The notes under the pieces were generated by a model, which was given only the letters and a program-made list of their open reading frames with translations, was not told the DNA's origin and did not search any database. Made by a program: the position numbers and the translations under genes. Of a stretch of 64,000 nt of DNA, positions 1-64,000 are shown in pieces (position 1 is the first letter of the stretch; the number at the start of each line of letters is the position of its first letter). This DNA is from Algoriphagus ratkowskyi. GTDB lineage: Bacteria; Bacteroidota; Bacteroidia; Cytophagales; Cyclobacteriaceae. The stretch is from the NCBI RefSeq assembly GCF_002150505.1, contig NZ_MSSV01000001.1, forward strand, positions 62,001-126,000. The letters are read 5' to 3'.

Positions 1-130
1 GTTTTGCGGGGATACTTTCTTTGAGCGTGATAATTATTCCTTTGTGGTCAAAAGTCTCACCTGCTGAAAGGTCTTGTAAAGCAACTAGTACATTGTCTGT
101 CGAGTGAATCTGTAGGGTTTTATGGTTCAT
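1..130 (-). CDS. UxaA-like altronate dehydratase, N-terminal part (truncated by window edge)
   Basis: Only the first 43 codons are in the window; the ATG is read from 130 downward and the rest lies beyond base 1. The reading frame begins MNHKTLQIHSTDNVLVALQD and continues with SAGETF, DHKGIIIT and IPAKH-like residues. This is the layout of the SAF domain that opens UxaA-type altronate/galactarate dehydratases (a DNV..AL.D.. start, then a small glycine-containing turn and a hydrophobic strand). UxaA converts D-altronate to 2-keto-3-deoxygluconate in galacturonate breakdown. It is divergent from a TRAP transporter, which fits hexuronate or aldonate use. The catalytic part is not visible, so substrate is open. 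Confidence 0.62.
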   Translation of the reverse strand, partial: MNHKTLQIHSTDNVLVALQDLSAGETFDHKGIIITLKESIPAK

Positions 131-511
131 TGGAAAAGGTTTATAGTCGGTGCAATCAGTTAGATGAAGGTTTGAGATTGAATGCAATAACGAAAATCGT
201 TGGTTGATTTGAAACTATTGCAGAGTGGAACAAAGCCGAATTTGAGATTTTTGGAAAGTTTAGGATTTAAAATTAGGCTTTTTGTCCTAATTCTTTTCAT
301 TATCTAATTAGCTTTCTTGTCATATAACTAAATCGATTCCGTAAATCGACACGAACTATGAGTTCAGAAACAGCTATACTTGTGTAGTATGTTTTATTTT
401 CAATAAACCCATGAGATTGAGTATGAAGAAAAACCTAAGCAATTGGAATGTCCCGATGACTATCGGAATAACCTACGAGATCCCATCTGAAAATTGAAAA
501 AGAATAAACAG
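131..511. other. Intergenic region between uxaA-like gene and TRAP operon
   Basis: This 381-base divergent spacer must hold promoters for both the UxaA-like gene and the TRAP operon. It is AT-rich. I see no clear TAnnTTTG element and no long open frame. A short inverted repeat CCGAT-gact-ATCGG lies at 453-466. A 28-codon frame (411-497) overlaps it but has no recognisable features. Confidence 0.5.
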
Positions 512-1498
512 ATGAAAATCCATAAACTTCAAATTCTTTCTTTTTGTGTTGTACTGACGCTATTTTTTTCTTGTCAGGGCACATCAGATAAGCGAATAAT
601 CAAACTCGGTCATGGCCTTGGGATCACACATCCAGTGCATGAAGCCATGCTTTTTTTAGCCGAAAAAGTAGCGGAAAAATCTGGCGGAAAAATGGTTGTG
701 AAGATATATCCTAATCAACAATTGGGATCTGAGAGAGAGCTTGTAGAGCTTTTACAAATAGGAAGTCTAGGGATGACCAAAGTTTCCTCTGCAGCATTGG
801 AAGGCTTTGCTCCCACGATGCAAGTTTTTGGAATGCCTTATTTATTTAGAGATGACGCCCATCAGCTTGCTGTTTTAGAAGGAGAGATCGGTAAAAAGCT
901 TTTGCTTGATCCGCAGAAATTTTTGTTACGTGGTCTTTGCTATTATGATTCTGGGAAAAGAAGCTTTTATACTAAAACCAAACCCGTGGAAACTCCAGCA
1001 GACTTAGCTGGTCTAAAGATCCGTGTAATGGAGAGTAATACTGCTTCGAACATGGTGAAAGCCCTGGGAGGATCGCCTACACCGGTTTCTTATGGTGAAC
1101 TGTACACAGCTTTGCAACAAGGGATCGTGGATGGAGCTGAGAATAATGCTCCAAGTCTATATACTTCCAAACATTACGAAGTATGCAAATATTATAGCAT
1201 AGACGAGCACACTGCATTGCCGGATGTGATGATCGTGAGCACTAAAGTGTGGGAAAGTTTAAATGAGCAGGAGCAACAATGGCTTCAAGATGCTGCGGAT
1301 GAATCTGCTATCTACGAATATAAAATCTGGGCTGAGGCTACTGAACATGCTTTAAGTGAAATGCAAAAAGCAGGAGTGATTATTTCTTATCCTGACAAGG
1401 AGCCATTTCGTCAAGCGGTAGAGTCTATGTACTCAGATCTAAAAGTGCAACAGCCAGAAATCTATAAAATTGTGGAGCAAATCCGCGCAGTAAAATAA
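512..1498 (+). CDS. dctP: TRAP transporter solute-binding lipoprotein, DctP family
   Basis: Periplasmic substrate-binding component of a tripartite TRAP transporter, which uses an ion gradient to import organic acids. The protein (328 aa from ATG 512) opens with a lipoprotein signal (MKIHKLQILSFCVVLTLFFS then Cys). The DctP fold is visible from KLGHGLG onward, with GLKIRVMES carrying the arginine (about residue 171) that in this family pairs with the substrate carboxylate, then the typical YTALQQGIVDGAEN block. An upstream in-frame TTG at 494 would add six residues before the signal peptide; the ATG gives a standard signal, so I chose it. Next in the operon are the small and large membrane subunits. 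A sugar acid is the likely ligand because of the divergent UxaA-like gene; that is inference. Confidence 0.9.
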   Translation: MKIHKLQILSFCVVLTLFFSCQGTSDKRIIKLGHGLGITHPVHEAMLFLAEKVAEKSGGKMVVKIYPNQQLGSERELVELLQIGSLGMTKVSSAALEGFAPTMQVFGMPYLFRDDAHQLAVLEGEIGKKLLLDPQKFLLRGLCYYDSGKRSFYTKTKPVETPADLAGLKIRVMESNTASNMVKALGGSPTPVSYGELYTALQQGIVDGAENNAPSLYTSKHYEVCKYYSIDEHTALPDVMIVSTKVWESLNEQEQQWLQDAADESAIYEYKIWAEATEHALSEMQKAGVIISYPDKEPFRQAVESMYSDLKVQQPEIYKIVEQIRAVK

Positions 1499-1522
1499 CA
1501 ATCAACCCAACGATATAAACCT

Positions 1523-2011
1523 ATGTTTTCACCCCATACCAAGTTAAGCCTTGATAAATGGATTGCCCATATCTTGGTCATCTTGATGGCTCTCATGGTG
1601 CTCAATGTGACCTGGCAGGTCACTTCTCGCTATGTTTTTCAAAGCCCGAGTTCGTTCACGGATGAATTGTCCCGTTATATGCTGATCTGGGTAGGGATGC
1701 TGGGAGCAGCTTATGTCGCAGGGAAAAATGAGCATTTGGCCATTGATATTCTCCTGACTAAACTGGAAGAAAAAGGACAGGATAAATTAATGATCTTGAT
1801 AAATAGCTGTGTTTTAGTCTTCGCACTTGTAGTAATGGTTATTGGCGGGACTAACCTAGTTTATCTTACATTTATTTTGGAACAGAGATCTGCTGTGCTG
1901 CAGATTCCACTGGCATATATCTACGGAATAATCCCATTTAGCGGGCTATTGGTGATTTACTATCAGGTCGTGGCAATTAAATTTTTGACAAGTATTAAAG
2001 CTACGGTGTAA
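1523..2011 (+). CDS. dctQ: TRAP transporter small permease, DctQ family
   Basis: Small membrane subunit (162 aa) of the TRAP importer. It shows four hydrophobic segments at about residues 14-34, 48-66, 88-110 and 127-150. The conserved stretch WQVTSRYVFQSPSSFTDELS followed by RYMLIWVGMLGAAY is the DctQ signature. It lies 24 bases after dctP, and its stop codon shares one base with the start of the large subunit (TAATG at 2009-2013), so the two membrane subunits are probably translationally coupled. Confidence 0.9.
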   Translation: MFSPHTKLSLDKWIAHILVILMALMVLNVTWQVTSRYVFQSPSSFTDELSRYMLIWVGMLGAAYVAGKNEHLAIDILLTKLEEKGQDKLMILINSCVLVFALVVMVIGGTNLVYLTFILEQRSAVLQIPLAYIYGIIPFSGLLVIYYQVVAIKFLTSIKATV

Positions 2012-3306
2012 TGGAGATTTTAAGCGTATTAATATTAGTGATTTCCTTTCTTTTCTTTTTAGGAATAGGAGTGCCAGTGGCTTGGAGTCTTGGGCTTTCC
2101 AGCATGCTGACCTTACTGGTGACAGTTCAAACTATGCCGGCAATCACCACCATCGCTCAGCGAATGGGTACTGGATTGGATAGTTTTTCCTTACTGGCGA
2201 TTCCTTTTTTCATTCTCGCAGGAGAATTGATGAATCGTGGAGGAATAGCCAATCGACTGATTGAATTTGCAAAGGCCTTAACAGGAAGAATGCGAGGCGG
2301 ATTGCTACATGTGAATATCATTGCAGCGATGCTTATGGGGGCGATTGCGGGTTCTGCAGTAGCAGCAGCATCCTCTATGGGAGGAATTTTGGGCAAGAGA
2401 ATGGAGAAGGAAGGCTATCCAAAAGAACTTGGCGCGGCAGTGAATATTACTTCTTCTACTACCGGATTGATTATCCCTCCATCCAATGTATTGATCGTTT
2501 ATTCATTGGCTTCGGGAGGTGTTTCAGTTGCAGCCTTATTCGTTGCAGGTTATTTGCCGGGATTATTGGTTGGCGGATTGTTAATGGTGACAGCTGCAAT
2601 TATGGTAAGAGTTCATAAGCTACCAGCAGGAGAAGGTTCTTCTTTTGGTGTAATTCTGAAAACATTTTGGGCGGCCGTTCCTAGCTTATTCCTGCTGTTT
2701 GTAGTGATCGGCGGTATAATAGGCGGTGTATTTACTGCCACAGAAGCTTCGGCTATTGCGGTAGTGTACTCATTAGTCCTGTCGCTTATTTATCGCGAAC
2801 TTAAAGTGAAAGATTTGCCATCAGTTTTGCTGAAATCAGCAGAGACTACTGCAGTAGTAATGCTACTCATCGCAACTTCCATGGCAATGTCCTGGGTGAT
2901 GTCAAGTGAGGAAATCCCTCAAAATATTTCGAATTCTCTATTGGGATTGAGTGATAATATTTTTGTGATTCTTATTATGATCAATTTGTTACTACTAGTC
3001 GTCGGGATATTTATGGATATGACTCCAGCAGTACTGATTTTCACTCCGATATTCCTTCCAGTTGTGACGGCGCTTGGTGTGGATCCAGTTCACTTTGGTA
3101 TTATGATGGTGCTTAATCTTTGCATTGGTCTTTGTACTCCTCCAGTAGGTTCAATCCTCTTTATTGGAGTGGGTGTGGCGAATACCACTATACAGAAAAT
3201 CATCAAACCTATGTTGCCATTCTATGCAGCCATGGTCATAGCCTTGATTCTGATTATGCTTTTCCCTGAGATTACACTTTGGTTGCCTAGAGTATTTGGA
3301 GTGTAG
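2011..3306 (+). CDS. dctM: TRAP transporter large permease, DctM family
   Basis: Large membrane subunit (431 aa), the ion-coupled channel of the TRAP importer. Hydrophobic segments run through the whole length (about 12). Family hallmarks include IPFFILAGELMNRGGI near residue 65, the GSAVAAASSMG region near 115-130 and NVLIVYSLASGG near 160, and a C-terminal repeat with CTPPVGSILFIG. Length matches the family. It is the last gene of the operon; a hairpin terminator follows about 45 bases after the stop. Confidence 0.92.
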   Translation: MEILSVLILVISFLFFLGIGVPVAWSLGLSSMLTLLVTVQTMPAITTIAQRMGTGLDSFSLLAIPFFILAGELMNRGGIANRLIEFAKALTGRMRGGLLHVNIIAAMLMGAIAGSAVAAASSMGGILGKRMEKEGYPKELGAAVNITSSTTGLIIPPSNVLIVYSLASGGVSVAALFVAGYLPGLLVGGLLMVTAAIMVRVHKLPAGEGSSFGVILKTFWAAVPSLFLLFVVIGGIIGGVFTATEASAIAVVYSLVLSLIYRELKVKDLPSVLLKSAETTAVVMLLIATSMAMSWVMSSEEIPQNISNSLLGLSDNIFVILIMINLLLLVVGIFMDMTPAVLIFTPIFLPVVTALGVDPVHFGIMMVLNLCIGLCTPPVGSILFIGVGVANTTIQKIIKPMLPFYAAMVIALILIMLFPEITLWLPRVFGV

Positions 3307-3350
3307 GTAATCGTGGAATGATGCATGTCGGATGACTGATGAAAAATGAA

Positions 3351-3382
3351 AAAGGCGGTGGTTGTAAAACCTCCGTCTTTTT
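3351..3382 (+). terminator. Rho-independent terminator after TRAP operon
   Basis: AAAGGCGGTGG pairs with CCTCCGTCTTT over 11 positions with one G-U pair and one mismatch, and a T run follows. It sits just after the dctM stop. Confidence 0.7.
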
Positions 3383-3579
3383 GCGTTAGGCTATTTACCA
3401 TTACTTAAACCTTTTCATATTTTCTCAAATTACTTTTCAGTAAAAAAATTTTTGGACTCTAGTATTTTAAAGAAGTTAAGCCTATTTTTTTTATGCTTAT
3501 CCACATTTGCGCCAGCAAAAGGCAAAAAGTGAATTAATATATGGTTAACATTTGCATATCCGGCTCTTCGGTCTTCCGT

Positions 3580-3599
3580 CTCCCAATAGCGATTGGGAG
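3580..3599. repeat. Perfect 8-bp inverted repeat in the dctM-sigma gap
   Basis: CTCCCAAT-agcg-ATTGGGAG is a perfect short palindrome with a 4-base centre. It lies in the roughly 400-base gap between dctM and the small exported ORF (3307-3713). Apart from this repeat and the terminator at 3351-3382 I see nothing defined in the gap. Confidence 0.6.
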
Positions 3600-3713
3600 G
3601 TCTTTCAACCGGAGAAGCCATGAAAGAGAGTTTACTGCCCTCAATGCGGATAATCATTTTTCCTTTAATCTGTAGCGTTTTTAAGCCGCTTTCCGTCAGG
3701 ATATAAAAGCACT

Positions 3714-3950
3714 ATGAATTCACTTCTGAGAATCTATCTGGTTTTGATATTTACGAGTAGCGCTTTTAACGCTGGCTCGGAGAATGACTCAATCAACACG
3801 GGTTTTCCGGTAGAAGGACTTAATTTTGCGAAGGTTAATCATCCTCAGAATTTACAAGGAATGGCAGATTGCCTCACTACTGGAGATGTAAAAGAGTATA
3901 GAAAAATTTCTGAAGCTACTGCTGAAATCAGCTCCTCGAGCTTGAATTAA
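3714..3950 (+). CDS. Small exported protein of unknown function
   Basis: I do not recognise a family. The 78-aa frame starts with ATG and a plausible signal peptide (MNSLLRIYLVLIFTSSAFNA), then a short polar tail of about 58 residues with no cysteine pair or known motif. It precedes the sigma-factor gene in the same direction, with 72 bases between. It could be a leader gene of the sigma operon or a remnant of a longer exported protein. The signal-like N-terminus is the main reason to list it. Confidence 0.4.
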   Translation: MNSLLRIYLVLIFTSSAFNAGSENDSINTGFPVEGLNFAKVNHPQNLQGMADCLTTGDVKEYRKISEATAEISSSSLN

Positions 3951-4022
3951 AAAAGCGCAGCTACAAAATGAAAAATTCCGACTCCAAGATGGAGATCGAA
4001 ACCATAGATTAAAAGGGTTGAA

Positions 4023-4571
4023 TTGAATTGGACTGATCAGGAGTTGATCGAAGGTTGCAAACGACGATCAGCGAAGTACGAAGAGGTATTCTACAAAAAA
4101 TACTATGGCTATGTCATGGGGATCAGTCTGTCCTATTCCAAAGATAAGATGCTTGCAGATGAGATTACCAACGACTCATTTATCAAGTTTTTCGGATCGA
4201 TTAAGAAATTCGAGGACTTCCAATCTGTCAAGGCTTGGCTTCGCAGAATCACCGTAAATACTGCGATAGACTATTTTCGAAAGCAGAAGAAATTCCAAAA
4301 TCAATCCGATGTATCTGAAGAAACCGGAGTTTTTCACGAAGTGAATGCCTTGCAGGATTTGGCATTTCAGGATATCATAAATTTAATAAATCTGTTACCA
4401 GTAGATCATAGAATGGTATTTAATCTCTATGAGATCGAAGGCTATAGTCATAAGGAGATTGGCGAAAAGCTTGGCTTAACGGAAAGTTCATCCAGAGTCT
4501 ATCTGGCTAGGGCAAAAGCTCAGCTCCGCAACTTAGTATCATTACACTTGAAAGAATATGAAGGAAGATAA
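4023..4571 (+). CDS. RNA polymerase sigma factor, ECF subfamily
   Basis: ECF sigma-70 factor (182 aa) that would direct RNA polymerase to a stress- or envelope-responsive regulon. Region 2 covers about residues 20-90 (FYKKYYGYVMGISLSYS through WLRRITVNTAIDYFRKQ). Region 4 covers about 120-172, ending in GYSHKEIGEKLGLTESSSRV, the helix-turn-helix that reads the -35 site. The start is TTG at 4023: a stop lies in frame at 4005-4007, no ATG occurs near, and AAAAGG sits six bases upstream. Its last 14 bases overlap the next gene, which encodes the likely anti-sigma partner. Confidence 0.88.
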   Translation: MNWTDQELIEGCKRRSAKYEEVFYKKYYGYVMGISLSYSKDKMLADEITNDSFIKFFGSIKKFEDFQSVKAWLRRITVNTAIDYFRKQKKFQNQSDVSEETGVFHEVNALQDLAFQDIINLINLLPVDHRMVFNLYEIEGYSHKEIGEKLGLTESSSRVYLARAKAQLRNLVSLHLKEYEGR

Positions 4572-5958
4572 GCTGGATAAAGAAATTGCTGCTTCCCTTA
4601 AAGAGAAGTTAGCAGAAGCTTCAGTGCCCTACGAATTGGGCGCTTGGGAGGCTTTTCAGAAAAAGCGTGGGCAGCGTAAGCGTAGACAAATTACTTATTG
4701 GGTATCGGGGATCGCTGCGTCTCTACTATTACTAGCAGTAGGATTAAATTCTTTTGATTTAACTGAGAATGGAATTACGAATTCACCAGAAATACAACTT
4801 GCAGATGGAACAACAAGAGCACGCGAAAATAAGGCAGAGCACCTTCCTTTAGTGGATAGAGAGGTAGTTGAGCCTAGTGCTGAACCTATGATTGATCAAC
4901 AAACAGTTTCACCTAACTCTGGCACAAAACTATTGTTAGAAGGAGAGGAAGAGCAAAAATCTTCTAAAACTACGATCGATCCGAAAGTATTAAATAAATC
5001 TGTTCGAGCTGAAAAGGCTGAGATTAAGGAAGACGCTACCATTCTTCCTGTAAAGCCACTTACTCCAATCGAGAAAGGACGAGAACTGGATAAAGAACGA
5101 ATAAGTATTCAAAAACCTCCGCTGATAGCCGAAACAAAAGTAATTGAAAAGGCTGAAAATCAAATGGTAGAGAGATCGGTAGAAGAGTCATTGGCTCTGA
5201 CAATTGAAGAGTCTGCAACCAAGGTAGAAGAACCTCTCACTACGATTGCGCCTTCCGATAAGCAACAGTTTGTGGCTGAAAGTGATTTTCCAGAAATAGA
5301 AAAAGAAAAATCTAACGTGGGACTAGGTATGGGTCTTTCACCGGGTTTTGGAGCTATACAAAATGACAATCAAGTAGCAACGGCTCAGACAATCGGACTT
5401 GGGATGTTGGTGGATATTAAGTTGCCAGGCAAGTTTACGCTAGGTTCTGGTCTTGGTCTGAATTACCTCAGTCAGAATACCGAGCAACAGAGCACTGTGA
5501 TGGCATTTGGAAATTCTTATCCGCAAACTGAAAAGTTGGAAATACGTCAAATGCAATTAGAAGTGCCAGTATTCATCAAATATCCGCTGACTAAAAACAA
5601 CTCCATTTCGGTACAGGCTGGTTTTTCTAACTATTATGCGCTTAATGAGAGTGGGAGACAAGAAAATAGTTATGATCGGCAAGTGGCTAGTTACAGTGTA
5701 AATGCGGATGGATTTTCTTCTGTTTCTCTGAGTAGTAAATCAATGAATAGTGCCGCTTCTCTGGAAGCCACGGAAAGCAAATTCTATCCTTTTGCTACGA
5801 TAAACTTTGGACTGAACCTACTTTTACTGGAATCCAAAAGTGCTAGCTACGTGATTATGCCTTTCTATAATTACCAGCTGAAGCAAGTTTCTGGCTATGG
5901 TGATACGTATGGTTTGTTCGGTGCAAGCTTTAAGATGAACTTCGGAGGGAATAAATAG
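4558..5958 (+). CDS. Anti-sigma-like membrane protein with C-terminal outer-membrane beta-barrel domain
   Basis: A 466-aa protein encoded with a 14-base overlap after the sigma factor, so probably its regulator. Visible parts in order: a short cytoplasmic helix-rich N-terminus (about 1-44) ending in KKRGQRKRRQ; one membrane helix (about 46-64, WVSGIAASLLLLAVGL); a long Glu/Lys/Pro-rich linker (about 65-250); and a C-terminal region (about 250-466) with GLGMGLSPGFG, alternating hydrophobic strands and a final GLFGASFKMNFGG, as in small outer-membrane barrel domains of Bacteroidota. No zinc-type anti-sigma motif is visible. Assignment as anti-sigma rests on gene order and topology, not on a recognised domain. 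Confidence 0.7.
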   Translation: MKEDKLDKEIAASLKEKLAEASVPYELGAWEAFQKKRGQRKRRQITYWVSGIAASLLLLAVGLNSFDLTENGITNSPEIQLADGTTRARENKAEHLPLVDREVVEPSAEPMIDQQTVSPNSGTKLLLEGEEEQKSSKTTIDPKVLNKSVRAEKAEIKEDATILPVKPLTPIEKGRELDKERISIQKPPLIAETKVIEKAENQMVERSVEESLALTIEESATKVEEPLTTIAPSDKQQFVAESDFPEIEKEKSNVGLGMGLSPGFGAIQNDNQVATAQTIGLGMLVDIKLPGKFTLGSGLGLNYLSQNTEQQSTVMAFGNSYPQTEKLEIRQMQLEVPVFIKYPLTKNNSISVQAGFSNYYALNESGRQENSYDRQVASYSVNADGFSSVSLSSKSMNSAASLEATESKFYPFATINFGLNLLLLESKSASYVIMPFYNYQLKQVSGYGDTYGLFGASFKMNFGGNK

Positions 5959-6020
5959 AGACGAAAGATTTTTCATCCGAAGGTTCATGATTTTAATGAA
6001 CAAATCTTAAATCGAAAAAT

Positions 6021-6052
6021 GCCTTCTGTGTATCAGAAAGGCTATTTTTTTG
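6021..6052 (+). terminator. Terminator after sigma/anti-sigma operon
   Basis: GCCTTCTG pairs with CAGAAAGGC (one bulged base) and is followed by a run of T. It is 60 bases after the stop of the barrel-fusion gene. Confidence 0.65.
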
Positions 6053-6087
6053 CTATTTTTCGTAGAAACTATTTAAAGCGATTGGCT

Positions 6088-6540
6088 CACCACGGTAATT
6101 ACACAAAGCTCACATAGATGACCTGCATTTTCATAAGCTGGACCGACTTGGAGTTTATAACATACCATAAATAGCTAAGCTATCATTTCCCTATTCGAAC
6201 AAGATTTCCATCTCAAGTAGCCACCTGTATACCCAAACATTTCAATTGCTCATCAAAAGCAGAAAAGTGATCTTAACTGAAGGATACCTGTGACTTCATT
6301 CTATAAGTTGAGTCCATTGAATATTCTGAATTGCAAATTCCAATGATAGGAAGATGTAATAGGAAATCCCAACTCAGCGTTACTGCTTTGTTTTAAGAAC
6401 AGTCTGTACGTGGAGGTGAGAACTACCTACTCATGATGTGAAATAATTGATGATAGTCTTTACAGGCAAAGTCATTCAGAATAGGAAATCATAAAAGCTG
6501 GCGATCTCTGTATCATCCTCTGTGCCCTACTGCGTTAAAA
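6088..6540. repeat. Gene-free segment bounded by degenerate inverted repeats
   Basis: No frame of useful length occurs between 6053 and 6597. Its two ends carry related sequence in inverted orientation: 6088-6119 contains ACCACGGTAATTACACAAAG then CACATAGAT, and the reverse complement of 6504-6540 contains ACGCAGTAGGGCACAGAGG then ATACAGAGAT. This CACAGAG/CACGGAG-type wording is, from memory, common at interspersed repeats in environmental bacteria. A decayed mobile or repeat element is the simplest reading; the interior shows no transposase. Confidence 0.4.
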
Positions 6541-6544
6541 ATAA

Positions 6545-6576
6545 AAAAATCCCGACCTAATTCAGATCGGGATTTT
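6545..6576 (-). terminator. Terminator of DUF4397 lipoprotein gene
   Basis: AATCCCGA pairs with TCGGGATT (8 bp, 11-base loop). On the minus strand it is followed by a long T run, 22 bases beyond the lipoprotein stop. Confidence 0.8.
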
Positions 6577-6597
6577 GCATTGTGGTAGTATGATTAC

Positions 6598-7320
6598 TTA
6601 GTAATCTATATAGTTGGTAATTAATTGCAAATCAAGCTTTTTGGAGTTAACAGTAGAAAGTTCATATCCTCTTACCACCAGCGTATAAACTCTGCTACCT
6701 TTCAATTCAATGTTCGTAGCTGTCGCAAGGATTTCTCCTTTGCTAGAAACGACTGAAAGGTTATAGATAGAAGTGGCTATACTTTCAAATTCCGAGTTGG
6801 ATTTGAAAGCAACATCGCTGAAGATAGGAGTCTCTAGTTTGTCGAGTTTTAACGATACAGAACCTGCATCAGGGGAAAGATTTACCATTCGAAGTTGAGC
6901 TTCAGTTGTAGTAGGCTCCGACCAATCGTCATCAACTAGGATTGCATCTAAAGCTCCAGCGACCTCTATTATAAACATAGAGTAAACAGAATCCACCTTG
7001 ATTTCAAATTCTTTTTCCAAAAGGGAAGTAAGGGAATTCGGTTCAGAAAATTTAAAGAGTCTTTTACCCGGGTAGAAATTTTTGTAGGGTAAAACTTTTG
7101 AATAATTTAATGGAAAATCGTTTACCTTATTTTGATTGGCATATACAATCGTCCCCTCGTTACTGGGTGCTCCATTGTAAATAGAAATGTAGCCCGCATC
7201 TGGGTACTCGATTGGATCATTGTCATCCATGCAGCTAGTCAACCCAATCGTTCCAGCTAATAATGCTACTGTAGCCAAAGATTTAAGATTCTTTGTTGCA
7301 AATGATTTTACACTCATCAT
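6598..7320 (-). CDS. DUF4397 domain lipoprotein
   Basis: Exported lipoprotein (240 aa) of unknown role. The signal peptide (about 1-30) ends in the lipobox LTSC, followed by acidic residues. Two DUF4397-like repeats are visible: GYISIYNGAPSNEGTIVYAN near residue 44 and AQLRMVNLSPDAGSVSLKLD near 142, each a strand-rich segment about 90 residues long. The second ATG of the MM start is equally possible. The gene stands alone with its own terminator and is divergent from the XRE regulator. Confidence 0.82.
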   Translation of the reverse strand: MMSVKSFATKNLKSLATVALLAGTIGLTSCMDDNDPIEYPDAGYISIYNGAPSNEGTIVYANQNKVNDFPLNYSKVLPYKNFYPGKRLFKFSEPNSLTSLLEKEFEIKVDSVYSMFIIEVAGALDAILVDDDWSEPTTTEAQLRMVNLSPDAGSVSLKLDKLETPIFSDVAFKSNSEFESIATSIYNLSVVSSKGEILATATNIELKGSRVYTLVVRGYELSTVNSKKLDLQLITNYIDY

Positions 7321-7647
7321 AATGTATTTATTGGTTTTAGTTTTAAATCAATACCAAGACGTCTTCGCTATTCTTTTCGCTACAGCACGCCAGAAAGTTT
7401 GTTTATTTGGCTTGATTCAAATGAAATAGAATGCTGTCGATTCCGCTGTTTTTCCATAGCAGATCTAAAATCTACCAAAGATTGTATAAGGTGAATCAAA
7501 TGTAGAATTACTGTCATTTAGGATATTTCGTCTCATAGAGTTAGACTCGTTTGCATTAGTTTAGCTCAAAATTGAAATGTCGGGTGAAAGTCGGGTCAAA
7601 ACCGAGCATACTACGTCTAAAGTCAAAATCTAATCAGAGAAATTGCC
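7321..7647. other. Divergent intergenic region, DUF4397 gene and XRE regulator
   Basis: This 327-base spacer should carry both promoters. The only clear structure is a tandem 11-base direct repeat at 7579-7600. No other frame with recognisable features is present. Confidence 0.5.
7579..7600. promoter_or_regulatory. Tandem 11-bp direct repeat upstream of XRE regulator (possible operator)
   Basis: GTCGGGTGAAA at 7579-7589 is followed directly by GTCGGGTCAAA at 7590-7600 (10 of 11 identical). The 11-base period is about one helical turn, and the pair ends 47 bases before the XRE start. Adjacent same-face sites of this kind suit a dimeric or cooperative DNA-binding protein. The binding protein is not known. 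Confidence 0.4.
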
Positions 7648-8478
7648 ATGGTAAATCAAACTATACACAACATGAAGCAACCAGAATTAGGCAAGCGTAT
7701 CTCTGAAATGAGAAAGGCAAAAGGACTGACACAGGAAGAGCTGGTCGAACTTTGTAATTTGAATGTGCGGACAATACAGCGCATAGAAGCGGGAGAAGTG
7801 ACTCCAAGGAGTTATACCATCAAGACACTGTTTGAGGCTTTGGGAGCACAGTGGGAGAATATAGAGAAGGGTACGGCTACTTCTTATCCGAAGTCGATAG
7901 TGACTTGGCTATACGTAGGTTTTGGAGCTGGCTTGGTTTATTTCTGCTTAAGTTACTTTGAAATCAGTATGGAGATTGAGTGGATGGAAGGGAGTTATGT
8001 AAATACCCTGAATTTTGGGTTAGTGAAAGCGGGCGTTTTGATCACTTTTTCTCTATTTATTTTTGGCTTGATCAAAATGACCTCAGCTTTCCCAAATAAA
8101 ATTTTACAGATCGCACTTTGGGTGATGCTTCTTGCAAATGCGCTGTGGGCGGGAGTAGATTTCCTTGCCTTAAATATGAGTAGCTTGGATCTTAAGGACT
8201 ATTACGAAGTCAAGATCAGCACATTTGGTTTAGCCTATGCTTTTATGGGAGTTGGGTTTCTTAGCTATAAAAAGCTTTGGTCCAATATCCCTCAGGTTAT
8301 TGGTGCTTTGGGATTAGTGTCTGGAGTATTGATGTTTACCGTTGTAGGAGCGCTTTTCGCGTTAATTCCGCTGACCTTATTCGAATTGGGAGAGCTTGGA
8401 CTTTTGGTATGGAGCATAAATACAATCGGGAGAACTTCTTCTCCCGATTCTACTATTGGCGCTGAATTGCAGTCTTGA
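7648..8478 (+). CDS. XRE-family regulator with membrane-spanning C-terminal domain
   Basis: The N-terminal ~75 residues are a Cro/C1-type helix-turn-helix (ELGKRISEMRKAKGLTQEEL, then NVRTIQRIEAGEVTPRSYT). The remaining ~190 residues form about six hydrophobic segments (VTWLYVGFGAGLVYFCL, LVKAGVLITFSLFIFGLIK, IALWVMLLANALWAGVDFL and others). Such proteins bind DNA from the membrane, but the signal sensed is unknown. An internal ATG at 7672 (before KQPELGKR) is an alternative start. The 3' end overlaps the end of menD by 26 bases, tail to tail. Confidence 0.82.
   Translation: MVNQTIHNMKQPELGKRISEMRKAKGLTQEELVELCNLNVRTIQRIEAGEVTPRSYTIKTLFEALGAQWENIEKGTATSYPKSIVTWLYVGFGAGLVYFCLSYFEISMEIEWMEGSYVNTLNFGLVKAGVLITFSLFIFGLIKMTSAFPNKILQIALWVMLLANALWAGVDFLALNMSSLDLKDYYEVKISTFGLAYAFMGVGFLSYKKLWSNIPQVIGALGLVSGVLMFTVVGALFALIPLTLFELGELGLLVWSINTIGRTSSPDSTIGAELQS
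8424..8449 (-). terminator. Perfect 11-bp hairpin inside the XRE 3' end, just past the menD stop
   Basis: AATCGGGAGAA-cttc-TTCTCCCGATT is a perfect stem with a 4-base loop. It lies within the last codons of the XRE gene and four bases beyond the menD stop (8453). No T run follows on either strand, so it is terminator-like in position but not a classical intrinsic terminator. Confidence 0.45.
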
Positions 8479-10141
8479 TTTTTTCTTTTACGGATTTCAA
8501 TATTTCTGCGTTTAGAGGGCTGGAAGTTTCGATTTCCAGAATTTTTGAATGAAGCGAATCTTCATAAAAGTCCTCCAATGAAGCTTCCAATTCTTCCTGA
8601 TTCACGACTTTGGAATAAAAGAAACCAAACTCCGTAGCCAGATGCTGAGCTGTCAGATTTTGTCTCGTTTCGAAATACTCTTCCAGCTCAGGCTGATTTT
8701 TTGGCCCATCGATCAATCTAAATATGCCACCTGCGTGATTGTTGAGTAAAATAATACGAAGATTAGCAAAGGTGTAATTATGCCAAAACGCATTGCGATC
8801 GTAGAAGAATGCCATGTCACCGGTAATTAATGTGACGATCTCTTTTGTAGTAAAAGTACATCCTACTGCTGTGGAGTTGGATCCATCGATGCCACTTGTA
8901 CCACGATTGCAGATTACTTCCTGATTTCTTTTACCCAGCAAATTCAAATAGCGAACAGCCATGCTATTGGCGACGTGGATTTTAGAATGAGAAGGAGTTT
9001 GACTTAGACAGAAAGCAAGTGCTGAATATTCCCCAAAAGTTTCCTTGTTTAAAATTTGAGGTAGATTCTCTGCAACTGATTTTTCCAACGTATGCCATGC
9101 TTGGTAGTAATCAGCGTTTTGAACACCAAGATTTTGATTTAACCAATGCAGGAAAAATGCTGGTGATGTACCAATATTCCTTGTCAGTCGCAGAAAAGTG
9201 TCTTTTGCCATACCGTCAGGTTGGACATGCCAATGCGAGGCTTGAGTCTTTCTGAGGAAAAGCTTGAGTGATTTTGAGATGACAGACTTTCCAAAACTAA
9301 TAATCAAATCAGGCTTCAATTCTTCTGAAATGGCCTCGTTTCCAAGCCAGTGATCGTGAAGATTAATAGTTTGATCAGATTGAAGGTTGCTAATGGTATC
9401 TGTGACGATTACCACATTTAAGTCTTTAGAAAGATTATCCACTAAGATTTGAAGCTGCGCGTTTGGCCGCTGCTGTCCGGAAATAATCACGATTTTTTGA
9501 ACAATTTCCAGTCTGTTTTTGAACTGGACCAGTGATTCATCAGTGGGAATAGTTTTGCTTTTTAAAACACTGAAAACCCGTGGCTTTTCTGGGAAAACCA
9601 ATTGTTCATTAACCTCTGGATAGAAGGGCTCTCGTAGAGGAATATTGATATGAACTGGTCCTGCGGGAAATTGATTAGCTAAGTTGATTGCTTCATTGAC
9701 AATGCGTGATGAGTGCCAAAGTTGATCCGGATTGCTAGATGAGTCCGGGAATTGGAAGCTCCCTTTCACGTGCTTTCCGTACACATCGGGCTGGAAAATA
9801 GTCTGTCCATCGTACTGATCAATCCATTCTGAAGGACGATCAGCAGTGAGGATCAGCAGTGGGATTTGTTGGAAAAATGCCTCTGCAATTGCTGGAAAAT
9901 AATTCAAAGCCGCGGAACCACTAGTACATACCAGTGCTACAGGTTGCTCTAGTTGCTGTGCAATTCCCATTGCTATAAATGCAGCCGATCGTTCATCAGA
10001 AATTGATCTTGCATGAATGTCAGGATGTCTAGCAAATGCTAATGTCAATGGTGCGCATCTCGATCCTGGAGAAAGAATGACGTTAGATATGCCTTTTTTG
10101 GCACAAATAGCTACTAATTCGGTGATTTGAGTAAGAATCAA
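8453..10141 (-). CDS. menD: 2-succinyl-5-enolpyruvyl-6-hydroxy-3-cyclohexene-1-carboxylate synthase
   Basis: Thiamine-diphosphate enzyme that adds a succinyl-semialdehyde unit from 2-oxoglutarate to isochorismate in menaquinone synthesis. At 562 aa it has the family length. The N-terminal Pyr domain has VILSPGSRCAPLTLAF and the catalytic-type glutamate in SISDERSAAF (Glu50). The C-terminal PP domain carries the ThDP motif, starting at LITGDMAFFYDRNAFWH and ending near ILLNNHAGGIFRL. It follows menF with a 4-base overlap (10138-10141). Confidence 0.96.
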   Translation of the reverse strand: MILTQITELVAICAKKGISNVILSPGSRCAPLTLAFARHPDIHARSISDERSAAFIAMGIAQQLEQPVALVCTSGSAALNYFPAIAEAFFQQIPLLILTADRPSEWIDQYDGQTIFQPDVYGKHVKGSFQFPDSSSNPDQLWHSSRIVNEAINLANQFPAGPVHINIPLREPFYPEVNEQLVFPEKPRVFSVLKSKTIPTDESLVQFKNRLEIVQKIVIISGQQRPNAQLQILVDNLSKDLNVVIVTDTISNLQSDQTINLHDHWLGNEAISEELKPDLIISFGKSVISKSLKLFLRKTQASHWHVQPDGMAKDTFLRLTRNIGTSPAFFLHWLNQNLGVQNADYYQAWHTLEKSVAENLPQILNKETFGEYSALAFCLSQTPSHSKIHVANSMAVRYLNLLGKRNQEVICNRGTSGIDGSNSTAVGCTFTTKEIVTLITGDMAFFYDRNAFWHNYTFANLRIILLNNHAGGIFRLIDGPKNQPELEEYFETRQNLTAQHLATEFGFFYSKVVNQEELEASLEDFYEDSLHSKILEIETSSPLNAEILKSVKEKIKTAIQRQ

Positions 10142-11355
10142 GCGCTTGGATTTTGAATGAATCTACCTATGATTTGGCATTTAAGCTCTGTTTCTTCCCA
10201 TTCTTTTTCTGGGTCAGAATCTTCAGTAACACCCGCTCCCGCATACAGCGTGGCTTGATCGTCATGAAGACTGGCAGTCCTCAAATTAACATAGATCGAG
10301 GTGCTTCCCTGAATATTTACTGATCCCAAGAATCCTGAATAAAATGAACGATCGAACCCTTCAAATTCCTGAAGGAAATCATGCGCTTCTCGTCTAGGCA
10401 TTCCGCAGACTGCCGATGTAGGATGGAGTAGTTCAAGCATGATGGATCCAAGTTCGGGGAATCCGGTTTCTTGCATGTTGATTCTGAAGTCTGATCGAAG
10501 ATGCAGAAGATTGCCAGCCATAACTGTTTTTGGCCCATGCTCTTCGTATTCGCGTAAGCGTATTTTTTTGAAACAGGCAACTATATATCTACTGACTAGT
10601 GCTTGTTCCTCAATTTCCTTTTGTGTCCATGCAACAGACTTGAGTGGATTATCTCCACTTGCTTTTTGCGTTCCGGCTAGAGACATAGTATAAAATGTAT
10701 CTCCTTTTGTCTCAATCAAGGTCTCGGGAGAAGCGCCGATCCAAGTGCCAACATGAGGCAAATGGAAGAAATTAATAAAGGCATTAGGATAAGAATCCAT
10801 TAAGTTCAGCAGTGTACTGCCCAAGTTGAAATCCAAAGGAATAGAAATAGTCTTGGTTCGAGCAGGCACAACTTTTTCGAGCTGTTTTTGCTGAATCGCT
10901 TCGATACCTTTTTTCACCAGCTGTATGAAATGTGCTTTTTCCTCACTCGATTTAGAAGTTTTAGTCTTGTGAGTAAGGGTTTGCTTGGACAATAAATCCC
11001 GGATAGCATTAGGAGAAAGTCTCTTCTGATTTGTTAATTGGATTTTGGCCCACTCAGGTAAATCAGCAGTGGCTAATGGGTTGTCAAGCTCAAAGGAAAA
11101 GTACTTATTGGCCTTGATGAAATAGGCTTTTTTGTCCATCTGATCTGCAAATGGATGAACAATAAATCCTGGGTCAAGCTTTTCAATCGATAAATCAACT
11201 TTAACAGGAATGGTAGTCTCATCCAAGACAATTTCAATATTGTTGGTTTTGGGCTTTCGCCAAATGGCGAAAGAACCACCAGAAGTCATACCCAGCTGAA
11301 GCAGGAGTTGAAGGATTTCTGTATTTGTATGATTTGTGGCTACGTTGGTATGCAT
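10138..11355 (-). CDS. menF: Isochorismate synthase
   Basis: Converts chorismate to isochorismate, the first committed step to menaquinone. It is a 405-aa chorismate-binding enzyme. Visible blocks include KVVPARTKTISIP, GTWIGASPETLIE, YTMSLAGTQKASG, LHPTSAVCGMPRREA, GFLGSVNIQGSTSIYVNLRT and the acidic metal site in AGAGVTEDSDPEKEWEETE. The adjoining menD makes MenF a better call than the EntC-type siderophore role, because no enterobactin genes are present. The start overlaps the preceding hotdog gene's stop by one base (TAATG). Confidence 0.94.
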   Translation of the reverse strand: MHTNVATNHTNTEILQLLLQLGMTSGGSFAIWRKPKTNNIEIVLDETTIPVKVDLSIEKLDPGFIVHPFADQMDKKAYFIKANKYFSFELDNPLATADLPEWAKIQLTNQKRLSPNAIRDLLSKQTLTHKTKTSKSSEEKAHFIQLVKKGIEAIQQKQLEKVVPARTKTISIPLDFNLGSTLLNLMDSYPNAFINFFHLPHVGTWIGASPETLIETKGDTFYTMSLAGTQKASGDNPLKSVAWTQKEIEEQALVSRYIVACFKKIRLREYEEHGPKTVMAGNLLHLRSDFRINMQETGFPELGSIMLELLHPTSAVCGMPRREAHDFLQEFEGFDRSFYSGFLGSVNIQGSTSIYVNLRTASLHDDQATLYAGAGVTEDSDPEKEWEETELKCQIIGRFIQNPSA

Positions 11356-11777
11356 TACTTTTTATCTAAAATCGCCATGGTAATTCTGCTAATACAGCAA
11401 AGCTGCCCTTGCTCATTTGTGATTTTTATCTCCCAGACCTGAGTACTTCTTCCTAAGTGAATAGGTTTGGTAGTTCCAGTAACCACTCCTGACTTAACGC
11501 CTTTTAGGTGATTAGCATTTATTTCTAGCCCTACGCACACTTGTTTCGTCAAATCAATAGTTAGCGAGCTGGCTACACTCCCGAGCGTCTCAGCAAGCAC
11601 GACATTGGCTCCACCGTGCAACAAGCCCATAGGTTGCTTAGTTCGTTCATCTACAGGCATAGTAGCGCTTAGGTGATCATCTCCAATATCTGTGAAAACA
11701 ATTCCCAAGAATTCTGTCATTGTATTTTTACCAGTTAAATTAATCTGATCCAATGAAGGCTTTTGAACGAATACCAT
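11355..11777 (-). CDS. Hotdog-fold thioesterase (PaaI/MenI-like)
   Basis: Small acyl-CoA thioesterase (140 aa; a shorter form from the internal MTEFLG start is possible). The hotdog core shows MGLLHGGANVVLAETLGSVA, where the glutamate is the usual catalytic residue of this subfamily, and the C-terminal strand CCISRITMAIL. Placed first in an operon with menF and menD and overlapping menF by one base, it is probably the DHNA-CoA thioesterase of menaquinone synthesis. That substrate is inferred from context; family members hydrolyse several aromatic acyl-CoAs. Confidence 0.82.
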   Translation of the reverse strand: MVFVQKPSLDQINLTGKNTMTEFLGIVFTDIGDDHLSATMPVDERTKQPMGLLHGGANVVLAETLGSVASSLTIDLTKQVCVGLEINANHLKGVKSGVVTGTTKPIHLGRSTQVWEIKITNEQGQLCCISRITMAILDKK

Positions 11778-11829
11778 GAAAATTAGAGTAAATGAGTTTT
11801 CTTTGGGGCGAAGACAAAAATAGAGAATC

Positions 11830-12453
11830 TTGAATCGAAAAAAAATTTACCTAGTTAGGCACGGACAAACTGATTTTAATCTAAAAGGCGTAGTGCAGGG
11901 AAGTGGAATTGACGCGCCCATCAACGAGAACGGCAGAAGTCAGGCTGCAGCTTTTTTTGCAGCGTATAAAAACATTCCGTTTGATCAGGCTTATTACACT
12001 GGACTACAGCGTACGAAGCAATCAATTCAGTCATTTTTGGATTTGGGAATTCCAGCGATTTCCACCACCGATCTCAACGAGATTTCTTGGGGAGATTATG
12101 AGGGGCTACCGATGACACATGAAGAGAATCAATATTATTTGCACATGCTTGATCAGTGGCGCCAGGGAAACCTAGATTATTGTATCGCAGGCGGAGAAAG
12201 TCCAAATCTTGTAGCCAAGCGAATGCAGAAAGGAATCGATGCAATTATTGCAGGGCCAGGTAATACGATATTGGTCTGCATGCACGGGCGTGCGATGCGC
12301 ATCTTTTTAAGTTTGATTATGAAGCGGGATTTGTGCCATATGGATGAGTTTGAGCACAAGAATCTTTGTTTGTATTTACTCCAAGAAAAAGAAGATGGGA
12401 CTTTCGAGTTACTAAAAAGAAACGACACCCTGCACCTTAAGGAGCTGGGGTAG
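11830..12453 (+). CDS. Histidine phosphatase family protein (phosphoglycerate-mutase-like)
   Basis: Phosphatase of the branch using a phospho-histidine intermediate (207 aa). The signature is IYLVRHGQTDFN, with the catalytic His in RHG near residue 11. Other family parts visible are YYTGLQRTKQS, EISWGDYEG and MHGRAMRI with the second active-site His near 153. The substrate cannot be told; CobC-like and phosphoglycerate-type members look alike. The start is TTG at 11830, since no ATG is close and the motif begins nine residues later. The 3' end overlaps the next convergent gene by 17 bases. Confidence 0.85.
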   Translation: MNRKKIYLVRHGQTDFNLKGVVQGSGIDAPINENGRSQAAAFFAAYKNIPFDQAYYTGLQRTKQSIQSFLDLGIPAISTTDLNEISWGDYEGLPMTHEENQYYLHMLDQWRQGNLDYCIAGGESPNLVAKRMQKGIDAIIAGPGNTILVCMHGRAMRIFLSLIMKRDLCHMDEFEHKNLCLYLLQEKEDGTFELLKRNDTLHLKELG

Positions 12454-12853
12454 TACTTCGCTTATCGTTTTTCTTCTTTTGCTGATTTGCTTCAATAGCT
12501 ATCAGGTAATTATCCAAAGATTTTTTATTAGCCGTCATGTCAATCAGTCGGAAAGCAATTTCCTGAAGCTTGATGTTTTCGCCTTTGTCCAGCGATACTA
12601 AAAACTGTCCGAGAAAACATGCATCAAAATCGCATTCCGGAATGTCTATGATCATCGCAAGCTCAGAATTTCCAGCATATGTCCTGATTTTAAAGTCAGA
12701 AGAAAATTGTGACTGAATTTCTTTCAACGAGGTATTCAGCGATTTTAATTCCTTTGATTTGAACAATACCAAAAAAGTTTTGGAGTCAGTCTCTGTAGCA
12801 AATACAGAGAGAGAGATAAATAGGGTGATAGCTAGAATTCCAAGACTTTTCAT
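12437..12853 (-). CDS. Small exported protein of unknown function
   Basis: I do not recognise a family. From the ATG at 12853 the 138-aa product has a clear signal peptide (MKSLGILAITLFISLSVFA, cleavage near TE) and a soluble domain with two cysteines (ECDFDACF). The tail is Lys/Pro-rich. The longer frame beginning at 12922 would run through the terminator at 12902-12938 and lacks a leading signal, so the shorter start is preferred. It is convergent with the histidine phosphatase gene, overlapping it by 17 bases. Confidence 0.62.
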   Translation of the reverse strand: MKSLGILAITLFISLSVFATETDSKTFLVLFKSKELKSLNTSLKEIQSQFSSDFKIRTYAGNSELAMIIDIPECDFDACFLGQFLVSLDKGENIKLQEIAFRLIDMTANKKSLDNYLIAIEANQQKKKNDKRSTTPAP

Positions 12854-12901
12854 AGCTGTCAATATAGATAAATTATTGCGTTCTATACAAAAATCAGGAC
12901 A

Positions 12902-12938
12902 AAAAGAAACCCCGAGCTTCAAGCTCGGGGTTTCTTTT
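12902..12938 (-). terminator. Strong bidirectional terminator after the zinc-ribbon gene
   Basis: GAAACCCCGAGC and GCTCGGGGTTTC form a 12-bp GC-rich stem extended by A/T pairs to about 18 bp. T runs lie on both sides. It ends transcription of the minus-strand zinc-ribbon gene (stop 12964). Confidence 0.88.
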
Positions 12939-12963
12939 ATATGGATAATGCTGTATAAGCAGC

Positions 12964-13752
12964 TTACGCCTTAGTTGCCTTAGTAGCTTTAGTCGCTCTT
13001 TTTTTCTTTGGAGCTACTTCTTCTACTACTTCATCTTCTACGCCGGCAAGGATTCTACCGCAATGCTCACAAACGATTAGTTTTTTCTTCTCACGAATAT
13101 CAGCTTGTCTTTGAGGGGGAACTGTGTTAAAGCATCCACCGCAAGCACCTCTTTTAACCAAGACTACTGCTAAGCCATTTTTGGCATTTGCTCTAATTTT
13201 GGTGTATGATTTAAGAAGTCTTTCGTCAACTTTTTTAAGCGATTTATCACGATCATTTTTAAGTTTCGCTTCATCAGATTCGCTTTCAGATACAATCGAA
13301 GATAATTCGTTGTTTTTCTGATCTAAATCTTTCTGGCGATCCTTTCTCACTGCACTTAATTCTTCTAAATCGACTTTTTTAGTGTCAATTCGGTAACCAG
13401 CTTCAGTGATTTTTTTCTTCGCAACCTGAATCTCTAGATCCTGAAGCTCAAGCTCCTTGGTGATCGCATCGTATTCGCGGTTATTGCGAACATTCATCTG
13501 CTGCTCCTGGTACTTTTTGATCAGTTTTTCAGAGTCCTTGATGCTTTCTTTAAGCGCCTTTATTTCGTTATCAAAAGAATCTATTTCACTTTGAAATTTC
13601 TCCAATCTAGTTTCATAACCAGCAATTTCATCTTCTAAGTCTTGAACCTCTTCAGGAAGAGCTCCGCGGACTTTAATGATGGCATCTAGTTTTGAATCTA
13701 AAAGTTGAAGGTTGTGAATAGCTTCGAGTTTCTGTGCTACTGTACTTTCCAT
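12964..13752 (-). CDS. Coiled-coil protein with C-terminal C4 zinc ribbon (COG1579-like)
   Basis: A 262-aa protein with a long charged coiled coil (about residues 15-185) and a C4 zinc ribbon near 205-240, seen as GACGGCFN and VCEHCGRIL. This is the COG1579/zf-RING_7 family found next to Nif3 in many bacteria. The molecular role is not settled; nucleic-acid binding has been proposed. A lysine/alanine/threonine tail (KKKRATKATKATKA) ends the protein. It follows the Nif3 gene by 3 bases, so the two are co-transcribed. Confidence 0.86.
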   Translation of the reverse strand: MESTVAQKLEAIHNLQLLDSKLDAIIKVRGALPEEVQDLEDEIAGYETRLEKFQSEIDSFDNEIKALKESIKDSEKLIKKYQEQQMNVRNNREYDAITKELELQDLEIQVAKKKITEAGYRIDTKKVDLEELSAVRKDRQKDLDQKNNELSSIVSESESDEAKLKNDRDKSLKKVDERLLKSYTKIRANAKNGLAVVLVKRGACGGCFNTVPPQRQADIREKKKLIVCEHCGRILAGVEDEVVEEVAPKKKRATKATKATKA

Positions 13753-13755
13753 GTA

Positions 13756-14856
13756 CTATCGGTAGGATGAGGGATTTGTAACTACTTTTGTCAAATAGAG
13801 TGCAATATTAGGGAAATTTTGTGACAATAACTCGTGGAGCAATTCTTTTGTGAAAATTTCGCTCTCGTAATGTCCGATGTCACAGAGAATTAATGCTCCG
13901 TCTGCGTCGAAAAACTCATGGTATTTCACGTCAGCCGTGACAAACACGTCAGCTCTCGCTCTTTTTGCATCTCCAAGAAGAAAGATTCCTGCACCGCCAC
14001 AAACGGCCACTTTCTTGATTTTCCTCGGTAATACTGCTGTATGCTTGAGTACATCTAAGTTCATTTTGTCTTTCAAGTAATCCAAAAACTCTTCACTGTC
14101 CATCTCCTCCGATAGTGTACCGATCATACCTGCACCGACTTCCTGATTTTCATTTTCAAGACCTTGCACATAATAAGCTACTTCCTCATAGGAATGAGCT
14201 TCACGCATTTTTTGCAATACACCAGATAGAAGATAATTAGAGACTAAGACTTCCACACGTACTTCTTCCAGCTCCTTCGCTTTCCCACGTTCCCCGATCG
14301 ATGGATTTGCTTTTGCCGAAGGCGTAAAAGTTCCTGTCCCATTTACCTGAAAAGAGCAATCTGCGTATTCGCCAATTTTTCCAGCTCCAGCTTTATAGAC
14401 TGCCTGAAGAACCTTGTCTTTTTCTGCCTCAGGTACATAAAAGACAAGTTTGCTGAGCAAATGCTTTTTTGGCACTAAGATTTTGGTATCCAAAAGTCCC
14501 AGTCGATCTGAAATCCGCTTGTTTACGCCCTGCGCTACGTGATCGAGATTAGTGTGAATAGCATAGATTGCGATGTCATTTTTTATCGCTTTGATGATCG
14601 TGCGCTCTACATAATTCTTTCCAGTGAGACTTTTTAGTCCTTTGAAAACGATCGGGTGATGAGCCACAATCATATTGGCTCCCAAAGCTATAGCTTCTTC
14701 GATAGTAGATTCTATGCAGTCTAGCGAACAAACAATTCCTGTGACGTCGGAATCTCTGTCGCCTGTAATCAAAGTTGCGTTATCGTAAGACTCCTGATAG
14801 GATGGAGGGGCGATTTGTTCCAAGTAGGAAATCACATCGCTAATCTTGTATCCCAT
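13756..14856 (-). CDS. Nif3-like dinuclear metal centre protein
   Basis: Nif3/YbgI/YqfO family (366 aa). Metal-ligand motifs are IVAHHPIVFKGLK near residue 64, HTNLDHVAQGVN near 101 and CDIGHYESE near the C-terminus. The extra ~100-residue middle segment (about 130-235, KLVFYVPEAEKDKVLQAVY and HSYEEVAYYVQGLEN) is the inserted PII-like domain typical of the longer, YqfO-type members. The function is uncertain despite wide conservation. It is the first gene of a two-gene unit with the zinc-ribbon protein and is divergent from lpxK (39 bases apart). Confidence 0.9.
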   Translation of the reverse strand: MGYKISDVISYLEQIAPPSYQESYDNATLITGDRDSDVTGIVCSLDCIESTIEEAIALGANMIVAHHPIVFKGLKSLTGKNYVERTIIKAIKNDIAIYAIHTNLDHVAQGVNKRISDRLGLLDTKILVPKKHLLSKLVFYVPEAEKDKVLQAVYKAGAGKIGEYADCSFQVNGTGTFTPSAKANPSIGERGKAKELEEVRVEVLVSNYLLSGVLQKMREAHSYEEVAYYVQGLENENQEVGAGMIGTLSEEMDSEEFLDYLKDKMNLDVLKHTAVLPRKIKKVAVCGGAGIFLLGDAKRARADVFVTADVKYHEFFDADGALILCDIGHYESEIFTKELLHELLSQNFPNIALYLTKVVTNPSSYR

Positions 14857-14895
14857 AATTTTTCTGTTTATTTGATCAAAAATAGTAATTCTCTA

Positions 14896-15951
14896 ATGAG
14901 CAGGTACGCTTTTTTGCTTTATCCTTTTGCTTTATTGTACCATTTGGTCACTTGGATACGTAATTGGTTTTTCGAGTTGGACTGGCTGAAAAGTGTACCT
15001 TCTCCAATTCCAAGCATCGTAGTTGGCAATCTGAGCGTGGGAGGCACGGGTAAAACACCAATGGTAGAATTTCTCATTCGAATGCTTTGCAAAGAGAAAA
15101 GAATTGCTGTTCTGAGTAGAGGTTATGGAAGGAAAACCAAGGGTTTTTTAGAGGCAAACCCGCAGATTTCTCCAGATGAAATAGGCGATGAACCCTTTCA
15201 GATATATCAAAAATTCGGGCAAGACATTTCAGTTTATGTAGGTGAAAATCGAGTAGCCGCACTACAGGAAATTGCTGCCAAGACAGATTTTGCTGAACTG
15301 GTAATTTTAGATGATGCTTTTCAGCATCGCTATGTAAAAGGTGACTTGAATATTCTTTTGACGACTTACCAAAAGCCTTTTTTCTCCGATTATTTATTGC
15401 CTATGGGCAGACTCAGGGAAGGTAGAGCTGGCGCAAAAAGAGCTGATGTTATCATTGTGACCAAATGCCCGGATGTGTTAGATCGTGTAGAAAAGGATAG
15501 TGTTACAAATGAAGTACGTGCCTATAGTCATGCCAATACGCCTGTTTTATTTTCTTCAATTTCCTATGGTATCCCTATTCCATTAGAAGAGATCAATACT
15601 TTTTCCCGAAAAATAATCTTATTAACTGGCTTGGCAAATGATCAGTCTCTGGTAAACTATGTGGCGGAGAATTATGAATTGTTGGAAGTGCTTAGATATG
15701 CAGACCATCATGACTATGTGGAGGCTGATTTCGAAAGGATTCGCGCAAAAGTGAAGCAACATGGTGCACAAAATCCCGTTGTGCTAACGACCGAAAAAGA
15801 TGCAGTGAAAGTTAAATCCTACGCTCCCAAAGGTTTTCTGAAAGAAATTCCGATTTTTGCACTACCGATAGAAGTGAATTTTTCTACTGATGATGAGTTA
15901 ACTTTGGCACAACTAATCCAACATAAAGCCTTCAAAAAGGCCGATATCTAA
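14896..15951 (+). CDS. lpxK: Tetraacyldisaccharide 4'-kinase
   Basis: Inner-membrane kinase that phosphorylates the 4' position of the lipid A precursor (351 aa). A hydrophobic N-terminal helix (about 5-20) is followed by the Walker A motif in GNLSVGGTGKTP (near 48-54). Further blocks are AVLSRGYGRKTKG, ILDDAFQHRYV and the C-terminal LTTEKDAVKV. The frame stays open to 14815, but the ATG at 14896 gives the family start and does not run into the Nif3 gene. The next gene's GTG directly follows its stop. Confidence 0.94.
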   Translation: MSRYAFLLYPFALLYHLVTWIRNWFFELDWLKSVPSPIPSIVVGNLSVGGTGKTPMVEFLIRMLCKEKRIAVLSRGYGRKTKGFLEANPQISPDEIGDEPFQIYQKFGQDISVYVGENRVAALQEIAAKTDFAELVILDDAFQHRYVKGDLNILLTTYQKPFFSDYLLPMGRLREGRAGAKRADVIIVTKCPDVLDRVEKDSVTNEVRAYSHANTPVLFSSISYGIPIPLEEINTFSRKIILLTGLANDQSLVNYVAENYELLEVLRYADHHDYVEADFERIRAKVKQHGAQNPVVLTTEKDAVKVKSYAPKGFLKEIPIFALPIEVNFSTDDELTLAQLIQHKAFKKADI

Positions 15952-17913
15952 GTGAATATACGATTACTCTGTTTTATATTTTCCCTCAGCATTTCGAGTT
16001 TTTACGCCGCTTTTGCGCAGCGTACGGTACCTGTTACTGGCCAAAATCCTAATCAGCAACGAAATGGAGAAGGCCTTGACCCTGAAGAAGAGGAAGGTGG
16101 GCAGAGAAAATCATTACTGGATGATAGTACACGTATGGTCTATGGACCTAAAACAAGTTTGTACTTTTATGAAAAAGATATCAAGCGAAACAATCTGATT
16201 CTTTATCCTCAAGATACTGCTTTAAATAATTTTCATAATTACGATCCTGTTGCCAAAAGCAATTGGAAGTATCAGAATCTGGGTAATGTTGGTAGTGCGA
16301 CTAAGCCAATGTTCTATGAGATCCCCGATGTAATTGGTACTAGATCAGGTTTCTCAGCGTATGATTTGTACTATCATGCTCCAGAAAACAATAAATATTT
16401 TGATACCAAATCTCCCTTCACAGAGATGTCGGCATTATTTGGTGGAGGCCAACGAAACATGTTGGATATCGCCTTTGCCCGGAATATTAATTCTAGATGG
16501 AATGTAGGCTTCGACTTTCATACCATTCGAGCTCGGAAAACCCTCAATCCTGTAGCGAGAGATGATAATATGGTGGTTCAAAATTCCTATTCTGTGCACA
16601 CCAATTATCGTTCTGAAAATGGAAAATATTGGCTTTTGGCTAATTTTTCCAGAATGCTTCATAAGGTAAATGAAATCGGAGGTATTATTCCGCCTGATGT
16701 GGATAGTACCTCAGTTTATTTCACCTATGAAGATGCCAAAGTATGGCTCAGCAACACGCAAACGCGAGATTTGAGGCAGGAGCAAAGAGCTTATCATGAG
16801 TACAGCATCAGAGATGAGCTGCAGATTTATCATATATTTGACTATAAGAATAAGGATTTAGCATTTGATGCAGCCTTAAACACCTCGGATTCCCTATTTT
16901 ATCCTAAAACTCGCTACAATGCCTTATTAGATAGCAGTCAGTTTGACACGACGATGAATAGGCATAATTTCAGAGAATGGGGAAATGAAGTTGGGTTCAA
17001 AGGAAGTTTCAAAGGTTTCTATTATAATGCTCACGCGAAATTTCGTGGAGGACGTATGAAAAGCCCCTTTTATCCTGAAGGTGAGAGTAACAACTTCAAT
17101 GAGGTTTATCTAGGCGGTGAGCTAATCGGTAAAATTTCCGAGAAATGGTCGATTAGTGCAGACGGAGAGTATCTGATTCCAGGAGCTTTCAGATTGCACG
17201 GTTTGTTTATTTCTCCCTGGCTAGAGGTAGATTATACCAAGGCTGTTTACAAACCAGCTGCTATGGAGCAGATGTACTTTGGGAATCATTACCAATGGGA
17301 TAATGCGTTTGATAATGTAGGTGTAGATCAGATTCGAGGGGTGGTGAAGATAGATTTCCAAAAGATCAAACTCAGGCCTTCCTTGACGATAAATCGTATC
17401 AATAACTACGTGTATTTTAACGAAGAGCGCATAGCCGAACAAGCGAGCGGAGAGGCATTTATGTTGATTCCAGGATTGAAAGCTAGCATGCGCATCGGCC
17501 AAAAGTTTCAGTGGGATACTGAGGTAATTTTCACCCAAATCACAGGAGAATCTGGTGATAACTTTAGAATCCCCAAATTATACGGGAACACCAAATTTTA
17601 TTTCGATAGTCCAATGTTCAATGAGAACGTTTATGTCCAAATCGGTTTGGATATTCGCTATCATTCAGATTATTTGGCAACCGCCTATTCACCCGCCACT
17701 CAGCAATTTTACCTTCAGAATGATTTCAATGTCTATGCCTATCCTGTGGCGGATGTTTTTCTGAATTTTCGGATTAATCGAACCCGAGTTTTATTGAAAT
17801 ACAATCACCTGAATAGTGGGCTAATGAAAGACGAAGGATATTTTGTTACGCCAGATTACACGGGTTATAAATCGTTTATTGATCTGGGGATTACCTGGTA
17901 TTTATTTGACTAA
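15952..17913 (+). CDS. Putative outer-membrane porin, Porin_10 family
   Basis: A 653-aa outer-membrane barrel protein. The signal peptide (about 1-22) ends in FYAAFAQ and is followed by a short acidic/Gln-rich linker. The rest is rich in alternating aromatic strands and ends in YLFD, a usual barrel C-terminus. The pattern (YGPKTSLYFYEKDI, GNVGSATKPMFYE, YFDTKSPFTEMSALFGGGQR) fits the Bacteroidota Porin_10 family. The start is GTG immediately after the lpxK stop. A porin linked to lipid A synthesis suits the outer-membrane setting. Confidence 0.85.
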   Translation: MNIRLLCFIFSLSISSFYAAFAQRTVPVTGQNPNQQRNGEGLDPEEEEGGQRKSLLDDSTRMVYGPKTSLYFYEKDIKRNNLILYPQDTALNNFHNYDPVAKSNWKYQNLGNVGSATKPMFYEIPDVIGTRSGFSAYDLYYHAPENNKYFDTKSPFTEMSALFGGGQRNMLDIAFARNINSRWNVGFDFHTIRARKTLNPVARDDNMVVQNSYSVHTNYRSENGKYWLLANFSRMLHKVNEIGGIIPPDVDSTSVYFTYEDAKVWLSNTQTRDLRQEQRAYHEYSIRDELQIYHIFDYKNKDLAFDAALNTSDSLFYPKTRYNALLDSSQFDTTMNRHNFREWGNEVGFKGSFKGFYYNAHAKFRGGRMKSPFYPEGESNNFNEVYLGGELIGKISEKWSISADGEYLIPGAFRLHGLFISPWLEVDYTKAVYKPAAMEQMYFGNHYQWDNAFDNVGVDQIRGVVKIDFQKIKLRPSLTINRINNYVYFNEERIAEQASGEAFMLIPGLKASMRIGQKFQWDTEVIFTQITGESGDNFRIPKLYGNTKFYFDSPMFNENVYVQIGLDIRYHSDYLATAYSPATQQFYLQNDFNVYAYPVADVFLNFRINRTRVLLKYNHLNSGLMKDEGYFVTPDYTGYKSFIDLGITWYLFD

Positions 17914-17915
17914 CT

Positions 17916-18527
17916 ATGAGTTGGGAAGAAAGCACACGCGAGAAAATGTTGCATTTGAAATTGCCCACAGACCCAAGATGGGCTGGTGTCGCAGCTTTGA
18001 AACTAGAGGACATCCTCACCGATCATGCATATTGTGAACAAAAGGCTGCTTCCTCAGGCATTAGTTTGATCGTGCGCTTTAATGATTATGTTGATGTGGT
18101 AGATACAATGATGCCAATTGTCGCAGAGGAATGGGGGCATTTTGAACGAGTACTTGAGCAGATTAGGAAGCGAGGGTTGACTTTTGGGCCGAATCGAAGG
18201 GACGAGTATGTTACTCAGCTTACTAGCTTTATGATAAAGGGCGGAAGTAGGAAACAGCAACTTACTGAGCACTTGTTGCTCAATGCATTAATAGAAGCGA
18301 GGAGTTGTGAAAGGTTTAAACTTTTGTCTACTCAATTGGAAGATCAGGAACTCCGTAAATTCTACTATGAACTGATGATTTCTGAGGCTGGACATTACGT
18401 CACCTATTTAGAATTAGCTCGCAAATATCAGGATGCTGATGAGGTAAATCAACGATGGAAAGAATGGTTGGACTTCGAAGGTGAGGTTATAAAGAATTTG
18501 AAAGTTCGTGGTGATAGAATTCACTGA
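17916..18527 (+). CDS. miaE: tRNA-(ms2io6A)-hydroxylase
   Basis: Di-iron enzyme that hydroxylates the isopentenyl group of ms2i6A37 in tRNA (203 aa). Iron-ligand motifs of the ferritin-like fold are present in order: DHAYCEQKAAS, EEWGHFE, EARSCERF and EAGHYVTY. Length matches MiaE. It starts 3 bases after the porin stop and ends the lpxK-porin-miaE unit. Confidence 0.92.
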   Translation: MSWEESTREKMLHLKLPTDPRWAGVAALKLEDILTDHAYCEQKAASSGISLIVRFNDYVDVVDTMMPIVAEEWGHFERVLEQIRKRGLTFGPNRRDEYVTQLTSFMIKGGSRKQQLTEHLLLNALIEARSCERFKLLSTQLEDQELRKFYYELMISEAGHYVTYLELARKYQDADEVNQRWKEWLDFEGEVIKNLKVRGDRIH

Positions 18528-18633
18528 TCAGTTCTTTAATTATATAACTGGATAGTCATTTCCCAAGGAATTATTTATACTTGATATATCTAGTCGAAAT
18601 TGGCTTATAATTTCGTTCTATTATGAACATACT

Positions 18634-19878
18634 ATGAATTTGATCGAAAACGTACGTGAAGCAGTACGCTCTATAAAAGTTAATCTATTAAGGACTGTTC
18701 TGACGGGTGCTATCATTGCTATAGGTATATCCTCACTTGTCGGGATGCTTACCGCTATTGATGGAATCAAAGCTCAGATTGCCGATAGTTTTTCTGGCTT
18801 AGGCGCAAATTCATTTGACCTCAGAAATAAGGGATATAGTGGGGGTAGAGCTATTCAAGATGGTAAAACCGAGAAAACATATCCCAAGCTTACCTTTAGA
18901 GAGGTGATGAATTTCAAGGAAAAATACAACGATGTTGGTATTTCTACTGTGTACGTATCTGTCACAGGAAATGCAGAAATTAAGAGAGGTTCTAAAACTA
19001 CTAATCCGAATGTTCGTGTTCGAGGTGGTGATGATAACTACCTAACTATTAAAGCGTTGAAGCTGGATTTTGGCAGGAATTTTAGCAGCATGGAAATTCA
19101 AAATGGCACTAATGTATGTATTATTGGTAAGGAGCTTAAGACCACACTTTTTGAATCAAATGAAGATCCAATAAACCAAAAAATCACTGTGTTAGGTAAA
19201 CCCTACACCATAGTTGGGATCCTTGAGGAACAAGGGGGAATGGGGCCAGACCAAGGTGCTGACAGACAGATTCTTATTCCTATAGAGAACGCTAGCCGAT
19301 TAGATAAAAGAGGGAATTTCACTTATAACATAACTGGCGTGGCATCTGGTCCTGAGCGGATAGATTATGAGATGGGTCAGGCGATTGGTATGATGAGAGA
19401 AATCCGTCAAGATCGCGTTGCGCAAGAAGATTCATTTGATTTGACTAAAAGTGAGTCAGTAGCTGAAAGTCTGGAAGAAGTTGCTGGATACCTAAGATTG
19501 GGAGGTTTCGGTATTGGTTTTATCACACTTTTAGGGGCTTCCATAGGATTGATGAATATCATGCTGGTATCCGTAACTGAACGAACAAGAGAAATCGGGA
19601 TTAGAAAAGCGCTAGGCGCTACACCACTGAGAATCAGACAGCAATTTTTGCTCGAAGCCATTATGATTTGCATAATTGGCGGAGCAATGGGAGTTCTTTT
19701 GGGAATCTCCATTGGGAATGTGATAGCCTTAGTGATTGGGGTTGGAGGTTTCTTGATTCCTTGGATGTGGATGTTAATAGCCTTTGGGATCTGTATCTTA
19801 GTTGGATTGATGTCTGGTTATTTCCCAGCTTACAAAGCTTCCAAACTGGATCCTATCGAATCCTTAAGATACGAGTAA
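18634..19878 (+). CDS. MacB-type ABC transporter permease (FtsX domain)
   Basis: Membrane permease of the MacB/LolC type (414 aa), involved in mechanotransmission rather than classical transport. Topology: one N-terminal helix (about 20-40), a large periplasmic domain (about 45-280) and three C-terminal helices (about 288-312, 338-362, 372-398). The FtsX-type segment [20 protein letters not shown] is clear, and the protein ends in [14 protein letters not shown]. No ATPase gene is adjacent, so its partner must be encoded elsewhere. The substrate is unknown. Confidence 0.88.
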
Positions 19879-19893
19879 AAAAAATCAGTCCAT

Positions 19894-19927
19894 AAAAAAG
19901 GCTTTCAATTAATTGAAAGCCTTTTTT
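19894..19927. terminator. Bidirectional terminator between permease gene and mscL
   Basis: AAAAAAGGCTTTCAATT pairs with AATTGAAAGCCTTTTTT as a perfect palindrome. It serves the plus-strand permease gene (stop 19878) and the minus-strand mscL (stop 19956). Confidence 0.88.
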
Positions 19928-19955
19928 ATGTCAAAACCATAGTTTTCCAAATCAA

Positions 19956-20420
19956 CTATTTCCCCATTTCCCCATTATTTTTTTGCTCTAATAGGGCTAC
20001 CTGCTTTTCCATTAATTCCGTCATTCTGCTTAATAGCTCAATATTTTTTGGAGTTGTAACGGTTGCGTTTTTAGGATCTTCTGCTTTGTTACGAAGAGAA
20101 TTCATCAGTTTGACTATAAGAAATACGGTGAAGCCTATGATTAAAAAGTCCACAGAAGCTTCGAGCAGTTTCCCATATCCTATAGCTATTTCCTCCGGAT
20201 GACTAACTCCTTCTATTGTTATTGCCTCTCTTAAAATTATCTTTTTATTTTCCCAGTTAATTCCATTAGTCAAGAAAGATAGTGGCGGTAAGAAAATCTC
20301 TTTGACTAAGACATCTACCACTTTATTAAAGGCTGCGCCAATGATCACACCGATAGCGATGTCGATCATATTGCCTTTAACTGCAAATTCTTTGAACTCT
20401 TCTAGTAATTTTATTTTCAT
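19956..20420 (-). CDS. mscL: Large-conductance mechanosensitive channel
   Basis: Homopentameric channel that opens under membrane tension on osmotic downshock (154 aa). TM1 carries the family signature EFKEFAVKGNMIDIAIGVI followed by IGAAFNKVV. TM2 is near 88-108 (VDFLIIGFTVFLIVKLMN). The C-terminal helix is amphipathic. The periplasmic loop (about 50-85) is somewhat long. It is the last gene on the minus strand after the PLP/FAD cluster, 31 bases past the Y4yA-like stop. Confidence 0.95.
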   Translation of the reverse strand: MKIKLLEEFKEFAVKGNMIDIAIGVIIGAAFNKVVDVLVKEIFLPPLSFLTNGINWENKKIILREAITIEGVSHPEEIAIGYGKLLEASVDFLIIGFTVFLIVKLMNSLRNKAEDPKNATVTTPKNIELLSRMTELMEKQVALLEQKNNGEMGK

Positions 20421-20451
20421 GTTAGCTTTAATTTTTCAAATGGCACTTAGT

Positions 20452-21888
20452 TCAAAGGTTAGCATCATTTTGAAAGTGTGTTGCCTTAATTTCTCCATTC
20501 TCAATTGTTCGATTCCAGATCAGGTTGGTTGCCAATGGGAATAAATGTGCGCTTGATTCGAAAAAGTGCATCATGTAGCCAGCTGTATTCACAAAAACCA
20601 CCAAATCGCCGACCTGAGGAAGCTTTGGCAGATCGAGTTTTCTTTTTAGAAGGACATCTCGCTCCAGACAATAAGCTCCAGTGAAATATGCTTTGACTGC
20701 TAGTTCATTTTCATTAGACTCTTGATATATTACGAATGGGTCAAGCAAAAAGTCCGCGCTCCCGCTGAGCATTTGAGTCATGTTCATTTCTAGCCCCACC
20801 AGCCAATCATCAGAGGAATCCTTTTTGCGAAAAGCTACCTTTGCAACAGTAATACCTACTTGATCAAGCATTGATCTTCCAGGTTCTATCCTAATTTCAA
20901 TTTCAAGTTTCTTCGCTATTTCCGCTAGATTTTCACCCGTATGAGTTTTGTGAGATAAGATTTTTCGGATAGAATCTCCTTTAGAAATGGTATTCCAGAA
21001 AGGATAAGTTTTCAATTCTCCACGCATGATTCCGTCCCAAGATTCAATGCCAAGCCCTTGATTTTCATATGTTATTGGATCAATTGCCCTCCCAACTGCT
21101 TTAAATAGTTGTTGGTTGAAGTGATCCCATTCCTTCTGATCTTTTAAGTAATTCATTAAAATCCCCCCACCAATGTCAATAAATTCTGTAATCATTCCCT
21201 TCTTTTGAAGTAACTCTGAAAATGACAGACACTGTGTCAATGCAAAGCTTCGCTCTTCTAGAGAATAGCCATTTAGGTGAAAATGTAATCCTTTGTATAC
21301 AAGTCTATCGAATCGGTCTGAGGCGATTAGTTTCTCCGAAATGAAAGGCTCAATGTCTAGTAAATCAAATCCAAATCTGCTTTTAAGCTTTCTTTTGTTA
21401 ACAAAAAAACCGCTTACTCTAAACCCTATGTTTGCTTTCTTATCAAGTGTTTCAGCCACAGATTGTAAAAGGATGCATTCATCTTCATTATCCAGAATTA
21501 TAGTCGAACCATTATCTATTGCCTTTTCTATCAATTTGCGGTTTTTTACCGCAGCAGTCACAATTAAATTCGATCCATCAATACCCATCTCCAAACATTG
21601 CGCATATTCTTGATAACTAGCCGTGTCTATACCCATGCCTAACTGATGTGCTTTCTGAACAGCTCCTTTAGTCTTGTTTGCTTTTCTTGCGAAAAAGACT
21701 TTATGCTTTAATCCGAATTCTTCAAATACACTTTTGTAAGAATTGAAATTTTCTTCCATGGCATCTGTTTGATGAATATTGATCGGAGATTCATGCTTTT
21801 CTAGAAGTTCATTCAAGACATTTTTTTCTTCCATAAGATCGTGCATCCATGGAGAAGTAATAGGTGTTAATTTAGGTAAAGCAGACAT
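20452..21888 (-). CDS. Y4yA-like PLP-dependent decarboxylase (fold type III)
   Basis: PLP enzyme of the alanine-racemase/diaminopimelate-decarboxylase fold (478 aa). The PLP lysine lies in KVFFARKANKTKG (near residue 65). Other fold-III landmarks are GFRVSGFF, HLNGYS, FIDIGGG, RIEPGRSMLD and the late cysteine in FTGAYCLERD. In siderophore pathways the related SbnH decarboxylates a citryl-diaminopropionate intermediate. Here it lies downstream of an SbnA-like synthase and an FAD/NAD(P)-binding gene. I place it in the Y4yA group from memory of motifs and gene order. The substrate is unknown. Confidence 0.8.
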   Translation of the reverse strand: MSALPKLTPITSPWMHDLMEEKNVLNELLEKHESPINIHQTDAMEENFNSYKSVFEEFGLKHKVFFARKANKTKGAVQKAHQLGMGIDTASYQEYAQCLEMGIDGSNLIVTAAVKNRKLIEKAIDNGSTIILDNEDECILLQSVAETLDKKANIGFRVSGFFVNKRKLKSRFGFDLLDIEPFISEKLIASDRFDRLVYKGLHFHLNGYSLEERSFALTQCLSFSELLQKKGMITEFIDIGGGILMNYLKDQKEWDHFNQQLFKAVGRAIDPITYENQGLGIESWDGIMRGELKTYPFWNTISKGDSIRKILSHKTHTGENLAEIAKKLEIEIRIEPGRSMLDQVGITVAKVAFRKKDSSDDWLVGLEMNMTQMLSGSADFLLDPFVIYQESNENELAVKAYFTGAYCLERDVLLKRKLDLPKLPQVGDLVVFVNTAGYMMHFFESSAHLFPLATNLIWNRTIENGEIKATHFQNDANL

Positions 21889-21932
21889 TAGTGAGAAGAT
21901 ATAATAATTGGTGAGTTTGAGATTTTAGCAAT

Positions 21933-23696
21933 TTATTTTGTTAAGTTTTTCGCCCATTCACTGACGAAATCATTCCTTTTGCGTGAAAGTGTGTCGTTGT
22001 CGTATGTCAGCCCTTCCGTCGGGGTGCCTGAAAACGTAATTGATTGATTTGCCAAACCTGTTTCATCAATAGGATGTCCTTTTTCATTGATTGAAACACA
22101 GCCTGGTTTAAAATCCAACCTTCCTTCCAACCGATTAACATAGGGATGAATAAGCTTTTCTTCCAGCATCTTACCATATAATTCTCCCGCATATCGGTGC
22201 AACTGAACCTTAGGAATCCGAGCTTCAATCAAGAATTCTGCTTCTGCCGAAGTCTCATTGGCCGTGAGAGTATAGTGTGATGTTTTTGTAATAGTTGGGT
22301 TTTGAGAAAATGAGAAATCGATCAATCCAGCTTTTGCTATCGCGTCTATCTTTTTCAAGTTTTCGATAGGAGGGCCGTAAGAAATTCTGTTAAAGTGACC
22401 TGCATATTTCTCTAAGAACACTTTTTGTGATTGCGGTTTCAATCCGCCGAATTTGTAAAGCTCATTGAAATCCTCACTTAGATGTCTCCATACGCTAGCC
22501 ACTGCTGCATAGGGACTTATTTCTTCGCCTATTTCTGCCTCACGAATGCATTCTTGCAAATATTCAAGCATGTTCATATGTAAATCATGACTTGGAAGAG
22601 GCCCCGAAAGGAATTGATGAAAATCAAACTTTTTCAACTCAGGATACGCTTCATGGAATTGATCTATTTGAAAATCAACTTCTGAAAAATCTCTAGATAG
22701 TAAAAGTTTTTTTCCTCTCTCTGCAAATAATTTACTGTAATACACTGCTTTAAATTCCTGTTCAATTAGGGGTAGAAGTTGCCTCTCAAAATCATATTTC
22801 CCACTCATCGTCTCCAAATATTGAAAAGAATTTTTGCAGAAATAAATTGGCTCGTAAGAAGGTTTTCCATAGGTATTACCCCTTGGAATCATCATTAGGC
22901 CAGACTTGGAAAATGGATAAATCATCTTTGGCTCGTAACCCGATCTTAAATAGGTGAGATTTCCATTTTCATCTTCACTGAATTGACCTTGTCTTCCCTG
23001 GGTTAGCGCCAAAACTGCATCTATGAAAGTTAATCCCATCCCCTTAATAGCAACCGTGCTTCCTGAAGCAATACTAGCTAAACGCTTATCGGTGGGATAT
23101 ATAAAATCGACATATCTTTCTTCAGAAGTAGAATCTGGATCATTTACACATGGATGGCCTGTGCAAATAAGTATATCGTGAATACCTTCTACTTTGGTCG
23201 GTATAGCAGGTATTGAGTTTATAAAATGAAGGTTGTACTCATCTCCTTCTCGAACAATAGCAATTACTTCACCTACATGTTTGATAATGTCTACGTTTTC
23301 TGGACAATTGTCTACCAGGCCTTGAAATCCTTCTGAGAGATATTTGCCAACGGTTGCCCGTGATGAAAAAGTATATGCGTTAGAATTGGGAAATTGCTCC
23401 TGATGTTCAGCTACCCATTCAGTGAATGATTTTGGATGTGGCACTACAGGTTTTGGTGCGTTCTCTGACCACATATTAATATGTCCATTGACATAATTCA
23501 TCATGAGATAGGTTGGTTGACATGTGTTGTATATGTCTCCCGTTCCAAAAGAATCTGTTTTATTGAAGAGATGTATTTCTACAAGGAATTTAAGCTCGGC
23601 TTCAGCCAAATTTGCAAGCACACGTTCTAATCCATAAAGCCCTTTTGGCCCTAACCCTACGATTGCAATTCTTTTAATACTGGACTCATCACTCAT
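21933..23696 (-). CDS. FAD/NAD(P)-binding oxidoreductase-like protein
   Basis: A 587-aa flavoprotein-like enzyme. The dinucleotide motif is IAIVGLGPKGLYGLERVL near residue 10, and a second nucleotide-binding segment is GSTVAIKGMGLTFIDAVLAL near 205-225. This is the NAD_binding_9 (HI0933-unrelated) type of protein, of poorly known chemistry. It lies between the SbnA-like and Y4yA-like genes (gaps of 33 and 44 bases), in the position where an oxidoreductase would act on a diaminopropionate-type intermediate. It is not related in sequence to SbnB as far as I can see. Confidence 0.78.
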   Translation of the reverse strand: MSDESSIKRIAIVGLGPKGLYGLERVLANLAEAELKFLVEIHLFNKTDSFGTGDIYNTCQPTYLMMNYVNGHINMWSENAPKPVVPHPKSFTEWVAEHQEQFPNSNAYTFSSRATVGKYLSEGFQGLVDNCPENVDIIKHVGEVIAIVREGDEYNLHFINSIPAIPTKVEGIHDILICTGHPCVNDPDSTSEERYVDFIYPTDKRLASIASGSTVAIKGMGLTFIDAVLALTQGRQGQFSEDENGNLTYLRSGYEPKMIYPFSKSGLMMIPRGNTYGKPSYEPIYFCKNSFQYLETMSGKYDFERQLLPLIEQEFKAVYYSKLFAERGKKLLLSRDFSEVDFQIDQFHEAYPELKKFDFHQFLSGPLPSHDLHMNMLEYLQECIREAEIGEEISPYAAVASVWRHLSEDFNELYKFGGLKPQSQKVFLEKYAGHFNRISYGPPIENLKKIDAIAKAGLIDFSFSQNPTITKTSHYTLTANETSAEAEFLIEARIPKVQLHRYAGELYGKMLEEKLIHPYVNRLEGRLDFKPGCVSINEKGHPIDETGLANQSITFSGTPTEGLTYDNDTLSRKRNDFVSEWAKNLTK

Positions 23697-23729
23697 TTAA
23701 GATGTATTTAAGTTGAAAAAAATTCGTAT

Positions 23730-24713
23730 TTAAACTAAAACCTCCATTTTCTGGCTAATATTTTTAGTAATCCATTCAGGATTATAAATGGTATCTAGGT
23801 ATCGCTCGCCCCTATCACACAGGATCATTGCCACCGTAGCGCCGTATGGAAGGGAGTGCGCCATTTTCTGCACTGCAAAAGTCACTGCCCCAGAAGATCC
23901 ACCGCAGAGAATTGCTTCCTTATTTAGAAGTCTATGGCAACCGTCCACACATTCTTCATCATTGACATGTACCACATCAGAAATTAATTTTCTATCCAAA
24001 AATTGGGATTTTCTTCCAGCTCCGTGCCCAGGGATTTTTCGAGCTCCTATAGGAGTTCCGAAAATGATGCTGCCCACAGCATCCACCGCAATAATTTTAG
24101 TTTTTAGCTTGTTCAAACGAACGTAGTCTGTACATCCCATTAAAGTACCACAAGTGCTAGTGGCAGCAAAAAGGTAATCTGGAGCATAACCAAGATCCTT
24201 TACTATTTCATGCATTGTCTGTTGATGAGCGGCTGGGTTTTGCAAATTGCCATACTGGTTAGTCCAAAAACTCCTAGGATTTTCAGCTAAAATCTCTTGA
24301 ACTCGGTCTAGTCTCGCTTGCAAATAACCTCCCTCTAAAGCTGGATCAGTGACATAATTTACCTTGCCACCATACGCTTTGATAATCTTTACATTCTGAC
24401 TATTAACCATGGGATCGACAACTACTTCTAGGTTCAATCCGAAGTATTTACAAGTTTGAGCCAGACCAATGGCCATATTACCCGAACTTGATTCTACCAC
24501 TGTATCCCCTTTTTTCAGTTCTCCATTTTCCATGGCATGCGTAATAAGTTGTAGGGCTGTTCTATCCTTGATACTTCCGCCTGGATTAAAGGCTTCCATT
24601 TTACCGAATATCTTAAGTTGATTGTCAGGGTATAGTCTATTCAATCTTATCAAAGGAGTTCTTCCGACAGTATCTAGAATCCTAGCGTATTGAGGTGATT
24701 GTGATATTATCAT
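23730..24713 (-). CDS. SbnA-like PLP-dependent synthase (cysteine-synthase family)
   Basis: Fold-II PLP enzyme (327 aa). The PLP lysine is in EAFNPGGSIKDRTALQL. The phosphate-binding loop is SSSGNMAIGLAQ. The segments VDAVGSIIFG and DRGERYLDTIYNPEW match the SbnA group, which joins O-phosphoserine and glutamate to make N-(1-amino-1-carboxy-2-ethyl)glutamate, a diaminopropionate precursor. The frame stays open to 24863, but the ATG at 24713 gives the SbnA length (326 in Staphylococcus, from memory). It is the first gene of the three-gene cluster. Confidence 0.85.
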   Translation of the reverse strand: MIISQSPQYARILDTVGRTPLIRLNRLYPDNQLKIFGKMEAFNPGGSIKDRTALQLITHAMENGELKKGDTVVESSSGNMAIGLAQTCKYFGLNLEVVVDPMVNSQNVKIIKAYGGKVNYVTDPALEGGYLQARLDRVQEILAENPRSFWTNQYGNLQNPAAHQQTMHEIVKDLGYAPDYLFAATSTCGTLMGCTDYVRLNKLKTKIIAVDAVGSIIFGTPIGARKIPGHGAGRKSQFLDRKLISDVVHVNDEECVDGCHRLLNKEAILCGGSSGAVTFAVQKMAHSLPYGATVAMILCDRGERYLDTIYNPEWITKNISQKMEVLV

Positions 24714-25106
24714 TAGTGAAGGGTTAAGTATAGGATGGGATAAGTCCCTGGTTTTGTAATATTCCAAGGATTTTTTAATGCAAACATCTTGGGATGTGAG
24801 AAAGCCACATTTCCACATGATTTTAGGGAAGTGTCTACCGAGAAAGACCAAATATTCCGCCATTTAGAGCTTTCTATAAAATGTAGCTCAGACCTTGCTA
24901 CAGTAGCTTTTTTGGGTCATAATTAGCTTGGGGGATAGATTTTCACAGGAAAAAAAATTCTCACTCTGTGCAAGAGACTCCTTTTATGAAATCTCAAGGA
25001 ATTTTTTGATTGAAGGTTTGCAGCTTAAGTTGACAAAAGCATAGAAGTTCCTATGTGTTACCATAGGAGCTTTGTAAAAAATAAGTCGTTTACAAGAGAT
25101 GAGAGC
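24714..25106. other. Intergenic region between SbnA-like cluster and phytochrome gene
   Basis: The 5' flank of the SbnA-like gene (promoter expected) joins the 3' flank of the phytochrome gene. A hairpin lies at 25045-25072: AAGTTCCTATG pairs with CATAGGAGCTT with one G-U pair. No strong T run follows on the minus strand, so it is a weak terminator at best. No other gene is visible. Confidence 0.5.
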
Positions 25107-26744
25107 TTAAAAAGTTTTGGAGCTGACCTCCGGGAAATATAAATTAATTACTGTTCCTTCTCCTGGATTGCTAACTGCTGTAATATATCCTTTATGGTTT
25201 TTCATTATTTTCTTACACAAGGCTAAACCAACCCCAGAACCGCTGTACTCGGTAGCTAAATGAAGTCTGGTGAATACATTGAATATAGTTTCCGCATATT
25301 TCTGATCAAATCCTATTCCGTTGTCACTTACTGAAACCACCCAGAATTTCCCGTTATTCCCCGTTGAGTAGGGAATGGAATTGGCCCTTGAAGTGATTTC
25401 TATTGTTGGGGGTACGCCATCTTTAGCGTATTTAATAGAATTTGAGATCAGGTTCGAGAAGAGCTGTTTTAAGAAAAATGGGATACCCATTATGTGTGGT
25501 AATTGCTGAACCTCTATTTTAGCGGACAAGCTTAAATCATCATTGGTATCGGTAACAATTTCTTCAATAAGTTTCTTCAAATCAACGTGTTCAAAAGATT
25601 CCTCCGAATATTTTAAGCGTGTGTACTTTAAGATATCCTGAAGGAGCGTTCTCATTCTTTTGGCAGAAATGTTCAATCGTTGAAGTGAATTCATAATGCT
25701 AGGAGACAATTCCTCTTCACTAAGCAAATGTGAGGAAATGAGCTGCATTTTCCTTAAGGGTTCTTGGAGGTCATGAGAGCTGATCCAGTTCATGTTTTCC
25801 AACTCTGCATTTGCTTCCTTTAGCATTTCACTCAGCCTCCGGTACTTTTGCTCTTCTCTGGTTATTTTTATAAGATTTATTTGTCTTTGCAGGCCGTTAG
25901 CATAGAATGCTGCCATATCTATCTCCGGTTGGAGCCAAGGCTTACTTGTACAATTCACGATCTCTTTCCATAATTCAAAAGAATTGCGGGGATGAAGACC
26001 TTTTTCATTCTTAATAATAGATTTTTTAGGATCACCTGCCCACGTGACCTCTGACTTGGTTTCTGGCCTATACCATATGATGCAGTTATTTTCTTCCAGA
26101 TCCAGCGAATGGTAAATAATACCTGCCGTGTTTTCACAAAGGCTCTTAAGATCTGGTAAAAAATTCACCAGTTTATTGGTGTGGAAGCTTGTTTTAATAT
26201 TGGAATCGTTAAAGTGGTTAGCAAGAAATATAATTTCCTTTTCTGATGGCGTATGACCATGTTTGTATACTTTTCCCTCAATAACTATTGAGACTCCAGT
26301 GGAATTGCACAAGGACAATAGTTCTGGCTGTTTGATTAGCTCCTTAAATGATTCAGGTTCTCCTGTTAGATTAAATGAGTCAATTTTATCGATGGCACTA
26401 TTTACCTTTCGAGATACTTCATATTCTTCTTTAGATTGCCTTACATCTATCTGCGAAGTGATGAAATGGCCTTGCAATTGTGCTGCAAGTCGTAATTCAG
26501 GGGTGAGGTTTTTTGGCGTATAATGATGGCAAGCAATAAGACCCCAGAGTCTTTGTTTATATATTAAAGATATCGTCATGGTAGCCCCTACACCCATATT
26601 ACGTAGATATTCCATGTGAATTGGTGAAGCACTTCTCAGAATAGAAAGGCTCAAATCAAGATTTTTAATTTTACTATCATCGACGGTAAATATTGGAACT
26701 GGTGTATAATTAATATCTGTGATGATTCTCAACAGATTTTTCAT
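25107..26744 (-). CDS. Phytochrome C-terminal fragment (rest of GAF, PHY, histidine kinase)
   Basis: The first in-frame ATG after the stop (26744) would give a 545-aa product. It contains the GAF C-terminal half (SPIHMEYL, LIACHHYTP), PHY (about 100-290), a coiled linker, HisKA with SSHDLQEPLRK near 330 and HATPase with NLISNSIKYA, DNGIGF and GSGVGLALCKK. Without the PAS cysteine and the DIP motif it cannot bind bilin normally, but its kinase part is complete. No GTG or TTG start occurs between the stop and this ATG. Confidence 0.6.
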   Translation of the reverse strand: MKNLLRIITDINYTPVPIFTVDDSKIKNLDLSLSILRSASPIHMEYLRNMGVGATMTISLIYKQRLWGLIACHHYTPKNLTPELRLAAQLQGHFITSQIDVRQSKEEYEVSRKVNSAIDKIDSFNLTGEPESFKELIKQPELLSLCNSTGVSIVIEGKVYKHGHTPSEKEIIFLANHFNDSNIKTSFHTNKLVNFLPDLKSLCENTAGIIYHSLDLEENNCIIWYRPETKSEVTWAGDPKKSIIKNEKGLHPRNSFELWKEIVNCTSKPWLQPEIDMAAFYANGLQRQINLIKITREEQKYRRLSEMLKEANAELENMNWISSHDLQEPLRKMQLISSHLLSEEELSPSIMNSLQRLNISAKRMRTLLQDILKYTRLKYSEESFEHVDLKKLIEEIVTDTNDDLSLSAKIEVQQLPHIMGIPFFLKQLFSNLISNSIKYAKDGVPPTIEITSRANSIPYSTGNNGKFWVVSVSDNGIGFDQKYAETIFNVFTRLHLATEYSGSGVGLALCKKIMKNHKGYITAVSNPGEGTVINLYFPEVSSKTF

Positions 26745-26846
26745 GTACAGTTCTCTTGCTTGCGGTGGAATGTCGGTATGCGGATAATGAAGGCCTAGAA
26801 ATGGTTCTAAATCCTCCCTAACACTTTCTGCATAAACCTCTCCATT

Positions 26847-27377
26847 TTAATTGTCATCAAAGCGATAGATCATTACTCGATCGTAACCGGTAATACCTCG
26901 CGTGCCCTCGGCCACTAAATTACAAAGCTCTTTAAGACTATTAGTGGAGTGCATGTAAGAAAGAAACTGTGAAGTACTATCATACACCTCATTCGCTAAC
27001 TTAACCTGAAAATTTTCAGGCTGAAATTCAAGTATATAGATGTTTTCACTTTGGTGTACTGTGCATAGAAAATCATATTGTAAAAGTTTGATTTTCAACA
27101 TCGATGATGAAAGCATCCGATTTTTAGAGATGTACTCAAAAAGTGATTCTTGTGCCTTTATACCAAAAATTGCATTAAATACACTACCCAATAAGTCTAC
27201 ATAAGGAATTCCTAAATATTCTTCAGTATTTGCACTGCAATAATCAATAATAAAGGAATCTTGTAATAGTCCGATAAGGAAACCATGCGGCTGAATACTT
27301 CCAGGAATATGAATTGGTTCTTGTTCACAATTAGAAAGATTGACTAAATCTCTATTTACAATGTCTTTTAATCTCAT
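26847..27377 (-). CDS. Phytochrome N-terminal fragment (PAS and start of GAF)
   Basis: The open part upstream of the stop codon gives a 176-aa product with the full N-terminal PAS domain and Cys17, but only the first ~35 residues of GAF. It would lack the pocket aspartate and histidines, so it should not form a working photoreceptor alone. Listed because annotation software would call it as a separate gene. Confidence 0.6.
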   Translation of the reverse strand: MRLKDIVNRDLVNLSNCEQEPIHIPGSIQPHGFLIGLLQDSFIIDYCSANTEEYLGIPYVDLLGSVFNAIFGIKAQESLFEYISKNRMLSSSMLKIKLLQYDFLCTVHQSENIYILEFQPENFQVKLANEVYDSTSQFLSYMHSTNSLKELCNLVAEGTRGITGYDRVMIYRFDDN

Positions 27378-27382
27378 AGAAA

Positions 27383-27985
27383 TTAACGTACAGAATTATT
27401 TATAAAATGGTCTTTGATAGCTGTAAAAGTATAATTGGCACCAGCGATAATGTCCTTTCCACTTTGACTTTGAACTTCAAAATTAGTAATAGCGGTCATA
27501 AACTGCTTCCATAATATTCCAGTCTGATCGCTATATCCAGCAAAGTATGACGCGCCTGTTTGCAAATCATATCCTAAAGTTTTATGAATATGTTTATAAA
27601 TATATCTGCCTCCTAATGACGAACCTTCTATCACATACATCATTCCCATAGCAAACCCAATGGATATTTCATTTTCCAAAGCCTTAAATACCGGGCATAC
27701 GTTATCCTTAGTGTATCCTAAATTTTTAAAATCTTTTTCTAGTAATGGGAGCTTACGGCGCTGATCCAAGTCACTAATTTCATTCTTTAGTACAGGAAAC
27801 AGTGTTTTTTCTACTTCTCTAATGGCATCATACATCAAATCCAGATAAAGTATGTAGTTCTCTCTACTCACATCGTCCGACAGGAGAGCAGCAGAAATAG
27901 GTAAATTTTCTAATTCTTGATGAGGTTTTGAAGTGCTTGCTTTTAGTTGTAAAAGAAAGGAAGGAGAAAGGTGTGGTTCACTCAT
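27383..27985 (-). CDS. bphO: Biliverdin-producing heme oxygenase
   Basis: Opens heme to biliverdin, the chromophore of bacteriophytochromes (200 aa). The proximal heme histidine is in TSKPHQELENLP (His22). The distal helix is GFAMGMMYVIEGSSLGGRYI, which is characteristic of the BphO type. It is placed 5 bases before the phytochrome gene and 16 bases after the response regulator, so the three form one operon that makes and uses its own chromophore. Confidence 0.93.
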   Translation of the reverse strand: MSEPHLSPSFLLQLKASTSKPHQELENLPISAALLSDDVSRENYILYLDLMYDAIREVEKTLFPVLKNEISDLDQRRKLPLLEKDFKNLGYTKDNVCPVFKALENEISIGFAMGMMYVIEGSSLGGRYIYKHIHKTLGYDLQTGASYFAGYSDQTGILWKQFMTAITNFEVQSQSGKDIIAGANYTFTAIKDHFINNSVR

Positions 27986-28001
27986 TGCTAGGGTTAGCTA
28001 G

Positions 28002-28436
28002 TTATTTTTTGTATAAAAAGCCATTAAAATCAGGATTAAAGCTGTCCCAATTAATTTCAAGGGCATATTGAATTGATGCTTTCAGCTTTAAAAAGCTATC
28101 TGCTTTTGGGATAAAGAAATTCGCACCTAATTCATGAGCTTTTCTAATGACTAACTGATCTTGAGTTGTTGAAAACATGATTATAGGAAGAAGTCCATAA
28201 TTTTTAGATTTCCTTATATTTTCCAAAACTTGCATACCGGTCATTCCAGGCATATTGATGTCCAAAAACAATAAATACGGATTTGGGGGTGGATTTTCTA
28301 AAGCCTGAATTAATTGAAAACCATCTGTATAGGTGATTAATTCATACTTTTCACTAATTACTTCAATTATTTTTCTAAAAAAATCTAAATCGTCTTCGTC
28401 GTCATCAGTATAAAATATGGTTAGCTTATCTTTCAT
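28002..28436 (-). CDS. Single-domain response regulator
   Basis: CheY-like receiver without an output domain (144 aa). The acidic pocket is YTDDDEDD, the phospho-acceptor is Asp59 in LLFLDINMPG, and the later switch residues are MFSTTQ (Thr90 region) and Lys111 in IPKADS. This Rcp1-like type commonly takes phosphate from phytochrome kinases. It is first in the operon with heme oxygenase and phytochrome, so it is the probable phosphorelay partner. Confidence 0.9.
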   Translation of the reverse strand: MKDKLTIFYTDDDEDDLDFFRKIIEVISEKYELITYTDGFQLIQALENPPPNPYLLFLDINMPGMTGMQVLENIRKSKNYGLLPIIMFSTTQDQLVIRKAHELGANFFIPKADSFLKLKASIQYALEINWDSFNPDFNGFLYKK

Positions 28437-28475
28437 GGTAGGGATTCAAGACGAGGGAACGAGCTTAGGTCAGCA

Positions 28476-28483
28476 CAAATATA
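28476..28483 (-). promoter_or_regulatory. Candidate -7 element upstream of light-sensing operon
   Basis: On the minus strand the sequence reads TATATTTG, a full match to the Bacteroidota TAnnTTTG -7 consensus, 40 bases before the response regulator start. No clean TTG is seen at the -33 distance, so support is partial. Confidence 0.35.
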
Positions 28484-28670
28484 CTGAAAAGAAAAATAGG
28501 TGAAATATATGAGTACTAGATATGCAAATTCTTCTGGTATAATTGCTGATCCAAGATATCAACTTTAACGATACCCTCTCAAATAAGCTACTTCGCCCAA
28601 AATCAAGCAACTTAATGTAAAATTTTTTTTGCAGGTCATTGCTTTTCTGCCTATGTAGTTTTCAGTAAAA

Positions 28671-31600
28671 TTATGCAGGAATATAGATGTCAAATGTAGC
28701 TCCCTTATCTAATTCACCTGATGCTTTAATAAAACCTTCATGATTGTCTACTATTTTCTTGACAATAGCTAGTCCAATACCAGTTCCTATATAATCTGCT
28801 TTGCCATGAAGTCTTTGAAACACTTCAAATATTTTTTCGCTGTAAATAGAATCAAACCCAATACCGTTATCTGAAACTGAAATGTGATGGTACATAATGT
28901 TTTTTTCAAGCTTGGGAACACTTGAGTCCTTACTAGAAACCAGTTTGCTATCGATCATTATTCGTGGCGATCTGGAGGGGTCTGAAAATTTAAGCGCATT
29001 ACTAATTAGATTCATCAAAAGCTGCTTGAATTGAAACGGTATTACTCTAAGCTTATCCTCAGACTCTAAAATCAACTCAGCATCTTTTTGAAGAAGCTCT
29101 TCTTTCAAATCATCCTTAAGATCGTTGATTATCGAATTAAAACTCATTATTTCAAATTGCCTATCCTGACTAGTGGTACGGGAATAGGCTAATAAGTCCT
29201 GAATAAGTGTTTGCATTCTCTGTGCAGCACTTAGCATCCGCCCAAACATTTCTCTTCCTCTTTCGGTCATATTTGGGTATTCATCCTCCATTAGCATACT
29301 AGAGAACGTCTGGATCTTCCGAAGCGGCTCTTGCAAATCATGGCTTGATATGTATGCGAATGATTGCAACTCCTTATTCATTTTTTCAAGATCGTTATTT
29401 TTTAAATTCAGCTCTTTGGTTCTATCCTCTACCTGCTTTTCTAATTCTACTGTAAAGAGTTTTTGATCCTGAATATCTGTACTAGAACCCACCCACATTC
29501 TTATATTTCCCTGTTCGTCTCGTTGTGGAATGGCGCGACTTAGCTGCCAGCGGTAACTCCCGTCAGTTTTTTTAAATCTATGTTCAAAATGAAAATCTTT
29601 GCCAGTGGATATAGCCTGTTTCCACTTCTCAATATTATCTTTTCTCTCATCTGGGTGAACTATTTGAAGCCACCCTTCACCACTTATATCCTCGTATTTA
29701 AAACCAGTGAAATCATATAGAGCTTGATTGTAATAGTTCAAATTGCCTTCGCTGTCAGATGTCCAAATCATCTGAGGCATGGAGTCAGCCAAAAGTCTGA
29801 ACTTTTCCTCCCGCTCCAATAGCAGCTTATGGAAACCCTTTGCATCGGTGATGTCTCTTATAGTACCAACCATTCGATCAGGCTGACCTTGATCATCAAG
29901 GAAAACTTTTCCTCGAACTTCAATCCAATTACGCAAACTGTTATTTTTTACGATTCTACATTCAAAAAGTAATGTACCAGATTTATAAGATTGCTCATAA
30001 GCTTCTTTGATCTTCTCAAGGTCATCTGGATGAAATCTCTCTGTCAATTGAGAGGTGGTAATAATCTCATAGCTTAAAAAGCCAAAAATTTCATTACACC
30101 TACTGGAAATTATACTTGTTTCATTTTTTATATCATACTCCCAGACACCTAGTTCACTGGCATTAACTACTATATTTAATCGCTCTTCGTTTTTCTCAAC
30201 CTTTACTCTTGCTTCCACTTTGTCGGTTACGTCATTGACGGTGATCATCATACCCGATGTAAAACCTTCAGCGTCTAATAATGGGGCATATTCAAAATCC
30301 AAAAAGAATTTTCTGATCCCATCAGCTCCTCGCACTAATGCCGGAGACTCTTTCTCGCTGTGAGTTACACCGGTAGCATAAACTTTCCTGAGTAGTTCAG
30401 GATACTTCTGATCTTTAAGTTCAGGGAAAGCATCCAAGATTGAAACCCCTATCAACTCAGAAGGCTCTCTGCGCCATACCGATTCAAACATCGCTTTGTT
30501 TGCAGACTCTATAATGTACTGATCGCCTCTTAAGATAGTCATGGGTATAGGAGATTGCATGATTAAATTACGAAAGTGATTCTCGCTTTCTAGAAGCAAA
30601 TGTTTTGCTTTCACAGTATCTGTGACCTCAGTAGCAACCGCCATTATTCCACTGATTTCTCCGTTTTCTTCCTTCAAAGGATGGTAGACAAAATTGAAAT
30701 AGGAAACCTCTTGTTTTCGATACCTATTTAAGGTGACAGGAAATTCATTTCCGAAGAATGGCATTCCTGTTAATTTGATGTCTCTAAAAATATTTTCAAT
30801 TACATCTTTTACTTCAGGGAGAGTGTCAAAAATTGGCTTTCCGATAAACTCTTCAGAAGTCTTATCTACCAAGCTTAGATAATTTTCATTGGCCATTTCC
30901 ACGATATAATTATCTCCTCTAAGAATGGTAATGCCTAAAGGGGCCTGTTCAACGGAGTTTCTAAATCTTTTCTCGCTTTCTTCTACTTGTTGTTTTGCAA
31001 GATGAATATCGGTAACGTCTGCGGCGGTGTTCATCACTGCGTATACTTCGCCTGAAGTATTGTAGAGTGGGGTAAAGCTATAGTTATAATAAAATGGCTT
31101 CAATACTCCGTTTATTTCAAGGAAAACATGCATGTTTTTAGCATGAAAAGGAACTCCTGTAGAGAATACGCCCATAATCTGACTGAATACTTCAGTGTCC
31201 TTTAATTCAGGAAGGACTGATCTATAAGACTTGCCTATAATGTCATTCCCTTTACCCCAAACATCCTTGATGGTCTGGTTGGCTAGTGTGATAATGAGAT
31301 CTTCACCTTCAAAAACCCCGATAGGAAAAGGAGAATTATCAATTATGGATCTAATACTTTGTTCCCTTTCTTCTATTTTATTTCTAGCAAGTACTTGCTC
31401 GGTGACATCTTCCAGCGTTCCATTTAGCCTATAGCAAACATTATCTTCTGTAAACCAAGATTTGCCCTTTGCGTGAACAATCCTTTTTTGACCTGTATCA
31501 GAATTTGTAATAGCATATTCTATATCATAGACCCCACCGGATTCTATTAAAAGAGAACGTTCTATTGAATTTATCACCCTGATTTTATCCTCGGGGTCAA

Positions 31601-32258
31601 TTGCGTTTAATGCTACATCCAAATCTAACTCCTCATCAGTAGCAAGATTAAACCAGGATTTAAGTTTTTCATTCCCAGAAAAGGTTTTGCTGATAGGATT
31701 ATAATCCCAAGTGCCCAGACCTGCAGATTCAATTGCAAAGAATAATTGATTCTTACTATCCTCTAGTTTCCCTTCAATTAGTTTCTTTTCCGTGATTTCC
31801 ACAGCTGTACATAATATTCCTACTGTGTTTCCATCTAGATCTTTAATGGGACTATACGTAAAGTCGTAATTTTTTTCGCTTAAATGCCCTTGACTAATTG
31901 TCAAAATGGAATCTGGAATAAATACAGGTTCACCATTCAGTACCCTATGGAAAATAGCTTGAATACCTGCCCACTTTGTATGGTATGTTACTTCTGCACT
32001 TTTACTGAAAACATTGTTATGCTCTGGTTCACCGAGAAGATTCGCAAATCCGTCATTGTATAATTGGATAAAATCATTGCCCCAAAAAATGCACATCGGC
32101 ATTGGATTCTCCATGATCAGTGAAACCGTGGAAAGTAAGCTCACTGGCCAGTTTTGAGGGTTTCCAAGGGAAGTATCAGCCCAATTAGTTTTTCTTAAAA
32201 GGTCTCTAAGTCTACTTTTTCCCGATAGGAACTGCCAGTTGAAATTTATTCTGTCCAC
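28671..32258 (-). CDS. Multi-PAS sensor histidine kinase
   Basis: A 1195-aa soluble sensor kinase with no membrane segment. About seven PAS domains can be counted at roughly 40-155, 165-290, 300-420, 430-550, 560-680, 690-810 and 815-940. They are separated by EE.F/EKRF-type linkers and C-terminal ATDVTD-like ends. The third to fifth look like tandem copies (NSPFPIGVFEGED, QAPLGITILRGDN, QSPIPMTILRGDQ). HisKA has ISSHDLQEPLRKIQ near 975 and HATPase has NLISNALKFSD, DNGIGFD and GTGIGLAIVKK. The HisKA box closely matches that of the phytochrome. No receiver domain is present. The signal is unknown; it lies 234 bases upstream of the light-sensing operon. Confidence 0.9.
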   Translation of the reverse strand: MDRINFNWQFLSGKSRLRDLLRKTNWADTSLGNPQNWPVSLLSTVSLIMENPMPMCIFWGNDFIQLYNDGFANLLGEPEHNNVFSKSAEVTYHTKWAGIQAIFHRVLNGEPVFIPDSILTISQGHLSEKNYDFTYSPIKDLDGNTVGILCTAVEITEKKLIEGKLEDSKNQLFFAIESAGLGTWDYNPISKTFSGNEKLKSWFNLATDEELDLDVALNAIDPEDKIRVINSIERSLLIESGGVYDIEYAITNSDTGQKRIVHAKGKSWFTEDNVCYRLNGTLEDVTEQVLARNKIEEREQSIRSIIDNSPFPIGVFEGEDLIITLANQTIKDVWGKGNDIIGKSYRSVLPELKDTEVFSQIMGVFSTGVPFHAKNMHVFLEINGVLKPFYYNYSFTPLYNTSGEVYAVMNTAADVTDIHLAKQQVEESEKRFRNSVEQAPLGITILRGDNYIVEMANENYLSLVDKTSEEFIGKPIFDTLPEVKDVIENIFRDIKLTGMPFFGNEFPVTLNRYRKQEVSYFNFVYHPLKEENGEISGIMAVATEVTDTVKAKHLLLESENHFRNLIMQSPIPMTILRGDQYIIESANKAMFESVWRREPSELIGVSILDAFPELKDQKYPELLRKVYATGVTHSEKESPALVRGADGIRKFFLDFEYAPLLDAEGFTSGMMITVNDVTDKVEARVKVEKNEERLNIVVNASELGVWEYDIKNETSIISSRCNEIFGFLSYEIITTSQLTERFHPDDLEKIKEAYEQSYKSGTLLFECRIVKNNSLRNWIEVRGKVFLDDQGQPDRMVGTIRDITDAKGFHKLLLEREEKFRLLADSMPQMIWTSDSEGNLNYYNQALYDFTGFKYEDISGEGWLQIVHPDERKDNIEKWKQAISTGKDFHFEHRFKKTDGSYRWQLSRAIPQRDEQGNIRMWVGSSTDIQDQKLFTVELEKQVEDRTKELNLKNNDLEKMNKELQSFAYISSHDLQEPLRKIQTFSSMLMEDEYPNMTERGREMFGRMLSAAQRMQTLIQDLLAYSRTTSQDRQFEIMSFNSIINDLKDDLKEELLQKDAELILESEDKLRVIPFQFKQLLMNLISNALKFSDPSRSPRIMIDSKLVSSKDSSVPKLEKNIMYHHISVSDNGIGFDSIYSEKIFEVFQRLHGKADYIGTGIGLAIVKKIVDNHEGFIKASGELDKGATFDIYIPA

Positions 32259-32837
32259 AAAAATGTGTTTATGTATAAAAATGTGATTATGTATTTAAAG
32301 AAATTGTATCCAAAACTTATTATTCTAGTAGTGTTATGCTTTGCTCTGGATATAATCTACATGATATACGCTACTAAAACAGTGCGAGGGAATGTCGGAT
32401 AAAATATAAAAAACAGATAGTTTATAAAAAATCAATGCAAGCCCTAACTATCGAGCACTTATTGGCGATTGGATGAAAAGATGGAGATTGATTTCTGCAA
32501 CCAGTAAAAATATGACAGACAAAAATCTTAATATCTACTAAATTTTAATGTAGAAAATACTACGGATTACTGGGAGAATTTGCCCCAGTGTATTTGATTG
32601 AACTGCGAGATGAATTACAGTATTTATCTACTTTGACTATGAATTCACAGTTTTAGGTTAGCCTATTAATGCGATTTATACAAGATTAGGTTTAGTCATG
32701 ACTTTTAAAGTAATGTTTTCAGCTGTAAGTAATTTGATACTTTAAGCACGAAAAGGATTGCCCAAAAATTGCAATAAAAAACTAACTGGAATTTTAAATG
32801 AAAACGCTTAATACTATCATCACCAAACTAATAGTTT
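32259..32837. other. Long intergenic region between PAS kinase and ku
   Basis: About 580 AT-rich bases divide the minus-strand PAS kinase from the plus-strand ku gene. No open frame with recognisable features is present. An imperfectly placed inverted pair, TTAAAGTA at 32705 and TACTTTAA at 32738, is the only structure I note. Promoters for both genes should lie here. Confidence 0.45.
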
Positions 32838-33608
32838 ATGAAATCAATCTGGAATGGCACCTTGGGATTCGGTTTAGTTAATATTCCCATCAAAATGTAT
32901 TCTGCTTCCGAAAACCGAACTATCGATCTTGATATGCTTGATTCGGAAGATCATGCTCGAATTAGGTATCAGCGGGTGAACGAGAAAACAGGTAAAGAAG
33001 TAGAGTGGAAAAATATAGTCAAAGGATTCAAAATGGATGATAAATACATCATTCTTGAAGATGAGGATTTTGAAGAGGCCAATGCGAAAAAAAGTAAAGT
33101 AATAGAGATTGAGGCTTTTGTAGAGGAAGTCGATGTTGCTGATATGCTTTTCAAAAAGCCCTATTTTTTAGAGCCACAGAAGGAGGGAGGCAAAGCGTAT
33201 AACCTACTTCGTGATGCGTTGAAGAAAACTAAAAAGCTTGGGCTCGCCACTTTTGTTATGCGTCAGAAAGAGAATCTCTGTTTAATTGGAATCTATAATG
33301 ATGTACTTGTACTGCATGTAATCCGTTTTTCAGATGAAATACGAAACCCTTCAGATCTTAAAATCTCTACTTCGAAAACTACCAAAAAAGAAGTAGAAAT
33401 GGCTGAATCTCTGATTAAGCAATACAGCGAAAAGTTTGACTTGAGCCAGTATAAAGATCAATACAACGAGCAGTTGATGAAAGTAATCAAAGCAAAATCT
33501 AAAGGTAAGAAGGCGGTGGTGAAAAAATTTGTGCCAGAAAACACTCCTTCAAAAGATCTCATGGCACAGCTCAAAGCAAGTTTGGAAAAACGTAAAAAAG
33601 CTTCCTGA
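32838..33608 (+). CDS. ku: Non-homologous end joining protein Ku
   Basis: DNA-end-binding homodimer of bacterial end joining (256 aa). The start MKSIWNGTLGFGLVNIPIKM and the block FKKPYFLEPQKEGGKAYNLL are diagnostic of bacterial Ku. A basic C-terminal tail (KSKGKKAVVKKF, KASLEKRKKAS) is of the kind that recruits the ligase and extra DNA. Its stop shares one base with the ligD start (TGATG), so Ku and LigD are translationally coupled. Confidence 0.96.
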   Translation: MKSIWNGTLGFGLVNIPIKMYSASENRTIDLDMLDSEDHARIRYQRVNEKTGKEVEWKNIVKGFKMDDKYIILEDEDFEEANAKKSKVIEIEAFVEEVDVADMLFKKPYFLEPQKEGGKAYNLLRDALKKTKKLGLATFVMRQKENLCLIGIYNDVLVLHVIRFSDEIRNPSDLKISTSKTTKKEVEMAESLIKQYSEKFDLSQYKDQYNEQLMKVIKAKSKGKKAVVKKFVPENTPSKDLMAQLKASLEKRKKAS

Positions 33609-36031
33609 TGTCTCTGGAGGAATATAATAAGAAGAGGGATTTTAAGAAAACAAATGAGCCAAGAGGTGATATAGCCCCACAAAATGGAGAGCTTAGATTT
33701 GTAATACAACGACACGATGCAAGCCATTTACATTTTGATCTAAGGCTGGAGATAGATGGTGTATTAAAGAGTTGGGCTATTCCAAAAGGGCCTTCGATGA
33801 ATCCGAATGATAAGCGATTAGCAGTCCAAACGGAAGATCATCCTTTGAAGTACCTGGATTTCCAAGGAATAATTCCCAAAGGAAATTACGGTGCTGGTGA
33901 GATGACTATATGGGATTCGGGCACATTTACATCGATGTCGGATGACATGGACATCTTGAAAATGATTGAAGATGGAGATTTGAAAATCACCTTTATCGGA
34001 ACAAAGCTAAAGGGGGATTTTGCCTTAGTGAGAACAAATTTTGATGGCAAAAAACCGCAATGGCTCTTGATCAAAAAAAAGGATAAATATGCAACGGAGC
34101 TTGATTACGATGCAAACCTACACTTAAGCGAAACCTCTATTGATGGCTCCGCGCCACCATCCAAATCCTTTAAGCTTTCGCAACAAGTTGCTCCCATGCT
34201 AGCTACTACGAGTAAAGAGCTCAAATTTAGCACTTCAAAAAACTGGCTTTACGAGATCAAATGGGATGGGTATCGCATGATCTGCAATCATTCCTCAGCT
34301 ACCACAACACTTTATTCTCGAAACGGAATTGATTATTCGAACGCATTTCCAAGTCTCGTCAAACATCTGAAAGAACTTTCCAAAAGTGCTATTCTTGATG
34401 GAGAAGTAGTGACTTTGGATAAAAATGGAGCTTCCAAGTTTCAATGGCTTCAGCATTACAGTGAGGAGCCAAAAGGGGATTTGATATACGTAGTGTTCGA
34501 CTTGCTTTATTTGGATGGGCACAGCATTGCTCATTTAAAGCTAGAGGACCGCAAGGAATTATTGGAGGCTTTGGTAGAGGATATACCTCAAATTCGCTAC
34601 AGTGATCATATAGTAGGAGGAGGAAAAGCATTTTTTGAAAAGGTGAAAGAACAAGGATTGGAAGGGATTATTGGGAAAAAAGCTGATTCCTTTTATTATC
34701 CAGGCGTACGGTCTGAGTCTTGGGTAAAGTTTAAAACGCAGGAAAGTATAGAGACAATTATCTGTGGCTATACCAAATCGGAAAATCGACCATTCGGCTC
34801 TTTGATTTTAGGTCTTTATAAAAACAATGAATTGAGTTATGTAGGTAACTGTGGCACTGGTTTTTCTATTTCCCAGCAGAGAGAAATGAAAAAAGAGTTT
34901 GACAAGATCACTCAATTAAAATCACCTTTTCCTGATAAAATAAATCTTGCCGGGAGACAAGCAGTCTGGCTTCAACCACATCAAGTAGCCGAAGTCACTT
35001 TTGCAGAGTGGACTGAAAAAGGGAGACTAAGACAGCCGGTTTTCAAGGGATTTAGAAGTGATAAAATCCCCCAAAAGTTAGAATTAGAAAGTCCTAAGTT
35101 ATCTACTCATGCAAATAACACATCCGATAACTCCTTAGAAATAGATGGGATTAATGTGCCTGTGAGCAATTTGGAAAAGCCTCTTTGGCCAAAAGATGGG
35201 ATTACTAAATATGATCTAATAGACTATTACATAGCTGTATCGGAGTACATTCTGCCCTTTTTGAAAGATCGTCCTCAGAATCTACACCGCCATCCCAACG
35301 GTATTGAAAAAGAAAGTTTTTATCAAAAAGATACGCCGGAAGGCTATCCTGATTGGATAGAAACGGTGAAATTATATTCGGAGTCTTCGGACAAGAATAT
35401 TGATTACATGCTATGTCAAAAGGAAGCTACACTGATTTATATGGCGAATCTTGGCTGTATCGAGATTAATCCTTGGAACTCGAGAGTCGGTTCCTTAGAA
35501 AAACCAGATTACATCGTGATTGATTTAGATCCTTCTGAGAAAAATGACTTTCAGGAAGTTGTGGAAGTTGCTCAGTCTTTTCATCATTTACTCAATGAAT
35601 TGGGGATAGAAGGATATTGTAAAACTTCAGGATCAAGTGGCCTTCATATTTACATACCAATGGGAGCAGTCTACACGTTTGAAGAAGCAAGAAATTTCTG
35701 CAAGTTGCTCTGTACCATAATACAGGAGCAACTTCCAAAACTTACCACCATGGAAAGGCCTCTGAAAGCGCGAAAAGGAAGGATCTATTTGGACTATCTT
35801 CAAAATCGATCCGCTCAGACGCTGGCATCTGTCTATTGTGTACGTCCCAAGCATGGCGCAACAGTTTCTACACCTTTGCTATGGAAGGAAGTGAATATGA
35901 AATTGGATAAAGGAGATTTTACCATTTTCACAGTTATGGAAAGGATTGAAAAATTTCCAGATCTTTTCAAAGAAGTTCTAGGGAAGGGCGTGAGCATAGA
36001 AAAAACACTGGAGAGGCTAGAGGGAGGATAA
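33608..36031 (+). CDS. ligD: Multifunctional DNA ligase D
   Basis: The 807-aa end-joining enzyme has three parts in the order phosphoesterase, ligase, polymerase. The 3'-phosphoesterase (about 1-160) has HDASHLHFDLRLEIDG and KGNYGAGEMTIWDSG. The ATP-dependent ligase (about 190-490) has the adenylated lysine in YEIKWDGYRM (Lys218) and VKFKT. The primase/polymerase (about 520-800) has LYPKD-like LWPKDGITKYDL and the metal aspartates in VIDLDPS (Asp639, Asp641). It is coupled to ku. Confidence 0.95.
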   Translation: MSLEEYNKKRDFKKTNEPRGDIAPQNGELRFVIQRHDASHLHFDLRLEIDGVLKSWAIPKGPSMNPNDKRLAVQTEDHPLKYLDFQGIIPKGNYGAGEMTIWDSGTFTSMSDDMDILKMIEDGDLKITFIGTKLKGDFALVRTNFDGKKPQWLLIKKKDKYATELDYDANLHLSETSIDGSAPPSKSFKLSQQVAPMLATTSKELKFSTSKNWLYEIKWDGYRMICNHSSATTTLYSRNGIDYSNAFPSLVKHLKELSKSAILDGEVVTLDKNGASKFQWLQHYSEEPKGDLIYVVFDLLYLDGHSIAHLKLEDRKELLEALVEDIPQIRYSDHIVGGGKAFFEKVKEQGLEGIIGKKADSFYYPGVRSESWVKFKTQESIETIICGYTKSENRPFGSLILGLYKNNELSYVGNCGTGFSISQQREMKKEFDKITQLKSPFPDKINLAGRQAVWLQPHQVAEVTFAEWTEKGRLRQPVFKGFRSDKIPQKLELESPKLSTHANNTSDNSLEIDGINVPVSNLEKPLWPKDGITKYDLIDYYIAVSEYILPFLKDRPQNLHRHPNGIEKESFYQKDTPEGYPDWIETVKLYSESSDKNIDYMLCQKEATLIYMANLGCIEINPWNSRVGSLEKPDYIVIDLDPSEKNDFQEVVEVAQSFHHLLNELGIEGYCKTSGSSGLHIYIPMGAVYTFEEARNFCKLLCTIIQEQLPKLTTMERPLKARKGRIYLDYLQNRSAQTLASVYCVRPKHGATVSTPLLWKEVNMKLDKGDFTIFTVMERIEKFPDLFKEVLGKGVSIEKTLERLEGG

Positions 36032-36202
36032 AAGTCATAGTTAAGCCCGAATTGGGAATATTTTTTCACAGTCATTTCGATTTACTTGTTGATTTCTGGC
36101 AGAAACTCACCTAATAGATTGATAATCGCATTTATCTGCCTATTTATTTTTTGGCTGTATGATTGGTTCTAAATACAGTTGAATTGCTAATCTTTATAAA
36201 CT

Positions 36203-37483
36203 ATGCACATAAAATCTTTGATGCCATTCTTAGCTCTGGCCTCTATATCCTTTGTTTCATGTCAGGAAAAAGTATCAAAAAGAGAGAAAAAGGAAATCTC
36301 ACAATCCAAGCCTGATAGAGTTCAGACTGCAAATGGAGAAGTTATTTTACCACCGCCTTATTCATCTGAATCTGTTAGAAATGAGAGTAAATTAGTCGAC
36401 TGGCCAGATGGAGAAACCCCCACTGCGCCCGCAGGCTTCTTAGTGACTAAATTTGCCGATAAATTGGATAATCCACGGAATACCTATGTGGGTCCAAACG
36501 GAGATATTTTTGTAGTCGAAAGTAATACTAAAAAGGGTGCCGATCGGATCACTGTTTTTAAGGACAAGGATAAAAATGGTGACTACGAGACTCGTGAGAT
36601 TTTTAAGGAAGATCTATATCAGCCTTACGGGATGTTGGTTCTTAATAATCATTTCTATATCGCAAATACAGATGGACTATACCGATATCCTTACCAATCA
36701 GGACAATTGAAATTAAATGGTGAAGGAGAAAAAATAGTTGATTTACCCGCAGGTGGCTACAATAACCATTGGACTAGGAATTTGATAGCAAACGAAGATG
36801 GGAGCAAAATCTATATTTCCGTGGGATCAGCTAGTAATGCAGGTGAGCATGGCATGGAGGAAGAACATCGAAGAGCGGGAATTTTGGAAGTAAATCCTGA
36901 TGGTACAGGAGAAATTATGTTTGGCAGTGGTTTAAGAAACCCTGTAGGCATGTCTTGGAATCCTATCACAAAGGAACTATGGACTGCAGTAAATGAGCGA
37001 GATGAATTAGGTGATGATTTAGTGCCGGATTATATCACTAGCGTGAAAAAAGGTGGTTTTTATGGCTGGCCTTATTCCTATTTTGGACAAATAGAAGATC
37101 CTAGACTATATGGTAAAGCTCCAGAAATGGTAGAAAAAGCACTAGTTCCAGATGTATCTGTTGGTAGTCATACTGCGTCCCTGGGTTTAACTTTTTATAA
37201 TGGATCTACTTTTCCTGAAGCGTATAGAAATGGCGCTTTTGTAGGACAACATGGATCTTGGAATCGTGAAAAACTGGCAGGTTATAAAGTTTTGTTTATC
37301 CCATTCACCGAAGGAAAGCCTTCAGGTCAGCCGCAGGATTTCTTAAGTGGATTTGTCTCTGATATCAATAAATCAAAAGTTTATGGACGTCCAGTAGATG
37401 TGACGATATTACCTGATGGATCTCTTCTTGTCAATGATGATTCAGGTAACGTTTTATGGAAAATAGCATATACAGGCAATTAG
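36203..37483 (+). CDS. PQQ-dependent sugar dehydrogenase-like lipoprotein (sorbosone dehydrogenase type)
   Basis: Exported six-bladed propeller enzyme (426 aa). A lipoprotein signal ends in ISFVSC. Propeller markers are PAGFLVTKFADKLDNPRN, VGPNGDIFVVESN, YISVGSASNAGEH, SGLRNPVGMSWNP and GQHGSWNREKLAGYKV. These match the GSDH/sorbosone dehydrogenase group, which oxidises aldoses with PQQ in the periplasm. PQQ synthesis genes are not in view, and some members have no known cofactor, so the substrate remains open. Confidence 0.87.
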   Translation: MHIKSLMPFLALASISFVSCQEKVSKREKKEISQSKPDRVQTANGEVILPPPYSSESVRNESKLVDWPDGETPTAPAGFLVTKFADKLDNPRNTYVGPNGDIFVVESNTKKGADRITVFKDKDKNGDYETREIFKEDLYQPYGMLVLNNHFYIANTDGLYRYPYQSGQLKLNGEGEKIVDLPAGGYNNHWTRNLIANEDGSKIYISVGSASNAGEHGMEEEHRRAGILEVNPDGTGEIMFGSGLRNPVGMSWNPITKELWTAVNERDELGDDLVPDYITSVKKGGFYGWPYSYFGQIEDPRLYGKAPEMVEKALVPDVSVGSHTASLGLTFYNGSTFPEAYRNGAFVGQHGSWNREKLAGYKVLFIPFTEGKPSGQPQDFLSGFVSDINKSKVYGRPVDVTILPDGSLLVNDDSGNVLWKIAYTGN

Positions 37484-37557
37484 TAGGGTCAGTTTCAAAA
37501 TTTTCGCAACAATTATCATTACGAAATCCAAACTCATGTCAATAAGCAACACACGGA

Positions 37558-38763
37558 ATGAAAGCTAAACAAATTCTATTTATCCTAACATTACTGATAG
37601 TAGGAACTTACTTTATGCTTCTAGGTACAATAGAGGCAGCAGGATTTCTGAAGCCCTTCGCAGTAGCGATACTTTTGACATTAATATGCATACCTCTTTG
37701 CAGAAAATTAGAGCGTTGGAAATTCTCAAGAGCGCTTGCTGCATTAACTAGTGTAGTTATAAGTTTACTTTTATTTCTTTCGTTTTTTGTAGTCTTATCC
37801 GCGCAAGTAGTAAATATCTCAGAGCGTTGGCCAGAAATAAAAACAAGTATTCAGCCCAAGTTGGAAGAGTTTAATAAATCTTTAGCTGAGAAAACAGGGT
37901 TGGATTTTGGGGAAGAACTTGGAGAATTTTTTCCTTCTCAAGATTCTAACTCAGTAAATCAATCAGCTAAGACTGAAACAGCTGCTGTGGCAAATAGTCC
38001 CAATCAAGATGCCTCTACCCAAGGATCTTCTACAGAAAAGATTGCTGCGAAAGCTGCATCTGAAGTTGGTTCATTACTTAAAAATTTTTTCAACTTTATC
38101 TCTAGCGCTGTTCTCACACTTGTTTATTTGTTCTTCCTATTGCTATACAGGAATAAAGTAAAGCTTTCCATCTTGAAGTTTTTTAATAGTCAAAATAGAA
38201 AAGAGGCAGAGGACGTGATGAATAATTCTATAGAACTTTCTTTAAATTTTATAGTGGGGAGATTAATCTTAATCGCTTTTTTAGCGGTCATCTATAGCAT
38301 AGGATTATCTGTGTCGGGAATCGAAAATGCAATTCTTATAAGCGTGATAGCTGCAATCTTATCGCTTGTGCCATTTATTGGAAATATCATTGGATATGGA
38401 TTGGCTATGGTCATGGCGCTATTTGCGGGTGCGGAAGTTGGCGGTATAATAGGCGTATCAGTCACTTTTGGGATTGCACAATTTGTAGAAAGTTACATTC
38501 TAGAGCCATATGTAGTAGGAAGTAAGGTGGAGGTCAATCCATTAGTTACGATAGTTGTAGTTATTTTAGGAGGATCTATTTGGGGAATTGTTGGAATGAT
38601 ACTAAGTATCCCAATTACCGGTATTGCCAAGATTATTTTTGATGCAACTCCTTCTTTAGAGCCATTGGGATATGCACTTGGTGAAGAAGACCTAGAAGGA
38701 GCAGATGAGCAAAATTTTCTAAGTAAGTGGGGACAGAAATTGTGGAGTAAAGTCAGTAAATAA
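37558..38763 (+). CDS. AI-2E family membrane transporter
   Basis: Integral membrane protein (401 aa) of the AI-2E/YdgG/PerM family, exporters of varied solutes or ions. Hydrophobic segments appear near 7-45, 55-82 and in a C-terminal group (about 182-205, 228-250, 256-300, 308-345). The family segment SLVPFIGNIIGYGLAM is present. A Ser/Thr/Gln/Ala-rich stretch (about 122-165) is inserted in the soluble loop between the second and third segments and looks unusual. The transported substrate cannot be told. Confidence 0.85.
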   Translation: MKAKQILFILTLLIVGTYFMLLGTIEAAGFLKPFAVAILLTLICIPLCRKLERWKFSRALAALTSVVISLLLFLSFFVVLSAQVVNISERWPEIKTSIQPKLEEFNKSLAEKTGLDFGEELGEFFPSQDSNSVNQSAKTETAAVANSPNQDASTQGSSTEKIAAKAASEVGSLLKNFFNFISSAVLTLVYLFFLLLYRNKVKLSILKFFNSQNRKEAEDVMNNSIELSLNFIVGRLILIAFLAVIYSIGLSVSGIENAILISVIAAILSLVPFIGNIIGYGLAMVMALFAGAEVGGIIGVSVTFGIAQFVESYILEPYVVGSKVEVNPLVTIVVVILGGSIWGIVGMILSIPITGIAKIIFDATPSLEPLGYALGEEDLEGADEQNFLSKWGQKLWSKVSK

Positions 38764-39044
38764 TGTATTGTGTATATCCACTATGATATCAGACAATCCA
38801 CATCCCTTGCTTTGAATGATGTAGGACTTTCTGAAAGCTATCGGTAGAAGGGAGCGAAGGGGCAAAAAATATAGAATTTATTGCACATAGTGGGGAAATT
38901 CGCTTCAATGAGTACTAGCATAATTTTCATTTGACATCACTAAAAGCACTCTAAACTCTATACAAATAAGGTATTAGCGTGATTGGGTAAGATTTTGATT
39001 AGATATACAATTAATCTTTGCAATTAAATTTAAATAATATCATA

Positions 39045-39449
39045 ATGAAAAAGCACTTAGCTATAATAGGATTGGCGTTATCTAGCATGACCTTCGCCTG
39101 CAACGAAAAGAAAGAAGATGGTAGTATTACAGAAGATGGAGTGATGCAGGTGGAAGAAGTTACTTCCGAAAATGGTCAAATATTGGCTGGTAAAGATTCC
39201 AGTATGAGATTGAGTGACGGGACTAGAATACCAGTTGAGATCACATCAGCAGATTCCATCAATCTCCCTCAGGAATTGCTTACGATGATAGAAAAAACGG
39301 ACGATTTAGATCCAGGCAATATCGTAGCAAAGAGAAGATTCATTGAAAACAATATCACTTACTATGAACTTGAATTTAAAATGAGGGAGGGGTCCAACCA
39401 AACTTTCATTTTTGATGAGGATGGAAAGAGAAAATCGAAAGACGAATAA
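39045..39449 (+). CDS. Small lipoprotein of unknown function
   Basis: From ATG 39045 the product is 134 aa with a lipobox (SMTFAC near residue 20), then acidic residues and a compact strand-containing domain. I recognise no family. An upstream TTG at 39018 would add nine residues before a normal signal peptide and is not preferred. A good terminator follows. Confidence 0.65.
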   Translation: MKKHLAIIGLALSSMTFACNEKKEDGSITEDGVMQVEEVTSENGQILAGKDSSMRLSDGTRIPVEITSADSINLPQELLTMIEKTDDLDPGNIVAKRRFIENNITYYELEFKMREGSNQTFIFDEDGKRKSKDE

Positions 39450-39463
39450 TATTTGAATTCAAT

Positions 39464-39503
39464 ATCCCCTGGATTCCGAAGTTTGAATTCAGGGGATTTT
39501 TTT
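39464..39503 (+). terminator. Terminator after lipoprotein gene
   Basis: ATCCCCTGGATTC pairs with GAATTCAGGGGAT over 13 positions with one G-U pair, followed by a T run. It begins 15 bases after the stop. Confidence 0.85.
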
Positions 39504-39777
39504 GGAAAACCTTCCATAGATTTTTATCCACGTTCTGAGGAATTTTTAAGACAAATCCCACATGGTTATATGGTAATTCAACTTTGAATTTTGAACAATA
39601 TGTTTTTTTTTGGTACACTCCAATTCTCTTCGTTTCTCAGTTGATTCCACACAAAATATGTTTTTCGTGTTATTTACTATATCTGATTCTTTTAGGAAAT
39701 TAAAATATCCAATGTGTTATTTTTAACTGGAATGTTTTTGGAGAACTATATTCTGATAACCACTAAATTATTTTATA
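39504..39777. other. Upstream region of the catalase gene
   Basis: AT-rich spacer before the catalase ATG. It probably holds the catalase promoter, but I see no full TTG/TAnnTTTG pair and no operator-like repeat that I can defend. No gene is visible. Confidence 0.45.
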
Positions 39778-41919
39778 ATGATTGAAAAAGATAAGGCGCA
39801 AAATAATGCCACAAACCCAAAAATTGATGATCTCAAAATGAATTTGGAAGATGGGGCAGGTCAGCCTCTGACGACAAACCAAGGTTTGAAAATCAATGAT
39901 GATCAAAATTCTTTGTTAGCAGGAGAGAGAGGTCCGACACTATTGGAGGATTTTCACTTTCGAGAGAAAATGACTCATTTTGATCACGAGCGTATACCTG
40001 AACGAATAGTTCATGCTAGAGGATCTGGTGCGCATGGATACTTCGAGTCATACGGTGATTTATCAGAATTTACTAAAGCAGGTTTTTTGAATAGTAAAGG
40101 CAAAAGAACTCCGGTATTTACTCGCTTTAGTACGGTAGCTGGATCTAAAGGATCTACCGATTTGCCTAGAGATGTGCGTGGATTTTCTGTCAAATTTTAC
40201 ACAGAGGAAGGCATTTATGATTTTGTAGGCAACAATATGCCGGTATTCTTCATACAGGATGCTATGAAATTTCCTGATTTGGTTCACGCCATAAAGCCAG
40301 AACCAAACAATGAAATTCCCCAAGCAGCTTCGGCTCACGATACGTTCTGGGATTTTATCTCACTAATGCCGGAAAGCATGCACATGATTATGTGGGCAAT
40401 GAGTGATCGCGCGTTACCGCGGAGTTTGACAATGATGGAAGGGTTTGGCGTTCACACCTACAGATTTGTGAGCGAATCAGGAAAATCATCTTTCGTTAAA
40501 TTCCATTGGAAACCAGTTGCGGGTACACACTCGGTCACATGGGATGAGGCACAGAAAATCTCTGGCCAAGATCCTGATTTCCATAGAAGAGATCTTTGGA
40601 ATGCTATCGAAAATGGCAATTTTCCAGAATGGGAATTTGGCGTTCAGATTGTACCAGAAGAGGACGAATTTAAGTTCGACTTTGACTTGTTGGATCCTAC
40701 TAAGCTTATTCCTGAAGAATTGGTACCAGTGAGACTGATTGGAAAAATGGTGCTAAACAGAAATCCTGAAAATTTCTTTGCCGAAACAGAACAAGTTGCA
40801 TTCCACCCAGGACATGTAGTGCCTGGCATTGACTTTACAAATGATCCATTGCTTCAGGGTAGATTATTTTCTTACACAGATACACAGCTTTCCAGATTGG
40901 GTGGACCTAATTTTCATGAGATTCCGATCAACCGATCTGTCGCGCCTGTGCACAACAATCAACGAGGAGGTATTGCACGTCAGGCTATAAATAAGGGACA
41001 AACTAGCTACAGCCCAAATAGCCTAGGCGGTGGATGTCCATTCCAGTCCAAGATGGCCGAAGGCGGATTCACGCATCATCAAGAACGTGTGGAAGGTCAT
41101 AAAATCCGTACAAGAAGTAAAAGTTTTATGGATCATTTCTCCCAAGCAAAACTTTTCTTTGAGAGTCAGACTAAGGTAGAGCAGGATCATATGGTGGAAG
41201 CACTAAGGTTTGAACTTGGAAAGGTGACCATAGAAGAAATTCGTGAGAGAATCGTCGGTATGCTAACCTACATTAATGAGGAGCTAGCTCAAAAAGTTGC
41301 TAAGGGTCTCGGTATAGAAAATATTAAAAAACCTGAGAAACCATTGAATCATAGCTTTGGGGCAGATGCAAATCCGGAAGATTATCAGCCTACAGAAGTT
41401 AAGAAATCAATCGAGAAATCTCCTAAGTTAAGTTTGATGGCTTCCCCCGGTAAAGGTATTAAGGGAAGGGTTGTAGCCATTTTGGCAAATGATGGAGTAG
41501 ATGTAGCAAGTGTAAATTCTTACATGGCAGCTTTCAAAAAAGAAGGTGCGGAAGGTAAAGTAATCAGTTTGCACGCCGGAATGATTAGTGGATCAAATGG
41601 AGAGAAGATTAAAGTGGATCATAGCATTTTGACTACAGCTTCAGTGCTATTTGACGGTGTTGTGATTCCTGGCGGTGAAAAAAGTATCGATGCGCTAAGT
41701 GCAGATGCTGATATTATCCGCTTCGTAGATGAAAGTTATAAGCATTTCAAATTTATCGCCTATCAGGGTGATGCGAAGAAGCTTTGGGATAAAACATACG
41801 CCTCTAGAAATCAGAATGCAAAAGGTGTTCTTGTGGACAAGAGCCCACAAGATTACGTTTCCGCTCTGGAAAAGCATAGAATTTGGGAGCGTGAGGATGC
41901 CCAGCAAATTCCAGTTTAA
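39778..41919 (+). CDS. katE: Large-subunit catalase with C-terminal DJ-1/PfpI-like domain (HPII type)
   Basis: Heme catalase that removes hydrogen peroxide (713 aa). The distal histidine is in ERIVHARGSGAHG (His79). The FTRFSTVAGSKGS block and the proximal heme tyrosine in RLFSYTDTQLSRLG follow. After residue ~555 a flavodoxin-like domain begins (GRVVAILANDGVDVASV, FDGVVIPGGEKSIDAL, KFIAYQGDAKKLW), which marks clade 2 catalases such as E. coli HPII. A terminator follows directly. Confidence 0.95.
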   Translation: MIEKDKAQNNATNPKIDDLKMNLEDGAGQPLTTNQGLKINDDQNSLLAGERGPTLLEDFHFREKMTHFDHERIPERIVHARGSGAHGYFESYGDLSEFTKAGFLNSKGKRTPVFTRFSTVAGSKGSTDLPRDVRGFSVKFYTEEGIYDFVGNNMPVFFIQDAMKFPDLVHAIKPEPNNEIPQAASAHDTFWDFISLMPESMHMIMWAMSDRALPRSLTMMEGFGVHTYRFVSESGKSSFVKFHWKPVAGTHSVTWDEAQKISGQDPDFHRRDLWNAIENGNFPEWEFGVQIVPEEDEFKFDFDLLDPTKLIPEELVPVRLIGKMVLNRNPENFFAETEQVAFHPGHVVPGIDFTNDPLLQGRLFSYTDTQLSRLGGPNFHEIPINRSVAPVHNNQRGGIARQAINKGQTSYSPNSLGGGCPFQSKMAEGGFTHHQERVEGHKIRTRSKSFMDHFSQAKLFFESQTKVEQDHMVEALRFELGKVTIEEIRERIVGMLTYINEELAQKVAKGLGIENIKKPEKPLNHSFGADANPEDYQPTEVKKSIEKSPKLSLMASPGKGIKGRVVAILANDGVDVASVNSYMAAFKKEGAEGKVISLHAGMISGSNGEKIKVDHSILTTASVLFDGVVIPGGEKSIDALSADADIIRFVDESYKHFKFIAYQGDAKKLWDKTYASRNQNAKGVLVDKSPQDYVSALEKHRIWEREDAQQIPV

Positions 41920-41924
41920 TACAG

Positions 41925-41959
41925 ATGCAGGCGATCAAAATGAATCGCCTGCATTTTTT
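41925..41959 (+). terminator. Terminator after katE
   Basis: ATGCAGGCGAT pairs perfectly with ATCGCCTGCAT (11 bp, 8-base loop) and is followed by a T run. It starts 5 bases after the catalase stop. Confidence 0.88.
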
Positions 41960-41973
41960 AATACGATTAACGC

Positions 41974-42474
41974 ATGGATATTCAACACTTTATTATAACT
42001 ATTCTATCGGGTATGGCTGGCACGATTGCTATGACCCTGATAATTTATATTTATGCCTATATAAGTCAGAACTTCACTAAGGTCGTCCATATTCTAGGCA
42101 ATATGTTAGTGGGGGAACGTAACTTCTACACACCAACTAATAATGCATTTGTAGTAGGAACTATTGCACATTTTTCCGTCGGTATACTCTTTTCTTTCGC
42201 ATACTTTCTACTTTGGAATTGGGGCGTATTCCAAATTGACCTGAAGGATTCTATTTTGATAGGAGTGACAAGTGGTATTTTGGCTATACTAGTGTGGAAA
42301 GGTTATCTAAGTCTTCATTCGAATCCACCTACTTTCTCCCACCTACATTACTTTATAGCACTATTTATAGCCCACATCGTATTTGCTGTCGTAAGTGTTA
42401 GTGTTTTCCAATTGATTACAGATAGTCCTGAGTTATGGTATCAGCTCCAGGATAAAGCCAAGCTCTCCATATGA
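41974..42474 (+). CDS. Four-helix membrane protein of unknown function
   Basis: No family recognised. The 166-aa product has four hydrophobic segments (about 6-30, 63-83, 93-108 and 122-147). Polar features are a conserved-looking FYTPTNNAFVVGTIAHFSVG stretch and several histidines near the membrane (HSNPP, HLHYF). It overlaps the M23 peptidase gene by 4 bases (ATGA), so the two are coupled and may share an envelope function. Confidence 0.68.
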   Translation: MDIQHFIITILSGMAGTIAMTLIIYIYAYISQNFTKVVHILGNMLVGERNFYTPTNNAFVVGTIAHFSVGILFSFAYFLLWNWGVFQIDLKDSILIGVTSGILAILVWKGYLSLHSNPPTFSHLHYFIALFIAHIVFAVVSVSVFQLITDSPELWYQLQDKAKLSI

Positions 42475-43778
42475 ATAGCATCAAACATATACTCACTCTT
42501 TTTATTATTGTTTGCATTTTTTTCACTTCATGTAACAATCAGACTTTACGGATTTTTAAATCCAGTTCTGCCCGAACCCAATATACAAATACCCTGAATA
42601 GCTCTGGGATTGGCGCTACAAAAATCGGTTTAGAATGGAAGAACTCAGCAAATGAGTCGATCTTAAAGGCTCCCGATCTTGCTGTTCCCGTCTCAATTCA
42701 AGGAAGTTTTAAGTCCAAAAGTATTGAAGCAAAAGCTTGGAAGATCAAGTTAGAGCAAGGTTCGTCAGTAAATATTTTTGTAAACTGGCAAGCGAGTGAT
42801 AGTAGCAAATTGATTGTGGATTTATTGGAAGGGTCCGAGTGGAAAGAATTAGAATCTTTCACTATACAAAGTGACTCATTGAAATTTGAGGCGGAAAAAT
42901 CGGGAAGCTACTTGCTTCGACTTCAGCCTGAATTACTTGGAGAAGGGAACTTTCAGATCAAAATAAGTGGTACTGCTACTTACGCTGTGTTTCCAGTTCA
43001 GGGAAAAAATAGCGCTGCTATCCAAAGTGTGTGGGGTGATGTACGAGATGGAGGTCAAAGATCACATGAGGGAGTTGATATATTTGCAACTCGTGGCACG
43101 CCTGTATTGGCACCTGTCGCGGGAGTAGTTACAGCCGTTCGGGATAGAGGTTTGGGAGGAAAACAGGTTTGGGTTCGAGATCCTGAGAGAGATTGGAATC
43201 TTTATTTTGCGCACTTGGATACTCAGCTTGTAAGCAATTTACAACGCGTAAATCCTGGAGACACTTTAGGTTTGGTGGGGAATACCGGTAACGCTCGCAC
43301 GACGGCTCCACATCTTCATTTTGGTATATATCAAAATGGTGCTATTAACCCTTTTCCAGCTATTGAAGATAGGTTTAAAGCAGCACCTGAACTCAAAGCC
43401 GAGGAGCTACCACATCTAATGAAAGTTGGGACAAACCAAGCTAAAATGAGGCGTGAGCCATCTACCAATTCAGATGTGATATCTACACTTAAATTAGATA
43501 TGATTATAATTACAGTAGCAGCTACAGCAGATTGGTATCAAGTAGAAACTATGACTGGCGAAATTGGATTCTTACACAGGAATTTAGTTGCGGCTAGCGA
43601 GTTTACTTCACTAGAATCCAAATTAAGCTATGCTTTCAGTAGCCCGATTTCTAATGCTGACAGCTTATATGTGAATTTGGAAGAATTTAATGTGATAGGA
43701 GAGGCACTGCCAGGTTACAATTTAATTGTAGATATGGATGGAAACTTACTTTACCTACGTTCTTCCACATCAAAATAA
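42471..43778 (+). CDS. M23 family metallopeptidase lipoprotein with SH3 domain
   Basis: Envelope peptidase of the LytM type (435 aa), probably acting on peptidoglycan peptides. The lipoprotein signal ends in FFTSC. The N-terminal domain (about 30-175) looks like a strand-rich accessory module. Zinc ligands are in RSHEGVDIFATRG (His ~199, Asp ~203) and HLHFG near 280. An SH3b-like segment follows (about 312-375, MRREPSTNSDVISTL, GEIGFLHRNLVA). It is coupled to the preceding membrane protein gene. Confidence 0.88.
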   Translation: MNSIKHILTLFIIVCIFFTSCNNQTLRIFKSSSARTQYTNTLNSSGIGATKIGLEWKNSANESILKAPDLAVPVSIQGSFKSKSIEAKAWKIKLEQGSSVNIFVNWQASDSSKLIVDLLEGSEWKELESFTIQSDSLKFEAEKSGSYLLRLQPELLGEGNFQIKISGTATYAVFPVQGKNSAAIQSVWGDVRDGGQRSHEGVDIFATRGTPVLAPVAGVVTAVRDRGLGGKQVWVRDPERDWNLYFAHLDTQLVSNLQRVNPGDTLGLVGNTGNARTTAPHLHFGIYQNGAINPFPAIEDRFKAAPELKAEELPHLMKVGTNQAKMRREPSTNSDVISTLKLDMIIITVAATADWYQVETMTGEIGFLHRNLVAASEFTSLESKLSYAFSSPISNADSLYVNLEEFNVIGEALPGYNLIVDMDGNLLYLRSSTSK

Positions 43779-43787
43779 CTTTGATTT

Positions 43788-43809
43788 ATACCCGCTTCGG
43801 GGATTTTTT
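43788..43809 (+). terminator. Weak terminator after M23 peptidase gene
   Basis: A short stem, CCCG-ctt-CGGG, extended by AT pairs with one mismatch, is followed by seven T. It is close to the peptidase stop. Confidence 0.55.
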
Positions 43810-43940
43810 TACATATGCCTCCACAGTTTCAATGGCGTAAATTCTTTTGTTAATTTTTTAAATATGCTCAAAACCTAGCTTATAAATCTGCTATCCTTCA
43901 TTTACGCTTTTTCAATTGAATTCCCTTCTATGAGGCATCC

Positions 43941-44267
43941 ATGTTGCTTTTAACTAAGGAAATCAGAAAAGCTATGAAAACTAATAAGCCAGAAAACGAA
44001 AAAAGTCTTAAGGATAAAACCACTGAGGAACTTATCCAAGAAGCAAAAGTAACCAAAGAAGATCTTCAAGCTTTAGGGCCAAAAGATGCTAATTTAAGTC
44101 AGGACGGTGGAGATGATGAGCAACTTCTAGAAAGAAAGAGAAAAGTTGATTTCACTGGTGATGACCTAGATGTGCCAGGCAGTGAATTAGATGATGATCA
44201 GGAAAGAATTGGTTCAGAAGATGAGGAAAATAACTCTTATAGTAACGCAGACGAAGAGCAAAAATAA
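43941..44267 (+). CDS. Small acidic protein of unknown function, first gene of QEGLA/ATP-grasp operon
   Basis: The 108-aa frame has no signal peptide or membrane helix. A second ATG at 43974 (MKTNKPENEK) gives a shorter and perhaps better start. The N-terminal half is mixed-charge helix. The last ~40 residues are highly acidic, about 40% Asp/Glu (DLDVPGSELDDDQERIGSED and beyond), and so probably disordered. The stop shares one base with the start of the metallopeptidase (TAATG at 44265-44269), so the two are coupled. I have a vague memory of similar acidic proteins elsewhere in Bacteroidota; the function is unknown. Confidence 0.7.
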   Translation: MLLLTKEIRKAMKTNKPENEKSLKDKTTEELIQEAKVTKEDLQALGPKDANLSQDGGDDEQLLERKRKVDFTGDDLDVPGSELDDDQERIGSEDEENNSYSNADEEQK

Positions 44268-46102
44268 TGATCGATAAAGAGACGAAGGAAGCACTTACTC
44301 ATGCCCTGAAAACAGGGAAAGTTCTTAATCTTTCCCTAGGGGGAATCAACCGATTAAGGATAGAACGACGTCTACCTTTTCTTTTGATCTATCGTGAAGA
44401 AAAACAACACCATTTTAAGATTCCTGATTTGGTGAAAATGGAATCTTCCTATCTTATCACGGAAGCCAGCACAGATTTCAATTCTGACATTGCAATTCTT
44501 GCCAAGGATTTGGCAAAGGAAATTGCAGAGGAATATGGTTCTGTGATGGTATTAGAAGTTTGGATTGGAAAACCAGAAAGTAAAACTTTTGTGCTCAAAA
44601 CAGCAAAAGAAAAAGCTCCTAATACGGTCAAAGCATTGCAAGATGGATTAGTACAGTTTTGTCAAACTCATCCAGAATTGAATGTAGTCGTGGAGGAAAC
44701 TGGAATTCGTCATCCTGATCACTTGGCAGATTTCCTTACAATAAAACAATGTCAAGAATCGGGTATTTACCTGATGGGGTTGGAGATCCCTCCATTCTTT
44801 CAGAATCATGACAGTAAAGAATTTTATTACTTGGTTTTTAAAGCATTCAAACTTGCTTTTTCAGGTATTCTTAGAAAATCTGTTTATGAGTTCATACGTG
44901 TTCAGACCTCATTTGATATTCAGAATTATCAACGATTGGGTAGCACTATGGTCGATGATAAAGTATGGGAAGTAGATCGACGCCTCTCAGAAATTGAGGC
45001 TAAATATCAGTTCCTCCTTCTTATTTCTCCTGTGAATACTATGCAGGCTAAGGAGGAGTTCACTGCCAATAATTTTACTAAAAATCCGAAATTTCTTTAC
45101 CGTAATTTACCTATAGATCCTGATCGATTGAAGGAAGAATTGTTTCGGATTGACATCCAAGGAATTGAAGACCCTACACTCTCTTTTCTCTATACAGAAA
45201 AGCGTGAAGAGTTGGAAAAGCAGATCACTATGCTTAAAGAGCGGGGTACGAAGAACTTTATGTACAGCAGCATTCGCTTGTACAGTTCTCCCGGAGTTGA
45301 GCTTTATGAAACTGCAAAGCATATTCTGAAAACCCTTCCTCCTGATCATTTTGAAGAAATAGAATGGATTGATGCATACGATATGGCGAAATATTGTGCG
45401 TCAGAAATTGAGCAATACAGAGAAAGCTTTCCAGATTTAGATGCTAAAGTGGAGGTGAAAAATGACATTGTAGGAATGCTCGTCTCTAGAGGCCAACTCT
45501 ACATTGGTTCAAGTTTCAAAATTCCAAAGCAAAGAATCAAAGCCTTGGTTCATCATGAAATTGGTACGCACGTACTTACTTTTTATAATGGGAAGATGCA
45601 GTCTTTTGGACAGATGAGCAGTGGATTTGCAGATTATGATGAACTGCAGGAAGGGCTTGCTGTCTTAGCTGAATACCTCGTCGGAGGACTTACCAATAAC
45701 AGACTACGAACCCTAGCTGCGCGAGTGATCGCCGGTAGAGCAGTGACAGAAGGTATGACTTTCGAAGAGACTTATCATGCCCTTACTGAAGAATACAATG
45801 CATCACCAGAGCAGGCGTTTCAGATTACAGCTCGAACTTATCAAGGAGGAGGCTGCACCAAAGACATTATTTATCTCAGGGGCTTGATCAAGCTCATCGA
45901 ATATTTGCAGAATGAAGGCGATTTGGAATCGCTTTATGTAGGGAAAATTGGCTTCAAGCATATTCCCCTAATTCAAGAATTACGCATACGAGATATTATT
46001 AAACCATCTCCACTCATTCCTAGCTTTCTCAAAACAGATTTTGCACAGGAGCGATTGAAAAAATTAAAGGATGGACTGACATTATCAGAACTAGTTAATT
46101 AA
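44267..46102 (+). CDS. QEGLA-motif metallopeptidase-like protein (DUF1704, MATCAP-related)
   Basis: A 611-aa protein of the family named 'flavohemoglobin expression-modulating QEGLA motif protein'. Zinc-peptidase residues HHEIGTH (His430-Glu431, His435) give an HExxxH site, and DELQEGLAVLAEYLVGG (Gln461 on) gives the name motif. The eukaryotic relatives (KIAA0895/MATCAP) are tubulin C-terminal tyrosine carboxypeptidases; bacterial substrates are not known to me. No signal peptide, so cytoplasmic. Upstream it is coupled to an acidic small protein; 19 bases downstream is an ATP-grasp ligase gene. Confidence 0.86.
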   Translation: MIDKETKEALTHALKTGKVLNLSLGGINRLRIERRLPFLLIYREEKQHHFKIPDLVKMESSYLITEASTDFNSDIAILAKDLAKEIAEEYGSVMVLEVWIGKPESKTFVLKTAKEKAPNTVKALQDGLVQFCQTHPELNVVVEETGIRHPDHLADFLTIKQCQESGIYLMGLEIPPFFQNHDSKEFYYLVFKAFKLAFSGILRKSVYEFIRVQTSFDIQNYQRLGSTMVDDKVWEVDRRLSEIEAKYQFLLLISPVNTMQAKEEFTANNFTKNPKFLYRNLPIDPDRLKEELFRIDIQGIEDPTLSFLYTEKREELEKQITMLKERGTKNFMYSSIRLYSSPGVELYETAKHILKTLPPDHFEEIEWIDAYDMAKYCASEIEQYRESFPDLDAKVEVKNDIVGMLVSRGQLYIGSSFKIPKQRIKALVHHEIGTHVLTFYNGKMQSFGQMSSGFADYDELQEGLAVLAEYLVGGLTNNRLRTLAARVIAGRAVTEGMTFEETYHALTEEYNASPEQAFQITARTYQGGGCTKDIIYLRGLIKLIEYLQNEGDLESLYVGKIGFKHIPLIQELRIRDIIKPSPLIPSFLKTDFAQERLKKLKDGLTLSELVN

Positions 46103-46121
46103 ACCACTAATCACAAAAAAA

Positions 46122-47165
46122 ATGAAGATTGGATTTGTAGTAAACCAAATAGAAACCGAGACTGGAGGATATAGTACCACACAACTTTCCTCAGCAGCTG
46201 TACATCGCGGGCATGAAGTTTACCTTATCAGCGTAGGTCAGCTATGCTACCTCGAAGATGGTAAGATGGGAGCTATAGCAATAAAAGCCCCAACTACTAA
46301 GTTCCGAAGTTTGGATAAATACATGGAGGCGATCCACAGCCCAGAAGCAGAACGCATGCATATCTCCACAGACGATTTAGATGTGCTTTTCCTTCGAAAT
46401 AATCCTTGTGAAGAATTTGGGGAAAGAGCCTGGGCTCAAACCGCAGGTATGGTTTTCGGTCAGGTCGCTAGCGTAAATGGAGTGTTAGTGGTAAACGATC
46501 CTTATGCGTTAATGTCTTCATTCAACAAGATGTATTTCCAGCATTTTCCTGAGGCTGTAAGGCCTAGAACAATCATCAGTCGGGATGCTGATGAGATCAA
46601 AACATTCTACAAGAAAGAGAAGAAGAAGATTATTTTGAAACCACTGCAAGGTTCTGGCGGAAAGGATGTTTTCTTAGTGGATAACGATAAAAATCTTAAT
46701 CAGATTGTGGAAACGATCAATCGCTATGGGTTTGTGATTGCTCAGGAATATTTGCCTGCTGCCAAAAACGGTGATATACGAGTAATCATGATGAATGGAA
46801 AAATCCTCGAAATAAACGGAAAAGTAGCAGCTGTGAATAGAGTTAACAACAACGATATTCGAAGTAATCTACACTCTGGAGGCCAAGCCATTCGTGCAGA
46901 AATTACCGACGATGTGCGAAGATTGTGTGAGATCGTTGGCCCTAAATTGGTGCAAGACGGAATGTTCCTAGCAGGAATTGACATTGTTGGCGACAAAATC
47001 ATGGAGCTAAATCTAGATAGCCCTGGTACAATCAATGCCATGCACAGACTTGAAGGTGAAGATTTCTCATCTGCCATTATTGATTCACTAGAGAAGAAAG
47101 TGGAATACCAAAAGCACTACGATGGTACTTTACCAAATGCTTTCTTGGCAACTATGAATCTTTAG
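46122..47165 (+). CDS. GshB-like ATP-grasp ligase
   Basis: ATP-grasp enzyme (347 aa) that forms a C-N bond through an acyl phosphate. Visible parts are an N-terminal GshB-like pre-ATP-grasp domain (FVVNQIETETGGYSTTQLS), KIILKPLQGSGGKDVF (ATP lysine loop, near 170), IAQEYLPAAKNGDIRVI, and GIDIVGDKIMELNLDSPGT (metal site). It resembles glutathione synthetase, but no gamma-glutamylcysteine ligase gene is in view, so glutathione synthesis is not established. Its place after the QEGLA metallopeptidase suggests an amino-acid or peptide ligation that the peptidase could reverse. Confidence 0.85.
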   Translation: MKIGFVVNQIETETGGYSTTQLSSAAVHRGHEVYLISVGQLCYLEDGKMGAIAIKAPTTKFRSLDKYMEAIHSPEAERMHISTDDLDVLFLRNNPCEEFGERAWAQTAGMVFGQVASVNGVLVVNDPYALMSSFNKMYFQHFPEAVRPRTIISRDADEIKTFYKKEKKKIILKPLQGSGGKDVFLVDNDKNLNQIVETINRYGFVIAQEYLPAAKNGDIRVIMMNGKILEINGKVAAVNRVNNNDIRSNLHSGGQAIRAEITDDVRRLCEIVGPKLVQDGMFLAGIDIVGDKIMELNLDSPGTINAMHRLEGEDFSSAIIDSLEKKVEYQKHYDGTLPNAFLATMNL

Positions 47166-47201
47166 TTTGGAGTGTCCTCGAGATATGTATTGATTATATT
47201 A

Positions 47202-47245
47202 AACTGCCTCCGTTCGTGAATAATGAATGGAGGCAGTTGTTTTAT
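47202..47245 (+). terminator. Terminator after the ATP-grasp operon
   Basis: AACTGCCTCCGTTC pairs with GAATGGAGGCAGTT over 14 positions with one wobble, followed by T-rich sequence. Confidence 0.8.
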
Positions 47246-47314
47246 TTCACTTAAATTGACGCACTGAACTAACTGTTTTTCACACCCTACACAGTTGGTC
47301 GCTATACAGTTGAA

Positions 47315-47360
47315 AATAAAAAGGAAAAGCCATAATTAGCTTTTCCTTTTTATTTTACCG
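47315..47360. terminator. Second bidirectional hairpin between ATP-grasp and aspartoacylase-like genes
   Basis: AATAAAAAGGAAAAGC pairs perfectly with GCTTTTCCTTTTTATT over 16 bp. It can stop transcripts from either side in the convergent gap 47166-47515. The rest of that gap has no visible gene. Confidence 0.72.
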
Positions 47361-47515
47361 GCAGAGCCAATAAGATTTTTGTAGAGGGCAGATTTTTTAT
47401 TATAGATGATTTTAGATTTTAGACATATCAATCACGCTTAGTGACTAGTCAAGTTTTCATGCATAGTGAAGTCAATGAGGCGAAAAGAATATTAAAGAGG
47501 TCAGATCTTTTCTGA

Positions 47516-48460
47516 TCACGCTGGTTTTACGATAAAATAGCCGTCTGATCCTTGTGTCTGATATAGCGGAAGGAAGACTCGGCCATCGGTATCTGAAACA
47601 AGCTCTTCTCCATCCAAAGAAGCCAAGCGCTGCCCTTTTGTAATTTCGGTGAAATTAGCGAAGCCTGGATCCATTTTAAATTTCTGCTTCTCACCAATCT
47701 CTTGTCTATAAGTCACCTCAAAATTATCATTGGTAGGAGAGGCTTTCTCTAGAAGTTCGAAAAAGTGGTCATAAGCAATTGCTGATTTTTCCAGCATTCC
47801 AGTTTCTACTAAAATTACCCAGATCGCTGCCTCATGATAATCCACTGATTTTGGGTCATCGTGCTGACCCGCTTCCATGGTGAAACCTGCATGTCCTTTC
47901 AACGTCTGATAATGGTCGAAATGACCTGGTATATATTTTTCAATTCCTTTCACAACAGGCAGTGGCATCTGCTTCGCAAAAGCAAAACTGTCCTCACGGC
48001 GATTTACGCTGATGTAGGGTGCCGTACTGGATGACGTAGTGTGCAAATCCATAAAATGAAATTCGGTGTTACATCTTTCGTTTTCTAGTTTCTCGACGAT
48101 AGCAAGCAACTCATTAAACTCTGAAGCCTCATGAAAGTCAAGTGTCTTTCCTTCTTTTAAATGCTTTTCATTCTCCAGCGTGCAAACCCTGTTTAGATCC
48201 TTGTCAATCAGGCGCACTCCTTTCTTCAAAGCAGCAATATTTCCAGCCACTCCTACCAATTTTCCTTTCAACTCTGGTTTACTCTCTTGAAGTTTCTTGA
48301 AGACCCGTTGCAAAGCTAGAACGCCGCTCGGCTCATTTCCATGGACTCCACCGCTTATAAGTAAGTAGGGGCCGGAAGTTTGATTTGTTGGTTCGTTAGG
48401 ATAATCACCGAGTACTCGGGTAAGATTTTCTGAGTCTATTATTTCAGTGTTAGAATTCAT
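47516..48460 (-). CDS. Succinylglutamate desuccinylase/aspartoacylase family protein
   Basis: Zinc amidohydrolase of the M14-like AstE/AspA family (314 aa). The metal site is ISGGVHGNEPSG (His40, Glu43), with the third ligand in FMDLHTTSSS near 130. The glutamate region is near 215 (EAAIWVILVETGML). Members remove acyl groups from amino acids such as N-acetylaspartate and N-succinylglutamate. No arginine-succinyl pathway genes are near. It faces the ATP-grasp ligase tail to tail, so a link is possible but is not by operon. Confidence 0.86.
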   Translation of the reverse strand: MNSNTEIIDSENLTRVLGDYPNEPTNQTSGPYLLISGGVHGNEPSGVLALQRVFKKLQESKPELKGKLVGVAGNIAALKKGVRLIDKDLNRVCTLENEKHLKEGKTLDFHEASEFNELLAIVEKLENERCNTEFHFMDLHTTSSSTAPYISVNRREDSFAFAKQMPLPVVKGIEKYIPGHFDHYQTLKGHAGFTMEAGQHDDPKSVDYHEAAIWVILVETGMLEKSAIAYDHFFELLEKASPTNDNFEVTYRQEIGEKQKFKMDPGFANFTEITKGQRLASLDGEELVSDTDGRVFLPLYQTQGSDGYFIVKPA

Positions 48461-48933
48461 GGTAAGCTAGTTTGCTGATGCTAGAAGTAGCCAAACATTA
48501 TACCATACGATAGTGCTTATTATGAACTTGTGTCAATGTCCGTTTAAAGGGAAGATTAGGTGGTAAAGTTAAAAGTTGTACTAGTGAGTTTTTTTGATAA
48601 AAATGCTATTTAGGGTTTATTGAGAGCTATATTCCTCAACATGAGGAGTGTTTCTAAGGAAGGATTAGGCTAATCTGAATCCCTGGAATTAATATTTATG
48701 CTTTTTAAAGCTGACTTTTTAGCTCGTCTATTTTTCACATGTACCTTAATTGTTCTCAATAAACTAGTTTTAAAAGATTGAATATTCGTTCTATTTACTT
48801 CACTCTATTTTAGTATATGGTGAGGAATAAGATTCATATTTCTCTGGTTCAATTCTGACCTTACGAATTTAGTTTTGCAACTGTTAATGGAAAATTCTGT
48901 AAAAATCTATATTGAATTCTTTAGCTTCCAGTC
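48461..48933. other. Divergent intergenic region, aspartoacylase-like gene and GMC oxidoreductase
   Basis: AT-rich spacer of 473 bases with no recognisable frame. It should carry promoters for both flanking genes. I see no defined operator or repeat. Confidence 0.45.
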
Positions 48934-50622
48934 ATGAAATCTAATCAATTTGACGCAATCGTAGTAGGATCGGGAATTAGTGGAGGTTGGGCGGCAAAAG
49001 AACTTTGTGAGAAAGGCTTGAAAACTTTAGTGTTGGAGAGAGGAAGAGATGTGCAGCATTTAAAGGATTACCCTACCATGACAGCTGCACCCTGGGAGAT
49101 GCCACACCGCAATCATATTCCTAGTGCAGATAAGCTTGAGAATCCTGTAGTCAACAAGTGCTATGCATACAAAGAGGACACTCAGCATTTTTTTGTCAAA
49201 GATTCAGAACATCCTTATGTACAAAAGAAGCCTTTTGATTGGGTACGAGGCTATCAAGTAGGTGGGAAATCACTGATCTGGGCACGACAAACTCAGCGAT
49301 GGAGTAAATTTGATTTTGAAGGTCCAGGTCGTGACGGTTTTGCAGTAGATTGGCCGATTCGATATGATGACGTAGCCCCATGGTATAGTTATGTGGAGCG
49401 TTTTGTTGGGATAAGTGGGAGCTATGAAGGTCTAGAAACACTTCCAGACGGCGAATTTTTGAAAGCTTGGGAAATGAATTGCGTAGAGAAAGAGATTCAG
49501 CAGCGAATTAAATCGGCCTACGAAGATCGAAATGTAATTATTGGTCGCTGTGCTCATCTCACCGAACCTAAAGAGATTCACTTGGAGCAAGGTCGAGGTC
49601 AGTGCATGGCAAGAAATCAATGCTACAGAGGATGTCCTTTTGGTGGATATTTCAGTTCCAACTCATCCACTTTGCCTACTGCGGCTAAAACTGGTAACCT
49701 GACTATTAGACCTGATTCAGTGGTTCATTCCCTTATTTATGATGAGCAAAAAGGTAAAGTTACGGGAGTGAGGGTGGTAGACAGAATCACCAAAGAATCT
49801 TCAGAATATTTCGCTACCGTAATTTTTTTAAACGCCGCAGCCTTGAATACCAATTTGATATTAATGAATAGTACTTCTAAGCGCTTTCCAAATGGATTGG
49901 GAAATGACTCCGGAGTTTTAGGAAAATACATAGCCTTTCATAACTATCGCGGATCTATTAATGCGAATTATGAAGGTTTTGATGACAAATATTATTTTGG
50001 AAGAAGACCTACAGCGGTAATGATGCCTAATTTCAGAAATGTCCATCAACAAGAAATGGACTTCATGCGAGGATACATGACTTTTTATTCCGCTGGAAGA
50101 GCAGGAGCTGGGCACGCTGATGTTCCTCTTGGCGCTGAGCTCAAAGAAGCTAATTCAAAGCCTGGTCCTTGGTCGGTTTATATGATGATGCAGGGAGAAA
50201 CTATACCCAAGGAAACCAATCGTGTCAGCCTAAGTTCTGATCAGCAAGACGAATGGGGAGTGCCTTTACTTCAGATTAATGTAGGTTACGATGAAAATGA
50301 TGAGAAAATTATACGGGATTTCCATCAACAAGGAGAGGAGATGCTTACTAAGGCTGGTTGTGTGAATATCCGAATTTGGGATAGTCAGCAGTCGCCTGGC
50401 TTAGACATTCATGAAATGGGAGGAGTGAGAATGGGAAGAGATCCAAATACTTCCATGCTCAATGGATTCAATCAGATGCATTTGGCTCCCAATGTCTTTG
50501 TGACAGATGGAGCATGTATGACTTCGACAGGTACACAAAACCCATCAATTACTTACATGGCATTGACTGCTAGAGCTGTTGATTATGCCGTGAAAGAAAT
50601 GAAGAAGGGGAACATAGGTTGA
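48934..50622 (+). CDS. GMC family oxidoreductase
   Basis: FAD-dependent alcohol/sugar oxidoreductase (562 aa). The FAD motif is AIVVGSGISGGWAAKEL (near 10-25). The GMC block YQVGGKSLIWARQTQRW, a cysteine-containing CYRGCPFGGYFSSNSS stretch and the C-terminal GTQNPSITYMALTARAVDYA are all present. Members of this branch oxidise sugars or polyols, often with a small subunit; no such subunit gene is next to it here. The substrate is unknown. Confidence 0.9.
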   Translation: MKSNQFDAIVVGSGISGGWAAKELCEKGLKTLVLERGRDVQHLKDYPTMTAAPWEMPHRNHIPSADKLENPVVNKCYAYKEDTQHFFVKDSEHPYVQKKPFDWVRGYQVGGKSLIWARQTQRWSKFDFEGPGRDGFAVDWPIRYDDVAPWYSYVERFVGISGSYEGLETLPDGEFLKAWEMNCVEKEIQQRIKSAYEDRNVIIGRCAHLTEPKEIHLEQGRGQCMARNQCYRGCPFGGYFSSNSSTLPTAAKTGNLTIRPDSVVHSLIYDEQKGKVTGVRVVDRITKESSEYFATVIFLNAAALNTNLILMNSTSKRFPNGLGNDSGVLGKYIAFHNYRGSINANYEGFDDKYYFGRRPTAVMMPNFRNVHQQEMDFMRGYMTFYSAGRAGAGHADVPLGAELKEANSKPGPWSVYMMMQGETIPKETNRVSLSSDQQDEWGVPLLQINVGYDENDEKIIRDFHQQGEEMLTKAGCVNIRIWDSQQSPGLDIHEMGGVRMGRDPNTSMLNGFNQMHLAPNVFVTDGACMTSTGTQNPSITYMALTARAVDYAVKEMKKGNIG

Positions 50623-50699
50623 TTAGGGAAGCTGGAGATCAGGATCATGAGTCTAGTGCCATCAGAAAGAAGATCGAGTCTTACTACATGTGGAAGATT

Positions 50700-51326
50700 T
50701 CACCGTTCATTTAGGCCTAATCCTTCAAGGATTTTTGGAGTGCACTTTTCAATTCTAGCTTCCCTTGTCTTAGCCTGTTTGGGAGATGAAAAATACAGAA
50801 TATATCCTCGTTGCTTTCCGGGAGTCAATCTTGCAAAAGCGTCTTTCAATGTAGGAGATTCGGTAAGTTTATTGTGAAATTCTTCTGGAATAGGTTCAGG
50901 ATTTTGTGTGAAAACCACCTTCAGTCCTTCCTTTTCTACCTCAATTGCTTCAAAAATATAGGCTTTTATAACAGATTTCAGCTCAGCAATTTCTTGCACT
51001 TTGGTAAACTTAATTAGTCGAGCCGCCTGTGTATTTTCTCCAGGTTTGGAAAGAATTTCATGCTCATCATTTAGCAAAGCGCCTTTGAAAAAGTTAATTG
51101 AGCAATATTCATTAAAGGCTGCCAGAATCAGAATAATACTTTTCTGAAAAGTGTAACAAGGAACACCCCATTTTGACTCCTCTGTCAGGCCACAGTCAAG
51201 AATGAGCATTCGTAAAAGCTTTAACTCTTCTGTCCAATTGTGAACCTTGCATTGTGGCGTTCCGCCAAATGGGCAGCGGCCACATCCGGCAGTGAAATAG
51301 GTGTCAACTGAGGTATTCATCTTCAT
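50700..51326 (-). CDS. YdeI/OmpD-associated-like protein with DUF1801-like domain
   Basis: A 208-aa soluble protein. The middle segment (GVPCYTFQKSIILILAAFNEYCSINFF) is of the DUF1801 type, and the C-terminal block (PTLKDAFARLTPGKQRGYILYFSSPKQAKTREARI) is the YdeI/bacteriocin-protection (OmdA) motif. The N-terminal ~35 residues have a cysteine cluster (GCGRCPFGGTPQC) that may bind metal. The function is uncertain; it is named for an E. coli polymyxin-resistance link. An ATG two codons downstream is also possible. Confidence 0.8.
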   Translation of the reverse strand: MKMNTSVDTYFTAGCGRCPFGGTPQCKVHNWTEELKLLRMLILDCGLTEESKWGVPCYTFQKSIILILAAFNEYCSINFFKGALLNDEHEILSKPGENTQAARLIKFTKVQEIAELKSVIKAYIFEAIEVEKEGLKVVFTQNPEPIPEEFHNKLTESPTLKDAFARLTPGKQRGYILYFSSPKQAKTREARIEKCTPKILEGLGLNER

Positions 51327-51338
51327 GCGCTCTAGTTG

Positions 51339-52013
51339 TTAGTCAGTTTTCAACCAAGGAACAGAACCTATAATTTCATCTTTTCCTGAATAGGTTGGGG
51401 CTAAGGAATCAGTTGTGATCCACCAAGATCTACTTTTTATCAAATTCATTCCATCAATATCGATCAAATCGTCAGTACGAATTTCTTCAGCTTTGGACTC
51501 GAAATTCTTATTGAAAGCAAAGCCAACTAATTGAAAATCTGCCTTGTCGAAGTAGAAATGCCACTTTTCCTTCTCAAAATCTATTCTAACACGATAGGAG
51601 GGCTTTTGATAAAAACTTGTATCTGCGACGAATTCATGAACTATTCCGTCTTCGTTTTGAAGAGTCATGGGAAGGCCTAAGATAAAATGATAGAAGTTCT
51701 TTGTCCAGGCTGATTGCTCACAGCTTTTACTTCCACTTATTACCAAGCAGGTGGAATCAGAAAAAAGTATTTCTTGTCCTAAAGTCAGGTTATGGTAGGA
51801 AATTAATTGCTTTGCGTTGTCCAATCCGATTATGAGGCTATCAAGCGAAATACTTGGGTAGACAAAATCACTTTTCACATGGATACTTTCCAGCAAACTA
51901 TTCCATTTATTATTAGGGTCATGAAAGTCTATGCTTTTTTTCAAAACCTGTTTTCCAGTTGGAGCTGAGCTACAAGCTGAAATAATGAAAAATAGGAAGA
52001 AATAACGTGTCAT
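51339..52013 (-). CDS. Lipoprotein, DUF6503-like
   Basis: A 224-aa lipoprotein (signal FFIISACSS). It has a repeated-strand character with WKSLL-like and YFDKADFQLVGFAF stretches that recall DUF6503 lipoproteins of Bacteroidota. The function is unknown. It lies 12 bases before the YdeI-like gene on the same strand, so they may be co-transcribed. Confidence 0.66.
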   Translation of the reverse strand: MTRYFFLFFIISACSSAPTGKQVLKKSIDFHDPNNKWNSLLESIHVKSDFVYPSISLDSLIIGLDNAKQLISYHNLTLGQEILFSDSTCLVISGSKSCEQSAWTKNFYHFILGLPMTLQNEDGIVHEFVADTSFYQKPSYRVRIDFEKEKWHFYFDKADFQLVGFAFNKNFESKAEEIRTDDLIDIDGMNLIKSRSWWITTDSLAPTYSGKDEIIGSVPWLKTD

Positions 52014-52032
52014 GAAATTTTGTAGTGATGTA

Positions 52033-52073
52033 CTAAATAAGGTTGATAATCAATTGTCATCAACCTTATTTAG
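52033..52073. repeat. Perfect 15-bp inverted repeat between glgB and lipoprotein gene
   Basis: CTAAATAAGGTTGAT at 52033 pairs with ATCAACCTTATTTAG ending at 52073, with an 11-base loop. No T run follows on the minus strand, so it is either a terminator for glgB of atypical form or an RNA or protein-binding hairpin. Confidence 0.6.
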
Positions 52074-52118
52074 TTAATTGTTGTCTCCATAGTATAAGTA
52101 TGGGATTTACAGCTACTC

Positions 52119-54128
52119 TTAAACTTTCTTCAATACCATTACTGTTCGATTGGGAACATACAATTGTAAACACTGATGCTTATCAGTCGGGTAGCTAATC
52201 GTTTGATCCAATCGCTCAAATCCGCTAAATTCCTTCTCATCGGAATTGAGTAAAATCTTATATTTCCCCGCTGTAGGTACCTGAATAGCAAGTCCGAAAA
52301 ATGACTCTGTAGGGTGGAAGGAGAAGACGAATATCAATCCACTTCTCTCATATGCCAAAATCTTTTTATCTGGATCCAAATGCAGTTGTACTGCAGGTGC
52401 AGCAGCGAGAAGTAGGTAGTCTGTTGCAAGTTTGATGATAGCCTTGTCCCATGCATCAAGCTGTCCATACCGTAGTAATGGATCGTCAACAAGTGACCAT
52501 AATCGTTGTGCATACTGATGGCTCCAGTTATTTCCTTCACGTGGAAAATCGACCCAGTCAGGATGCCCAAATTCGTTTCCAATAAAATTCAAATATCCTT
52601 CACCACCTAGGGTAAGAGTGACCAGTCTGATGAGTTTATGGAGGGCAATTCCACGATCTACTGTCAAATTTTGCTGCAGGACAGACATAGAAAAATACAT
52701 CTGTTCCTTCATAAGCCTGAAAGCGAGTGTTTGATCTCCTACTAGTGCTTGGTCGTGACTCTCGGCATAGCCAATAGATCTTTCTGCCTGAGGTCTATTG
52801 GTGAGTTGATGCCAAAGTTCGAACATGTCCCACTCTTCATCTTGTTTATGTTTTAATGTTTTGATCCAAAAGTCAGGAACTCCCATTGCCATCCGGAAAT
52901 CAAACCCAATTCCTCCGTCTGCGATCGTTCTTGCAAGACCTGGCATGCCGCTCATATCTTCAGCGATAGAGATATTTTCCTCCTTTAATGTATGGATAAG
53001 GGTGTTTGCAAGCTGCAGATATAATACTGCGTCTTCATCTACATTATCGTCAAAATATAAATCGACCGAATCAAAATCCATAAATAATCCGTGATGCGAA
53101 TACATGATGGAAGTCACACCATCAAATCGAAACCCATCAAAATGGAACTCCTCTAACCAATAGCGAATATTTGAAAGCAAAAACTGCTGTACTTCCCGCT
53201 TAGCGTAGTCAAAGACTTTGGAGTCCCAGGCTTCATGATATCCTTTCTCGCCAGGATGAAAATATTGATGTTGGCTACCATCAAATTCATTAAGACCTTC
53301 ATTTACATTTTTGATTGCATGGGAATGTACTATATCCATTACCACGGCAATTCCCATTTCGTGTGCTTTGTTCACCAAAGATTTCAGCTCCTCTGGAGTA
53401 CCAAACCTGGAAGTCGGTGCAAAGAAATTGGAAACATGATATCCAAATGATCCATAATAAGGATGCTCCATTATTGCCATCATTTGAATGGTATTATATC
53501 CAGCAGCTTTGATTCTCGGAAGGGTAAATTCTTCAAACTCTTGATAGGTTCCCACCCCCATTTTCTCCTGAGCCATTCCCACATGACACTCATAGATCAG
53601 AGGTTGTTTAAGACTATTCTTGGTGGAAAAAGAATTGTCTGTCCATTTGAAATCGGCTGCAAACCAAAGTTGACCTGCCACGTCATGCGTATGCTCATCC
53701 TGAATCACTCTTCTGATATAAGCTGGTATTCTATCTAATTCCCCATTATCAGCAATCACGTGGACTTTTACTTTGCTGCCATGCAGGAAGCTGTCTTTGT
53801 ATTGGTCAAAGGGTAGGAAAATTTCCCAATCGCCACGCCCGCTCTTTTTCATTGGATGTGAGCGTCGATCCCAATCGTTGAAGTCCCCAAAAAAATAGAG
53901 TTGCTTGGCTGCAGGTGCCCATTCCCTATAAACCCATCCTTTTCTCCAAACTTCGAAGTGAATCCCATAGAAATTATGGTTCGATGCATATTCGAGAATA
54001 TTGCCACTGAATTCATCTATCCCTATTATAGCTTCTTGGTATCGGTCAAATCTTTGCTGGATTTGAGGTTCATATTCTGCTAGCCATTGTTCTTCTCTGA
54101 TTAAAGCGAGTTTCTGCGAATCTTCCAC
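52119..54128 (-). CDS. glgB: 1,4-alpha-glucan branching enzyme (eukaryotic-like type)
   Basis: GH13 enzyme that makes alpha-1,6 branches in glycogen (669 aa). The CBM48-like N-terminus is YREWAPAAKQLYFFGDFNDW. The catalytic residues are Asp336 in DGFRFDGVTS, Glu390 in SIAEDMSGMP and Asp459 in YAESHDQALVGD. The motif wording (DGFRFDGVTSIMYSHHG) is closer to the eukaryotic GBE1 type than to the longer bacterial GlgB. No other glycogen genes are in view. Confidence 0.92.
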   Translation of the reverse strand: MEDSQKLALIREEQWLAEYEPQIQQRFDRYQEAIIGIDEFSGNILEYASNHNFYGIHFEVWRKGWVYREWAPAAKQLYFFGDFNDWDRRSHPMKKSGRGDWEIFLPFDQYKDSFLHGSKVKVHVIADNGELDRIPAYIRRVIQDEHTHDVAGQLWFAADFKWTDNSFSTKNSLKQPLIYECHVGMAQEKMGVGTYQEFEEFTLPRIKAAGYNTIQMMAIMEHPYYGSFGYHVSNFFAPTSRFGTPEELKSLVNKAHEMGIAVVMDIVHSHAIKNVNEGLNEFDGSQHQYFHPGEKGYHEAWDSKVFDYAKREVQQFLLSNIRYWLEEFHFDGFRFDGVTSIMYSHHGLFMDFDSVDLYFDDNVDEDAVLYLQLANTLIHTLKEENISIAEDMSGMPGLARTIADGGIGFDFRMAMGVPDFWIKTLKHKQDEEWDMFELWHQLTNRPQAERSIGYAESHDQALVGDQTLAFRLMKEQMYFSMSVLQQNLTVDRGIALHKLIRLVTLTLGGEGYLNFIGNEFGHPDWVDFPREGNNWSHQYAQRLWSLVDDPLLRYGQLDAWDKAIIKLATDYLLLAAAPAVQLHLDPDKKILAYERSGLIFVFSFHPTESFFGLAIQVPTAGKYKILLNSDEKEFSGFERLDQTISYPTDKHQCLQLYVPNRTVMVLKKV

Positions 54129-54212
54129 GTATTATTTAATTAGCTGATCTGAATTTATAAAAATGTAGGAGGAAATTACCAATTAAGCACTTTAGAATTT
54201 TCTTTCTTTAAG

Positions 54213-54253
54213 TATAAAAAAAAATCAGCCTGAAGAAATTCGTCTTCAGGCTG
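54213..54253 (-). terminator. Terminator of mtaB
   Basis: CAGCCTGAAGA pairs perfectly with TCTTCAGGCTG (11 bp, 6-base loop). On the minus strand it is followed by a long T run, 27 bases past the mtaB stop. Confidence 0.88.
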
Positions 54254-54279
54254 TTTTGACACATTATATAGAGTGAACT

Positions 54280-55599
54280 TTAATGCTTTTCAAAAACCAT
54301 TTCTGGCTCTAGCACTTCGACATTTCCTTTTTCATTGATTAGATCCAGTGTTACCACCTTAAGTTCATTGATTAGCATAGGGTCATATTTGGCTGCTACT
54401 CGAATGTAATTTTCGGTGAAGCCGTGGATTTTACCATCCTCTACATCTTCTTCGAAAAGCACGGTGAAAGTTTTTCCCAGGTTTTCAGTATAGAATTTCC
54501 TTCTTTTTTTCTCAGAAAGAATCCTAAGCATTTTAGATCGCTCATTTCTCTTCTTCATAGGAACTACCTCATCCATCTCAGCAGCTCTCGTATTAGCTCG
54601 CTCGGAATAGGTGAATACGTGCAGGTATGAAATGTCTAGCTCATTCAGGAAGATATATGTTTCGAGGAAAAGCTCATCTGTCTCACCTGGAAATCCTACA
54701 ATCACATCTACACCTATGCAAGCGTGTGGCATTAAGGTTTTGATCTTCGTCACACGATCTACATAGAGCTCACGAAGGTATCTTCTGCCCATTTTTCTCA
54801 AAATTGTATTAGAGCCAGATTGTAGCGGGACGTGAAAGTGAGGAACAAAGCGCTTTGATTGTGCAGCAAAGCTTATGATCTCATTGGTAAGTAAGTTGGG
54901 TTCGATGGAAGAGATTCTCAAGCGATTGATGCCTTCGACCTTGTCAAGCGCATAGACTAGGTCTGCAAATCGCTCATTTCGTTTTCCGTCTACTATTCCA
55001 AAATCACCGATATTCACACCCGTCAACACGATCTCATTGACACCGGTAGCAGCGATTTCGTGTGCAGATTGCACTACGCTCTCAATTGTATTACTCCTGC
55101 TTTTGCCTCGGGCTAGAGGAATGGTACAGAATGCACAACCGTAATTACAGCCATCTTGTACTTTCAGGAAAGTCCTCGTGCGGTCATTTATTGAATAAGC
55201 ATTATTAAAGACTGTAGCTTCTTGAATCTCTGAAGCCAAGACCTTAGTCTCTTGCACTGCTGCAAAATCATCCAAAAGTTCAATCAAGCGAAACTTCTCA
55301 GCTGCTCCAAGTACAGCATCGACTCCAGCGATCTCAGATATTTCCTTTGGTTTCAGTTGTGCATAGCATCCAATGATAGTCACATAAGAGTTAGGTGATA
55401 TCTTTTTAGCCTCCCTTACAATTTTCTTACATTTTTTGTCGGCATTCTCCGTAACCGAACAGGTGTTGATGATAAAAATATCGGGATTATCCTGAAAATC
55501 AACTTTCAAATAGCCCTTTTCTTCAAATTGGCGACTGATAGTTGAGGTTTCGGAGAAATTTAGCTTACATCCTAGTGTATAAAAGGCTACTTTTTTCAC
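54280..55599 (-). CDS. mtaB: tRNA t6A37 methylthiotransferase
   Basis: Radical-SAM enzyme that converts t6A37 to ms2t6A37 in ANN-decoding tRNAs (439 aa). The N-terminal cluster ligands are Cys11, Cys47 and Cys78 (TLGCKLN, NTCSVTE, IGCYAQ). The radical SAM cluster is CNYGCAFC (Cys151, 155, 158), followed by IPLARGKSRS. A TRAM domain ends the protein. With miaE at 17.9 kb the window holds two enzymes of tRNA position 37 modification. It is divergent from glnA. Confidence 0.94.
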   Translation of the reverse strand: MKKVAFYTLGCKLNFSETSTISRQFEEKGYLKVDFQDNPDIFIINTCSVTENADKKCKKIVREAKKISPNSYVTIIGCYAQLKPKEISEIAGVDAVLGAAEKFRLIELLDDFAAVQETKVLASEIQEATVFNNAYSINDRTRTFLKVQDGCNYGCAFCTIPLARGKSRSNTIESVVQSAHEIAATGVNEIVLTGVNIGDFGIVDGKRNERFADLVYALDKVEGINRLRISSIEPNLLTNEIISFAAQSKRFVPHFHVPLQSGSNTILRKMGRRYLRELYVDRVTKIKTLMPHACIGVDVIVGFPGETDELFLETYIFLNELDISYLHVFTYSERANTRAAEMDEVVPMKKRNERSKMLRILSEKKRRKFYTENLGKTFTVLFEEDVEDGKIHGFTENYIRVAAKYDPMLINELKVVTLDLINEKGNVEVLEPEMVFEKH

Positions 55600-55750
55600 A
55601 ATTACGCTTCTGACAATGAGATTACAAAGGTAATTAATCTTAGCTTGTTTTCAATTTGCCAATTTTTCACCAGAATTAACCCTGTTTCGAGCTAAATGGT
55701 GTCTTTTTAAGATGATTTATTGAATTATGTGTAATTTTTATCAAAAATGA

Positions 55751-55765
55751 GGTCAAAAATTGACC
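55751..55765. promoter_or_regulatory. Palindrome GGTCAA-aaa-TTGACC upstream of glnA (possible operator)
   Basis: A perfect 6-bp inverted repeat with a 3-base centre lies 65 bases before the glnA start and 151 bases before mtaB. The size suits a dimeric repressor or activator site. No regulator is identified. Confidence 0.4.
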
Positions 55766-55829
55766 AAATTCGTTTTGGAAAGCAGAATTTTCTATTATTG
55801 TGTATAATTTCAAACCACATATTGTAGAA

Positions 55830-57992
55830 ATGGCAACACTAAGACAACAAGCATTATTAATGGTGCAGAATAGACAGCGAGTAGCTGTAAAGGCACCATC
55901 GACCAAAATCTCAGATTATTTCGGTGTGAATACCTTTGGTATCGCACAGATGAGGGTATCATTAGCTCCTTCAGTCTTCAAAAAGGTGATGGAAGCTATT
56001 GATAAAGGAATCAAGATCGACGGAACTACTGCAGAAGAAGTAGCTTCTGCAGTAAAGACTTGGGCATTGTCCAGAGGAATTACGCATTATACCCACTGGT
56101 TTCAGCCTCTTACTGGTTCTACTGCAGAGAAGCATGATTCATTTTTTGACGCTTTAAGTGGTATGGAAAAATTTAAAGCATCATCTCTTGTTCAGCAGGA
56201 GCCAGATGCGTCTTCTTTTCCTAATGGTGGGATTCGTTCTACTTTTGAAGCAAGAGGATATACGGCTTGGGACCCTACTTCTCCAATTTTTATCTTTGAA
56301 AATACACTTTGTATTCCAACTATTTTCGTGTCTTACACGGGTGAAGCTTTGGATTATAAAACTCCATTATTGAAATCTGTTGAGGCAATCAATGATGCAG
56401 CTGTAGCCATCTGTCAGTTGTTTGACAGAAACGTTAAAAAAATTACTCCCTCTCTAGGTATAGAGCAAGAATATTTTGTGATCGACAAAGCACTTTTCAC
56501 AGCTAGACCAGATTTGGTAATGGGTGGAAGAACAGTTTTTGGTCATAGTCCTGCTAGAGGTCAGCAGTTGGATGATCACTATTTTGGTTCTATTCCTACC
56601 CGAGTGAAAGACTTTATGGTCGACTTTGAAACTGAAGCACTTAAGCTGGGCATTCCAGTGATGACCAGACATAACGAGGTTGCTCCAGGTCAATTTGAAG
56701 TTGCTCCTTTATTTGAAGAAATCAATAAAGCCACGGATCATAATCAATTATTGATGGATGTGATGGAGAAGGCAGCTGAAAGGCATGACTTGAAAGTGCT
56801 TCTTCATGAGAAGCCTTTTGCAGGAGTGAATGGTAGTGGGAAACATAATAATTGGTCTTTGATCACTGATACTGGAATCAATCTTTTTCAGCCAAGCAAC
56901 TCTGCAAGAGAAAATCTCCAATTCCTTACATTCTTAGTAGCAACCATAAAAGCTGTATATGACCATTCAGATTTATTGAGAGCTAGTATTGCATCAGCAG
57001 GCAATGATCATAGACTTGGTGCTAATGAAGCTCCTCCAGCAATTATTTCAGTTTTCTTAGGCGCAACGCTTACTGAAGTGTTAAATGAGCTTGAGAAAAA
57101 TGGCAATATCAAAATTGAGAAGGGAGATAATATGTATATGAAATTGGGTATCTCTAAGATTCCTGAAATCATCCTTGACAATACTGATAGAAACAGAACT
57201 TCTCCATTCGCTTTCACTGGAAATAAATTTGAATTCCGTGCAGTTGGATCGCAGGCCAATTCTGCAGGACCAATGACTGTCTTAAATGTGATCGTAGCTG
57301 AGGTATTGACGGAAATGGCTAAGGACATTGACAAGGAAATGAATGCCGGCAAGGAAAAGAAGATTGCTATCGTAAACGTATTGAGAAAATATATTAAGGA
57401 TAGCAAGAAAGTTCGATTTGAAGGCGATGGTTATTCAGATGAATGGGCGGCTGAAGCACAGAAAAGAGGCTTGTCTAACTTAAAGTCTACCCCTGTGGCA
57501 TTGGATGTTTATGCTACAAAAGCTACTAGAGAGCTTTTTGATAGACATAAAGTTATGAACAGTATCGAAGTTCATGCTCGTCACGAAATTATGCTTGAGA
57601 GCTTCATGAAGAAAATTCAGATTGAAGGTCGAGTGATGGGCGACTTGGCGTTGAACCATATTATTCCAACTGCAATCCTTTATCAAAATAAGATTATTCA
57701 AAATGCGAATGGTCTGATGGGACTAGGTTTAGATAATACTGCTGCTGTAGAGACGATCAAAGAAGTGTCTAAGCACATAGAGTCTTTGAAGTCTAATATC
57801 ACAGCTATGGTGGAGGCTCGTAAGAAACTTAATAAGGAGACTGATATAGTGAAAATGGCGAAGGGCTACCAGACAGATGTCAAAGAAGCTTACTTTGACA
57901 AAATTCGATATGCAGTAGATAAGCTTGAGCTATTGGTTGACGATGAGTCATGGCCATTAGTGAAGTACAGAGAGATGCTTTTTCTTAGATAG
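55830..57992 (+). CDS. glnA: Glutamine synthetase type III
   Basis: ATP-dependent synthesis of glutamine from glutamate and ammonia, by the long type III enzyme (720 aa) typical of Bacteroidota and cyanobacteria. Markers are GSTAEKHDSFFDAL, SLGIEQEYFVID, VMTRHNEVAPGQFEVAPLFEE, GVNGSGKHNNWS, LGANEAPPAIIS and NRTSPFAFTGNKFEFRAVGS. The ATG at 55830 is chosen over the upstream GTG at 55800, because MATLRQQAL begins the family's N-terminus. Confidence 0.96.
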   Translation: MATLRQQALLMVQNRQRVAVKAPSTKISDYFGVNTFGIAQMRVSLAPSVFKKVMEAIDKGIKIDGTTAEEVASAVKTWALSRGITHYTHWFQPLTGSTAEKHDSFFDALSGMEKFKASSLVQQEPDASSFPNGGIRSTFEARGYTAWDPTSPIFIFENTLCIPTIFVSYTGEALDYKTPLLKSVEAINDAAVAICQLFDRNVKKITPSLGIEQEYFVIDKALFTARPDLVMGGRTVFGHSPARGQQLDDHYFGSIPTRVKDFMVDFETEALKLGIPVMTRHNEVAPGQFEVAPLFEEINKATDHNQLLMDVMEKAAERHDLKVLLHEKPFAGVNGSGKHNNWSLITDTGINLFQPSNSARENLQFLTFLVATIKAVYDHSDLLRASIASAGNDHRLGANEAPPAIISVFLGATLTEVLNELEKNGNIKIEKGDNMYMKLGISKIPEIILDNTDRNRTSPFAFTGNKFEFRAVGSQANSAGPMTVLNVIVAEVLTEMAKDIDKEMNAGKEKKIAIVNVLRKYIKDSKKVRFEGDGYSDEWAAEAQKRGLSNLKSTPVALDVYATKATRELFDRHKVMNSIEVHARHEIMLESFMKKIQIEGRVMGDLALNHIIPTAILYQNKIIQNANGLMGLGLDNTAAVETIKEVSKHIESLKSNITAMVEARKKLNKETDIVKMAKGYQTDVKEAYFDKIRYAVDKLELLVDDESWPLVKYREMLFLR

Positions 57993-58014
57993 TACTTCTT
58001 AATATGATATTGAA

Positions 58015-58044
58015 AGCCGTTCCGAAAGGGACGGTTTTTTTTTC
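58015..58044 (+). terminator. Terminator after glnA
   Basis: GCCGTTCC-gaaa-GGGACGGT forms an 8-pair stem with two wobbles, followed by nine T. Confidence 0.82.
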
Positions 58045-58238
58045 AATATTAACTTATCTGTAAATTAACCTAATTCTTTAGTCTATATGAATAACTGTTA
58101 TTTTTTACTACTCTGAGTAAGTACAATAACCTATTGTAAAGTGTTGATATTATGAAAATATAATAGGATAAATGCTTTACATAATAGAAAAAATGCATCA
58201 AAAGGGCTTCTTTTATAAAGAAAATGCAAACATCACCT

Positions 58239-58268
58239 TTGAATGATAGTTGTTTTCTCTAGCTTTAT
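58239..58268 (+). promoter_or_regulatory. Candidate Bacteroidota promoter of susC, conserved with the second copy
   Basis: TTG at 58239 and TAGCTTTAT at 58260 are 18 bases apart, near the -33/-7 (TTG, TAnnTTTG) arrangement of Bacteroidota. The same pair with the same spacing occurs upstream of the second SusC gene at 63548. The following leader is about 180 bases and contains the hairpin AAAGAATC-catttgt-GATTCTTT at 58388-58410. No gene lies in the gap 58045-58450. Confidence 0.6.
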
Positions 58269-58450
58269 ATCCCCAATTATATTGTGCTGAATCTTTATGT
58301 ATATTGTCATAAATGGTTGGATTCAAGAAATTTAGTATAAAACCTAATTACAAATGTGATGGAAAACTTTTCACCAAAAATTCGACTAAAGAATCCATTT
58401 GTGATTCTTTAAATTGAAATCAGTTTATTGTAAACTTAAATTTATCAGCT

Positions 58451-61400
58451 ATGAAAAAAATTTTATCAATTGCTTTTGCTCTGGGGTTTATGCTATGTGC
58501 AGTGCATGTAGTACAAGGCCAGAGTAGGGTTTTGAAAGGAGTAGTGACTGGGGCCCCTGATGGATTGCCTATGCCAGGGGTTACTATCTTTGAGAAGACT
58601 AGTAAAACAGGTACTACTACAAATGCGGACGGTGAGTATTCATTGTCAATTAGTCCAAATTCAGTTTTGGTTTTTTCTTTTATTGGTTACTCTTCTCAGC
58701 AGATCGAAGTAGGTAATCGTACCGAATTAAATGTATTATTAGAGGAAGATGCTAGTGAGCTTTCCGAAGTTGTAGTTACTGCTCTAGGCATTAGCAAGGA
58801 CAAAGAAACCTTGGGTTATTCGGTGACTCAAGTAGGTAGTGAATCCCTTACTACTGCTCGTGAGACCAACGTTGCTAACTCTCTAGCTGGCCGAGTTGCC
58901 GGTTTGGTGGTAAAAGGCACAAACAGCGGTCCAGGTGGAACATCTAAGATCACATTGAGAGGTTTACCAAGTATCAGTGGTACTGGATCTCCACTATATG
59001 TAATCAATGGTATTCCTATGGATAACACGCAAAGAGGTTCCGCCGGTCAGTGGGGTGGAGCAGATGCCGGTGATGGTATAGGTAACCTTAGCCCAGATGA
59101 TATCGAAACAATGACTGTTTTGAAAGGTCAGGCTGCTTCGGCACTTTATGGATCCAGAGCTTCCAATGGTGTTATTTTGATTACTACCAAAAAAGGAGCT
59201 AAAGGTGGCGATTGGTCTTTGACTTATACTATGAACGTAATGGCAGAAAATCCAGTGGATTTCACAGATTTTCAAAATGTATATGGTCAAGGTGTTGGAG
59301 GGATAAAGCCAACTACAGCGACTGATGCGCAAACATCTGGTCGTTTAGCTTGGGGTTCCAAGATGGATGGTAGCTCAGTTATTGGTTTTGATGGAAATCA
59401 GTATCCTTATTCTCCTTCTAATGATCGTTACATTGACTTCTACAGAACTGGAACGAATTTCACCAACACAGTATCTATCTCTAAAGGATTGGGTAGTGAT
59501 GGATCTTTCAGAATGTCTGTTTCTAATCTTGATGCGAAATCAATCGTTCCAAATAGTGGAGTAGATAGATTGTCGATAAATTTGAATGTAGAGCAGAACA
59601 TTACAGATAAGTTTACTGTAACTGCGATGGTAAACTACACGGATCAGCAATCTACCAATGTTCCGAACTTAAGTGATGGCCCTAAAAATCCAAACAACTT
59701 CTTGTTGCTAGCTCCAAATATTAGCCAAAGCATTTTTGCTCCTGGTTTTAACCCAGACAATGGAGCTGAGACGGTGTTTAGTGATGATATCTATGTTACT
59801 AATCCTTACTTCATATCAAATCAAGGTGTCAATGACATCGGAAGAAAGCGTACTATTTCTGCTGTATCAACTAAATATAGCTTTACGAAAGATATCTACG
59901 CGATGATCCGAATGGGGAATGACGCTTCCAATGATGACTTTTTCGGGGTAGATCCTTCAGGGCTTGCTTATTCTGCAAACTTACAAGGGGGTCTTAATGG
60001 AAGAGGTCAATCTACCAGATCTGAAACCAACATTGACGGTATTTTAGGTGCTAACTTTGATTTAACAAGTAAGCTGAATCTGGATCTATTGGCTGGTGCG
60101 AATAGAAGAAACAATAAGTATGAGGCAGTAGGAGTTGGCGGAAGTCGTTTCGTGATTCCTTACTTGTATTCTCCATTCAACGTAGAGAATTTCTCAAGAT
60201 CTTATAATTACAATGAAAGAGAAGTTCAATCTGCATTCTATTCAGTTGGTATCGGTTATAACAACATCTTAACTTTGACCACAACGGGTAGATATGATGT
60301 CTACAGCACTTTACCTACGGACAACAATAGTATTTTCTCTCCCTCAGTGGCAGCAGCATTTGTTTTTGATCAGTTGATCGATATGCCGGCACTTGATTTT
60401 GGTAAGTTTAGAGCCTCTTATGCTGTGACAAGTGGAGAGCCATTTGATGCCTACCAAAGTACATTTTATTATAATTCTGCAAACTCTTTCAATGGAGTGC
60501 CAGCAGGATCTTCTCCTACATCTCTTCCTAATCTGAACTTAAAGCCGTTCACTACAAGTGAGCTTGAGTTAGGTTTGGATCTTAGTTTCTTCAATAACCG
60601 TTTAGGTTTTGATATAGCTTACTATGAGAAGGAGACGCATAATGAGATCATGAATGCTAATTTGAGTATTACTTCAGGTTTCAATAGCTCAGTAGTTGCT
60701 ACTGGTTCTACTAGTAACAAAGGATTGGAAGTGTTGGTAACTGGTACTCCAGTGCAAACCACAAACTTCTTCTGGAAAACTTCATTCAACATGTCAAAAG
60801 TGAAAAATGAAATTCTAAGCACAGATCCTAATAATAATCCGATCAATTTGGGACAAAATAGAGGAACGCTTGGTAATGCTATCACTGCTTACGTGGTAGG
60901 AGAATCTGGACCTCAGATCAGAGCATATGATTATGCTTATAATACAGATGGAAGCATCCAGGTGAATGAGGCTGGACTTCCTGTTCGTGGTGAATTGATC
61001 AACATGGGTACAGTATTACCTACACTATATGGTGGATGGAATAACGAATTCAACTACAAAGGTATTTCTTTCTCTTTCTTGATAGATTACAACTATGGTA
61101 ATAAGGTCCTTTCTGCGTCTGAGTTCTACTCCATTTTCAGAGGACTAAATCAAGTTACTCTTGAAGGAAGAGAATCCGGTGTGACAACTGGTGGTGTAAC
61201 TGCACCTGCACAAGCCTATTACCAAGCTTTGGCACAAAATGTAACAAGCACAAGTGTTGTTGATGGTGATTTTATTAAGTTAAGACAGTTGACTTTGGGC
61301 TATACTTTCCCTGCAAAATGGTTTGGCAACACACCGATCTTGAAAGGTTTGAGTGCATCTCTAGTCGGTAGAAATCTTGGTTTTATAATGCGTAAAGCTA

Positions 61401-61516
61401 AGAACATAGACCCTGAAGCTAATTTTGGTTCTAACATTAGTTATACAGGTATTGAAGGTGGTAACCTTCCAAGCACTAGATCTTTTGGTTTCAACCTTAA
61501 TTTCAAATTGAATTAA
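58451..61516 (+). CDS. SusC/RagA-type TonB-dependent outer-membrane transporter
   Basis: Outer-membrane importer (1021 aa). A signal peptide (about 1-23) is followed by a CarboxypepD_reg-like domain (VLKGVVTGAPDGLPMPGVTI) ending near residue 95. The plug region contains SEVVVTALGISKDKETLGYS, SLAGRVAGLVVKG and LRGLPSISGTGSPLYVINGI. A ~750-residue barrel follows with SSGNGV-like and GVILITTKKGAKGG, and it ends in SFGFNLNFKLN. It is 1 base before the SusD gene, so both act as one uptake unit, probably for a glycan or peptide. Confidence 0.95.
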   Translation: MKKILSIAFALGFMLCAVHVVQGQSRVLKGVVTGAPDGLPMPGVTIFEKTSKTGTTTNADGEYSLSISPNSVLVFSFIGYSSQQIEVGNRTELNVLLEEDASELSEVVVTALGISKDKETLGYSVTQVGSESLTTARETNVANSLAGRVAGLVVKGTNSGPGGTSKITLRGLPSISGTGSPLYVINGIPMDNTQRGSAGQWGGADAGDGIGNLSPDDIETMTVLKGQAASALYGSRASNGVILITTKKGAKGGDWSLTYTMNVMAENPVDFTDFQNVYGQGVGGIKPTTATDAQTSGRLAWGSKMDGSSVIGFDGNQYPYSPSNDRYIDFYRTGTNFTNTVSISKGLGSDGSFRMSVSNLDAKSIVPNSGVDRLSINLNVEQNITDKFTVTAMVNYTDQQSTNVPNLSDGPKNPNNFLLLAPNISQSIFAPGFNPDNGAETVFSDDIYVTNPYFISNQGVNDIGRKRTISAVSTKYSFTKDIYAMIRMGNDASNDDFFGVDPSGLAYSANLQGGLNGRGQSTRSETNIDGILGANFDLTSKLNLDLLAGANRRNNKYEAVGVGGSRFVIPYLYSPFNVENFSRSYNYNEREVQSAFYSVGIGYNNILTLTTTGRYDVYSTLPTDNNSIFSPSVAAAFVFDQLIDMPALDFGKFRASYAVTSGEPFDAYQSTFYYNSANSFNGVPAGSSPTSLPNLNLKPFTTSELELGLDLSFFNNRLGFDIAYYEKETHNEIMNANLSITSGFNSSVVATGSTSNKGLEVLVTGTPVQTTNFFWKTSFNMSKVKNEILSTDPNNNPINLGQNRGTLGNAITAYVVGESGPQIRAYDYAYNTDGSIQVNEAGLPVRGELINMGTVLPTLYGGWNNEFNYKGISFSFLIDYNYGNKVLSASEFYSIFRGLNQVTLEGRESGVTTGGVTAPAQAYYQALAQNVTSTSVVDGDFIKLRQLTLGYTFPAKWFGNTPILKGLSASLVGRNLGFIMRKAKNIDPEANFGSNISYTGIEGGNLPSTRSFGFNLNFKLN

Positions 61517-61517
61517 T

Positions 61518-63116
61518 ATGAAAAAATATATAAGCATATTTCTTACGGGTATTTTATTAGCCGTATCCAGCTGTGACGGGGATTTCGCCGATATCAATAC
61601 GGACCCAAATCGTGCGTCTGCGGATGTCTTTGATCCTAATTTGATTTTGCCTACAGTTTCCCATAACTACGGAAACTTGATGACAGGCTACACGGGAGCT
61701 ATTCTATTCCAAAGTATGTGGGTACAAGTAATGGCTTCTACTTCAACAGGAGGAGCAAATTACTATTCCAATGCAGATAAGTATGTAGCGTCTGGAAGTA
61801 CAAACAGTTATATCCAAAGTGTTTGGAATGACGGATATTCTACTGCATCTAGAGTTTATCAAATGCAAGCTCTTGCTGAGAAAAAAGGCTTCACTAACTT
61901 AATTGCTGTAGGTGAAATCTGGAAAGTTCTCACTCTATCCTTCGTCTCGGATGTCTATGGAGATCTTCCTTATAGCGAAGCATTGATGGCAGAAGCTGGA
62001 ATTACTCAACCAAAATACGATTCTCAGTCTGAAGCCTACATGGCTATGCTTTCTGATCTTGAAGGAGCTCTTTCTTCAATTTCTGATTCTGGAGATCCAA
62101 TCAAGAATGATGTGCTCTACGGTGGTGATTTAGCCAAATGGAAAAAGTTAGGCTATTCTATTATGTTGCGTATGGCAATGAGATTGGTGGATGTTGATGC
62201 AAGTACTTCGAAATCATATGTACAAAAAGCTATCGCAGGTGGTGTGTTTGCTTCACCAGCAGATGAGGCAGTTTTGGTTTCAGATCAAAGTAATGGTTAC
62301 GCTAATTCAAGTGCGAATGCGCTGAATGTAACGGATGATGTGTACGAAGTTCGTTGGTCAAAGAAACTGATTGATTTCTTGAAATCTAACAATGATCCAC
62401 GTCTATCTATTATAGCTGAAGTTCCTCCTGCAGGCCTTGCTGCTAATAAAAGTGGTAGTGTTGTAGGCGACAATGATCCAATGGTTCAAATTGGTTTGCC
62501 AAATGGTTATGATTTGAAAGGCGGAGCTACTGATGTAACTAAAGAGCCAAATTATCCAGGACCAACTGGCTCTGGTGCAGATGTTGCTCCGATCGGAGCA
62601 TATTCTAGACCCACAGCTGTATATAGAGACAGAAATGCTCCTGTGTTTATCCTTACTTATGCAGAGATTCAGTTTTTGCTAGCTGATGCAGCAGCTAGAG
62701 GTTATTCTGTACCTAAATCTGCTTCAGCATATTATGCTGCAGGTTTGGAAGGCGCTTTGACTACTATCGGTAAATTTGGTGGAGCGAGTGTTTCTCCAGT
62801 TGTAGCTGCTGATTTTGCAGTTGCTAATCCGTTGGATATTAGTAGTCCTGCTGCATCATTGAAAATGATCAATGAGCAAATCTGGGCTACTACAGGTACA
62901 CTTGCAAACTTTGTAGAGTCTTGGAACAACTGGAAGAGATCAGGTTATCCACAATTAACTCCAGTTAATTATTCAGGTAACTTTTCTTCAGGTCAGATTC
63001 CTAGAAGACAACTTTATCCATCTGGTGAAAGCACTACCAACCCGCAGGGATTGGCTAATGCAATATCTAATATGGGAGGTGATACTTGGGTCAAGAATGT
63101 ATGGTGGGATAAATAG
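61518..63116 (+). CDS. SusD/RagB-type outer-membrane lipoprotein
   Basis: Substrate-capturing lid protein of the Sus-type pair (532 aa). A lipoprotein signal ends in LLAVSSC and is followed by DGDFADINTDPN, a SusD-like_2 type start. The helical TPR-like core (YMAMLSDLEGALSSI, WKKLGYSIMLRMAMRL, YAEIQFLLADAA) and the C-terminal RRQLYPSGES block are typical. The ligand cannot be told from sequence. It follows SusC by 1 base. Confidence 0.93.
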   Translation: MKKYISIFLTGILLAVSSCDGDFADINTDPNRASADVFDPNLILPTVSHNYGNLMTGYTGAILFQSMWVQVMASTSTGGANYYSNADKYVASGSTNSYIQSVWNDGYSTASRVYQMQALAEKKGFTNLIAVGEIWKVLTLSFVSDVYGDLPYSEALMAEAGITQPKYDSQSEAYMAMLSDLEGALSSISDSGDPIKNDVLYGGDLAKWKKLGYSIMLRMAMRLVDVDASTSKSYVQKAIAGGVFASPADEAVLVSDQSNGYANSSANALNVTDDVYEVRWSKKLIDFLKSNNDPRLSIIAEVPPAGLAANKSGSVVGDNDPMVQIGLPNGYDLKGGATDVTKEPNYPGPTGSGADVAPIGAYSRPTAVYRDRNAPVFILTYAEIQFLLADAAARGYSVPKSASAYYAAGLEGALTTIGKFGGASVSPVVAADFAVANPLDISSPAASLKMINEQIWATTGTLANFVESWNNWKRSGYPQLTPVNYSGNFSSGQIPRRQLYPSGESTTNPQGLANAISNMGGDTWVKNVWWDK

Positions 63117-63154
63117 AGTAGATTCCCCACCCTTTGATTTATAAAATAGTGATA

Positions 63155-63189
63155 GAGGCTTTGATTAATTTCAAAGCCTCTTTCTTTTT
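63155..63189 (+). terminator. Terminator after susD
   Basis: GAGGCTTTGA pairs perfectly with TCAAAGCCTC (10 bp, 6-base loop), followed by a T-rich run. The gap 63117-63757 otherwise holds the promoter and leader of the next SusC gene and no visible gene. Confidence 0.86.
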
Positions 63190-63547
63190 ACACTATGTCC
63201 AGAAGATTTGAAGAGGTTGTTTATAGTGTTTAGTGGTCAGTTTCGCAAAGAGCGGATTTTTTGTTTTTCTCGTTTGGAAAGCGGTTTAATGAGCCCATAA
63301 AGAATAAATAAATATTTTCGGTATTATTTAGAAAGTTAAATTATTAGGCCTATAGGTCTAATAAGATAGTTAAAAAAACCTGACGCTTTACCCATGTTTT
63401 GGAAAATTTCTATAGATAAAATGATACATCTGTAAAATCTAATCACTCATTGCTGATGTTAAGGAAAAATGATCAATACCATCATATACTTAATTAAAAA
63501 ATTACAATATTTTCTTCTCTTTTATAAAAAAAATGCTTTTGTGAGCT

Positions 63548-63577
63548 TTGATAGAAATTCTTTTTTTCTAGCTTTAT
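63548..63577 (+). promoter_or_regulatory. Candidate promoter of second susC gene
   Basis: TTG at 63548 and TAGCTTTAT at 63569 are 18 bases apart, the same wording and spacing as at 58239-58268. The leader is about 180 bases and has a different small hairpin, CATGAA...TTCATG (63693-63717), 41 bases before the ATG. Confidence 0.6.
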
Positions 63578-63757
63578 GAGAAATTAACATCTTGGTCGCT
63601 GACTTATAGTAAGTTGACTGGATATTTTAATTCAAATAATTATTTTAAACCCTCATTACTGAACTATGGAACAACCTCTACTAGCAATTCATCATGAAAA
63701 TCGGAAGATGGTTCATGGCTCCAAAATTTTATTATTGTTAACCTCAAATTACCAGCT

Positions 63758-64000
63758 ATGAGAAAAATTTTATCAATTGCTTTTGCTCTGGTCTTAATGT
63801 TGGGCTATACAGCCACAGCACAGACACAAAAGCGAGTTTTGAAGGGAGTTGTGACCTCTAAGGAGGATGGACTTCCAATGCCCGGCGTTACGGTTTTAGA
63901 CAAGACAAACCAGACAGGTACCACTACTGATTTAGATGGTAATTATTCTATTTCGGTAGGATCCACTTCCGTATTGGTGTTTTCATTTATTGGATATGAA
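63758..64000 (+). CDS. Second SusC-type transporter, N-terminal part (cut by window edge)
   Basis: Eighty-one codons are visible. A signal peptide (MRKILSIAFALVLMLGYTATA) leads into RVLKGVVTSKEDGLPMPGVT and VLVFSFIGYE, the CarboxypepD_reg-like domain. The first 11 codons and the repeat domain closely match the SusC at 58451, so it is a recent paralog. The rest lies outside the window. Confidence 0.9.
   Translation, partial: MRKILSIAFALVLMLGYTATAQTQKRVLKGVVTSKEDGLPMPGVTVLDKTNQTGTTTDLDGNYSISVGSTSVLVFSFIGYE

Follow-up and report, generated by a model that had tools for sequence, protein, structure and literature searches.

A MATCAP-type metallopeptidase and a GshB-like ATP-grasp ligase within a conserved three-enzyme bacterial module: a possible add-and-remove system for amino acids

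On which molecule do a MATCAP-type metallopeptidase and an ATP-grasp ligase act when a bacterium encodes them side by side, and is it the acidic protein encoded just upstream? The question is raised by a locus of Algoriphagus ratkowskyi situated in a stretch of 64,000 nucleotides (contig NZ_MSSV01000001.1, positions 62,001 to 126,000), which is referred to here as the window. The first-pass annotation described three same-strand genes in a coupled operon and suggested a ligate-and-trim cycle on the tail of the acidic protein or on another substrate, with a glutathione-like or peptide metabolite pathway as the alternative. The open reading frames on the plus strand confirm the three positions, with the acidic protein and peptidase genes overlapping in TAATG and 19 bases separating peptidase and ligase. 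The features of the locus are the following:

43941-44267, plus strand: acidic protein gene (ORF, 108 aa), adjoining the conserved module and outside it
44267-46102, plus strand: MATCAP-type (PF08014, QEGLA) metallopeptidase gene (ORF, 611 aa; PF08014 match)
44339-44908, plus strand: N-terminal domain of the peptidase (residues 25-214), predicted N-formylglutamate-amidohydrolase fold with the D-x-H gone
45554-45571, plus strand: HEIGTH (H430, E431, H435), putative metal site and catalytic Glu, by conservation and alignment with human MATCAP
45647-45661, plus strand: QEGLA (residues 461-465), with E462 as probable third metal ligand, comparable to the human EEG motif
46122-47165, plus strand: GshB-like ATP-grasp ligase gene (ORF, 347 aa; PF02955 match)
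47202-47238, plus strand: terminator-like hairpin 3' of the ligase gene (16 pairs, T-rich tail), a match to the consensus only
47516-48460, minus strand: AstE/AspA-type hydrolase gene, convergent (314 aa; PF24827 match)

The peptidase and the ligase form a conserved unit in many bacterial groups. This has been established on 99 loci encoding MATCAP-type peptidases, 80 of which are the best matches of a profile search of genome contigs; the query alignment for these 80 consisted mostly of long forms, and the loci are not independent, since near-copies occur among them (L036 and L070 even look like the same contig). A GshB-like ATP-grasp gene is present at 97 of the 99 loci, the two exceptions being L141, a locus cut by the contig end, and L021, which has a divergent peptidase. 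At the 19 loci, the window counted, that come from an evenly drawn sample of the phylum, the ligase is present at 18. The gap between the peptidase and a downstream ligase has a median of 2 bases and does not exceed 60 bases in 78 of 84 loci, while 11 ligases of the locus set are of the upstream type. The third conserved member is an amide-cutting hydrolase and not the acidic protein: a relative of N-formylglutamate amidohydrolase (FGase) is found at 51 of the 99 loci and a relative of AstE/AspA at 38, so that one or the other accompanies 89 of them (and 18 of the 19 loci of the evenly drawn sample, window counted), whereas both together occur at none. This mutual exclusion does not amount to many independent observations, because the exchange of FGase for AspA is essentially a single event on the tree. 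In the window, the protein encoded at 47516-48460 matches PF24827 AstE/AspA (E 4e-22; 79.1 bits against a cut-off of 25) and stands in for the standalone amidohydrolase of other loci; this gene lies beyond the span covered by the first-pass annotation (43941-47165). Of the six annotated plasmid loci examined, five show the gene order FGase, peptidase, ligase, and the exception is a Pseudoalteromonas plasmid with a MATCAP-type gene and no ligase. The window holds a variant of a conserved module of three enzymes, named here FMG; it is supported by co-conservation, tight spacing, the folds predicted for its proteins and the metal-site residues retained in the peptidase. The earlier operon reading was right in pairing peptidase and ligase and incomplete in missing both the AspA/FGase partner and a degenerate FGase domain inside the peptidase. 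Full-text searches of open-licence literature showed no description of the operon among the papers listed; a 2009 survey of amidoligases may have described it.

By profile and predicted fold, the peptidase is of the MATCAP type. PF08014 covers residues 263-599 with an E value of 4.1e-86 (289.7 bits against a cut-off of 27), and in the predicted model (pLDDT 92.1, pTM 0.85) residues 250-611 superimpose on human MATCAP 7z5g with a Z score of 24.7 (rmsd 3.0, 291 residues aligned), human MATCAP being the nearest solved structure to this domain. The HEIGTH and QEGLA motifs noticed earlier are indeed located at residues 430-435 and 461-465, and H430, E431, H435 and E462 are invariant in an alignment of 42 peptidase sequences. 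The human enzyme carries an identical HEIGTH, and its EEG aligns with E462 of QEGLA, which is probably the third metal ligand, a putative role drawn from PMC10499314. The window peptidase scores 321.6 bits with the QEGLA equivalog TIGR02421, below the cut-off of 338.65, and the S. meliloti peptidase passes it with 353.1 bits. The N-terminal domain appears to be a pseudo-enzyme with an FGase fold. In fact, it superimposes on 2q7s, of FGase fold, with a Z score of 12.8 (rmsd 3.2, 176 aligned) and aligns with FGase by hhalign (E 7.3e-6, probability 84), even though none of 24 such domains is matched by the Pfam FGase model (PF05013) at E 0.1; the D-x-H of FGase reads E-V-W in the window peptidase, and a His is absent from that place, as seen by eye, in all 24 aligned domains.

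The ligase is a GshB-like ATP-grasp protein, as had been claimed from its motifs (PF02955 GSH-S_ATP, E 9.4e-50). Its model (pLDDT 91.9) lies nearer to GshB 1gsa (Z 35.3, rmsd 2.2, 308 aligned) than to RimK 5zct (Z 26.4, rmsd 3.0, 278 aligned). It scores 406.4 bits with PRK12458, just under the cut-off of 408, which is passed by all seven operon ligases of other loci tested. RimK-like motifs, considered as a sign of RimK function, were dropped because they are uneven across 36 ligases. The parallel with tubulin-tyrosine ligase drawn in the first-pass annotation finds no counterpart in Pfam, since no TTL model is among the six Pfam families matched at E 0.01; no TTL chain figures among the 50 structure matches listed for the model, which by itself excludes nothing.

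The explanation that fits these observations best, with a probability of about one half (0.48), is that FMG is an add-and-remove amino-acid ligation module resembling RimB-RimK, whose acceptor is encoded outside the operon. The module comprises a metal hydrolase of FGase or AspA type that cuts amide bonds, the MATCAP-type metallopeptidase and the GshB-like ligase. Using ATP, the ligase would attach an amino acid, in all likelihood an acidic one, to a carboxylate, either in a peptide or at the C-terminus of a protein. The MATCAP-type enzyme would take C-terminal residues off again, and the FGase/AspA enzyme would cut an amide bond beyond the reach of a carboxypeptidase, such as a branch or an N-acyl link. 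The degenerate FGase domain might bind the substrate at its acyl-amino-acid end, or else dock the partner hydrolase. Ligation would in this way be balanced by trimming. A neighbouring gene for the acceptor is not apparent: apart from the four families of the module, no neighbour cluster out of the 40 listed is present at more than 11 of the 99 loci. The clusters named by Pfam, on one member each, include a dicarboxylate symporter, chorismate synthase, a DCC1-type protein, rhodanese, asparagine synthase, CorA and a lactonase, with no evident acceptor among them. A role in anti-phage defence was also considered, and PADLOC gave no match for four proteins.

A close rival to the ligation module is a small-peptide pathway, in which the ligase would make a di- or tripeptide or an N-acyl peptide (an osmolyte or a thiol, for example) and the hydrolases would recycle or deprotect it; this explanation is quite plausible, if somewhat less probable. 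The FGase and AspA families take their names from small N-acyl amino acids, on which they act. GshB, a nearer fold to the ligase than RimK and its closest match, makes a small tripeptide. Some loci have a sodium:dicarboxylate symporter gene upstream (11 loci, Pfam on one member), DCC1-type thiol-disulfide oxidoreductase genes on the opposite strand (10 loci) or rhodanese genes (4 loci), the latter two hinting at thiol chemistry. A QEGLA gene of Photobacterium has been reported in a low-salinity RNA-seq table with a figure of 27.51, taken here as a fold change (PMC10308900). The names of the hydrolase families, the nearness to GshB and the thiol-related neighbours count against a ligation module, and so do two operon ligases that pass a glutathione-synthase cut-off (L022 and L028) and MATCAP-type genes that stand without a ligase (L021 and Pseudoalteromonas); the symporter gene also speaks for a ligation module. 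On the other hand, no further pathway enzyme travels with the module, since shared neighbour families outside it stay at or below 11 of the 99 loci, and the solved structures closest to the peptidase domain are those of human MATCAP, which acts on protein tails.

A more specific idea, in which the ligase would carry out the last step of glutathione synthesis and glutathione or its conjugates would be broken down by the hydrolases, is largely rejected and has become very improbable. In its favour, the ligase has the GshB fold, NCBI calls the PRK12458 subfamily glutathione synthetase, two upstream-type operon ligases of other loci (L022 and L028) exceed the PRK05246 glutathione-synthase cut-off, and a GCS2-family gene in the genome of the window could make gamma-Glu-Cys. 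The window ligase, however, falls below the cut-offs of both glutathione-synthase models (217.5 bits against 272 for PRK05246; 202.5 against 299.05 for TIGR01380), and the GCS2 gene sits, by eye, between an ATP-grasp gene and a glutamine-amidotransferase-like gene. In addition, the operon occurs with 99.1% identity on a 1.68-Mb plasmid record of S. meliloti strain 2011, a strain whose gshB (SMc00419) mutant is reported to lack glutathione, as validated by HPLC (PMC7063052). The ligase is thus probably not a glutathione synthase, given that this mutant lacks glutathione although the strain carries the operon; under the conditions reported, the operon probably does not replace GshB.

The acidic protein, finally, looks like a local neighbour, or passenger. 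It does have the acidic tail attributed to it, with 16 Asp/Glu against 2 Lys/Arg in the last 40 residues of the full 108-aa ORF, and its start is more likely at 43974 (97 aa, computed pI 4.2) than at 43941, because residue 12 is a Met that is invariant in the family alignment. The family is present in 39 of 395 Bacteroidota genomes, a sample taken as identical for the peptidase and acidic-family counts, and 34 of these 39 lack the peptidase, an outcome of the kind that the first-pass annotation had named as speaking against its proposal. Its gene adjoins the peptidase at only 2 of the 99 loci (the window and Algoriphagus aquimarinus), and, being absent from the other 97, it was rejected as a member of the module. 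In 12 stretches around acidic-family genes (the gene itself being recognised in 11), ligase, peptidase, FGase and AspA-type genes were all unmatched. That ligase and peptidase act on the tail of this protein, as first proposed, is the least probable of the explanations: the TAATG coupling, the adjoining position in A. aquimarinus and a slight co-occurrence at the genome level (5 genomes with both families; Fisher 0.03, uncorrected for kinship) speak for it, but the genomes without peptidase, the few adjoining loci, the separate contigs of the two genes in the other 4 genomes with both and the varied C-terminal residues of family members make it a poor candidate substrate. A ligate-and-trim cycle on an acceptor other than the acidic protein is plausible, as is the peptide metabolite that the first-pass annotation gave as its alternative.

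Among known systems, the ligation module most resembles RimB-RimK (RimABK), the polyglutamylation system of ribosomal protein S6, in which an ATP-grasp ligase works together with a peptidase that trims what the ligase has made (PMC11957791), and would be a second bacterial ligate-and-trim system beside it. Here too, ligase and peptidase are conserved together (97 of 99 loci), although the ligase is GshB-like and scores below the RimK cut-off of TIGR00768 (95.4 against 143.4 bits), and trimming would fall to a MATCAP-type metallopeptidase instead of a retropepsin. The genome of the window has a separate rimK with a rimB-like gene. Among the best 30 of 39 matches to rimK in Bacteroidota, 21 have rimB next to rimK or fused with it and 12 have an adjoining AspA-type gene, which is a parallel to FMG; the AspA-type domain was confirmed by Pfam in both cases tested, and the rimK-linked protein resembles that of the window only distantly (27 residues at 41%). 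Also comparable is the RloABC operon of Pseudomonas aeruginosa, in which a peptidase is encoded together with an ATP-grasp protein and an enzyme-like protein that is inactive (PMC12239564), whereas its families differ from those of the window, being secreted retropepsins and a membrane pseudo-transglutaminase. The likeness to GshB is one of fold, set against the cut-offs and the S. meliloti 2011 operon discussed above; the names that operon members bear in the plasmid records examined, flavohemoglobin expression-modulating protein and glutathione synthase or synthetase, would call for correction.

The last comparison is with the tubulin code, written by TTL/TTLL and erased by CCP and MATCAP/TMCP. 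The TTLLs are ATP-grasp enzymes and the CCP are M14 carboxypeptidases. FMG has the same kind of trimmer, with HEIGTH, EEG/QEG and the MATCAP fold, an ATP-grasp ligase and a second eraser in the form of an M14-like hydrolase; it differs in having no tubulin, no Pfam TTL match, an extra degenerate FGase domain and its genes in one operon. A widespread bacterial protein-tail code is conceivable, though unlikely, in which a cellular protein would be extended by the GshB-like ligase at its C-terminus or on its side chains, probably with glutamate, two dissimilar metal hydrolases (MATCAP type and FGase/AspA type) would erase the added residues and the dead amidohydrolase domain would read the substrate; if true, it would be the bacterial counterpart of tubulin glutamylation by TTLL, CCP and MATCAP. 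Human MATCAP/TMCP have been reported to remove C-terminal residues and to shorten the posttranslational glutamate chains made by TTLLs (PMC10499314), which speaks for the add-and-remove explanation. It was as tubulin-code erasers that the MATCAP enzymes were discovered, and the conserved pairing with one ATP-grasp ligase and one amidohydrolase makes the role of the bacterial members directly testable.

ORF calling found three same-strand reading frames laid out as the first-pass annotation had placed them, the acidic and peptidase ORFs overlapping as TAATG and the peptidase and ligase ORFs being separated by 19 bases; the identities that it had proposed for the two enzymes were borne out by profile searches. 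The features are the following:

43941-44267, forward strand: small Asp/Glu-rich (acidic) ORF
44267-46102, forward strand: MATCAP-type peptidase ORF (PF08014 MATCAP, E 4.1e-86)
46122-47165, forward strand: GshB-like ATP-grasp ligase ORF (PF02955, E 9.4e-50)
47202-47238, forward strand: hairpin with T-rich tail, putative operon terminator
47516-48460, reverse strand, opposite to the operon: AspA-type gene (PF24827, E 4e-22), a relative of the AstE/AspA hydrolases

For the acidic ORF, 43974 is a likelier start than 43941, because the Met at that position is invariant across the family alignment, and the hairpin could end the operon. Upstream of the acidic gene, genes for an HPII-type catalase, a weakly DUF6789-like protein and an M23 peptidase with an SH3 domain lie on the same strand (39778-43778). 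Among the matches listed, the best named relative of the peptidase is an Algoriphagus aquimarinus protein (74% identity).

In the AlphaFold model of the peptidase (pLDDT 92.1, pTM 0.85), residues 250-611 superpose on human MATCAP 7z5g (Z 24.7, rmsd 3.0, 291 aligned), and H430, E431, H435 and E462, invariant across 42 peptidases, align with HEIGTH and EEG of the human enzyme. The human MATCAP-family enzymes are described as HExxxH metallopeptidases whose EEG motif supplies a putative third ligand; they are reported to trim the C-termini of tubulin and to cut back glutamate chains added after translation (PMC10499314). The ligase model (pLDDT 91.9) superposes on GshB 1gsa (Z 35.3, rmsd 2.2, 308 aligned) and on RimK 5zct (Z 26.4, rmsd 3.0, 278 aligned). 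The window ligase falls under the glutathione-synthase and RimK cut-offs and narrowly misses that of PRK12458, which is reached by all seven operon ligases tested from other loci; two of these seven, both upstream-type, also reach the PRK05246 glutathione-synthase cut-off.

The association of both enzymes with an amide-cutting hydrolase is widely conserved. Among 395 evenly drawn Bacteroidota genomes, PF08014 is present in 19, and a GshB-like gene lies within the extracted stretch at 17 of the 18 loci other than the window. These 18 loci, the window and the best 80 matches from a profile scan of genome contigs of many phyla were searched as six-frame translations (99 peptidase loci). Of the two neighbours that the first-pass annotation suggested checking for co-occurrence with the peptidase, the ligase is present at 97/99 loci and the acidic family at 2/99. 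A same-strand downstream ligase follows the peptidase at a median gap of 2 bases (60 or fewer in 78/84); in short-peptidase loci the ligase is upstream instead. An N-formylglutamate-amidohydrolase relative (FGase, PF05013-type) is found in 51/99 loci, standalone except for a fusion in L026, and an AstE/AspA gene in 38/99, the two never together (0/99); 10 loci have neither, three of them cut by contig ends (L108, L116, L141). The window's genome, which has the AspA-type gene, yields no FGase match at E 0.001. The FGase/AspA swap occurred essentially once, since the AspA state needs two changes on a quick MATCAP tree (96 rows), one of them at the contig-cut L141. The gene order FGase, QEGLA protein (the MATCAP-type peptidase), glutathione-synthase-like gene is seen at five of six annotated plasmid loci; the sixth (Pseudoalteromonas), whose gene table is incomplete, has a short MATCAP-type gene without FGase or ligase. 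Two more plasmid records contain no annotated features. Two distinct GshB-like ligases flank FGase and a long MATCAP in L027, L028 and L072 (Winogradskyella), with a rhodanese-type gene 5' of FGase in L027 and L072. In 11 loci (L022-L025, L027, L028, L030, L031, L072, L093, L111), a same-strand upstream gene is of sodium:dicarboxylate symporter type, as named from the Pfam match of one member (L023).

An additional N-terminal domain distinguishes the long peptidases (about 600-700 aa) from the short forms (about 390-420 aa), and in L026 its position is occupied by a recognisable FGase. None of 24 N-terminal domains of the window's kind matches the Pfam FGase model at E 0.1; a profile comparison with 22 standalone FGases gave E 7.3e-6 (probability 84), and model residues 25-214 superpose on FGase 2q7s (Z 12.8, rmsd 3.2, 176 aligned). 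In the alignment, FGase D-x-H corresponds to E-V-W in the window, and His is missing from that position in all 24, as judged by eye. From sequence and model, the domain looks like a degenerate amidohydrolase, perhaps retained for binding or docking.

At E 0.01, neither Pfam nor NCBIfam yields a match for the acidic ORF. It belongs to a recurring Bacteroidota family that a 22-sequence family alignment detected in 39/395 genomes and that neighbours the module in A. aquimarinus as well as in the window. Five of these 39 also have PF08014 (Fisher 0.03, uncorrected for kinship), and in the four other than the window's the genes are on separate contigs. In 12 stretches around acidic-family genes, in 11 of which the acidic gene itself was recognised, no profile match to peptidase, ligase, FGase or AspA-type genes was obtained. 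The conserved part is internal (DLDVPGSELDD...GSEDEENN.YS) and the final residues vary; across members (window 43974-44264; L039-L067) the stretch reads DLD(V/I)PG(S/A)ELDD...GSEDEENN(Y/F)YS.

By analogy with known systems, the operon most likely encodes an add-and-remove amino-acid module acting on a carboxyl acceptor. It brings together the ligase, the MATCAP-type trimmer and the amidohydrolase, and the amino acids added to and removed from the putative acceptor would probably be acidic. A small-peptide pathway stays close, in line with the GshB fold of the ligase, the activities for which FGase and AspA are named, and the rhodanese and thiol-disulfide neighbour genes of some loci. The ligase is probably not a glutathione synthase, even with a GCS2-family gene in the window's genome: HPLC is reported to have validated the lack of glutathione in S. 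meliloti 2011 mutated in gshB (SMc00419) (PMC7063052), and a 1.68-Mb plasmid record of strain 2011 carries the operon (H67, 99.1% identical to the pSymB that served as query, which is from another strain), so, at whatever level the operon was expressed, its ligase did not replace GshB under those conditions. The GCS2 gene (L156, G000:C32) clusters with ATP-grasp-like and glutamine-amidotransferase-like genes, both judged by eye.

Every component belongs to a known family, and operons pairing a ligase with a peptidase have precedents in RimABK and RloABC; the literature listings searched, all from an open-licence library, showed no description of the enzyme combination, the FGase/AspA exchange or the hidden, seemingly dead domain. 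Two studies touch on physiology: a low-salinity RNA-seq table gives 27.51 for a Photobacterium damselae QEGLA gene (PMC10308900), and P. aeruginosa without the three Rlo proteases is sensitive to low osmolarity, loss of the ATP-grasp RloC rescuing it (PMC12239564). Osmotic stress is possibly their common link. In eukaryotes, MATCAPs reverse the additions made by TTL/TTLL ligases. In the RimB-RimK pair, the ligase puts glutamates on S6 and the protease trims them off (PMC11957791). Among the best 30 of 39 rimK hits from 99 Bacteroidota genomes (flanks of 1,500 bases), 21 have a rimB-like gene that adjoins rimK or is fused to it. The window genome's own rimK also lies beside a rimB-like gene (L162, G000:C14). 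Twelve Bacteroidota loci (L191-L194, L196, L198-L204) have rimK flanked by an AspA-type gene on one side and a rimB-like gene on the other, which may point to a third enzyme for ribosomal S6 modification there. The pairing of an AspA-type hydrolase with an ATP-grasp amino-acid ligase thus recurs in a second setting, since an AspA-type gene adjoins rimK in these 12 of the 30, with the domain confirmed by Pfam in both neighbours tested, although these rimK-linked proteins are only distantly like the AspA-type protein of the window.
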